Source: Acidimicrobiia bacterium
Lineage (GTDB): Bacteria > Actinomycetota > Acidimicrobiia > Spongiisociales > ZC4RG35
DNA length: 39,479 nucleotides
Direction of reading: 5' to 3'
NCBI GenBank assembly: GCA_012270885.1
Contig: JAAXHN010000027.1
Location: 1 to 39,479 of the forward strand
Part shown: positions 1 to 39,479 of the stretch, in pieces
Layout of the letters: every line of letters begins with the position of its first letter
How positions within the stretch are numbered: position 1 is the first letter of the stretch
Position numbers and translations under genes: made by a program
Notes under the pieces: model-generated
What the model saw: the letters and a program-made list of their open reading frames with translations, nothing else
Databases searched by the model: none
Told to the model about the DNA's origin: nothing

Positions 1-2
1 TG

Positions 3-347
3 CCCTTCAATTTCGCGGGGTTGGGTTTCACCTTGCGCGATCTGCTCACCACCCTCAAGGACGGAGCAGTTGTCGCAGGTAAGGAGTCTCTCGATGGCGC
101 CCAGACCATCCGCGTCGATGGAACCCTGTCGTCCGAGCAGTTGTCGGCACTCATCTCGTCCGTCGACCCGGGTCATGCGGTGAGCCTGAATCTGTGGATC
201 GGCGAAGCCGACCACGCCCTGAAGCAGATAAGGATCGCCGGCCAGATCTACGACGACGACGCACCCGAGACCGTCCGCCTTCTGACCATCGACGGCATCG
301 ACGTTCCCGTGGACATCCAGCTTCCGGACCTCGGATCCGGGCAGTGA
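3..347 (+). CDS. LppX/LprAFG-family lipoprotein, C-terminal part (cut by window edge)
   Basis: The frame is already open at the first base, so the signal peptide, lipobox and N-terminal half lie outside the window. The visible 114 residues show the family's end pattern: a short helix (LRDLLTTL), KESLDGAQTIRVDGTLSSEQ, then strands with SLNLWIGEADHALKQIRIAG and a terminal DVPVDIQLPD. Mycobacterial LprG-type proteins carry triacylated glycolipids across the periplasmic space. The stop codon overlaps the GTG of a downstream MFS exporter, the same pairing as the mycobacterial lprG-P55 operon, which supports a lipid or glycolipid export role. Exact substrate cannot be read from the sequence. Family call is fairly secure from motif recall, not from a search. 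Confidence 0.72.
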   Translation, partial: PFNFAGLGFTLRDLLTTLKDGAVVAGKESLDGAQTIRVDGTLSSEQLSALISSVDPGHAVSLNLWIGEADHALKQIRIAGQIYDDDAPETVRLLTIDGIDVPVDIQLPDLGSGQ

Positions 348-1807
348 AGGGCGTTAGGCAGCGCTTCACATCCGTAGCCTCCTCCGAGTCGGGTGTACTG
401 GCCATCATCTGCCTGGGCGTGTTCTCGACCGCCCTGGATCAGACCGTGGTGGTGGCCGCGTTGCCGGGCGTCATGGTGGATCTGGAGATCCCCCTCACCG
501 ACCTGGACAGGGCGTCCTGGATCGTAACCGGGTACCTGGTCGCCTACACGGTGGCCATGCCACTGGGTGGGCGTTTGTCCGACGTCCACGGCCGGATAAG
601 GATGTTTCAAGCGGCGCTGGTCGTGTTTTCCATAGGGTCGTTGTTCGTAGCGCTGGCGCCCAACTTCGAGTGGATCGTCTCCGCCAGGGTGATCCAAGCC
701 GCCGGGGGAGGTGCTACAGTCCCCATAGGTCTGGCCATGGCGGTGGCGGCAGTATCGCCGGAGAGGCGGGGTATTGCGATTGGACTGGTGGCGGCCGCGG
801 CCGAAGCCGGATCGGTCCTGGGCCCTCTATATGGGGGAGCCATCATCGAGCTACTCGGCTGGCGGTGGATATTCTGGCTGGACATACCCCAGAGCTTCAT
901 ACTCATCGGGCTTCTGGCCATCCTGCCGAATCGCCCCAACCCGGCGGCCAAGATGGACTACTTCGGAGCGCTTGTGCTAGGGGCCTCCCTCATCTTTCTG
1001 ACCGCCGGGCTGTCCCAGCGGGCCATCTTCTCGGGAGAGTCGGTATACCCATACCTTCTGGTGGCCGCCGGGATCGCCCTGACCATCGCGCTGGTTATGG
1101 TGGAGAGACGCTCCGCCCAGCCTCTCCTGGCGCCCTTCCTGTACAGGTCCAGGGCGTTCCTGTCCTCCAACACCACCCAGTTTCTGGTTGGGGTCGCCCT
1201 GATCATCGCGCTGGTGGCAGTGCCGCTCATGGCAGCCACCGTTATGGAGAAAGGAGCATTGGACAGCGTCCTCCAACTGTTGCGTTTAACGGCAGCCATT
1301 CCCGTGGGGGCGGTGGCGGGAGGCTACATCCTGCGCTGGGCCGGAGTGAGATCGGTGTGCATCGTTGGCCTGGTGTTCATGGGAGCGGGCTTGTTGATAA
1401 TGAGTGGCTGGGAGACCCACGTGGAAGAACTCCGGCTGACCTTGCCCCTGGTCATGGCGGGTTTGGGATTCGGATTGGTCATCCCGCCCATAGGGGTCAG
1501 CGCGCTGAGCGCGGCCCCGAGCCACTATTGGGGCGCGGCGGCCTCGTTGGTCACGGCATCGCGAATGGTAGGGATGGCGTTGGGGCTGGCGGCCCTGTCC
1601 GCCTGGGGCATAGAACGCTTTTACAGCCTGACCGGCGACGTCGCCCTGGGACCGACCTTCGAGGAGACCGAGGCCGTTTTGATAGGAGCGGGCGTCACCG
1701 TGTTCCAAAACCTCTTCATGATCACGGGGTTCCTTTCCCTTCTGGCCATCCTGCCGGCCATGCTGATGAGAGAGGAAGACGTTGAAGATACCAGTGGCCT
1801 CCTTTGA
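344..1807 (+). CDS. MFS exporter, DHA2 (14-helix) type, P55-like
   Basis: A 487-residue multi-helix membrane protein of the major facilitator superfamily. It begins with the drug-antiporter motif LDQTVVVAALPGV in helix 1, followed by a helix 2-3 loop GGRLSDVHGRIRMF (motif A) and many hydrophobic segments to the end. I chose GTG at 344 because it overlaps the lipoprotein stop as GTGA; longer in-frame starts would add about 50 Arg-rich residues read through the lipoprotein gene and are not credible. In mycobacteria the partner P55 works with LprG in triacylglyceride and glycolipid export and in drug tolerance; function here is inferred from this pairing. No other exporter class fits the motifs. 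Confidence 0.88.
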   Translation: MKGVRQRFTSVASSESGVLAIICLGVFSTALDQTVVVAALPGVMVDLEIPLTDLDRASWIVTGYLVAYTVAMPLGGRLSDVHGRIRMFQAALVVFSIGSLFVALAPNFEWIVSARVIQAAGGGATVPIGLAMAVAAVSPERRGIAIGLVAAAAEAGSVLGPLYGGAIIELLGWRWIFWLDIPQSFILIGLLAILPNRPNPAAKMDYFGALVLGASLIFLTAGLSQRAIFSGESVYPYLLVAAGIALTIALVMVERRSAQPLLAPFLYRSRAFLSSNTTQFLVGVALIIALVAVPLMAATVMEKGALDSVLQLLRLTAAIPVGAVAGGYILRWAGVRSVCIVGLVFMGAGLLIMSGWETHVEELRLTLPLVMAGLGFGLVIPPIGVSALSAAPSHYWGAAASLVTASRMVGMALGLAALSAWGIERFYSLTGDVALGPTFEETEAVLIGAGVTVFQNLFMITGFLSLLAILPAMLMREEDVEDTSGLL

Positions 1808-1810
1808 GGT

Positions 1811-1831
1811 TTTCCCGGCCGGGTAGGGAAA
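1811..1831. terminator. Possible bidirectional hairpin between convergent genes
   Basis: TTTCCC at 1811-1816 and GGGAAA at 1826-1831 are perfect inverted arms around a short GC-rich loop, in the 48-base gap between the convergent MFS and DUF3566 genes. There is no long T tract, so it is a weak intrinsic terminator at best. Confidence 0.35.
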
Positions 1832-1855
1832 GGTAGCCTGGCATCAGCTTCGGAG

Positions 1856-2362
1856 CTACTCCGGCTCCACCAGCATGGTGGGCTGATCGGAGTTGGCGGG
1901 GCAGGACTGCTCGGCAGAAGAAGAGGGCTCGACCCTAACCGGCTCGGAGGGAGGGGTGGCTACCAGCACCGGCACCACGTTCTCCTCCAACAACACCACC
2001 TCCACTCCCCCCACCACGTCGGCCACCAGGTTGTACATGATGGCCCCGAGGGTGGTCAATCCACTGGACAGGACCGCCCAGGCGACGGCCAGAATCGCTG
2101 AGAGGCGGATGAACTGCTCGGTGTTCGAGAAGGGCGCCTCGCCCTCATCCAGCAGAGTGATCTGGATCAGGAAATCGGTGATCTTCCGGGGAATGCCCGA
2201 TCTCTCCACTACCTCCCAGAACATCACCGAGGCCAGCATGAACCCGAAGGCCGCCACCATGTAGACGATGAAAGACACCTTCAGTACCGTCCACGGATCC
2301 ACTCGGCGGATGATTCTCCGGACCCGGTGAACCGAGTGGGTGGGCTGCGCGTCCAACACCAT
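1856..2362 (-). CDS. DUF3566 transmembrane protein downstream of gyrA
   Basis: A 168-residue membrane protein. Residues 1-22 are basic and cytosolic-looking (HRVRRIIRRVDPWTVLKVS is typical of the family entry into helix 1); helix 1 is about residues 27-50 and helix 2 about 85-115, followed by a stretch VGGVEVVLLEEN and an acidic, Pro/Ser-rich tail. A DUF3566 protein directly after gyrA is the standard actinobacterial arrangement (Rv0007 in M. tuberculosis). Molecular function is not established. It lies 41 bases after the gyrA stop and is probably the last gene of the gyrB-gyrA unit. No tRNA genes follow it, unlike in mycobacteria. Confidence 0.85.
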   Translation of the reverse strand: MVLDAQPTHSVHRVRRIIRRVDPWTVLKVSFIVYMVAAFGFMLASVMFWEVVERSGIPRKITDFLIQITLLDEGEAPFSNTEQFIRLSAILAVAWAVLSSGLTTLGAIMYNLVADVVGGVEVVLLEENVVPVLVATPPSEPVRVEPSSSAEQSCPANSDQPTMLVEPE

Positions 2363-2403
2363 CCAGAGACTACCGGCGCGCCGCTACTCCTGCCGCCGCC
2401 CGG

Positions 2404-4857
2404 TCAGCCGTCCCCGTTTTCGGTAGGAACGATCTCGAACGCCGACAGCGTCTCATCCTCTCCCACCTGCATGGCCTTTACCCCGGTGGCGTACCGACCC
2501 TGGGTGCTCACGGAAGAGACCTCGGTGCGAATGGCGATTCCCCTCGAGGAGATCAGCATCACTTCGGTCTCAGGCCCCACCGCCCGGGCCCCGACCAACA
2601 TGCCCCTCGCCCTGGAGAGCTTGATGGCGATCACTCCCTGCCCTTTCCTCTTGCGCAATGCAAAGAGGCTCATCTTGGTTCGCTTTGCAAATCCTTTGGA
2701 GGTGACCAGCAGGACTTCGTTCCCCTCCATATCCGAGCAAGCGCCCACCACCCTGTCGTTTTCCAGTAACCGAATCCCAATGACACCGCGGGTAGCTCTT
2801 CCCAACGGGCGAATGCCCCCCTCGTGGAAGCGGAGTCCCTGCCCTTTCTCGGTGAAGATCAACAGATCGTTGTCGCCGTTGGTGGTGCGCACCGCCACCA
2901 ATTCGTCGCCGGGCGACAGGTTTATAGCCCGGAGAGTCTTCTGACGGGAGTCATAAGCCTTCAGATCAGTCTTTTTCACCATCCCCTGACGGGTGAACAT
3001 CACCAGGTATTTCACCGTCTCGTAATCGCGGGTGTCGATGATCGCCTCGATTCGTTCCTCCGGCTCGATGGGAAGAACGGCATGGGCCAATACTCCTTTG
3101 CCGGTCCGGGACTGGCGGGGGATCTCGTGGGCCCGCAGCCGGTGCACCACTCCCCGGTTGGTGAAGAACAAAAGGTAGGAGTGGGCGGTGGTGTGAACCA
3201 GATGCGAGATGACATCGTCCTCGGCCAGCCCGGCGGCCTTCACCCCCCGGCCGCCCCGTCCCTGGGTGCGATAGGACTTGGCATCCACCGACTTCACGTA
3301 CCCGCTCCGGGAGACGGTGACGATCAACTCCTCGTCGGCGATGAGGTCCTCGATCGACATCTCGCCCAATTCGCCTATCAGCCTGCTGCGTCGGGCAACG
3401 GCATATTTCTCTTTGGCCTCCTCCAACGCGGCGCGGATGATCGCCCAACGGCGGGGAGGCTTGGCCAGGATGTCCTCCAGGTCGGCTATTACCTCCCGAA
3501 GCCGGGCGAGTTCGGTGGCCAGCTTCTCGGACTCGAGGGCAGTGAGGCGCCGCAGCGGCATCTCCAGAATGGCGTTGGCTTGGATTTCGGAGAGATCGAA
3601 GCGGATCTCCAGGCGAGAACGCGCCTCGGGGGTGTTGGCCGAGGACCGAATCAACTCGATCACCTCGGTGATGTTGTCCACCGCGATGCAGAGGCCCTCC
3701 AGGATGTGGGCGCGAGCAGAGGCTTTTTCCAGCCGGAAACGGGTCCTCCGCTCCACTACCTCCATCTGCTGGTCCAGATAGTGGCCAAGGGCCTCCGCGA
3801 TGCCCATTGTCCGGGGAATGCCGTCCACCAAGGCGACCATGTTGACTCCGAAGGAGTTCTGGAGTTGGGTCCGCTTGTAGAGTTGGTTCTGGACCACCTC
3901 GGGGACGGCGCCCTTCTTCAACTCGATCACCAAGCGGGTGCCCACCCGCGAGGACGACTCGTTGCGGAGATCGGCGATGCCTGCGATCTCCTTCTGGTTA
4001 ACCAGGTCGGCGATCTTCTCCAGCACCCGATCCTGGGAGACCTGGTATGGAAGCTCGGTGACAACTATGGCCGTGCGGCCGGTCCGGATTTCCTGCGGCT
4101 CTGCAACGGCCCTCACCTTAACCGAGCCCCGGCCGGTGAGGAGGGCCTCCCTCACCGTTTCGTCAGACACGATCTCTCCCCCGGAGGGAAAGTCCGGTCC
4201 CTTTACGTATTTCAGCAGGTCGTTTGGAGGACAGTCCGGATTGTCCAACAGGTAGACGCAGGCGTCTATCACCTCTCCCAGGTTGTGGGGAGGGATGTTG
4301 GTGGCCATCCCCACCGCAATTCCCTGAGCCCCGTTCACCAACAGATTGGGGAAGCGGGAGGGAAGCACAACCGGCTCGCGATGTTCCCCGTCGTAGTTCT
4401 CCACGAAGTCCACCGTGTCCTCATCGATGCCCTGCAGCATCGACATGGCGATCTCCGACAGCCGGCACTCGGTGTAGCGCATCTGGCCCGGGGGATCCTC
4501 GACGCTCCCGAAGTTTCCCTGCGGGTCCACCAGTGGGTGACCCAAGCTGAAATCCTGGCCCAAGCGGACCAGCGCATCGTAGATCGCCTGATCGCCATGC
4601 GGATGGAAGCGGGCCATTACATCTCCTACTACCGTGGCGCACTTGCGGTGCCGACCATTCGGGACCAGGTTGGCCTGGCTCATGGAGTAGATGATCCTTC
4701 GCTGCACCGGCTTCAACCCGTCCCGTACGTCGGGCAAGGCCCGTGAGACTATCACCGACATGGCGTAGTCCATAAAGGACTGCGACATCTCCTCGGTCAG
4801 GCCGATCTCCGGACCCATGTAGAGGGTGGGATTCAAGGGGGGTGTCTCCTCGGTCAT
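2404..4857 (-). CDS. gyrA: DNA gyrase subunit A
   Basis: An 817-residue breakage-reunion subunit that introduces negative supercoils with GyrB. The catalytic tyrosine is Y128 in MRYTE; the quinolone region reads HPHGDQAIYDAL at 85-96; the C-terminal beta-pinwheel carries a GyrA box of the form QGRGGRG, which separates gyrase from topoisomerase IV. ATG overlaps the gyrB stop as ATGA. Residue 90 (Ser83 in E. coli, Ala90 in M. tuberculosis) is Gln, an unusual choice at the place where quinolones make their water-metal-ion contact; Asp94 is retained. Full length for the family. Confidence 0.98.
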   Translation of the reverse strand: MTEETPPLNPTLYMGPEIGLTEEMSQSFMDYAMSVIVSRALPDVRDGLKPVQRRIIYSMSQANLVPNGRHRKCATVVGDVMARFHPHGDQAIYDALVRLGQDFSLGHPLVDPQGNFGSVEDPPGQMRYTECRLSEIAMSMLQGIDEDTVDFVENYDGEHREPVVLPSRFPNLLVNGAQGIAVGMATNIPPHNLGEVIDACVYLLDNPDCPPNDLLKYVKGPDFPSGGEIVSDETVREALLTGRGSVKVRAVAEPQEIRTGRTAIVVTELPYQVSQDRVLEKIADLVNQKEIAGIADLRNESSSRVGTRLVIELKKGAVPEVVQNQLYKRTQLQNSFGVNMVALVDGIPRTMGIAEALGHYLDQQMEVVERRTRFRLEKASARAHILEGLCIAVDNITEVIELIRSSANTPEARSRLEIRFDLSEIQANAILEMPLRRLTALESEKLATELARLREVIADLEDILAKPPRRWAIIRAALEEAKEKYAVARRSRLIGELGEMSIEDLIADEELIVTVSRSGYVKSVDAKSYRTQGRGGRGVKAAGLAEDDVISHLVHTTAHSYLLFFTNRGVVHRLRAHEIPRQSRTGKGVLAHAVLPIEPEERIEAIIDTRDYETVKYLVMFTRQGMVKKTDLKAYDSRQKTLRAINLSPGDELVAVRTTNGDNDLLIFTEKGQGLRFHEGGIRPLGRATRGVIGIRLLENDRVVGACSDMEGNEVLLVTSKGFAKRTKMSLFALRKRKGQGVIAIKLSRARGMLVGARAVGPETEVMLISSRGIAIRTEVSSVSTQGRYATGVKAMQVGEDETLSAFEIVPTENGDG

Positions 4858-6767
4858 ACGTCGAGAAAGCGGATGTCCGAGGCATGGGTCCTGATGTACT
4901 CTCGCCGGGCAGGGACGTCATCGCCCATCAGGGTCCTGAACAGTTCGTTTTCCTCCATCACCGCAGCCAGGTTGTTGGTCTGCACCCTCAGGAGGGTTCG
5001 GGTCTTGGGGTTCATGGTGGTGTCCCACAACTCATCGGGATTCATCTCTCCCAGCCCCTTGAAGCGGGTGGGGTTGATCCTCGGATACTTCTGCCGCAGT
5101 GCCTCCAACTCCATATCGTTCTTCAGGTAGATCACCCTGGCGCCGCGCTTGACCCGGTAGAGTGGGGGCTGGGCGATGTAGATATAGCCGGTTTCCAGCA
5201 GTCCCCGCATGTTGCGGAAGAAAAGAGTGAGCAGCAAAGTGCGGATGTGGGAACCATCCACGTCGGCGTCGGTGAGCAAAACGATCTTGTGGTAGCGGCA
5301 CTTCTCGATATCGAATTCCTCTCCGATGCCGGTACCCACCGCGGTGATGATCGACCGCACTTCCTTGTTCATCAACGCTTTCCCCAACCGGGCCCGCTCC
5401 ACATTGAGAATCTTCCCCCGAATGGGCAGGATGGCCTGCACCCGGGAGTCGCGCGCCTGCTTGGCCGGTCCCGCCGCCGAGTTTCCCTCCACGATGAACA
5501 ACTCGCTTTCGGAGGGATCCCGGCTGGAGCAGTCCACCAGCTTGCCGGGCAGGCTGGTCGATTCGAGGAGTGACTTGCGTCGGGTCAGCTCGCGGGCCTT
5601 GCGGGCCGCTTCGCGAGCCTTGGCCGCTCCCAGTGCCTTGGTGATGATCGCCCGGGCCTCGGGTGCGTGCTTCTCCAACCACTCCGGGAGGGCTTTGTTG
5701 AGAGCCTTCTCCACGTAGGATCGGATCTCGGTGTTGCCCAGTTTGGTCTTGGTCTGTCCCTCGAACTGAGGGTTCTTCACCCTCACCGACAGCACCGCGG
5801 TCAGCCCTTCCCGGGCATCCTCGCCAGTCAGATTGGACTCTCTCTCCTTAATGAGGTTCTTGGCCCGGCCGAACTCGTTGGCAACCTTGGTCAGGGCGCG
5901 GCGGAATCCCTCCTCGTGGGTCCCTCCCTCGGCGGTTCTGATGTTGTTGACGAATGAGAGCACGTTCTCCTGGTAACCCGTGGTCCACTGAAGCGCAACT
6001 TCCATCTCGGCTTCCTCATCCTGGTCCTCAACCACGATCTGCCGGGCGTTCACAACATCGTTCTTACGGTTCAGATGAGAAACGAAATCCCGGATCCCCC
6101 CCTTGTACTGGAAAGTCTCGGTGGGGGCCGGAGACTCCCGGGCATCGGTCAACCGGATCCGGAGGTTACGGTTAAGATAGGCCAGTTCCCGCAGCCGGGA
6201 GGCCACCGTTCCCCGGGAGAAGGTCCGCGTCTCCCGGAAGATCTCGGTGTCCGGGAGAAAGGTGATAGTGGTGCCCGTGCGGGCCACTTTCCGCCCCTTC
6301 TCCACCTGCCCCATCGGCAAGCCCTTCTCGAAACTCTGGGTCCATATCCGTCCATCTCTCCGGACCTCGGCGTCAAGTCGGTCCGAGAGGGCGTTGACCA
6401 CCGAGACTCCCACCCCGTGCAGGCCGCCCGACACTTGATAGGATCCCTTCTCGAACTTGCCCCCGGCGTGGAGCACGGTGAGCACGGTGGTCAGAGCCGA
6501 CATCCTCGTCTGGGTGTGGAGGCCTACCGGGATACCTCGTCCGTTGTCGGAGACCCGGACCGAACCATCCTTCTGAAGGGTCACGTCGATGAGCGTGCAG
6601 TGCCCGGCCATCGCCTCGTCGATGGCGTTGTCCACCACCTCCCAAACCAGGTGGTGAAGCCCTCTCGGACCGGTCGATCCGATGTACATGCTGGGCCGGC
6701 GCCGTACTGCTTCCAGGCCCTCTAAGACGACGATGTCCTTTGCGGAGTAACGCTCTGTGACAGTCAC
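4854..6767 (-). CDS. gyrB: DNA gyrase subunit B
   Basis: The ATPase subunit of gyrase. GHKL motifs are EVVDNAIDEAMAG, SDNGRGIPVG and GGLHGVGVSVVNALS; the TOPRIM domain carries ELFIVEGNSAAG and LLTDADVDGSHIRTLL; the C-terminal Mg/GyrA-interaction part ends ASDIRFLDV. I place the start at GTG 6767 because it leaves 11 residues before VLEGLEAVRRRP, as in other GyrB proteins; an in-frame GTG at 6842 would add 25 residues without a visible ribosome site. The EGDSAGG motif is altered to EGNSAAG: Asn (codon 5481-5483, residue 429 from this start) replaces the Asp equal to E. coli Asp426. A gap of about 170 bases with promoter-like elements precedes it. Confidence 0.97.
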   Translation of the reverse strand: MTVTERYSAKDIVVLEGLEAVRRRPSMYIGSTGPRGLHHLVWEVVDNAIDEAMAGHCTLIDVTLQKDGSVRVSDNGRGIPVGLHTQTRMSALTTVLTVLHAGGKFEKGSYQVSGGLHGVGVSVVNALSDRLDAEVRRDGRIWTQSFEKGLPMGQVEKGRKVARTGTTITFLPDTEIFRETRTFSRGTVASRLRELAYLNRNLRIRLTDARESPAPTETFQYKGGIRDFVSHLNRKNDVVNARQIVVEDQDEEAEMEVALQWTTGYQENVLSFVNNIRTAEGGTHEEGFRRALTKVANEFGRAKNLIKERESNLTGEDAREGLTAVLSVRVKNPQFEGQTKTKLGNTEIRSYVEKALNKALPEWLEKHAPEARAIITKALGAAKAREAARKARELTRRKSLLESTSLPGKLVDCSSRDPSESELFIVEGNSAAGPAKQARDSRVQAILPIRGKILNVERARLGKALMNKEVRSIITAVGTGIGEEFDIEKCRYHKIVLLTDADVDGSHIRTLLLTLFFRNMRGLLETGYIYIAQPPLYRVKRGARVIYLKNDMELEALRQKYPRINPTRFKGLGEMNPDELWDTTMNPKTRTLLRVQTNNLAAVMEENELFRTLMGDDVPARREYIRTHASDIRFLDV

Positions 6768-6855
6768 TATATGGTCAATGCTCTCTCTTGCGAACCGGCG
6801 GGACGGGTCGCCCGACAATGTGGGTTGGTGACCCTTGGCCACACCGAAATAATTT

Positions 6856-6897
6856 TAGCAGAACCCTGTGACAATCTCCGCATTATCTTTTCTGCTA
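6856..6897 (-). other. Inverted repeat in the gyrB leader
   Basis: TAGCAGAA (6856-6863) and TTCTGCTA (6890-6897) are perfect 8-base arms, 26 bases apart, in the gap before gyrB. On the transcribed strand the downstream arm is followed by an A/T-rich AAAATTATTT, so a folded leader or weak attenuator is possible. A supercoiling-sensitive or protein operator is an alternative. Inference only. Confidence 0.4.
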
Positions 6898-6908
6898 TCG
6901 GCCCTCAA
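6882..6908 (-). promoter_or_regulatory. Candidate gyrB promoter
   Basis: On the minus strand TTGAGG (6908-6903) and GATAAT (6887-6882) are separated by 15 bases. The -10 matches 5 of 6 consensus bases, the -35 matches 4 of 6, and the spacing is short. The long gap after the DUF721 gene supports a separate gyrBA transcript. The 8-base inverted repeat described at 6856-6897 overlaps it. Confidence 0.38.
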
Positions 6909-6936
6909 TTCGCCTCTGACCTGGTGTTTTATGCAC

Positions 6937-7245
6937 TCAGGTACGAGGAATGGTTATTTTCACACTCGTCACCACCCGCGAGCCCAGCCCGGCGTTCACC
7001 TGCTCGGTCAGAGTGGCCGTTCCGTACCGAAGTAAAGCGGCGTCCATCTGCGAGGGAACCTCCACCACCAGGCATCCCTCCTCCAAGACCATGGGCCGAG
7101 CCTTGTCACGCCATTGTCCCGAGACGAGCTGCTTCCACTCCCGGCGAATTCGCAGACTGGCCCCAACCCGAGGGACCCCCATCTTTGCCAGCGTCTCATC
7201 CACCTGATGCCCGGCGGGAATCGGCTCCGAGGATGAACGGCTCAC
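6937..7245 (-). CDS. DUF721 (DciA-like) protein
   Basis: A 102-residue protein with the DUF721 pattern: GASLRIRREWKQLVSGQWRDKARPMVLEEGCLVVEVPS, then a helix and a strand ending VVTSVKITIP. The family fold resembles a KH domain, and proteobacterial members (DciA) assist DnaB helicase loading; actinobacterial members sit between recF and gyrB as here. Start is GTG 7245, whose GTGA overlaps the recF stop; the open frame extends 32 codons further up but those are read inside recF. It is likely translated by coupling to recF. A helicase-loading role in this organism is an inference from family. Confidence 0.82.
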   Translation of the reverse strand: MSRSSSEPIPAGHQVDETLAKMGVPRVGASLRIRREWKQLVSGQWRDKARPMVLEEGCLVVEVPSQMDAALLRYGTATLTEQVNAGLGSRVVTSVKITIPRT

Positions 7246-8333
7246 CTGACATACCCCGGCGTAACCCGCCACACATCCCCTCCGATCGGCGTCTTTTCCT
7301 CTTCCACCGCCGAGATGAACGTCTGGGTAGCCGGCAGCCAATCCACCAGCGCCTCGGCTCGGTCCCGGTCTAGTTCGCTGAACACATCATCCAGCACCAG
7401 GATGGGGCGGCACCCGGCAGCCTCCTCCACGGCCTGGAAGACGCCCAGGCGGAGAGCCAAGGCCAGTGTTCGCTGTTCACCCTGACTGGCGTAGAGGCGC
7501 GCATCGTGGTGGTTCAAGGTCAGGATGGGCTCGTCCCGATGCAGGCCTACCGTGGTTGAGCCAACCAGAAAGTCCCGTTTGCGGCGTCTCTCCAACGCGT
7601 TCTGCAGACGTCGCTCCCAATCGGCGGTGGCCACGGTTCGATCGAGCCCGCCACCCCAATCGGACCGATAGTCGATCCACAGTTGCTCGCTCATTCCGGC
7701 AATAGTCGATACCGCCCGCGTCACTGGTTTCGCCACCTGGTGGAAGGCCCGGGCCCGGGCTGCCATCACTCTTGCCCCCGACACCGCAAGCCGGTGGTCC
7801 CAAACTTCCAGCGTCACGTGATCCTCTCTATCTCCCGTCTTCAAGAAGGCGTTGCGATGACGCAGGGTCTTCTGGTAATCAGTCTGGTCAGCCCGCGCCA
7901 GGGGCCACAACAAACCGGCGGTCTCGTCCAGCCAATCCCTTCGCCGCGCGGGACCGCCCTTAACCAAATCAAGATGCTCGGGGATGAACACCAGCACCCT
8001 GCCAGCCCCCGCCAAGTCGCTCGCTCGGGCGGGACGAGATCCGTTGAGGAGAAGCCTTCGCCGTTCTGTCCGGTGCACCATCAGTTCGATCGTGTGGGGT
8101 GCGGTGTCATCGGTCCCTCCCCTGACTGCTGCCACGTCCCGGCCGACGGCGACCAGCGCCCGGTCCGGCGCCCCCCGGAAGGACGCGCCCGTAAACAGCA
8201 TCCCCACCGCCTCCAGCAGGTTGGTCTTGCCTACTCCGTTGCCGCCGACCACGAGATTGACCCCAGCCGATGGCGTCCACTGCAACTCCGGGTAGGACCG
8301 AAACCCCGCCAACGCCAGCCAGGCCAGCGCCAT
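7242..8333 (-). CDS. recF: DNA replication/repair protein RecF
   Basis: A 363-residue SMC-like ATPase that helps load RecA at gaps and stalled forks. Walker A is GGNGVGKTN at 30-38; the ABC-type signature appears as SQGEQRTLALAL, and Walker B as ILVLDDVFSELD near the C-terminus. The ATG immediately follows the dnaN TAG with no gap, and the stop overlaps the DUF721 start. A notable local variant is Gly-Gly-Asn at the start of the P-loop; otherwise the length and motif order are normal. Confidence 0.95.
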   Translation of the reverse strand: MALAWLALAGFRSYPELQWTPSAGVNLVVGGNGVGKTNLLEAVGMLFTGASFRGAPDRALVAVGRDVAAVRGGTDDTAPHTIELMVHRTERRRLLLNGSRPARASDLAGAGRVLVFIPEHLDLVKGGPARRRDWLDETAGLLWPLARADQTDYQKTLRHRNAFLKTGDREDHVTLEVWDHRLAVSGARVMAARARAFHQVAKPVTRAVSTIAGMSEQLWIDYRSDWGGGLDRTVATADWERRLQNALERRRKRDFLVGSTTVGLHRDEPILTLNHHDARLYASQGEQRTLALALRLGVFQAVEEAAGCRPILVLDDVFSELDRDRAEALVDWLPATQTFISAVEEEKTPIGGDVWRVTPGYVR

Positions 8334-9422
8334 CTACACGTTGACCGGCATCAAAAGGTAGAGAAACTCTTTTCGGTCAGGGTCGTCTATCACGCTCGGC
8401 TTCATGCCGTCGATTATGCGCAGCCGCACCTTCTCGGCACCGGTAGCCACTACCCCGTCAGCCAGATACCTCGGATTGAAAGCCACCGTCAAACTGCTGC
8501 TCTCTCCTTGAAAATCCCCTTCCACGTGGTCGGTGGCGCGGCCCACGTCCTGACGTATGACATTTACCTCCGCTCCCCCCTCGCTGATGGTGAGCCTGAT
8601 GGGATAGTGATCCTCGGCAACCAACTCCATGCGGCGAATTGTCTCCAACAGGGCCTCCCGGTCACACACCAGTTGGTTTGGGTACTCGCTGGGCAAGAGT
8701 GTCTCATATTTGGGGAAGTTTCCCTCGATCATGCGCAACCGCAGGGTTCCGACAGTGGAGTTGAAGAGTCCCTCACGTTCGGTGAATCCCACGTTCACCT
8801 TGCTGGCGCCCACCGTGTTGGGTAGCTCCCGCAATCCCCGCGCCGGCAGCAACCCGGTGACCTCCAGTCCGATGGCGGGAAGGTCCCTGAGCGCTAAGCG
8901 ATAGGAGTCGGTGGCAACCATGCGTAACCGTTCGGAGGTCGACTCCATCAGAACCCCGGTCAATACGGCTCGCCCGAGATCCGTCGAAGCTGCCGGCGTA
9001 ACCTGCCTGATAGCCGTGGTCAAGCCCTCTCCCTCCACCTCGATTCCACCACTACCTGCCGATCCAAGCTTCGGAAAGTCCTCAGAGAGTTGCCTGAGTG
9101 TGTAAACCGGCTGAGGAGCCTCCCCTGAGATTTCGAGCTCGGACTGGTCTCCTGCCCGCAACGTCACGATACCCGGTGGCATCCGCCGCACTGCCTGAGT
9201 GAACAATCTTCCCGGAACGACTGCTTTGCCCCATTCCTCCACCTCGGCTTCGATCTCGCTTCGTACCGTTACCTCGAGATCGGTACCGGTCACCGCCAGC
9301 TTCCCCTCGGAGGCTTCACACAAGAGCCCTTGTAAGACTGGAAGAGAGCTACGCGAGCCGACCGCCCTCTGGGCGCGTCCCAAGGCATCGGCTAACTGTT
9401 CCCGGTTAGCTCGGATCTTCAC
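8334..9422 (-). CDS. dnaN: DNA polymerase III beta sliding clamp
   Basis: A 362-residue clamp with the three repeated domains of the family: MKIRANREQLADAL at the start, a central LRELPNTVGASKVNVGF region, and the C-terminal signature ending FLYLLMPVNV. It tethers polymerase III to DNA. The start is GTG, with a good ribosome site AAAGGGGAA about 8 bases upstream. It follows dnaA across a 185-base gap that probably holds the origin, and is directly followed by recF. Confidence 0.96.
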   Translation of the reverse strand: MKIRANREQLADALGRAQRAVGSRSSLPVLQGLLCEASEGKLAVTGTDLEVTVRSEIEAEVEEWGKAVVPGRLFTQAVRRMPPGIVTLRAGDQSELEISGEAPQPVYTLRQLSEDFPKLGSAGSGGIEVEGEGLTTAIRQVTPAASTDLGRAVLTGVLMESTSERLRMVATDSYRLALRDLPAIGLEVTGLLPARGLRELPNTVGASKVNVGFTEREGLFNSTVGTLRLRMIEGNFPKYETLLPSEYPNQLVCDREALLETIRRMELVAEDHYPIRLTISEGGAEVNVIRQDVGRATDHVEGDFQGESSSLTVAFNPRYLADGVVATGAEKVRLRIIDGMKPSVIDDPDRKEFLYLLMPVNV

Positions 9423-9607
9423 AAGCGGTTCCCCTTTCTTCGAATTTGTATTTTAAAACTACTCGTTATAGCAGTTAAAGGTGTTGTCTGTGGACAGCAG
9501 GGGGAATTCAACGAGAACCTGGGAGTATTACAAGCCTGTTTGTATACCGGTGAGGGGAGCTCTCCCCAGTGTGGCTTGCGATAGGTCAGCGATCGGTGGA
9601 GAACCAT
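9423..9607. other. Candidate replication origin (dnaA-dnaN intergenic)
   Basis: In most actinobacteria the origin lies between dnaA and dnaN. This gap has an A/T-rich stretch at 9439-9480, the best DNA-unwinding candidate nearby, followed by a DnaA-box-like CTGTCCACA (complement of 9489-9497; 8 of 9 to the actinobacterial TTGTCCACA). A second box ATATCCACA (complement of 9628-9636; 8 of 9 to TTATCCACA) sits just inside the dnaA 3' end. No dense box cluster is visible, so the origin would be compact, or part of it lies in the larger gap upstream of dnaA. Confidence 0.5.
9450..9478 (-). promoter_or_regulatory. Candidate dnaN promoter
   Basis: Minus strand TTAACT (9478-9473), a 17-base spacer and TAAAAT (9455-9450) give a near-consensus pair, placing transcription start about 20 bases before the dnaN GTG. 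It lies in the A/T-rich part of the putative origin. Confidence 0.5.
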
Positions 9608-11080
9608 CTAGTGGGTGTGGAGGGAACTGTGGATATCTGAAACCTGTTTGGCGAAACGTTTGTTGGTGGACAGTTGGGACAGGGTGCCCCGGTAAGCGGA
9701 GATTACGGTGGAATGGTCACGGCCAAAGGCCTTCCCGATGCGGGGGTAGGAGAGATCAGTGAGTTCGCGGGCCAGGTACATGGCTACTCGGCGAGCGGCA
9801 GAGGGGATCGGACGGCGATTACGATCCAGGATCTCGGCAACCGAGGTCTCGAAGGCCTTCGCGCAGGCAGCGATGATCTGTTCAGGCGTGGGAGCAGACG
9901 GCGAGAATCCCAAGAGCGGCGCCAGCAATTCGGAGGCGCTTTGAGGAGTTAGAGGCTGATTGACAAGCCTCGAGTAGGCGGATAGCCGGCGCAATGCACT
10001 CTGCAGGTCCCGGATGTTGTCGATGATCCGCTCTGCGACCATCGAGAGAACATCGTCGGGAAGAGGCCGGGGGTAGTCGGCGTTCAGGCGATGCAGGATG
10101 GCCAGACGGGTTTCCAGACATGGTGGCGCTACATCGGCCAAGAGGCCTCCGGTTACGCGGCTTCTGATGCGGTCCTCTATGGCTGTCAGGTCTCGGGGCG
10201 GGCGATCGCAACTGAGCACAATCTGGTTCCCGTCCTGTTGGAGGCTGTTGAAAGTCCAGAAGAACTCTTCCAGGGTCTGCTCTTTTCCTTCCAAGAACTG
10301 GAAGTCGTCCAAGAGAAGCATGTCGACTCGTCGGAACCGACGGCGGAAGTCCTCCATTTGTCTCCTGCCGACGCACTGGATGAAACTCTGCACGAAGGCC
10401 TCGGAGGTGCAGTAACGGATCACGAGGGAAGGATGACGTTTCCTGGCATGATTTGCGATGGCATATAGCAGATGGCTCTTCCCGACGCCGGATGCGCCGT
10501 AGATGAACAAGGGGTTGTAGATGCCTGGGTCCTCGGCGACGGTCCAGGCGGCGGCATGGGCGAAACGGTTGGACGGACCCACCTCAAAGGTGTCGAAGCG
10601 GTGGAAGTTGGAAGGATGGTGCTTGGCCGGAGATTCCGGGGCCTTCCCTCCGGCCTTGACCTGGGCGACGCCGGCCTGGCCGTTTGAGGACCGTGAAGCT
10701 CCGGTTTTGTTAACGGTGACGCGCACTCCGAGAGGAGATGTCCCGGCGCCTGCGCTGCGGGCAGCTTCCTCCACCTGCCGGATGAAGCGGGTTTTGACCT
10801 GGTTGGCCACGAATCGGCTGGGAGCCTCGACGACAATCTCCGAGGTATTCGGTGAGACTTGCAGGTCCTTGAACCAGCGGGACCAGCTGTCGGTTGAAGT
10901 ACGGGCGGTGAGGACTTTACGGAAGACGTTGTGATCGAAAAGGGTGGGGGGCGGGTTCAAGGCAGGCAAGTCTCCGGTACCTGCGAATCGGGACGATGTT
11001 GGGCTGGGGTGGCTTCGACTATCGAACCGCAGGCTTTTCGTTGAGGGGGGCGGTGAGCGGCGTAGAGGGTTTGCGGGCAC
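9608..11080 (-). CDS. dnaA: Chromosomal replication initiator DnaA
   Basis: Domain I covers about residues 50-110 of the longest frame (VFRKVLTART...WSRWFKDLQ), a short variable linker follows, then the AAA+ domain with Walker A GASGVGKS near 195-202 and Walker B LLLDDFQFL near 255-263, and the C-terminal DNA-binding domain with IGKAFGRDHSTVISA. The single-Gly FGRDH form is also found in mycobacterial DnaA. Coordinates use GTG 11080, but nothing conserved precedes residue 48; TTG at 10969 or 10960 are shorter starts with a GGAG nearby, so the N-terminus is uncertain. It is transcribed away from rpmH, as is usual. Confidence 0.95.
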   Translation of the reverse strand: MPANPLRRSPPPSTKSLRFDSRSHPSPTSSRFAGTGDLPALNPPPTLFDHNVFRKVLTARTSTDSWSRWFKDLQVSPNTSEIVVEAPSRFVANQVKTRFIRQVEEAARSAGAGTSPLGVRVTVNKTGASRSSNGQAGVAQVKAGGKAPESPAKHHPSNFHRFDTFEVGPSNRFAHAAAWTVAEDPGIYNPLFIYGASGVGKSHLLYAIANHARKRHPSLVIRYCTSEAFVQSFIQCVGRRQMEDFRRRFRRVDMLLLDDFQFLEGKEQTLEEFFWTFNSLQQDGNQIVLSCDRPPRDLTAIEDRIRSRVTGGLLADVAPPCLETRLAILHRLNADYPRPLPDDVLSMVAERIIDNIRDLQSALRRLSAYSRLVNQPLTPQSASELLAPLLGFSPSAPTPEQIIAACAKAFETSVAEILDRNRRPIPSAARRVAMYLARELTDLSYPRIGKAFGRDHSTVISAYRGTLSQLSTNKRFAKQVSDIHSSLHTH

Positions 11081-11436
11081 GACCGGTAGGACCCAACTTT
11101 GTAGGAAGAATCCATCGGTAGGGCAAGTGTAAGACCGCAGACCTGTCCTGTTGCCGAGAGGTCACACCTTCAGCCACATTCGGGTCAGATACCTATATTG
11201 ACCTGGGGAAAGGCTTCGGGGCATCCTGGGGTGGCTTGGGGTGGAAATGTCGGTTTACCTGCCCAATAACACCAGTGGGATTATGGGGTAGTTTTATTCG
11301 CGAACTCGCATTCTTTTTTGCCACAAAACAGGTTATTTTCACAGTCCGGTTACAAGGTATTCAAGCATCCCCTCTCAAGAATGCGGATTGGCGTCCTGAC
11401 GTCAACGGCTCCGACCGTGTACGTCGACCCGGTTTT

Positions 11437-11716
11437 TCACTCGGGATGGAGCGGCGCTTCGAATGCCAACCCCGCCACCATGAGAATTACCCGGTTTGAG
11501 CGGGCGGCGATGAGCTGGTTGACCCGTCCCAAGGCATCACGGAACATCCTTCCCAGAGGCGAGGCCGCCACGAGGCCCAAACCCGCCCCGTTGCTGACCA
11601 GAATCCAGGCGGCGGGGGAACCTTGCATCAGGTCGAGCAGCCGCCGGGTCTCGTCCACCCAAGCGGCGTTCGGCGTCGGGATGACCTTCCATCCCCAGCA
11701 ACAAATTGCTTACCCA
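11437..11716 (-). pseudogene. cobU: Decayed cobU (adenosylcobinamide kinase) 3' fragment
   Basis: Read on the minus strand, 11716 downwards encodes WVSNLLLGMEGHPDAE, matching the CobU segment after the conserved DCLTLW. The frame then shifts around 11655-11670 and continues as VDETRRLLDLMQGSPAAW, ILVSNGAGLGLV, PLGRMFRDALGRVNQ and VILMVAGL, the known C-terminal blocks of CobU (normally VSNEVG.GIVP, FRD..GR.NQ, V.AGLP). The N-terminal half with the P-loop is absent: upstream bases are A/T-rich and then the rpmH promoter. CobU phosphorylates and guanylylates adenosylcobinamide in B12 synthesis; this copy cannot. The conserved VSNEVG Glu is also altered. Identification rests on remembered motifs. 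Confidence 0.7.
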
Positions 11717-11823
11717 ATAATTATCTTTGTAATTAACTGGGGAGTGTGGGAAGTTATTTGGTCTTAGTACCGAGGAACGCGGTATTGCTCCGTGCTCCCT
11801 GCCGCAAGGGGGACCTAGTCGTC

Positions 11824-11852
11824 TTGACTTCCGGGGGCCACTGCGATAGCCT
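11824..11852 (+). promoter_or_regulatory. Candidate rpmH promoter
   Basis: TTGACT at 11824-11829, a 17-base spacer and TAGCCT at 11847-11852. The -35 matches 5 of 6; the -10 keeps the TA...T frame common in actinobacteria. It would give a leader of about 30 bases before rpmH. Confidence 0.45.
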
Positions 11853-11887
11853 TGTCAAAAGCTGTCGACAGTTTGCAGGTTCGGTAA

Positions 11888-12022
11888 ATGAAAAGGACCT
11901 ATCAACCAAAGGTTCGCCGTCGCAAGCGGCGGCACGGATTTCGTCATCGGATGCGCACCCGCGGGGGTCGGGCTGTAATTCGGGCCCGGAGACACAAGGG
12001 CCGCAGGCGGCTGGCTGCCTGA
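11888..12022 (+). CDS. rpmH: 50S ribosomal protein L34
   Basis: A 44-residue, very basic protein with the canonical L34 sequence: it starts [18 protein letters not shown], continues [15 protein letters not shown] and ends RRRLAA. It binds 23S rRNA in the large subunit. An AGG about 8 bases upstream of the ATG may serve as the ribosome site. It heads the rpmH-rnpA-yidD-yidC-jag unit. Its stop codon is shared with the apparent start of rnpA (CTGA). Confidence 0.97.
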
Positions 12023-12366
12023 AGTTAGGCCCGCGTTACCAGCCGCTGCGGACTTCCAGGCATTTTCGCTTGGTATTCTCGCGAGGCAAGCGATGCCGGG
12101 TGGGCGGCCTGACCGTCGTCTCGGCGCCGAATACCACAGATCGGCCAGGGATTGGCCTGGTGGCCGGTCGCCGGGTTGGAACGGCTGTCGTCCGCAATCG
12201 CGCGAAGCGACGCCTACGCGTCGCCTTGGCGGAAGTCAGCCCGCCTCCGGGCCGTGATTATGTGATCGTGGCCACCCGGCAAGTGGCGGAGGTCCCCTTC
12301 CGAACATTGGTGGCATGGCTGAGAGCCGCACTGGAAACGGTGATTGAAAATGAGAGCACAACCTGA
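12019..12366 (+). CDS. rnpA: Ribonuclease P protein component (apparent CTG start)
   Basis: The basic protein cofactor of RNase P, which matures tRNA 5' ends. Visible family blocks are [12 protein letters not shown], then [26 protein letters not shown], the RNR signature, and a C-terminal ALETVIENE helix. No ATG, GTG or TTG occurs in frame between upstream of rpmH and the conserved FRLVF. CTG at 12019 overlaps the rpmH TGA as CTGA and gives [10 protein letters not shown], which lines up with the usual RnpA N-terminus; length is then 115 residues. The frame stays open through all of rpmH up to GTG 11746 (TTG at 11824), so a Thermus-like extended RnpA is the alternative. Confidence 0.88.
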
Positions 12367-12622
12367 GCAAAAGGCGAGCGGTCGGGCCGCAAGGGTCTTG
12401 TTGGGCGCGCTAAAGCTCTATCAGGAGCAGATGAGCCCGGCTTTTGGGCGCCGTTGCCGCTACCTCCCCACTTGTTCGGCCTACGCCAGAACAGCCATCG
12501 AGAGATTTGGCGTTGGGAAGGGTGTTTTCTTGATGGGGCGTCGATTGTTGCGCTGTCAACCGTTCGGGTCGAGCGGGTTTGATCCTGTACCAGTCCTGGA
12601 CGGGAGGGTGGAACCGTGCTAG
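12350..12622 (+). CDS. yidD: Membrane protein insertion efficiency factor YidD
   Basis: A 90-residue member of the haemolytic-domain family (PF01809): LKLYQEQMSPAFGRRCRYLP, TCSAYARTAIERFG, and RRLLRCQPFG with the conserved cysteines, ending GFDPVPVLD. It has an amphipathic N-terminal helix and aids YidC-dependent membrane insertion. I chose ATG 12350, 17 bases inside rnpA; a TTG two codons earlier is possible. Its 3' end overlaps yidC by 7 bases. Confidence 0.94.
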   Translation: MRAQPEQKASGRAARVLLGALKLYQEQMSPAFGRRCRYLPTCSAYARTAIERFGVGKGVFLMGRRLLRCQPFGSSGFDPVPVLDGRVEPC

Positions 12623-13482
12623 ACCCCTGGTGGACTCTGTGGGATTGGATCAAAGAGGGGTTGGGCTGGTCTTTTGCCATCTCATACGACTTCATTCCCA
12701 GCTTCGGCATAGCGATCATCCTGGTGACGGTGGTGATCAACACTCTGCTGTTTCCTCTCACCTTGAAACAGACCCGGTCCAGCCGGGCGATGATGCAGAT
12801 CCAGCCCGAACTGCAGCGCATTCGCCGGGACTACCGGGATCAACGCGAGGAGATGCAGCGTCGCATGACCGAGTTGCAACGCGAGCACGGGGCTTCACCG
12901 CTCGGTTGTTTGGGTCCGCTGCTGGTCCAGTCCCCTATCTTGTTCGCCATCTTTCGGGTCTTGAATGACCCCACCGGTCTGCACACCGACTTTTCCCCCG
13001 TCCCTCCCGGGAGCGCTCTGTGGGAGGCCATCCGGGCGAATGAAGCGGGCTTCGTCGGTATGGACTTGGCGTTGAGCCCTGCCCAGGCGACTGCCACAGG
13101 ACTGGTGGCGGCACTCCCCTACCTGGGCACCATGATCCTGATGATCACCATCCAATATATTCAGCAGTGGTATACCCAGCGCGACCAAGTCTCTGTGGCG
13201 GGGGACCGGCAGAGGCGGCAAATGCAGATGTTCACCCGCATCATGCCGCTCTTCCTGGGCTTCATCTCGTGGAACTTTCCCGCGGGGTTGCTGCTTTACT
13301 GGACAACTTCCAATCTGGTCCGCCTGAGCCAGCAAATCGCTATCAATTGGATGGACGGCCGGCCGGAGCCGCCACCGGGCCTGGGGTCGGAGAAGAAACC
13401 TGGCGAGGGAGATCCCCCGTCCTACCCCCAGCCACATTCCCGTTCGGCCAAAAAGTCGAGGAGGAGGAAGAGGAGGAACTGA
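12616..13482 (+). CDS. yidC: Membrane protein insertase YidC/Oxa1
   Basis: A 288-residue Oxa1-type insertase. Helix 1 is about residues 26-50 (FGIAIILVTVVINTLLFPLTLKQ), followed by the charged cytosolic hairpin QTRSSRAMMQIQPELQRIRRDY..., then helices around PLLVQSPILFAIFRVL, LVAALPYLGTMILMITIQYI and FLGFISWNFPAGLLLYWTTSNL. The strongly basic C-tail KKSRRRKRRN is typical of ribosome-binding insertases. GTG start overlaps yidD. There is no lipobox or large periplasmic P1 domain, as in Gram-positive forms. Confidence 0.95.
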   Translation: MLDPWWTLWDWIKEGLGWSFAISYDFIPSFGIAIILVTVVINTLLFPLTLKQTRSSRAMMQIQPELQRIRRDYRDQREEMQRRMTELQREHGASPLGCLGPLLVQSPILFAIFRVLNDPTGLHTDFSPVPPGSALWEAIRANEAGFVGMDLALSPAQATATGLVAALPYLGTMILMITIQYIQQWYTQRDQVSVAGDRQRRQMQMFTRIMPLFLGFISWNFPAGLLLYWTTSNLVRLSQQIAINWMDGRPEPPPGLGSEKKPGEGDPPSYPQPHSRSAKKSRRRKRRN

Positions 13483-13485
13483 AAA

Positions 13486-14295
13486 ATGGAACTGATAGAA
13501 GTACGAGCTCGAACGGTGGAGTTGGCCGAACAGGCTGCCTTGGAGGAGTTAGGCCTCAAGGACCGGAACCGTGTGGAGTGGGAGATACTGCAGGAGCCGA
13601 CCAGGGGATTCCTGGGAGTTGGGCGACAGGACGCCATCGTGCGCGCCAAGCGCAAGCCGGCCAAGCGTCGCCGGGGCCGAGGGGGACGGGGCGAGAAACC
13701 CAGATCTGGACGCCAACAGGCCAGTCGGCCCAAGCGGCAGAAGCAGGCGCCGGCGCGACATTCTCAGAGTAAGCAGGCCAAGAAGGGGGCCGGACGACGG
13801 GGGCAACCCGCCAAGAAAAAGCCGTCCTCCCTGGATGAACAGACTGCAGTAGCCAAGAGCTTTGTGGTCGGCTTGCTAGAAGCGGTGGACATGGGCGGGA
13901 AGGTGAAGGCCAGAATGGATGACGACCTGATCACCTTGGAGATCACGGGCGAAGAGACAGAGCCCCTGGTGGGTCCGCGGGGCAGCGGGATCGAGGCTCT
14001 CCACACTGTGGCCAAGTCGGTCATCAAGCGCAAGACCAGCGGCTCAGCCCGCCTCCGGGTGGACATCGCCGGGTATGGGATGCGTCGGCGCGAGGCTCTG
14101 GCAATCTACGCAGCGGGCCTGATAGAGCAGGTAAACGCCGAAGGGGGGGAACTGATGCTCGAGCCGATGAACGCTGCCGACCGCAAGGTTATTCACGACA
14201 CAGTTTCCAAACACGATAATGTACGCTCGTTCTCAGAGGGTGAAGCGCCACAACGCTATGTAGTAATAGCTTATATCGGGGATAGCCCGGGCTAG
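13486..14295 (+). CDS. jag: Jag/KhpB RNA-binding protein (Jag-N, KH, R3H)
   Basis: A 269-residue protein: Jag-N domain (ELIEVRARTVELAEQAALEEL, with the EPTRGFLGVGRQDA turn) at about 1-50, a long Lys/Arg/Gln-rich linker at 50-115, a KH domain (PLVGPRGSGIEALHTVAKSV) and an R3H domain (MNAADRKVIHDTVSKHDNVRSFSEG) at the end. Members bind RNA and in firmicutes affect cell division and elongation. It follows yidC by 3 bases, as in most bacteria, and ends convergent to parB. Confidence 0.94.
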   Translation: MELIEVRARTVELAEQAALEELGLKDRNRVEWEILQEPTRGFLGVGRQDAIVRAKRKPAKRRRGRGGRGEKPRSGRQQASRPKRQKQAPARHSQSKQAKKGAGRRGQPAKKKPSSLDEQTAVAKSFVVGLLEAVDMGGKVKARMDDDLITLEITGEETEPLVGPRGSGIEALHTVAKSVIKRKTSGSARLRVDIAGYGMRRREALAIYAAGLIEQVNAEGGELMLEPMNAADRKVIHDTVSKHDNVRSFSEGEAPQRYVVIAYIGDSPG

Positions 14296-14321
14296 AACCG
14301 GCCGGAGTTTGCATCCCGAGA

Positions 14322-15176
14322 TCAGGGGGCGATCAACTTGGCGAAGACTCGTTGCAGATCGTCAATCGACTTGAATCTGACCTTCACGCTCCCCTTCTGG
14401 TTCCCGTAGCTGATAGAGACGGGGAGACCCAACTGATCGGTGAGTCTGGTCTCCAATTCGACGATCTCAGCCGGCCGGGGAGTCCTGGCGCCGCGCGAGG
14501 TCCTTTTGCGCGGTGCCCGCGCATCGACAGCCGCTTCTATTTGGCGAACAGTCCATCCCTCCGCCACCGCTCTTTTGGCAATGTGGGTGGCGTACTTTGG
14601 GTCCGACACCGAGAGGAGGGCCCGTGCATGCCCGGCGGTGAGCTGCGCGGTTTCCAGTAAATCGCGAATGGGTGGGGGCAGACGGAGGAGCCGGATGCTG
14701 TTGGCCACCGTAGCTCGTCCCTTCCCCACCCGGTGGGCTACCTCCTGCTGAGTGAGACCGTGTTGGTTGACAAGTTCCCGGTAGGCGGATGCCTCCTCCA
14801 GCGGGGTCAAATCCTCTCGTTGGAGATTCTCGATGAGCGCCTGTGTGAGGGCGCCGGTCTCATCGGCCTGGCGAAGCATGGCAGGGATACTCTGAAGGCC
14901 GGCGAGTTGGGCCGCCCTCCAGCGACGCTCTCCAGAGATGAGGGTGTAGCCGTCATCGGTCTCTTGAACCACTACAGGTTGTAGCAGTCCTACCTCTATT
15001 ATGGAGCGGGCTAGGCCCCGTAGCGTCTGCTCGTCATGATGCGAGCGGGGCTGTGAGGGGTTGGGGCGGATCTGGTTGACGGGGATTTCCCGGTAAGGTG
15101 ACGCGGAGGCTTGCTCGCCAGTTGGAATCAGAGTGCTGCTCAAACCCCGGCCAAGTCCTCCTCGACGGCTGCTCAT
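14322..15176 (-). CDS. parB: Chromosome partitioning protein ParB
   Basis: A 284-residue CTP-dependent DNA clamp that loads at parS and spreads. The CTP-binding boxes are GERRWRAAQ at 82-90 and ENLQREDLTPLEEA at 117-130; the HTH is about 141-163 (LTQQEVAHRVGKGRATVANS); a C-terminal dimer domain ends FAKLIAP. It overlaps the parA stop as ATGA. Two parS sites occur upstream of this operon. It runs opposite to jag, whereas rsmG-parA-parB usually continue in the same direction. Confidence 0.96.
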   Translation of the reverse strand: MSSRRGGLGRGLSSTLIPTGEQASASPYREIPVNQIRPNPSQPRSHHDEQTLRGLARSIIEVGLLQPVVVQETDDGYTLISGERRWRAAQLAGLQSIPAMLRQADETGALTQALIENLQREDLTPLEEASAYRELVNQHGLTQQEVAHRVGKGRATVANSIRLLRLPPPIRDLLETAQLTAGHARALLSVSDPKYATHIAKRAVAEGWTVRQIEAAVDARAPRKRTSRGARTPRPAEIVELETRLTDQLGLPVSISYGNQKGSVKVRFKSIDDLQRVFAKLIAP

Positions 15177-15961
15177 TGTTGCAATGCCCCCTTTGCTTCG
15201 AGACGGTCACGTATCTCCTCGGCCAGTCTCCTGTAGGCGATGGCGCCCCGGTTCATATGATCGAAGATGTCGATGGGCTCCCCGTAGGAGGCCGCCTCGG
15301 CCAGCCGGACCCTACGGGGAATGTAACTGCGGAAGACCCGGTCGCCGAAGTGACCCTTGACCTGGTCAGATACTTCTCTGGAAAGGCGTGTCCTGCCATC
15401 CATCATGGTCAAGAGGACTCCGAGGAGTTCCAGGGAGGGATTGAGAGCGGAGCGAACCATCTCGATGGTGTGACTCAACTCGACCAAACCATCCAGGGCA
15501 TATTGCTCGCACTGCATCGGAATCATCACGTATTGAGCGGCGGTGAGGGCATTAATCGTGAGAAGGCCCAGGGAAGGGGGACAGTCGATCAAGACATAGG
15601 AGTACTGACCATCGATTTCCCTCAAGCTATTACGTAGCCTTTGCTCCCTGGCCATCATGGGAACCAGTTCTATGTTGGCATCCACAAGACGACGAGTAGC
15701 AGGTAAGAGGTAGAGATTCCTTACCGCGGTCGGCTCGATGGCGTCCTCTACGGGTGTGTCTTTGAGTAACACGTCATAAATGGAGACAGAAACCTCTTCA
15801 GGGTTCATGCCCAACCCCGAGGTGGCGTTGGATTGGGGGTCCAGGTCCAGCACCAGTACGGGTTCGCCCAAGCCAGCCAAAGCGGCCCCGAGGTTGACCG
15901 ACGTAGTGGTTTTGCCTACGCCGCCTTTTTGGTTGGTGATGGCGATCAAGGCAGAGATCAT
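15173..15961 (-). CDS. parA: Chromosome partitioning ATPase ParA/Soj
   Basis: A 262-residue deviant-Walker ATPase that moves ParB-parS complexes. The motif KGGVGKTT is at residues 12-19, followed by LVLDLDPQSNATSGLG and YVLIDCPPSLGLLTINAL. I chose ATG 15961 because it overlaps the rsmG stop (ATGA) and places the P-loop at the normal distance; an in-frame start 8 codons upstream lies inside rsmG. Its stop overlaps the parB start. Confidence 0.96.
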   Translation of the reverse strand: MISALIAITNQKGGVGKTTTSVNLGAALAGLGEPVLVLDLDPQSNATSGLGMNPEEVSVSIYDVLLKDTPVEDAIEPTAVRNLYLLPATRRLVDANIELVPMMAREQRLRNSLREIDGQYSYVLIDCPPSLGLLTINALTAAQYVMIPMQCEQYALDGLVELSHTIEMVRSALNPSLELLGVLLTMMDGRTRLSREVSDQVKGHFGDRVFRSYIPRRVRLAEAASYGEPIDIFDHMNRGAIAYRRLAEEIRDRLEAKGALQQ

Positions 15962-16578
15962 GTGTTGTCCATGATAAGAAGCCAAACCGGGTTTCCAAGG
16001 ATATTGGACGGGACCCGGCAGGTTGAGAAACCCGGATACGTGGGCGGTAAGGAATGCGAACCGCCGAGTACGGCGACTCCTGTGGGGGAGAGGAGGCGTT
16101 GCAGGTTGCTTCTCAGTCTGTCGGGGGAGCTCACCGCTCGGCAGACCAACAACTCAGCGGGGGTTTTCCATTCCCGCAATTGGGTTGGGGCCACCTCCAC
16201 GTTCTCCAAACCCAGGAGGTGAACGGCTCGCCGCGCCAGATCGCCTCGTCGGGCCGACCTTTCCAGCAGGATTACGCGGCTGGAGGGCCATGAAATGGCC
16301 AGAGGAAGACCGGGAAGGCCCACGCCGGCTCCTATGTCAAGGATGGTGGGCGGGAAGTCTTGTCGAGAGCGCCAGGGAGCGGCAAACAGGAGAGAGTCGG
16401 CAAGATGTCGGGAATACACGACCGACCCTTCGGACGGCCCTAGGCCGCCCGCCGGGATGGCCTCTGCGACCAGCCAGTCGGCAAGGTTCCTGAGGAGATC
16501 CAGTTGGCGGGGGGCCAGGTGGAGCCCTGCCCAAGCGGCAGCTCTCTGGAGGGTCTCGATTCCGTGTTGGGGGGTCAC
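15958..16578 (-). CDS. rsmG: 16S rRNA (guanine-N7) methyltransferase RsmG (GidB)
   Basis: A 206-residue SAM-dependent enzyme that methylates G527 of 16S rRNA. Motifs: RHLADSLLFA at 58-67, SAM-binding ILDIGAGVGLPGLPLA at 79-94, VILLERSARRGDLARR, and CRAVSSPDRL. The GTG start at 16578 is the only suitable start; no strong ribosome site is visible and a parS site lies 9 bases upstream. First gene of the rsmG-parA-parB unit, all coupled by overlapping stops and starts. Confidence 0.93.
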   Translation of the reverse strand: MTPQHGIETLQRAAAWAGLHLAPRQLDLLRNLADWLVAEAIPAGGLGPSEGSVVYSRHLADSLLFAAPWRSRQDFPPTILDIGAGVGLPGLPLAISWPSSRVILLERSARRGDLARRAVHLLGLENVEVAPTQLREWKTPAELLVCRAVSSPDRLRSNLQRLLSPTGVAVLGGSHSLPPTYPGFSTCRVPSNILGNPVWLLIMDNT

Positions 16579-16586
16579 TGCGTCAT

Positions 16587-16602
16587 GGTTTCACGTGAAA
16601 CA
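16587..16602. other. parS site 1
   Basis: GGTTTCACGTGAAACA; 15 of 16 bases match TGTTTCACGTGAAACA, with a perfect 14-base palindromic core at 16588-16601. It lies just upstream of rsmG, so ParB bound here could also affect transcription of its own operon. Confidence 0.93.
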
Positions 16603-16648
16603 TTCCCGGAGAACGCGGGAAGCGGTTTCTGGAGGGTAACGCAGAAGA

Positions 16649-16664
16649 TGTTCCACGTGAAACA
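16649..16664. other. parS site 2
   Basis: TGTTCCACGTGAAACA, an exact match to the bacterial consensus TGTTNCACGTGAAACA. It is 62 bases from site 1 in the 166-base gap between rsmG and the CwlM-like gene. The rest of this gap shows no gene. Confidence 0.95.
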
Positions 16665-16744
16665 ACCACGGAGGCAGAGGGAAGGCCATCAAATTACACC
16701 GTTGTATTTTACTGGAGTGCAACTACACCTACCGAAGCAGAGGT

Positions 16745-17707
16745 TCAGGAGATCGAGGTCTCGAAGAATAGCTTGAGCCCCAGCACCGCGGCCTCTCCGG
16801 TGGCGGCGCCCAGGTCGGGGACGGCTATCACCACCGCCGGCGATCGGGTGTCCTTGAGTATGGCCGTGGCCTGGCCTTCCACGTCCAACTCCATGGCCTT
16901 AGCCAGGCAGGAAGCGATCAATTTGCCGGCGACGCTGTGGCTCTGGGAGGTGGCGAAGTAGCTGATCACGCCGGTTGGGCGGCTTGAGAGCTGGAAGGAG
17001 ATGATCAGGTCCGCCCCCATGCGATTGGCTCGCCGGGCCCGCACCCGCTCCGGGAAGGTGCTGTCCACTCCCCGGGAGAGAATAGGGTTACCGCCCCCCT
17101 GCTGGAGCGCTATCGACGCGGCGGTGGCCGCCTCCCAGCTCACCGAGGCTTCCTCCTGGGTGCGACAGGCCGGGTCGAAATAAATTCGGGCGCCAACCAG
17201 GTTGGAGGGCCGAGAGCGGAGCCACTCCCGCTCCCGGAGGATCACTCGACCCGCCCGCATCTCCCCGCGCGCCACCAATCGCAATTCGGTTATCACCTCT
17301 GGTCCGGAGGTTCCATCGATTGCCAGACCCCGGTTGAACTGGAAGTCCCGCAGGCCTCGCTCCGTCTGGGGGCCAAAAATGCCGTCGGGTTTGCCGGTAT
17401 CGAACCCCAAAGCATCCAGCCGGCTCTGGAGTTCGGCGACATCGTCTCCCCGCAGCATGGGCCGACGCAGAAAAAGCAGTCGGTCGCCCAGCCGGTATCC
17501 GGCTTCGTACAGCGCCCTCCAGGACTCCTGTCCCACCACTCCGGTGCTGGGCAGGCCTCGGGTCCGCTGGAACGCCTCAACCGCTGCTAGGGTGGCTTCT
17601 CCGAACTCTCCGGGCCGGTCCCGGTCGCAACTGTGACCAAGCGCGGAGAGACGTTCCTGTATCTCCCTGACGCCCTCTCCGGAATTGCCTAGCTGATAGC
17701 GGCGCAT
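16745..17707 (-). CDS. CwlM-like protein: two peptidoglycan-binding domains and a degenerate amidase_3 domain
   Basis: A 320-residue protein without signal peptide. Two PG-binding_1 repeats cover about 1-70 and 78-140 (GDDVAELQSRLDALGF...GIFGPQTERGLRDFQ). The amidase_3 fold follows from 170, but its zinc site is gone: DPGHGG is DPACRTQ (178-184), the SIHAN His is Gln in ISFQLSS (236-242), and the catalytic VE.GF is VIAVPDLG (293-300); only a Glu near 192 remains. Mycobacterial CwlM beside trxB-trxA is a cytoplasmic, PknB-phosphorylated activator of MurA rather than a hydrolase. The same role is likely here, by inference. Starts at ATG 17707. Confidence 0.87.
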   Translation of the reverse strand: MRRYQLGNSGEGVREIQERLSALGHSCDRDRPGEFGEATLAAVEAFQRTRGLPSTGVVGQESWRALYEAGYRLGDRLLFLRRPMLRGDDVAELQSRLDALGFDTGKPDGIFGPQTERGLRDFQFNRGLAIDGTSGPEVITELRLVARGEMRAGRVILREREWLRSRPSNLVGARIYFDPACRTQEEASVSWEAATAASIALQQGGGNPILSRGVDSTFPERVRARRANRMGADLIISFQLSSRPTGVISYFATSQSHSVAGKLIASCLAKAMELDVEGQATAILKDTRSPAVVIAVPDLGAATGEAAVLGLKLFFETSIS

Positions 17708-17794
17708 CAGTTACCTGTGATCGCAGAATACTGCCCTTGGTTCATCAGAATAGAGCGGAACGGCTCGTGCAGGGGGAAGCCCCCGAGATCCGGC

Positions 17795-18118
17795 TCAGAG
17801 ATGCTCTTTTATGTTCTTATAGAGCCACTCTTTGGGACGCGCTCCCACTATACGCTGCACTTCTTCCCCATTTTTGAACAATATGAGGGTGGGGATACTC
17901 ATCACGCCGTAGCTGGCGGGCGATTGAGGGTTCTCGTCGATGTTCAGTTTGGCGACAGCCAACTGGTCGGGATGTTCTGTGGCGAGCGCTTCGAGGTGGG
18001 GAGCGATCAATCGGCAGGGACCGCACCACTCGGCCCAGAAGTCGACCAGCACCGGCCGGTCCCCCGAGATGACATCCTGGAAATTCTGGTCGGTGATAGT
18101 GAGAAGGTTGTCCGCCAT
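17795..18118 (-). CDS. trxA: Thioredoxin
   Basis: A 107-residue thioredoxin with active site WCGPC (C32, C35), the buried Asp in VDFWAEW, cis-Pro in SIPTLILF and the terminal helix. It reduces disulfides in the cytosol and is itself reduced by the TrxB encoded 32 bases upstream. Standard length; probably cotranscribed with trxB. Confidence 0.97.
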   Translation of the reverse strand: MADNLLTITDQNFQDVISGDRPVLVDFWAEWCGPCRLIAPHLEALATEHPDQLAVAKLNIDENPQSPASYGVMSIPTLILFKNGEEVQRIVGARPKEWLYKNIKEHL

Positions 18119-18150
18119 CGGTTGTTGTTTCCTTTCTTGACCCGGGCCGA

Positions 18151-19086
18151 CTACAGCCCGAGGGTGTTTTGCAGATAGTGATCAGCGTCCAGGGCGGCCT
18201 GGCACCCGGTCCCCGCCGCGGTGACGGCCTGACGATATATCGGATCAGCCACATCTCCCGCCGCGAATACTCCCGGCACGGAAGTAGCCGTGCCACCTGC
18301 ATTAGGGAGAGTTATGTAGCCGCGCTCGTCCAATGCTACCCACTCGGAGAACAATGCGGTGTTGGGCCGATGACCGATCGCTACGAACACTCCGTTGATC
18401 GGCTTTTGTCTTGCTTTTCCACTTAGAGTGTTGACCAGAGTGACGCCGGTCACTTGGTCGTGGCCGTGGATTTCCTCGACAACGGTGTTCCACGCCACCC
18501 CGATCTTGGGGTTTGCCAGCGCGCGGCGCGCCATTATGGCAGAGGCGCGGAATTCGTCCCGGCGGTGGGCAATCGTGACGGAGGAAGCGAACTTGGTGAG
18601 GAAAAGGGATTCTTCCATTGCGGAGTCGCCTCCACCCACCACCAACAGGTCCTTGTCCTTGAAGAAGAAGCCGTCACAGGTTGCACAGGCTGAGACGCCC
18701 CGTCCGGTGAGCCGTTCTTCGCCAGGCACGCCCAGCCATTTGGCGCTGGCTCCGGTTGCGATTATCACGGTGTGGGAAAGGTGGACACTGCCATTGGTGA
18801 CGACTTGAAGGGGCGTGGAGGCGAAGTCGACGGCAGTGGCGTCCTCGGTGAGCAGTTGGGCGCCGAACCGTTCAGCCTGCGCTCTGAACTTTTCCATGAT
18901 CTCCGGACCCAGCACTCCCTCGGGGAAACCAGGGTAGTTCTCCACGTCCGTCGTGATCATGAGTTGGCCGCCGGGAGTGCTGCCTTCCACCACCAACGGC
19001 GCCAACTCGGCACGGGCCGCGTACAGAGCGGCCGTATAGCCGGCCGGCCCGCCTCCGATGATCAGCACCTTGTGAACGTCGTTCAT
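18151..19086 (-). CDS. trxB: Thioredoxin-disulfide reductase
   Basis: A 311-residue FAD/NADPH enzyme. FAD motif GGGPAGYTAALYAAR at 11-25, active-site CATC at 134-137, NADPH motif GGGDSAMEESLFL at 151-163 and C-terminal GVFAAGDVADPIYRQA. It passes electrons from NADPH to TrxA. ATG overlaps the stop of the small membrane gene upstream (ATGA). Confidence 0.97.
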   Translation of the reverse strand: MNDVHKVLIIGGGPAGYTAALYAARAELAPLVVEGSTPGGQLMITTDVENYPGFPEGVLGPEIMEKFRAQAERFGAQLLTEDATAVDFASTPLQVVTNGSVHLSHTVIIATGASAKWLGVPGEERLTGRGVSACATCDGFFFKDKDLLVVGGGDSAMEESLFLTKFASSVTIAHRRDEFRASAIMARRALANPKIGVAWNTVVEEIHGHDQVTGVTLVNTLSGKARQKPINGVFVAIGHRPNTALFSEWVALDERGYITLPNAGGTATSVPGVFAAGDVADPIYRQAVTAAGTGCQAALDADHYLQNTLGL

Positions 19087-19412
19087 TCTCGCCCTCGTTG
19101 ATGAGTTGATCCCCTATTCCATATCAACAGTCCGGCGATCAGAAATAGTCCCCCCAGAGTGGCCAGGGAGCCTGCCGTTCCCAAGCCGATCGACAACGTC
19201 CGGTGAGCGGTGATCAGCAGAAAAACCAGGCCGGTAGCGCCGATCACAGCGGCTATCCCGAGGAACATGGCAGTACGGATCCACCCTTCCATCCGATCGG
19301 CGGTCATGGCCCGCACCCGACCGGCCGCCGACTCAAGGGCATCGGCGAATCGAGTGGGCAGATCTTCGAATTGCACAGCGAGAGAAAGGCTAGCGGGTTT
19401 GGCCGCCGGCAC
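19083..19412 (-). CDS. Small two-helix membrane protein
   Basis: A 109-residue protein with an N-terminal helix of about 45 residues that looks amphipathic (RFADALESAAGRVRAMTADRM) and two hydrophobic segments at about 47-69 and 75-97, separated by HRTLSIG; the tail is basic. The pattern resembles phage-holin-superfamily or DUF1469-like proteins common in actinobacteria, but I do not recognise a specific family. It is translationally coupled to trxB and follows the pseudokinase gene, so it may join the envelope functions of this cluster. Start GTG 19412 has no clear ribosome site; ATG codons inside (MTADRM) are alternatives. Confidence 0.65.
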   Translation of the reverse strand: MPAAKPASLSLAVQFEDLPTRFADALESAAGRVRAMTADRMEGWIRTAMFLGIAAVIGATGLVFLLITAHRTLSIGLGTAGSLATLGGLFLIAGLLIWNRGSTHQRGRE

Positions 19413-19485
19413 GGGCGCCCACCGAGCGGACCGGGGTTTCCCTTGACCAACGCTGATCCCTGTTATCCATCGTGGCCTTGGCTAG

Positions 19486-20844
19486 TCATCCCCAGAATCG
19501 AACTTCAGCGATCGAAGTGGAATAGTTCTCGGGACCCACATAGGGCAGCTCGGTGAACCACAGCAGCCAGGAGCCGTCCGGCAGATCAGGCAAGGTGAGA
19601 AAGAAGGCGCCGGAGGTGGTTAGTCCGGTGGCCACCGGACTCCATTCGCTCAGGGAAGCGTTAGGTGACTCCGCCCAGGACAAGGTGTAGACGGTTCCGG
19701 GTGTGATGCCCCATAGTTCGAGTTGTCGCGCACCGGCAGGAGGGGTCATCACCAGTCCCACGCCTGCTTTGATCAGCGAAAGCGGGTCGTAATATCGCTC
19801 GGTTCGCCAGGTGGTGTCACGGTCTCCATCCACCAGGAACCCCAGGCGGTGGTCCATCTCTCCGCCGCCCCCGTAGGGGTCGAGAGTAAACACCACGGGT
19901 ACGTCCAACAGGAAGGGCGGCGCCGCGGCGAGTACCGGAACCGGAGGAGCAACCGTCTTCGGAGAGGGGACGGTTGAGGGAGGGGCAGCGGTGGTGACGG
20001 TGGGCGTTAGCGGGGTGGTTGTCAGGGAGGTGGTTGACTCCTGGGGAGGAGGAGGAGGTGAAGCGGAGCCGGCCGACAGCAGAGTGCCCATACCAACCAG
20101 CCCCACCGCCGTCACTATCAGGGCGGTGGTCAGCCACACCCCGACCCGGGAGGCGCCGGGTGCCTGGGCGGAGGCGGCCGTGCTAGCAGGCGCCGCCGCC
20201 AGGAGGGCAGCCAACTCCGACGAGGTCAACTGTCCGGCCGCGGCGTCAGCAAGTATGTCGTCAATGGCTGGGCCAATTCCGTCCACCAATTCTGAAAGAG
20301 GCAAACCGCGCGCGGTCTTGCCGATTGCCCAATGCTCCAGTGTGTTGACCAGTTGGACTACATCGCTGGTGAAGGTGCTTTCCTCGTCGGGAGGCCCTAC
20401 TCCTCCCAGCTTGGCTGGGTGATCCACCGAGTAGTAAATCGTGTTGGGACTGATGCGGGCGTGAACGATCCCGGCCTCGTGCAGGGTTGCCAGCGCCCCT
20501 GCCAATCCGGCGGCGTTCGGTTGGAACTCGGCGGGGCTCGCTTTGGCGCCGGCTGCCAGCCGGTGCGAAATGGCTGTCCCTCCCGTCCATTCGTAGGCGG
20601 CGAAGACCCCGCCGAGGACCGGGCCTGCATCGAAGACCGAAAGCAGATTGGGATGGGCCGCCACCGTCGAATTTCGCACCGCCCGCAGGTACTCCTCCCG
20701 CAGAGCGGGTGGCGTCTCCGGCCCGAGCACCCGCAGTTGTACCGGCCGGTCCAACACGGTGTCGGTGGCCAGCCACTCTTCGACGCCCTCGACTCTGCCC
20801 AGGCGGACCTCAAGGCGATAGCGATCGGGTAGGGGGGGCGGCAT
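19486..20844 (-). CDS. MviN-type pseudokinase with TM helix and discoidin-like extracytoplasmic domain
   Basis: A 452-residue protein. Residues 8-225 follow a Ser/Thr kinase fold, but catalytic residues are lost: the VAIK Lys is Arg38 (QLRVL), HRDLKPEN is HARISPN at 128-134 (no Asp), and DFG is replaced by LGGVG at 146-150. A TM helix spans about 235-257, then a Pro/Thr-rich linker, then a domain of about 140 residues with FLVDGDRDTTWRTERYYDP, as in F5/8-type-C or MviN C-termini. In M. tuberculosis the same pseudokinase-TM-extracellular module is fused behind the MviN/MurJ lipid II flippase upstream of trxB. Here the flippase part is missing from the locus. Confidence 0.85.
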   Translation of the reverse strand: MPPPLPDRYRLEVRLGRVEGVEEWLATDTVLDRPVQLRVLGPETPPALREEYLRAVRNSTVAAHPNLLSVFDAGPVLGGVFAAYEWTGGTAISHRLAAGAKASPAEFQPNAAGLAGALATLHEAGIVHARISPNTIYYSVDHPAKLGGVGPPDEESTFTSDVVQLVNTLEHWAIGKTARGLPLSELVDGIGPAIDDILADAAAGQLTSSELAALLAAAPASTAASAQAPGASRVGVWLTTALIVTAVGLVGMGTLLSAGSASPPPPPQESTTSLTTTPLTPTVTTAAPPSTVPSPKTVAPPVPVLAAAPPFLLDVPVVFTLDPYGGGGEMDHRLGFLVDGDRDTTWRTERYYDPLSLIKAGVGLVMTPPAGARQLELWGITPGTVYTLSWAESPNASLSEWSPVATGLTTSGAFFLTLPDLPDGSWLLWFTELPYVGPENYSTSIAEVRFWG

Positions 20845-20918
20845 CGGTTCTACCCGAAGATTATCGACCCGAAGGTTCCGAAGGAGAGGGGCGGCGCGCC
20901 AGACTATCTGAAGCGACT

Positions 20919-21944
20919 GTGAGAGTTCTCTACCTGACCCATCCCATTTTCTACCGGCACCAGGCCGGACGCCATCACCCGGAAAGACCGGCCCGTCTGG
21001 GGGCCGTTGAGCAAGGGGTGGTTGCCTCGGGCCTCGAGATCGACCGGGTGGAACCGCCGGAAGCTGAAGAGCAACTCTTGGAACTGGCCCATGCTCCCGC
21101 TTACATCTCTGGAGTCCGTGACGTGATCGCGGCTGGAGGCGGCCGGTTCGATCCTGACACCGCCGCAGGCCCCGATTCGTGGGAGGCGGCGGTTCGCGCG
21201 GCAGGATCGGGACCGCATGCGGTCCGGCTTCTTGAGGGAGGAACTGAATCGGTGGCCCTGTTGGCGGTGCGTCCTCCCGGTCACCATGCCCTTCGAGATC
21301 GGGCGATGGGATTCTGTTTGTTCAACAATGCCGCGATAACTGCCCGGTATCTCCAGCGCCGGGGGGAGCGGGTGGCGATCATCGACTGGGATGTGCATCA
21401 CGGCAACGGGACCGATGCCGAGTTTGAAGGCGATCCCGATGTGTTCTACATCAGCGCCCATCAATGGCCTTACTACCCGGGCACGGGGGCTCTCGACCGG
21501 GTGGGTGAGGGTCCGGGTGAGGGATTCACGATCAATGCCGCGCTACCGGCGGGAACGGGTGGCGACGTGTACAGGAGGCTCTTCCGGGAGATGGTGATTC
21601 CACGCCTGCGCCGATACGCCCCTGATTGGATCCTTGTGAGTTGCGGATTCGACGCCCATCATCTGGACCCCCTGGCAGGCCTGCGACTAACCGAAGGCGA
21701 CTACCACTTCATGGCTGAACAGTCGTTGGAAGTCGTTCCCCCCAACCGGATCCTGATTTTCCTTGAAGGTGGCTATAACCTGGATGCCATTGCCGGATCC
21801 ACCCAGGCGATGCTCCTGGGAATGGCCGGCAGGCCCTACCGGAGTTCGACTCCCACCCAGGTCTCCTCTGCCGGCAGCCACCGCGCACTGGAGAGACTGC
21901 TGGACATCCATGACCGGGTGCCGGGGTGGGAGCCAAAACCCTGA
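20919..21944 (+). CDS. Histone-deacetylase-family hydrolase
   Basis: A 341-residue class II-like (AcuC/AphA/HdaH type) zinc deacetylase. Motifs: THPIFYRHQAGRHHPERPARL at the start, RPPGHHA, GFCLFNNAAI, the zinc-site DWDVHHGNGT, SCGFDAHHLDPL and EGGYNL. Substrates could be acetylated polyamines, small molecules or proteins such as Acs; the sequence does not decide. The open frame extends far upstream across the divergent pseudokinase gene, but GTG 20919 begins the conserved VRVLYLTHP. Divergent from the pseudokinase gene; overlaps cca downstream by 19 bases. Confidence 0.9.
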   Translation: MRVLYLTHPIFYRHQAGRHHPERPARLGAVEQGVVASGLEIDRVEPPEAEEQLLELAHAPAYISGVRDVIAAGGGRFDPDTAAGPDSWEAAVRAAGSGPHAVRLLEGGTESVALLAVRPPGHHALRDRAMGFCLFNNAAITARYLQRRGERVAIIDWDVHHGNGTDAEFEGDPDVFYISAHQWPYYPGTGALDRVGEGPGEGFTINAALPAGTGGDVYRRLFREMVIPRLRRYAPDWILVSCGFDAHHLDPLAGLRLTEGDYHFMAEQSLEVVPPNRILIFLEGGYNLDAIAGSTQAMLLGMAGRPYRSSTPTQVSSAGSHRALERLLDIHDRVPGWEPKP

Positions 21945-23398
21945 GCCATTGCGGATCGACGCCTACCAACATTGAGCCGGTGATACCCGAAAGACTGACG
22001 TGGCTGTTGGACGCCGAGCAGATCCCCGGTCTGCTCGGCCGCCGCTTTGCCGAGTTCGGCCACCAACTGTATCTGGTGGGAGGCACGGTGCGGGATGCAT
22101 TTCTGGCCCAGGACAGCTCTGGCTCCGACAACGAATACGACTTCGCCACCGACGCCCGTCCGCCCCGGATCAAAGCAATACTTGAAGGCTGGGCCGAGAA
22201 GGTCTACACCACCGGCGAGGCCTTCGGGACAGTGGCCGGTATAAAAGAGGGAGGCACCCTTGAGATAACCACCTTCCGGAGGGACGTTTATCGCACCGAC
22301 AGCCGCCATCCGGAAGTCTCTTTCTCCAACACCATCGAAGAGGACCTCGAGAGGAGGGACTTTACGGTGAACGCTCTGGCGATCAAGGTGCCAGACGCCC
22401 AGATGGTCGACCCGTACGGAGGATTGGCCGATCTTGCCCGGCGGGTCCTCACCACCCCCACCTCCCCGGAGAAGACCTTCGCCGACGATCCGCTGCGGAT
22501 GCTCCGGCTCTTTCGCTTCTGGGCCACGCTGGAGTTCCAACCTGCCGCGCCCACCCTTCAGGCCGTGGCCGAGATGGCGGGCCGTCTCCAGATTGTGTCG
22601 GCCGAGAGGATCAGGGACGAACTCAGCAAGCTGCTCACCGCTCCCCATCCCGCCGAGGCCTTGTTGGGTCTGGTAAGATCAGGGTTGGCTGAGCACTTCT
22701 TGCCCGAACTCTCCTCCCTGGAGATGGAACAGGATCCCCGACACCGCCACAAGGACGTTTTGGCCCACAGCTTGGCGGTGGTGGAGAAGGCCTCTCCGCG
22801 GCTGGTATTGCGGTTGGCCTGCCTGCTCCACGACATAGGCAAGCCCGACACTCGCACTTACGGGTCCAAGGGAGTCAGCTTTCACCATCATGAGGTGGTA
22901 GGCGCGCGACTGGCCCGCCGCCGCCTGGAGGAACTAAGGTATAGACGGGCGGTGATAGACGACGTGACGCGGTTGGTGGAGTTGCATCTGCGTCCCCACA
23001 CACTGAGGATGGGTTGGTCGGATTCGGCGGTGCGCCGCTATGTCCGGGATGCCGGACCGCTTCTGGATGACTTGAACGAGTTGGTTCGCTGCGATGTGAC
23101 CACCGTCAACCAGCGACGAGCTGCCGCTATCCAGAATCGGATTGATCAGCTGGAGCAGCGTATCGCAGAGCTCAGGGAGAAGGAGGACCTGGAGCGTCTG
23201 CGTCCACCGGTCAACGGTTACCGCATCATGTCCTATCTGGGGATTTCTCCGGGTCCGAAGGTGGGCGAGATCATGCAAATCCTCCTGGAGAAGCGCATAG
23301 AGGAGGGTCTCTATTCAGAACACGAAGCGCTGGTGATCGCCCGCAGGTGGGCGATGGACCAGGGCTGGGAAGACCCGGGCCCTCCTCCTCAGGAATGA
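21926..23398 (+). CDS. cca: CCA tRNA nucleotidyltransferase with HD domain
   Basis: A 490-residue class II CCA-adding enzyme that builds or repairs tRNA 3' CCA ends. Motifs: YLVGGTVRDAFL at 49-60, the metal motif EYDFATDARP, FRRDVYRTD, then EEDLERRDFTVNALAI and DPLRMLRLFRF; an HD phosphohydrolase domain follows with LACLLHDIGKP and a coiled segment IDQLEQRIAELREKEDLERL. The first Asp of the DxD metal pair is Glu here (codon 22133-22135). GTG 21926 overlaps the deacetylase gene; GTG 21980 is a possible shorter start. Its stop overlaps the next ATG. Confidence 0.94.
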   Translation: MGAKTLSHCGSTPTNIEPVIPERLTWLLDAEQIPGLLGRRFAEFGHQLYLVGGTVRDAFLAQDSSGSDNEYDFATDARPPRIKAILEGWAEKVYTTGEAFGTVAGIKEGGTLEITTFRRDVYRTDSRHPEVSFSNTIEEDLERRDFTVNALAIKVPDAQMVDPYGGLADLARRVLTTPTSPEKTFADDPLRMLRLFRFWATLEFQPAAPTLQAVAEMAGRLQIVSAERIRDELSKLLTAPHPAEALLGLVRSGLAEHFLPELSSLEMEQDPRHRHKDVLAHSLAVVEKASPRLVLRLACLLHDIGKPDTRTYGSKGVSFHHHEVVGARLARRRLEELRYRRAVIDDVTRLVELHLRPHTLRMGWSDSAVRRYVRDAGPLLDDLNELVRCDVTTVNQRRAAAIQNRIDQLEQRIAELREKEDLERLRPPVNGYRIMSYLGISPGPKVGEIMQILLEKRIEEGLYSEHEALVIARRWAMDQGWEDPGPPPQE

Positions 23399-25107
23399 AA
23401 AGACTGATCGCGGTCGGGGCGCTGCTGGGGGGCCTGCTGGTTATCGCTTCCTGCGACGAAGGCCCTGCTGTGGCCCCGACAGCCCCTGCCGAGACCAGAG
23501 TTGATGATGCGCCGCCCGTCACCACCACGTCGACAACCGGCGCCCCCACTACCACGGCCCCGCCCACCACTGCGGCGCCCACTACCACGGCCGGCCCGAC
23601 AACAACATCTTCACCGCCCACCACCTCCATCACGGCCCCGCCCACCACCACAACCATTCCGCCGGAGCCCACTCTGTGGGAGCGTCTGCAGGCGTTGGGA
23701 CGGGACGGGATCGGCGACACACTGTATCCGACCCTCGGCGCCTCAGGATACGACGTGGAGAGCTATCTGATCGAGTTGCGCTTCGATCCTGAGAGGGGCC
23801 GGCTTTCGGGGTCTTCCACCATCGCGGCCGTGGCCACCGCCGATCTCGACCTGTTCAGCTTGGACTTCTTCGGCATGGAGACCGGCGCGGTGACAGTCAA
23901 CGGCGCGCCGGCGGACTACGAGCAGGTCTCCGAAGAGTTGATCATCGTACCTTCCCAAACACTCTTGGAGGGTGAGCTGATGGCAGTGGTCGTCTCCTAC
24001 CATGGGGTGGTGGCCTCCCGGCCAGCCAAAGCGATACAGGGGTTCACCTCCGGCGGCCGTTGGTCCACAGATGAGGAGTTTTTCTTCATGATGAACGAGC
24101 CTGATGGCTCTGCCGCCTTGGCGCCTTTCAATGACCATCCCCTGGACAAGGCGCGGGTGACCGTGGATGTGGAGGTCCCCGTGGGGTGGACGGTTGTTTC
24201 TGGTGGAACCCTGGAGGAAGTGCGGGAGGAGGAGCAGACCGTGGCCTACCGGTGGTCGATGGAACACCCGGTGGCCCCCTATCTGATCCCTTTCGGCATC
24301 GGGCAGTTTGCGTCCCGTTCCGAGCCCGATCCCCTGGACCTGGAGATCACCACCTGGTATCCCGAAGAACTGGATACCGAGTTGCTCGATCCCTTCACCG
24401 ATCAGCATCACATGCTGGGATTTCTGTCGGGGCTCTTCGGGCCCTATCCGTTCGAGACCCTGGGCGCCATGGTGGTCGACGCCGGAATACCGCTAGCCCT
24501 GGAGCATCAGACCCTCCCCACCTACGACCTGTCGGCGGCTTCTGAGACCGTTGTGATACACGAACTCGCCCACCAGTGGTTCGGCAACTCGGTGTCGGTG
24601 GCGGACTGGAGCGACATCTGGCTCAACGAGGGTCCCGCCACGCTCTCGCAGTGGCTGTGGACGGAAGAAACCCTGGGGGTTATCGACTATGACCGGGAGG
24701 TTGCCAACAACTACCGGCTGTTCTCCGGGGAGTTCTTCCTGTCGGGCGAAACGGCCGACGCCATCGAAAGGGCGACCGCCATGGCGGTCCGCCAGTTCTA
24801 TGCCCCCGGCCTGCCTCCCGCCGATGACCTCTTCAACTATTCGGTCTATGGAAGGGGAGCGCTCACCCTGGTCGCTCTCCGTGACCAGTTGGGCGACTCC
24901 TCCTTCTTCGCGATGCTGAGAACCTGGCACGACACCCATCGCTACGGAAACGCGACTACCGCCGACTTCCTGTCGCTGGTGGAGGAAACCGGGGGAGTCC
25001 CGGCGCGGGAACTGGTGGAATCCTGGCTCTACGATCCGCTGCCGCCACCCATGCCTGAACGAGACCTGTATCCACTCGGGCACGAGGAGTATTCCCAGGG
25101 TCGGTAA
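23395..25107 (+). CDS. M1-family metallopeptidase lipoprotein
   Basis: A 570-residue secreted zinc aminopeptidase-like protein. The N-terminus is a lipoprotein signal with lipobox VIASC (C20), followed by a Thr/Pro linker at 40-92 that would span cell wall. The M1 domain begins near 115; the substrate loop is LALEHQTLP (the GxMEN equivalent), the zinc motif HELAH is at 389-393 and the third ligand is E412 in LNEGPA. It lacks the long ERAP-like C-terminal domain, so it is a short M1 form. ATG 23395 overlaps the cca stop. Probable role: peptide degradation at the outer face of the membrane. Confidence 0.93.
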   Translation: MKRLIAVGALLGGLLVIASCDEGPAVAPTAPAETRVDDAPPVTTTSTTGAPTTTAPPTTAAPTTTAGPTTTSSPPTTSITAPPTTTTIPPEPTLWERLQALGRDGIGDTLYPTLGASGYDVESYLIELRFDPERGRLSGSSTIAAVATADLDLFSLDFFGMETGAVTVNGAPADYEQVSEELIIVPSQTLLEGELMAVVVSYHGVVASRPAKAIQGFTSGGRWSTDEEFFFMMNEPDGSAALAPFNDHPLDKARVTVDVEVPVGWTVVSGGTLEEVREEEQTVAYRWSMEHPVAPYLIPFGIGQFASRSEPDPLDLEITTWYPEELDTELLDPFTDQHHMLGFLSGLFGPYPFETLGAMVVDAGIPLALEHQTLPTYDLSAASETVVIHELAHQWFGNSVSVADWSDIWLNEGPATLSQWLWTEETLGVIDYDREVANNYRLFSGEFFLSGETADAIERATAMAVRQFYAPGLPPADDLFNYSVYGRGALTLVALRDQLGDSSFFAMLRTWHDTHRYGNATTADFLSLVEETGGVPARELVESWLYDPLPPPMPERDLYPLGHEEYSQGR

Positions 25108-25112
25108 ACGGT

Positions 25113-25141
25113 TTGGCTCTATGCGCATATTCGTATATAGT
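25113..25141 (+). promoter_or_regulatory. Candidate argC operon promoter
   Basis: TTGGCT (25113-25118), 17-base spacer, TATAGT (25136-25141). The -10 matches 5 of 6, the -35 matches 4 of 6. Transcription would start near 25148, about 20 bases before the argC GTG, whose ribosome site AAGGA is at 25154-25158. Confidence 0.6.
25120..25137. promoter_or_regulatory. Candidate ArgR operator (ARG box)
   Basis: TATGCGCATATTCGTATA is an 18-base imperfect dyad (7 of 9 half-site pairs match). It has the length and central A/T core of an ARG box but departs from the E. coli consensus in the arms. It fills the spacer of the putative argC promoter, and argR lies in the same operon. Confidence 0.42.
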
Positions 25142-25168
25142 GGGAGCCGATGCAAGGACTGACCTGAA

Positions 25169-26191
25169 GTGAAACTGACTGCAGCGGTGATCGGAGCATC
25201 CGGGTATGCCGGTGGGGAGTTGATCCGTCTGCTGGATGCCCATCCGGTCTTCGACCTGATATGGCTCGGCGCCCATAGCAGGGCTGGCGCCGCGCTGGGG
25301 GAGGTGCATCCTCATCTCTCCGAGGGCGACCGGCGGCTGTCGCCCACGGCTCCCGAAGACATTCCCTCCGTGGACGCAGCGTTCCTGGCCCTGCCCCACG
25401 GGGCATCCTACGAGTTGGGGCACGAGTTGGCGGAGAGAGGCGCAGCCGTGTTCGACTTGGGGTCCGACTACCGGTTCGACACTCGGGAGCGCTATGAGAC
25501 TGCATATGGCGCTCCCCATCCGGCTCCCGGGCGCCTGGACGAATGGCGATATGGCCTGCCGGAGTTGTTCAGCTTGGAAGGGGCTCGGCGGGTCGCCCTG
25601 CCGGGCTGTTATCCGACCGCCGTGCTCCTTGCGTCCGTCCCGCTGCTGGCGGGCGGGTTGACCTCGGGCCCGGTGGTGGCCGACTGCCTTTCGGGTGTCT
25701 CGGGTGCGGGAAGATCACTCCGGCCGGACCTAATGTTCGGACAGGTGGCGGAAGGAGCACAGGCCTACGGGATTGCGGCCCACCGGCATCGGCCCGAGAT
25801 CGAGATGGGCATAGAGATGGCTGGAATTTCCACCCCTGTTACCTTCACTCCCCATCTGCTTCCCATCCAGCGGGGACTGCTGGCCACGGTGACCATGCCC
25901 GCATCCGATCTCCCGGGTGACCGGGAGGATCTTCTGGGGGTCCTCGGCAAGGCGTATGAGGGCCGTCGGTTGGTAGACGTCGTTGATCATCCCCCCCAGA
26001 CACGATGGGTAGCGGGATCCAACCGTGCCCTGGTTACGGCCTTCTTCGATTCCCACACCGGGATGGTGATCGCCCAGGTTGCCCTGGACAATCTCCTGAA
26101 GGGGGCGGCCGGCCAAGCCGTCCAGGCCGCCAACCTGGTATACGGCCTGGAGGAAGCAGCCGGCCTGGACACAACCGGGTGGATGCCATGA
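25169..26191 (+). CDS. argC: N-acetyl-gamma-glutamyl-phosphate reductase
   Basis: A 340-residue NADPH-dependent enzyme, third step of arginine synthesis. It starts KLTAAVIGASGYAGGELIRLL (dinucleotide fold), has FDLGSDYRF, the catalytic Cys in ALPGCYPTA, and HRHRPEIE. The GTG start has AAGGA ten bases upstream. The stop overlaps argJ (ATGA). First gene of argCJBDRGH. Confidence 0.96.
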   Translation: MKLTAAVIGASGYAGGELIRLLDAHPVFDLIWLGAHSRAGAALGEVHPHLSEGDRRLSPTAPEDIPSVDAAFLALPHGASYELGHELAERGAAVFDLGSDYRFDTRERYETAYGAPHPAPGRLDEWRYGLPELFSLEGARRVALPGCYPTAVLLASVPLLAGGLTSGPVVADCLSGVSGAGRSLRPDLMFGQVAEGAQAYGIAAHRHRPEIEMGIEMAGISTPVTFTPHLLPIQRGLLATVTMPASDLPGDREDLLGVLGKAYEGRRLVDVVDHPPQTRWVAGSNRALVTAFFDSHTGMVIAQVALDNLLKGAAGQAVQAANLVYGLEEAAGLDTTGWMP

Positions 26192-27354
26192 GCGTCACCT
26201 TTCCCAGGGGATTTTGGGCGGCGGGGGCGGCGGCAGGGATCAAGCCCTCCGGTGCCTCGGACGTGAGCCTGGTGATTGCGCAAGAGCCGTTGCCGACCGC
26301 GGCGGTCTTCACCCAGAACGGCGCGGCCGCCGCACCGGTGCGACTCTCCCGCCGTCACATGGAGATCTCGGGAGGAGCGATCCGAGGAGTAACGCTCAAC
26401 TCCGGCTGCGCAAACGCGGCCACCGGGGAACTCGGCGACCAGGCCGCCGTTGACATGGCTGCCGCGGTTGCTAGGGAGGTGGGGTGCGAGGTAAGCGAGG
26501 TGCTGGTCTGCTCCACGGGACCGATCGGTCCCCAGTTGCCCATGCACAAGATCCTTCCTGCTATGCAACTTCTTGTAGCCCGGGCTGGGTCAAGCCAGTC
26601 GGCGGGACGGGAAGCCGCGGCCGGGCTCATGACTACCGACACCTTCATAAAAGAGGCGGCGGTTTCTGGTCCTGGGGGATTTCGGGTGGGTGGGATGGCC
26701 AAGGGGGCGGCCATGATCCGCCCGAGCATGGCCACCATGCTGGCGGTGATCACAACCGACGCCATCGCCTCGGCCCAACGGCTGCGGGGGGTGCTCTCCC
26801 GGGCGGTGGAAGAGACCTTCAACAGCATCAATATCGACGGATGCGAATCCACCAACGACACGGTGATACTCATGGCTTCCGGTCTCTCGGGGATACAACC
26901 GTCACCGGGTGAGTTGACTAAAGGGGTGCGAAAGGTGTGCGCACGACTGGCTCGCGATATCGTGGCGGACGCAGAGGATTGCACTCGGGTGGTGACCATC
27001 CAGGTGAGCGGAGCTCCGGATGACGGCTCCGCACGTCGTATGGGGATGGCGATAGCCGACTCCGACTTGGTGCGCTGTTCCTTCTACGGGGGCGACCCCA
27101 ACTGGGGCAGGCTAGTGGCCGCCCTCGGCGCCTGTGGCGAGCCCATGGACGCTTCCCGGATAGACATCACCTACCAGGGAACGCCGGTGGCAAGGGGAGG
27201 AACCCACACCGGTGTGGATCTGTCCACGATCGAGCCGCTGTTGGTGGGAGACTTCGAGGTCGAAGTGGTGGTGGGGGAAGGACCGGGGACCGCGCGAATT
27301 CTCACCAGCGACCTCACCCCCGGGTACGTCATCTTCAACGGGGAGCCGTCATGA
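26188..27354 (+). CDS. argJ: Glutamate N-acetyltransferase / amino-acid acetyltransferase
   Basis: A 388-residue self-cleaving enzyme of the ornithine acetyltransferase family. The autoprocessing site is the Thr in KGAAMIRPSMATMLAVITTDA (the family form is ATMLAF); the oxyanion residues STGPIG are present, and DPNWGR lies near the C-terminus. It recycles acetyl groups from acetylornithine to glutamate, so the pathway is probably cyclic. ATG 26188 overlaps argC and the stop overlaps argB. Confidence 0.96.
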   Translation: MSVTFPRGFWAAGAAAGIKPSGASDVSLVIAQEPLPTAAVFTQNGAAAAPVRLSRRHMEISGGAIRGVTLNSGCANAATGELGDQAAVDMAAAVAREVGCEVSEVLVCSTGPIGPQLPMHKILPAMQLLVARAGSSQSAGREAAAGLMTTDTFIKEAAVSGPGGFRVGGMAKGAAMIRPSMATMLAVITTDAIASAQRLRGVLSRAVEETFNSINIDGCESTNDTVILMASGLSGIQPSPGELTKGVRKVCARLARDIVADAEDCTRVVTIQVSGAPDDGSARRMGMAIADSDLVRCSFYGGDPNWGRLVAALGACGEPMDASRIDITYQGTPVARGGTHTGVDLSTIEPLLVGDFEVEVVVGEGPGTARILTSDLTPGYVIFNGEPS

Positions 27355-28256
27355 CCACCGGCCACAGCCCCCCTACCCGCCTCAAGCCTCGCATCGCCTC
27401 TTCGATGGGGAAGGCGGCCATCCTCATGGAAGCGTTGCCTTACATCCGTCGATTCTCAGGGACCGTCGTGGTGGTGAAGTACGGCGGCTCGGCGATGGAT
27501 GACCCGACTTTCGCCCGGTCCTTCGCCAGGGACGTGGCTCTTCTCTCCCAGGTAGGGATAAAGATGGTGGTGGTTCACGGGGGTGGGCCACAGATCACCA
27601 CAGCCATGAAGAGAGAAGGGATTGCCCCCACCTGGGTGGACGGACTGAGAGTTACCAATTCGCGCACCATGGAGCTGGTCCGGAGGGTGTTGGGAGGAGA
27701 GGTCAACGGGGAGATCGCCCGCCTTCTGGAGACCAGTGGCGCCAAGGCGGTGGGCCTGAACGGCGTGGACGCGGGCCTGTTCCGCTGTCGCCGGCTGGAC
27801 AACCGCCTGGGAAGGGTTGGTGATCTGGTCGAGGTGAATCCGGCACTGGTTGAATTCCTCCTGGACGGGGGGATGACGCCGGTGGTGGCGCCGCTGGGGC
27901 TGGGTTTGGACGGTGAGGTTTACAACCTGAACGCCGATACCGTAGCTGGCGCCCTGGCCGCCGCTCTGGGAGCGCAAAAGCTGGTGTTCCTCACAAATGT
28001 GGAGGGGGTTTATCGCAATCCCAACGACGCATCCACGCTCATCTCGAAGATGACCCTGCCGGAGTTGGTGATGATGGTCGACCGCTTCCGAGGAGGGATG
28101 CTTCCCAAGTTGCGGGCGGTGGTGGAAGCCATGAAAGGCGGCGTCTCCCAGGCCCATGTTCTGGACGGTCGGATCCAGCACGCTCTGCTGTTGGAAATGT
28201 TCACGCCCGAGGGGATAGGAACCATGGTCATTCATCACGAAGGAGAGGAACAGTGA
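27351..28256 (+). CDS. argB: Acetylglutamate kinase
   Basis: A 301-residue amino-acid kinase: VVVKYGGSAM, VVHGGGPQI, NLNADTVAGALA and KLVFLTNVEGVY. An N-terminal helix before the kinase core (about 28 residues) suggests the hexameric, arginine-inhibited form. Joined to argJ by ATGA and to argD by GTGA. Confidence 0.96.
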   Translation: MTTGHSPPTRLKPRIASSMGKAAILMEALPYIRRFSGTVVVVKYGGSAMDDPTFARSFARDVALLSQVGIKMVVVHGGGPQITTAMKREGIAPTWVDGLRVTNSRTMELVRRVLGGEVNGEIARLLETSGAKAVGLNGVDAGLFRCRRLDNRLGRVGDLVEVNPALVEFLLDGGMTPVVAPLGLGLDGEVYNLNADTVAGALAAALGAQKLVFLTNVEGVYRNPNDASTLISKMTLPELVMMVDRFRGGMLPKLRAVVEAMKGGVSQAHVLDGRIQHALLLEMFTPEGIGTMVIHHEGEEQ

Positions 28257-29455
28257 ACTCAGAAGTTACGGCTTGGATCGAGAAGGCCGACCGCAAACTC
28301 ATCCCCGCCTACGGTCGCACACCGGTGGTCTTCACCCGGGGACAGGGGGTCTGGCTGTTCGACCGGGATGGTAGGTCCTACCTGGACTGTCTCACCGGCC
28401 TGGCGGTGGTGGCGGTCGGACATGCCAACCCGAGGGTGGCGGAGGCCGCCCGCGCCCAGATGTCGGAGCTTGTTCACGTCTCCAACATCTTCTACACCGA
28501 GCCGATGGTGAGCCTGGCCGGACGACTGTCCGCTCTCTCCGGGCTGGACCGGGTGTTTTTCGCCAACTGCGGGGCTACCGTCAATGAGACGGCCATCAAG
28601 CTGGCGCGGAGGTACGCCCAGAAGCGGTACGGCGCGCACCGTTACGAAGTGATCTCTCTGCTGGACTCCTTCCACGGGCGCACCCTGGCCACTTTGGCCG
28701 CCACCGGCCAACCCTCCAAACAGGAGACCTTCGAGCCTCTCCCACCCGGGTTCTTTCAGGTCCCTCCCGGAGATATCGCCGCGCTGGGCCGCGCGGTGTC
28801 GGACCGCACCGCGGCGGTGATGATCGAGACCACCCAGGGCGAGGGGGGAGTGATTCCCCTGCCCGCCGACTTCCTCCAGGAGGTCAGGGAGATGTGCGAC
28901 CGGAGAGGAGTCCTGTTGATCATCGATGACGTCCAGGCAGGCATGGGGCGCACAGGGCAGATGTTCTCCTGGCAGGGACTGGGTTTCGAGCCCGATATCG
29001 CCACGGTGGCCAAGGCCCTGGCCAACGGTCTGGCGATCGGCGCCTGCATGGCCCGAGAGGAGGTGGCCACCGCCTTCGGTCCCGGCGACCACGGCACCAC
29101 CTTCGGCGGCGGCCCGGTTCCCTGCGCGGCGGCCCTGGCGGTTCTGGACGAGATTTCCGAGCGTGACCTGCTGACCAACTGCCTGGCGCGCTCCCGCCAA
29201 TTGTCAGACGGCCTGGGAGCCCTGGATGGGGTGTTGGAAGTACGGGGACGGGGATTGCTGCTGGCGGCCGTTCTGGAAAGAGAATGGGCGGCGGAAACCA
29301 CCCAGCGGGCATTGGATCTCGGGCTGGTGGTCAACAACGTACGGCCCGATGCAGTGCGCTTCGCCCCACCGCTCACCATCACCCCCGAAGAGACCGCCGA
29401 AGCGGTTTCCCGGTTCGGCGCGGCTCTGGCGGATTCGATCGCCGCGGAGGGTTGA
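28253..29455 (+). CDS. argD: Acetylornithine aminotransferase
   Basis: A 400-residue class III PLP aminotransferase. LDCLTGLAVVAVGHANPRV, FANCGATVNETAIKLAR, FHGRTLATLAATG, the PLP Asp in IIDDVQAGMGRTG, and the PLP lysine in TVAKALANGL. The usual IDEVQ is IDDVQ. It makes acetylornithine from the semialdehyde. GTG start overlaps argB. The next gene is argR, so argF is absent from its usual place. Confidence 0.95.
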   Translation: MNSEVTAWIEKADRKLIPAYGRTPVVFTRGQGVWLFDRDGRSYLDCLTGLAVVAVGHANPRVAEAARAQMSELVHVSNIFYTEPMVSLAGRLSALSGLDRVFFANCGATVNETAIKLARRYAQKRYGAHRYEVISLLDSFHGRTLATLAATGQPSKQETFEPLPPGFFQVPPGDIAALGRAVSDRTAAVMIETTQGEGGVIPLPADFLQEVREMCDRRGVLLIIDDVQAGMGRTGQMFSWQGLGFEPDIATVAKALANGLAIGACMAREEVATAFGPGDHGTTFGGGPVPCAAALAVLDEISERDLLTNCLARSRQLSDGLGALDGVLEVRGRGLLLAAVLEREWAAETTQRALDLGLVVNNVRPDAVRFAPPLTITPEETAEAVSRFGAALADSIAAEG

Positions 29456-29457
29456 AA

Positions 29458-29930
29458 GTGGGTTCAGCCGGTGCCCGGAGGCGGGCGTTACGCGGTCTGC
29501 TTGCTCGGGGAGGGGCCGGGGAGCAGGCAGAGTTGGCGAAGGGCCTGGCCGAGGAGGGGTTTGTGGTCAGCCAGTCCACCGTGTCGCGGGATCTGCGCTA
29601 CCTGGGCGTGGTGAAAGACCTCGAGGGCCGCTATAGGCTGAACTCGGCCAACAACGAATCAGTAGAGCCCATGGACCCGGATCGAAAGCTGGGAAGGGTG
29701 ATCAACTCCTACACACTGTCGATAGAAGCCTCCGCCAACCTGGTGGTGATGAGGACCTTCCCCGGCGCCGCCTCGGTGGTGGCCTCGGCTCTGGACGCTT
29801 CCCTGGAGACGGGAGAGGTCGGCAATGTACTGGGAACGGTGGCGGGTGACGACACCATCCTGGTGGTGGCTGCTCGACCATCCGGCGGCAGGAGTGTAAA
29901 GGAGCGACTGGAGCAGATCGGAGAGTTGAC

Positions 29931-29934
<4 letters not shown>
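29458..29934 (+). CDS. argR: Arginine repressor
   Basis: A 158-residue regulator. The N-terminal winged helix contains [19 protein letters not shown]; the C-terminal hexamer/arginine domain contains [15 protein letters not shown] and [13 protein letters not shown], with the GDD arginine contact. GTG 29458 is preceded by GGAGGG six bases upstream; a TTG two codons earlier overlaps the argD stop. It likely represses this operon through the site before argC. Confidence 0.94.
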
Positions 29935-31124
<1,190 letters not shown>

Positions 31125-31128
31125 GAGA

Positions 31129-32496
31129 GTGACCCTGTGGGAAGGGAGGCTGGGAGGCGTCCCCGCCTCCCAAATGTGGGACTTCACCGTGTCGACGGCC
31201 GACCGGCGGCTGTTGGCAGATGACATCGCGGGCTCCATAGCCCATGTGGCCATGCTCGGAGAAGTGGGGATCCTGTCCGAGCAGGAAACCGAGGCAATCA
31301 CCGCAGGCCTGCGGACCCTATCAGAGGAGGCCACATCGGGCGCGTTCATCTTCAACGACGGCGACGAGGACGTGCATTCGGCAGTGGAACGCCGGCTGAT
31401 AGAACTGGTGGGACCGGTGGGGGGCAAGCTTCACACCGGCCGGTCCCGCAACGACCAGGTGGCCCTGGACCTGATTCTCTACATGCGGCGGGGAGCGGCC
31501 CGCCACGCCGACGGACTGGCTCGGCTGGTGCTGGTCCTGGTGGACGCGGCGGAGCGGTTGGGACCCGAGGTGGTGGTCCCCTCCTACACCCATCTCCAGC
31601 AGGCTCAACCGACCCTTTTCGCACACCACCTGCTGGCCTACGGGCAGATGGCGACGCGGGACCGGCGCCGCTTTCTGGACTTGGCCGCCCGGCTGGACTG
31701 TTCTCCGCTCGGCGCGGGGGCGTCGGCCGGGTCGTCGTTGCCCCTGTCGCCGGAGAAAAGCGCATCGTTGCTTGGCATGTCCGCCGCCTTCGTCAACTCG
31801 CTGGACGCGGTCGGGTCCCGGGATCGGGCCGCCGAGTACGTGTGGTGCTGTGCCCGCGCCCTGGTTTCTCTTTCCCGGCTGGGAGAGGACCTGGTCTTGT
31901 GGTCCACCCGGGAGTTTGGTTGGGTCACCCTGGCGGATGAGTTCGCCACCGGGTCCTCGGCGCTGCCGCAGAAGAAGAATCCCGACATCGCCGAGTTGGT
32001 GCGGGGCAAGGCAGCCACCGCCATCGGATCCCTCACCGCGATGCTGGCCTTGGAGAAGGGCCTGCCCATGTCGTACAACCGCGACCTGCAAGAGGACAAG
32101 GAGCACCTTTTCCGGGTGGACGATGACCTGGCCGGGGCCACATCCGCTCTGGCCGGGTTGCTGGCGTCCGCCCGGTTTCACCCGCCACCACCCGCCCCGG
32201 AGACCGCGGCCCTGGATCTGGCCGAGGCGCTGGTGGGGAGGGGGGTGCCTTTCCGGGAAGCGCACCGGGTCACCGGGGCCATAACAGCCCGGCTGGCGGC
32301 GGAGAGTCGGGAGTTCTCGTCCCTCAGCTTCTCCGACCTTGCCAGGGCGCACCCCGGTTTCGAGCCTTCCGACCTGGACCTCCTGGATCCGGTTATCTCG
32401 GTGCAACGGAGAGCCACTCCCGGGGGAGGCAGCCCGGAAAGCGTGGCCGCCCAGATCGCCCAACTCCGCGCAGAGCTCTCCGGCGAGGAGTCGTAG
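31129..32496 (+). CDS. argH: Argininosuccinate lyase
   Basis: A 455-residue member of the fumarase/aspartase superfamily: DEDVHSAVERRL, HTGRSRNDQVALD, the Thr-His pair in SYTHLQQAQPT, and the signature GSSALPQKKNPD with the mobile catalytic loop. It releases arginine and fumarate. GTG start; GGAAAGGGG upstream is a good ribosome site. Last gene of the arginine operon. Confidence 0.97.
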   Translation: MTLWEGRLGGVPASQMWDFTVSTADRRLLADDIAGSIAHVAMLGEVGILSEQETEAITAGLRTLSEEATSGAFIFNDGDEDVHSAVERRLIELVGPVGGKLHTGRSRNDQVALDLILYMRRGAARHADGLARLVLVLVDAAERLGPEVVVPSYTHLQQAQPTLFAHHLLAYGQMATRDRRRFLDLAARLDCSPLGAGASAGSSLPLSPEKSASLLGMSAAFVNSLDAVGSRDRAAEYVWCCARALVSLSRLGEDLVLWSTREFGWVTLADEFATGSSALPQKKNPDIAELVRGKAATAIGSLTAMLALEKGLPMSYNRDLQEDKEHLFRVDDDLAGATSALAGLLASARFHPPPPAPETAALDLAEALVGRGVPFREAHRVTGAITARLAAESREFSSLSFSDLARAHPGFEPSDLDLLDPVISVQRRATPGGGSPESVAAQIAQLRAELSGEES

Positions 32497-32498
32497 AC

Positions 32499-32560
32499 CT
32501 CCAAAGGACATCCAGGTGTAGGCCAGGGGACTCCAAACCGTAGAACACAGGGTCTCCAAA
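32499..32560 (+). repeat. Three CTCCAAA copies between argH and the transporter
   Basis: CTCCAAA occurs at 32499-32505, 32531-32537 and 32554-32560; the last two lie in longer partial repeats (GACTCCAAACCGTAGA and GTCTCCAAACCTAGA). The 120-base gap shows no tRNA and no clear terminator. Confidence 0.4.
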
Positions 32561-32616
32561 CCTAGACTCGACGCCAGCCGATGGAAGCCCGGTCCTAACT
32601 CGAGTGAAGGGATATC

Positions 32617-34143
32617 TTGGCGAACCGACCCAGTCTTGCCGCGCCCACGCGACCGCCGCTATGGCGGAATGCCACCTTTCTCAAATGGGCCGCCCAGATC
32701 GGAGTGCTGTTCGGCGTGCTTGCCCTGGGATCGGTGTTGATCGGCGAGGCGACAGCCAACATGAGAGCCCAGGGGCTGTCACTCGACTGGGATCTCCTGA
32801 CTGATCCCCCCGGCATCCAACTGGGTGAAGGAATCTTTATCAAGCCGAGCACCGGGCTGGAGGCGTTTTACACCGGGGCGGTCAATATGCTGCGTGTCGC
32901 CCTGTCCGGGATCGTGGCCGCCACCGTGGTAGGAGCAATAGTGGGAATCGCCAGGCTTTCCTCCAACTGGCTGGCGTCGAGACTGGCCACGGTGTTCGTG
33001 GAGAGCCTTCGCAACATCCCGGTTCTGGTGCAGGTCGTGTTCTGGTTCTTCCTTGCATCGACCCTCTTTCCCATCCTGGAGGCAGACAGTTCGGGGCCTA
33101 TTCCCGGAGTCCTCCTGGTAAGTCGCAAAGGAGTGTCCTTCGCCTGGCCCTTCCCACAGGAGACCTTCTGGCAGTGGGGGGCGTTCCTGGTGGTTGGCCT
33201 GCTCACCGCCCGCTGGGCCTACCGCACCCGGATGCGACGAGCAGAGGCGTTGGGAGAGGACACCCGGCCGGGGACCTGGGCATTGTTGGCCTTCCTGGCA
33301 TGGGCGGTATTGGGCTGGTTCGCCCATCCCCTGGCCGGCGCCCTCGGGTGGTTGTTCATGTTGTTGGCAGCCTCGGTGGGAGCCGTACCGGTGTCGGTCT
33401 ACCAGGTCGTCCTGGCCTTGGTCTCCCTTTACCTGGGATGGCGTTGGATCCATCGCTTCCTCGAGTCCAGGCGAAGTCCGGCGGGACTGGCCAAACTCAC
33501 CGATGACGACTATTTCCGGATGATCCTGGCCGGAGCGCTGGGTGCGGGGGGAGCGGCGGTTCTGATGCTGCTTCCGGCCGCGACCGAGGTGGGGACCAAC
33601 GTGCTCCAATACCTGCTGGAGTTCTGTGATCAGAAGTTCGATTTTCTCCGCTCCGGGGCGCCGCTGGCTATGGGCTCCCCCTCGGTTGAGGTGCCGGGTC
33701 GTTTTCCGCAGATCGCCGGCACCGGTTTGACCATGACTCCCTCCTTCTTCGGGATCTGGATGGGGGTGACTCTCTATACTGCATCGTTCATCGCCGAGAT
33801 CGTTCGAGGGGGGATCCTGTCGGTGCCCAAGGGCCAGAGCGAGGCCGGTTATGCCCTGGGCCTGCGACGGGGACAACTCCTGCGCATGGTGATCCTTCCC
33901 CAGGCCTTCCGGGTGATACTCCCTCCGCTGGGCAACCAGTACCTGAACCTCTCGAAGAACACCTCCCTCGGGATAGCGGTGGCGTTCCCGGAGATGGTTC
34001 AGGTGGGACAGACCATGTTCAACCAGACCGGGGACACCATCCAGGTGATCCTGATCTGGATGGCCTTCTATCTGAGCATCAGCCTGCTGATTTCGGTGCT
34101 GATCAACTACTACAACCGGCGTGCCCAACTGGTGGAGAGGTAG
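32617..34143 (+). CDS. Polar amino-acid ABC transporter permease (AapQ-like)
   Basis: A 508-residue inner-membrane permease of the HAAT/AapQ type. Residues near 80-150 resemble the N-terminal permease segment (NMLRVALSGIVAATVVGAIVGIARLS, VFVESLRNIPVLVQVVFWF); the C-terminal part has the EAA-like loop AEIVRGGILSVPKGQSEAGYALGLRRGQ. TTG start, with AAGGGA 5 bases upstream. It is about 100 residues longer than typical AapQ because of an extra region of helices around 180-280. Forms a pair with the next permease. Confidence 0.88.
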   Translation: MANRPSLAAPTRPPLWRNATFLKWAAQIGVLFGVLALGSVLIGEATANMRAQGLSLDWDLLTDPPGIQLGEGIFIKPSTGLEAFYTGAVNMLRVALSGIVAATVVGAIVGIARLSSNWLASRLATVFVESLRNIPVLVQVVFWFFLASTLFPILEADSSGPIPGVLLVSRKGVSFAWPFPQETFWQWGAFLVVGLLTARWAYRTRMRRAEALGEDTRPGTWALLAFLAWAVLGWFAHPLAGALGWLFMLLAASVGAVPVSVYQVVLALVSLYLGWRWIHRFLESRRSPAGLAKLTDDDYFRMILAGALGAGGAAVLMLLPAATEVGTNVLQYLLEFCDQKFDFLRSGAPLAMGSPSVEVPGRFPQIAGTGLTMTPSFFGIWMGVTLYTASFIAEIVRGGILSVPKGQSEAGYALGLRRGQLLRMVILPQAFRVILPPLGNQYLNLSKNTSLGIAVAFPEMVQVGQTMFNQTGDTIQVILIWMAFYLSISLLISVLINYYNRRAQLVER

Positions 34144-35883
34144 ATGAGCGCCGAGTCCTTCGATCTTCCCCTGCAGCCGGAGCCTCCACCCAAGGTACAC
34201 CGGATCGGGTGGCTGGACTGGGCTCGCAAGAACCTCTTCAACTCGGTGTTCAACGGAACACTGACGATGGTGCTGACCGCTGGACTGTTGCTCTTGATCC
34301 TGGCGTTACTGCGTTTCGTCTTCAGTCCCGATCGCCGATGGGAAGTGATGCCCCCCAACGCCGCCAACTACGTGGTGGAGGCCTACCCCCGGGAGGACCT
34401 GGCCAACATGTGGTTGTCGCTGTGGATAATCGCCGCGTTGGCGGGAGTCTCCACCGCCTCATGGGGGATGGGGGGACAGGTTTCGGTGATCAAGGTGGTG
34501 GCTGCTGTAAGAGCGATAGGGGCCACTGCGTTGGTGGTGGGGGTGCTTTCATTGTGGTCTCCCGCCGGGGGCGCCACCCAGACGGTCCTGGTGTGGGGAG
34601 GTGCGGCGCTTTTCGGGGTGGGAGTGGGGGCCACGCGCCTGGTGCAGGAGGAGAGAGGGGTCTCGGTAGCGAGGGTGCTGGCGATCGTGGGCGCCCTGCT
34701 GGTGGGCTTGGTGTGGTACATGCCGCTCGAGTCCGGCACCACCTGGCCCCTGACGATTACCGCATTGGTGGTGGTGGCGTTTCACTGGGTAGGGAAGCTC
34801 GTGGGGCAGTGGCTGTCCGCCCGGTTGATGAAGAGGGTGATCACTGTCCTGTGGGTGCTGTCCTTCCCGGTTATCTACCTGCACATCCAGCGCAATCCCT
34901 CCTTGGTCTGGGGAGAGGTGACGTCCTGGTTGCCGTGGGCGGGCCTTCTGATCGCAGCCGGGCCCGCGGTGATCTGGGTCGTGAGCCGGGCGGGACGGGA
35001 ACAGGCGGCCGGGGTGAACTTCCTTCTGGGCGGGGTCTCGATCTATTCCTGGGTCATCCAGTGGCCGATGGCTATCCGGGTTCTGTTCTTGCTGCTGACG
35101 CTCTTTTCCCTGGCCACCCCCACGTTCGCGGCCAGTCCCAGGGCGCGAAGGGCCTTCTACTGGACGTGGCTGGCCGGAGGGCTGTGCACACTTTACTTTT
35201 TCCTGATGGGCATCGGCTCGACCGATCTCGCTACCCGTGGGCACTTCCTGGGCGGGATCAACCTCACCATCCTGCTGGCGGTGGGGGGCACGGCGCTCTC
35301 CTTCCCTCTGGGGGTGATGCTGGCTCTGGGGCGCACCTCGTCCATGCCGATCTTCCGGATTCTCTCCATCGTCTACATTGAGGTGGTGAGGGGAGTTCCC
35401 CTCATTACCGTGCTGTTCTTCGGAGATAAGGTGATTCCCCGGTTCCTGCCGCCGGGACTCGACTTCGCCGGGGAGGCCAAAGCGCTCCTGGCCATAACCG
35501 CCTTCTCTGCGGCCTACCTTGCCGAGAACGTCAGGGGAGGGCTGCAAGCCGTCTCGAAGGGCCAAACCGAGGCCTCCCGGGCGTTGGGTATGACCACGGC
35601 CCAGATGACCATGCTCATCACTCTCCCGCAGGCATTGCGGGTTGTCATTCCGGCGCTGGTCGGCCAAGCCATTGCTCTTTTCAAGGACACATCACTGGTG
35701 GCGATCATCGGGCTGGCGGACTTTTTGAGGGTGGCGCGCGATATCGTGCCCAACCAGCCCGACTCTTTGGGGAGCATTCTGGAGAACCTGCTCCTGGCGG
35801 CGTTGGTGTATTGGATTTTTGCTTTTAGCTTCAGTCGGGCCAGCCTGCGACTGGAGAGACGATTGGGCGTGGGCACCCGGTAA
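34144..35883 (+). CDS. Polar amino-acid ABC transporter permease (AapM-like, enlarged)
   Basis: A 579-residue membrane protein. Only the last 230 or so residues (GGINLTILLAVGGTALSFPLG, YIEVVRGVPLITVLFF, and the loop AENVRGGLQAVSKGQTEASRALG) match AapM; the family is usually near 380-400 residues. The N-terminal 340 residues hold about ten further hydrophobic segments with no recognised motif. ATG directly follows the stop of the AapQ-like gene. No substrate-binding protein is encoded next to it. Confidence 0.87.
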   Translation: MSAESFDLPLQPEPPPKVHRIGWLDWARKNLFNSVFNGTLTMVLTAGLLLLILALLRFVFSPDRRWEVMPPNAANYVVEAYPREDLANMWLSLWIIAALAGVSTASWGMGGQVSVIKVVAAVRAIGATALVVGVLSLWSPAGGATQTVLVWGGAALFGVGVGATRLVQEERGVSVARVLAIVGALLVGLVWYMPLESGTTWPLTITALVVVAFHWVGKLVGQWLSARLMKRVITVLWVLSFPVIYLHIQRNPSLVWGEVTSWLPWAGLLIAAGPAVIWVVSRAGREQAAGVNFLLGGVSIYSWVIQWPMAIRVLFLLLTLFSLATPTFAASPRARRAFYWTWLAGGLCTLYFFLMGIGSTDLATRGHFLGGINLTILLAVGGTALSFPLGVMLALGRTSSMPIFRILSIVYIEVVRGVPLITVLFFGDKVIPRFLPPGLDFAGEAKALLAITAFSAAYLAENVRGGLQAVSKGQTEASRALGMTTAQMTMLITLPQALRVVIPALVGQAIALFKDTSLVAIIGLADFLRVARDIVPNQPDSLGSILENLLLAALVYWIFAFSFSRASLRLERRLGVGTR

Positions 35884-35900
35884 TCGAAAGGGAGTAATAG

Positions 35901-36653
35901 ATGGAAAACGGAGCAGCCAATCCGATCATCGTCTGTGAGAACGTGAAGAAGTGGTTCGGGGACTTCCAGGCCCTCCGGGGAGTCACCACTTCCGTCGCGG
36001 AAGGGGAGGTAGTGGTGGTCATCGGTCCGTCAGGCTCGGGCAAGTCGACCTTCATCCGCTGCATCAATCGTCTGGAGCAGCACCAGGAGGGCCGGATCGT
36101 GGTGGCCGGGATCGAACTGACTTCCGATGTTCGCAACATCGAGCGGATCCGGTCGGAGGTGGGGATGGTCTTCCAGCAGTTCAACCTCTTTCCGCACCTC
36201 ACCGTGATGCAGAACATCACCCTTGCACAGGTATGGGTTCGCAAGCGTTCAAGGTCGGATGCCGAGGAGCGCGCCATGGCTCTTTTGGAGCGGGTGGGGA
36301 TCCCCGAACAGGCTGCCAAGTATCCCGGCCAGCTTTCGGGCGGCCAGCAGCAGCGGGTGGCCATCGCCCGTTCCCTGGCCATGGATCCCAAGATCATGCT
36401 GTTCGACGAGCCGACTTCGGCTCTCGATCCCGAGATGATCAAAGAGGTGCTGGAGGTGATGCAGGAACTCGCCGGGACCGGGATGACCATTGTGGCCGTC
36501 ACCCACGAGATGGGTTTCGCCCGGGAAGTCGCCAACCGCGTCGTGTTGTTCGACGAGGGCCAGATAGTTGAAGAGGGTCCGCCCGCCGAGTTCTTCGCCA
36601 ACCCCCGCCATCCCCGCACGAAGATGTTCCTGAGCCAGATCCTCAGTCACTGA
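35901..36653 (+). CDS. Polar amino-acid ABC transporter ATP-binding protein (AapP/GlnQ-like)
   Basis: A 250-residue ABC ATPase: Walker [11 protein letters not shown]-loop [11 protein letters not shown], signature LSGGQQQR, Walker [15 protein letters not shown] and H-loop VTHEMGFA. It powers the two permeases upstream. AAAGGGAG lies a few bases before the ATG. Sequence close to GlnQ/AapP-type ATPases. Confidence 0.96.
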
Positions 36654-36707
36654 CCGCCCCACGGGCTGTTTTGTAGTTGCTTCTATGTGCGGGGGAGGGG
36701 GCGCGGT

Positions 36708-37928
36708 TTATTTTCTTTGTTTGGCTGGGTGTAGCTTTCTGCGGCGTTGCCGGTTCTGGTGGTTGACGCGGGGTGGGCGTGTCTGTTTGGTGGGTGGTGG
36801 GCGTAGTCGGTAGGCGCCGGTGGTGGTTTGTTCGACCTGCCAGTCTCGGTCATGGACGTTGTGGTGGCATCGGGAGCAGAGCAGGCACATATTGTCGAGG
36901 TTGGTGGGTCCTCCGTCCTGCCAGTGGACAATGTGGTGGGACTGGCACCAGGCGGCTTTGGCGCCACATCCTATGCATGCTCGGTCGCGGGCGATGAGAG
37001 CGGCGCGCTGGGTGGGACTGGCTTTCCGCCTGGCCATGCCCAGGTCCATCGGCACCGACAGTCCCCGGAAGATAGCGGGGAGGATCCGCGCGTCGCAGGC
37101 CAGTCGTTTCAGTTCTGAGGCGGGTATCGGAGTGCCGTTCTCCAGGCGAGCGTTCCCCAGTTGTTGACTCACCACGTCGTAGTCGGCGATCACCAACAAT
37201 TTCACGTCCTGGGACGGTCCGTCTTTGTCCCCTCCGGGGCGGGCGAGCAACAGAGCAAGGGCGTCGGCCATTCTCTGCCCCGGCGTGGCCCGGTTCTGAG
37301 GGTCTTCTTCCCGCCACAGTTCGTTCATCTTCTTGGACAACGCTGTCTCGATCCGTGCTCCTGTGATCGGGTCGAACCTCCCATAGAGCACGGTCATCCC
37401 ATCCTCTAGGGCGGTTCTGATCCTGGCGAACCTCTGCGACCGTTGATGCTCCAACCTCGACACCCCGTCATCTGCGGAGCGTTGCCGTTCGTGTTTGCGG
37501 ACCGTGGCCGCGAACTTGTCAGGAGACTGGCTGCGGGCGTCGTCTAACAACTCGGTCTCCTCAATGAATCCCCGCTGGCTCGCATTAGCCAGGATCCGTG
37601 CGTTGTCGTATGGGATGTCCCCCTCCCGCAGCCCCTTGGACGTCTCGGGTAGTTTCTCGAGTGCCCGAGCGGTTTCTATTTCCGAGCGTGCCTGGCGGCG
37701 GGGTTTCTTGCCCCTCTCCCGCAGATCGTTCTCGGTGAGCTCGGTCCCCGCCCGGCGGCTCAGTTCGGCTAGGGCCTCGGCGCGGATCCCCGCCAGTTGG
37801 TTGTCCCCACGGATAGTGGACTGTACCCGATCCCGAAGCTCTTTCACCGTGGCCTCACCCACCGAAAGAGACGGGCCCAGCACCCTCACCCGGTTGGCGA
37901 CCTCTCGGTTCACTATGGTCGTGTTCAT
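36708..37928 (-). CDS. DUF222 / 13E12-family protein with C-terminal HNH domain
   Basis: A 406-residue protein. The N-terminal two thirds follow the DUF222 pattern (ARALEKLPETSKGLREGDIPYDNARIL..., GRFDPITGARIETALSK); the C-terminal HNH nuclease fold is seen in RACIGCGAKAAWCQSHHIVHWQDGG with the later NMCLLCSRCHHNVH. In mycobacteria the 13E12 family is repetitive and associated with mobile or phage-linked DNA; a homing or genome-defence role is possible but unproven. ATG 37928 is used; the frame is open 60 codons further up but without similarity. Convergent with the ABC operon. Confidence 0.88.
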   Translation of the reverse strand: MNTTIVNREVANRVRVLGPSLSVGEATVKELRDRVQSTIRGDNQLAGIRAEALAELSRRAGTELTENDLRERGKKPRRQARSEIETARALEKLPETSKGLREGDIPYDNARILANASQRGFIEETELLDDARSQSPDKFAATVRKHERQRSADDGVSRLEHQRSQRFARIRTALEDGMTVLYGRFDPITGARIETALSKKMNELWREEDPQNRATPGQRMADALALLLARPGGDKDGPSQDVKLLVIADYDVVSQQLGNARLENGTPIPASELKRLACDARILPAIFRGLSVPMDLGMARRKASPTQRAALIARDRACIGCGAKAAWCQSHHIVHWQDGGPTNLDNMCLLCSRCHHNVHDRDWQVEQTTTGAYRLRPPPTKQTRPPRVNHQNRQRRRKLHPAKQRK

Positions 37929-38500
37929 AGCTAACAGTATGCCCCGGGGGTGTGACAAAACACCTCTACATATTACGAAGTTGGCAAGACAAACACTAAA
38001 CCCTGGCGCCCGAACCGAAACCGTCCGCACTCCAACCCCACCCCCAATAATCAACATAAGCGCGAAAAAACAAGGGTCCCCCTTTGGGCTTCCCTCCCCC
38101 ACCACCACCTATCCAGGGTCCAACCAGCTCAGCACAGCCCAGAACCGAGGCCGTGGAGAGGACCGGGTTGATCCTTCGATGCGGTCCGGACGACGCCGGA
38201 ACGGACCGTCTCAGTGCTTGGCTCCTACCAACATGAACTACCACTGGGACAAATTCAACCCCCGGCCACAGACCTTTTTTCACAACCTGAGATCGGCCAT
38301 CCTGTCTCCGGGTCGCGACGGACCCTGACTTGCCAACCTCCAAGAGGCATCCCTCCTTGGCGTGGGCAGAAGAGGCTGGCTTTATGGGGTTTTTATCACA
38401 CCTTTGGCAGGCTGTCCTTACGGTGCCTAGGAGAGAAAACCCGAAGGGCATATCATCCCGGGGACTGTAGACTATACATTTTGTAAAGCTAGGAGGCGGA
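37929..38500. other. Gene-poor region between HNH gene and small Cys/His gene
   Basis: About 570 bases. A perfect 7-base dyad CGGTCCG/CGGACCG occurs at 38182-38208, and a minus-strand hairpin plus T tract at 38065-38087. A promoter-like pair TTGGCA (38404-38409), 18 bases, TAGGAG (38428-38433) could serve the downstream plus-strand gene. No convincing protein gene is seen; a 227-codon minus-strand frame through it lacks a family signature. Confidence 0.5.
38065..38087 (-). terminator. Possible minus-strand intrinsic terminator
   Basis: Read on the minus strand the bases form a short hairpin AAGGG-GGA-CCCTT followed by G and six T residues. The stem is only 5-6 pairs. It could end a small minus-strand RNA from the region to its right, or insulate the HNH gene. 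Confidence 0.4.
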
Positions 38501-38539
38501 GTGATACCGAAGCCGACTATCAGAGAGGGGAGAAGATGA
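38501..38539 (+). CDS. Possible 12-codon leader peptide
   Basis: GTG at 38501 follows a full AGGAGG (38491-38496) at 4 bases. It encodes MIPKPTIREGRR and stops with TGA at 38537-38539, which overlaps the next gene's ATG as ATGA. The strong ribosome site and coupling are the evidence; the peptide itself has no known family, and the ribosome site may instead be chance. Confidence 0.42.
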   Translation: MIPKPTIREGRR

Positions 38540-38730
38540 GCGAACCTATCAAGGGCTACATGGTCCGCGGCAAGAAGCGAGCGCCCAAAACCTATCCGAC
38601 CGGACGGGTTTGCATCCACCAAGGGTGCAACGTGAAGCTGAACCGCTACAACCGTCGCGAGTACTGCTACAACCACGCCCCCATCCGCTACCCGAGGGTC
38701 CGGGGAAGGGTTCTTCCCGAGAACGCCTGA
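38536..38730 (+). CDS. Small Cys/His-rich protein, putative zinc-binding
   Basis: A 64-residue basic protein. RVCIHQGCNVKLNRYNRREYCYNH presents a C-x4-C-x12-C-x2-3-H arrangement fit for one zinc ion, flanked by Arg/Lys-rich ends (VRGKKRAPKT and RYPRVRGRVLP). The GC-x-(T/V)-x-L-x-R-Y-N core recurs in small actinobacterial proteins of unknown function. GGGGAG precedes the ATG. A nucleic-acid-binding role is a guess from charge. Confidence 0.7.
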   Translation: MSEPIKGYMVRGKKRAPKTYPTGRVCIHQGCNVKLNRYNRREYCYNHAPIRYPRVRGRVLPENA

Positions 38731-38752
38731 ACCGTTCCAACACTGACAGCGT

Positions 38753-38785
38753 GAGGGCGGTCCCGATCCACCCGGGGCCGCCCTC
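38753..38785. terminator. Bidirectional hairpin between convergent genes
   Basis: GAGGGCGGTCCC (38753-38764) pairs with GGGGCCGCCCTC (38774-38785), 11 of 12 positions plus one G-U, across a 9-base loop. It lies between the Cys/His gene and acs, which converge. No T tract. Confidence 0.72.
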
Positions 38786-38804
38786 AGCTATCTTCGGAAG
38801 GTTG

Positions 38805-39479
38805 TTACTCGTTGCTGCCCGCCGCCGCTTTTTTGGCGATTTCCGCCACAACGTCCGCGTTGGCCAGAGTCGTGACGTCCCCCAGTTGACGCTGCTCGGA
38901 GATGTCCTGGAGCAATCTGCGCATGATCTTCCCTGACCGGGTCTTGGGCAGGTCGTCGGTGAAGACGATCGACTTGGGACGGGCAATCGGGCCGATCACC
39001 CTCCTCACATGGTTCCGCAACTCCTCCAGCAGTAGGTCGTCCCCGCTGCGGGTTCCCCTGAGGGTCACGAAGGCGGCGATGGCCTGTCCGGTTATCTCGT
39101 CCTTGCGGCCCACCACGGCTGCCTCGGCGACGGCCTGGTGGGAGACAAGAGCCGATTCGACCTCGGTGGTGGAGATGTTGTGTCCCGAGACCAGCATGAT
39201 GTCGTCCACCCGGCCCAGCAACCAGTAATAGCCGTCGTCGTCCCGCTTGCAGCCGTCCCCGGGGAAGTAACGGCCGGGGAACCGGGACCAGTAAGTGTCG
39301 ATGTAGCGCTGGGGGTCCCCGTAGATGGTGCGCGCCATGGACGGCCAGGGTCGGTTGATCACCAGGTAACCGCCTCCGCCCAATGGAACCGGGTTTCCGT
39401 CATCGTCCACCACGTCGGCGGAGATGCCCGGGAAGGGGAAGGTGGCCGAACCGGGCTTGGTGGTGACCACCCCCGGCAG
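38805..39479 (-). CDS. acs: Acetyl-CoA synthetase, C-terminal part (cut by window edge)
   Basis: The frame is open to the last base; about 225 residues are visible. They match the AMP-forming Acs C-terminal half: LPGVVTTKPGSATFPFPGI, WSRFPGRYFPGDGCKRDDDGY, the hinge LGRVDDIMLVSGHNI and the acetylation motif PKTRSGKIMRR, whose Lys is a known acetyl-lysine regulatory site. It makes acetyl-CoA from acetate. The deacetylase-like gene at 20919 could in principle act on this lysine; that is speculation. Confidence 0.95.
   Translation of the reverse strand: MPGVVTTKPGSATFPFPGISADVVDDDGNPVPLGGGGYLVINRPWPSMARTIYGDPQRYIDTYWSRFPGRYFPGDGCKRDDDGYYWLLGRVDDIMLVSGHNISTTEVESALVSHQAVAEAAVVGRKDEITGQAIAAFVTLRGTRSGDDLLLEELRNHVRRVIGPIARPKSIVFTDDLPKTRSGKIMRRLLQDISEQRQLGDVTTLANADVVAEIAKKAAAGSNE

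Follow-up and report, generated by a model that had tools for sequence, protein, structure and literature searches.

A truncated and frameshifted cobU between rpmH and dnaA, most likely a relic of a lost cobinamide-salvage pathway in an acidimicrobial genus

The products of cobT, cobS and cobU carry out nucleotide-loop assembly in cobinamide salvage. CobU, the adenosylcobinamide kinase / adenosylcobinamide-phosphate guanylyltransferase, is represented by the family models PF02283 and PRK05800 and by solved structures (PDB 1cbu, 1c9k and 7tm8). Here we describe a piece of a cobU gene in a 39,479-nucleotide stretch of DNA from an Acidimicrobiia bacterium (the window). The C-terminal ~70 residues of this remnant align to the end of the CobU profile, and intact orthologues from the same genus match the solved CobU chains over nearly their whole length. 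Unlike CobU, the remnant lacks the P-loop half and is frameshifted, so it would not be a functional member of the family.

Genomes with a cobinamide (Cbi) salvager pattern have been described, some of which were suggested to be losing the pathway, and precursor salvagers are very few among Actinobacteria (PMC6461909). The intact relatives in our genus resemble these salvagers in having nucleotide-loop assembly genes and no CbiC. Unlike the published cases, the operon of this genus adjoins dnaA and was apparently lost at least twice within the one genus. Our literature search found no paper joining rpmH-dnaA synteny with cobalamin.

The cobU remnant and its neighbours

The features of the locus, in window coordinates, are as follows.

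11437 to 11716, minus strand: cobU pseudogene, C-terminal half (PF02283 E 2.4e-16; CobU identity; blastn to L026 5369-6178)
11658 to 11660, minus strand: 1-base insertion that puts the two parts of the remnant in different frames (aligned pairwise with L026 and L024)
11715 to 11718, unstranded: deletion junction, rpmH-side flank joined to mid-cobU (blastn breakpoints and flanking sequences)
11718 to 11735, unstranded: damaged palindrome copy at the junction (comparison with intact relatives)
11081 to 11436, minus strand: dnaA upstream region (alignment A2)
9608 to 11080, minus strand: dnaA, same strand as cobU and downstream of it (PF00308 E 9.1e-57)
11888 to 12022, plus strand: rpmH, divergent from cobT in relatives (PF00468 E 6.2e-18)

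The remnant extends from the WVSNLLL motif to the original cobU stop codon, which is still present. Its main block is a minus-strand frame of 90 codons (11437-11709) with the translation AICCWGWKVIPTPNAAWVDETRRLLDLMQGSPAAWILVSNGAGLGLVAASPLGRMFRDALGRVNQLIAARSNRVILMVAGLAFEAPLHPE. This frame matches PF02283 at 60.2 bits (cut-off 27; E 2.4e-16), covering positions 97-166 of the 168-position profile, and NCBIfam PRK05800 at 64.6 bits over positions 98-167 of 173, below the equivalog cut-off of 161 bits. Aligned to one intact CobU of the genus the remnant reaches 116 bits, where the highest score in 2000 shuffles is 24.6, and it is 71–79% identical to the intact CobU of same-genus genomes. The upstream block (YWVSNLLLGMEGHPDAE / WVSNLLL) lies in a separate frame at about 11687-11716. 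At 11658-11660 the minus strand reads GGG where relatives have GG, one extra base in what is a CCC run on the plus strand. With this insertion and the 5′ deletion, no single open reading frame spans the whole of CobU. The P-loop kinase half, which carries GARSGKS in relatives, is absent from the remnant and from the window. The original prediction had noted CobU motifs over two minus-strand frames, a missing N-terminal kinase half and a frameshift between the blocks, and all three observations hold.

The genome carrying the window (G000) is a fragmented metagenome assembly of 2.6 Mb in 235 contigs, 94% complete with 2.66% contamination. Across this whole assembly the remnant is the sole CobU match, and no functional copy of cobU is present elsewhere in it. 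Because the P-loop is lost and the frame is broken, the remnant probably encodes no CobU enzyme, and neither kinase nor guanylyltransferase activity is expected of it.

How constrained is what remains? The remnant departs from all four intact genes at otherwise invariant sites (SNEVG to SNGAG, VPAS to VAAS). Its lineage-specific changes at codon positions 1, 2 and 3 number 6, 4 and 5; the changes peculiar to the intact genes of L024 and L025 fall mostly at the third position. This codon-position pattern suggests relaxed constraint on the remnant. Pairwise dN/dS over 67 codons, at 0.13–0.33 for the remnant, is not clearly above the 0.08–0.36 of the intact genes among themselves and does not show such relaxation; either the decay is recent or 67 codons are too few for dN/dS to have power. 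For loss of function, the missing P-loop half and the frameshift are a stronger argument than dN/dS.

The intact operon and the broken loci

We compared six genomes of the genus: G000 and five others, G001 to G005, of which G002–G005 contribute the contigs L023–L026. From their isolate names, we read G002–G005 as coming from sponge metagenomes. A CobU match occurs in all six and a whole CobU in four (G002–G005). In those four close relatives the gene order is rpmH, a divergent cobT, cobS and cobU, followed by dnaA, dnaN, recF, gyrB and gyrA; a family-model search confirmed the gene names. The neighbours in the window are the same genes in the same order; thus sister species have, at that place, the whole gene whose tail is the remnant. 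No Rfam match to a cobalamin riboswitch was found near cobT at the six loci searched.

The breakpoints are sharp. In an alignment of the window with L026, the rpmH-side match ends at 3098 and the dnaA-side match starts at 5369. Missing from the window is the L026 interval 3099-5368, about 2.27 kb, which holds cobT, cobS and the 5′ half of cobU. CobU homology reaches window position 11716 and stops there: TAATTATT on the rpmH side runs straight into GGGTAAGC of cobU, the two ends having TT (about 2 bp) in common. Breakpoints are placed within a few bases, and identity to relatives in the flanks is 87–94% on the rpmH side and 75–78% on the dnaA side. Neither cobT nor cobS was found anywhere in G000 by whole-genome search. 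The dnaA upstream region (11081-11436) is partly conserved across the genus, G001 included, and was untouched by the deletion.

The genomes with an intact operon also keep a palindrome between rpmH and cobT, TAATTACA-N4-TGTAATTA in its L024 form (L024 3050-3069; L023 3065; L025 3078; L026 3091). A looser palindrome-like site lies upstream of dnaA. We considered the palindrome as an operator common to both cob loci of the genus and rejected the idea, finding no copy near cobD.

G001 is broken at the same place in a different way. Here cobT is kept for roughly its first 49 codons and then runs, with a change of frame, into the final part of cobU; the breakpoints differ from those of the window. 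G001 is the most divergent member of the genus (75–76% identity in seven proteins versus 89–94% among the others); relationships were judged from protein identities and a DnaA tree. Because the intact G002–G005 are closer to G000 than G001 is, the two broken loci imply that the operon was lost twice, separately.

Three observations concern the flanking genes themselves. DnaA of G000 (window 9608-11080) and G001 (L034 4212-5576) are 59% identical and DnaN, GyrB and YidC 84–87%; such low conservation seems unusual for DnaA. A plus-strand frame at 11746-12366 ends as rnpA, overlaps all of rpmH in another frame and remains open in several relatives; it resembles the rpmH-rnpA overlap known from Thermus. 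Finally, an origin of replication in the dnaA-rpmH gap was rejected: GC skew reaches its minimum near 9 kb, and a box-like TATCCACA is found in the dnaA-dnaN gap instead. That gap (9423-9607), in which TATCCACA is conserved, also has an AT-rich TTTTAAA block and a local GC-skew minimum nearby, and is the likely replication origin.

Origin of the operon and the rest of the pathway

Outside the genus, but within its family and order, we examined 25 rpmH loci. In 24 of them dnaA is no more than 1.5 kb away, with no cob gene in the interval; the 25th ends early at a contig edge. Because those 24 loci have no cob gene there, cobTSU between rpmH and dnaA looks like an insertion specific to this genus among the genomes examined. 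CobT and CobU of the genus are 64–66% and 55–61% identical to their counterparts in f6, a different family of the same order, and 34–37% and 41–48% identical to the cob gene products of their own family. In trees both proteins join f6 with full support, apart from their own family. This placement fits a lateral acquisition of the operon, which we infer from the trees and identities.

A second cobamide locus is also gone. In the intact relatives it comprises cobD/cbiB, cobC (threonine-phosphate decarboxylase-like), cobQ and one further gene, which from its position and appearance we read as a PduX-like threonine kinase; its only match in a family search was a weak one to shikimate kinase. At the syntenic site in G000 (L120, contig C122, around 3900-3918) the flanks lie 17 bases apart: a clean deletion inside the contig has taken 6.27 kb and with it all four genes. 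In G001 a cobQ fragment alone is left.

CbiC is a marker of corrin-ring synthesis. It is absent from all six genomes; judged by CbiC, the genus therefore lacks corrin-ring synthesis. No PduO-type adenosyltransferase was found in the genus, and a CobA/BtuR-type corrinoid adenosyltransferase is present in all six genomes. Each genome has four to seven B12-binding matches; one such protein of G000 is nearest to MtgC-type corrinoid proteins, though below model cut-offs. The plain reading is that the genus formerly salvaged cobinamide-like precursors. With the second locus lost too, the G000 cell should depend on imported complete cobamide, and both its species and G001 would now need this from outside.

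Explanations for the remnant

The remnant is most likely a non-functional leftover of a cobinamide-salvage pathway that has been lost. We are highly confident that it is the deletion scar of a cobT-cobS-cobU operon acquired between rpmH and dnaA by the ancestor of the genus. In the sequence of events that we propose, the ancestor of this sponge-associated genus would have gained the three genes between rpmH and dnaA. In the G000 lineage, one deletion, with about 2 bp shared at its ends, would then have taken cobT, cobS and the 5′ half of cobU, and the second cobamide locus, with its kinase-like gene, would have been lost as well. The 3′ tail of cobU most likely stayed because 270 bp next to the control region of dnaA would be under little selection for removal.

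A contig that had been collapsed or mis-joined over a truly intact cobTSU would look similar, and an assembly in 235 contigs with 2.66% contamination invites the suspicion. We nevertheless regard such an artefact as extremely unlikely: cobT and cobS are missing genome-wide, the pathway's second locus has been cleanly lost inside another contig, the remnant has acquired a frameshift and lineage-specific changes, and G001 has an independent loss at the same place. The breaks are not mere sequence errors either, since 2.27 kb of cobT-cobS-cobU and the second cobamide locus have also gone. The cobU piece might have been inserted alone from elsewhere, never having belonged to an intact local gene, as its partial state and its position, in a stretch that other genera keep short, could suggest; the whole operon at the exact position, with colinear flanks, in four genomes of the genus refutes this, and we give it practically no credence.

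The tail might instead have been retained for a function, either within the promoter or upstream control region of dnaA or by encoding a short peptide that is expressed. The independent deletions in G000 and G001 both stop inside the 3′ half of cobU, and the dN/dS of the remnant is not raised. However, the conserved blocks of the dnaA upstream region fall outside the remnant, past the stop codon of cobU, no cobU tail is seen beside dnaA in relatives from beyond the genus, and the two deletions end at different positions in cobU, so we consider retention very unlikely. There is likewise a very slim chance that the operon tail or the flanking palindrome now controls dnaA or rpmH, and that independent deletions spared the same end for this reason.

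The deletion scar remains our preferred reading, and it agrees with the original prediction of a decayed B12-synthesis relic and a past insertion between dnaA and rpmH. That prediction is refined in two respects: the inserted unit is a three-gene operon, and its decay is mainly one large deletion, not gradual erosion. What this analysis adds is the ancestral, intact state of the operon and its parallel loss.

The loss of a costly vitamin pathway that leaves a gene scar is a common type of event; its place here is uncommon. The operon would have entered a gene neighbourhood that ranks among the more conserved in bacteria and then been lost at least twice separately. One sponge-associated genus offers both intact and broken states of a B12 salvage operon, and predicts which of its species would have to import complete cobamide and which could remake it from cobinamide.
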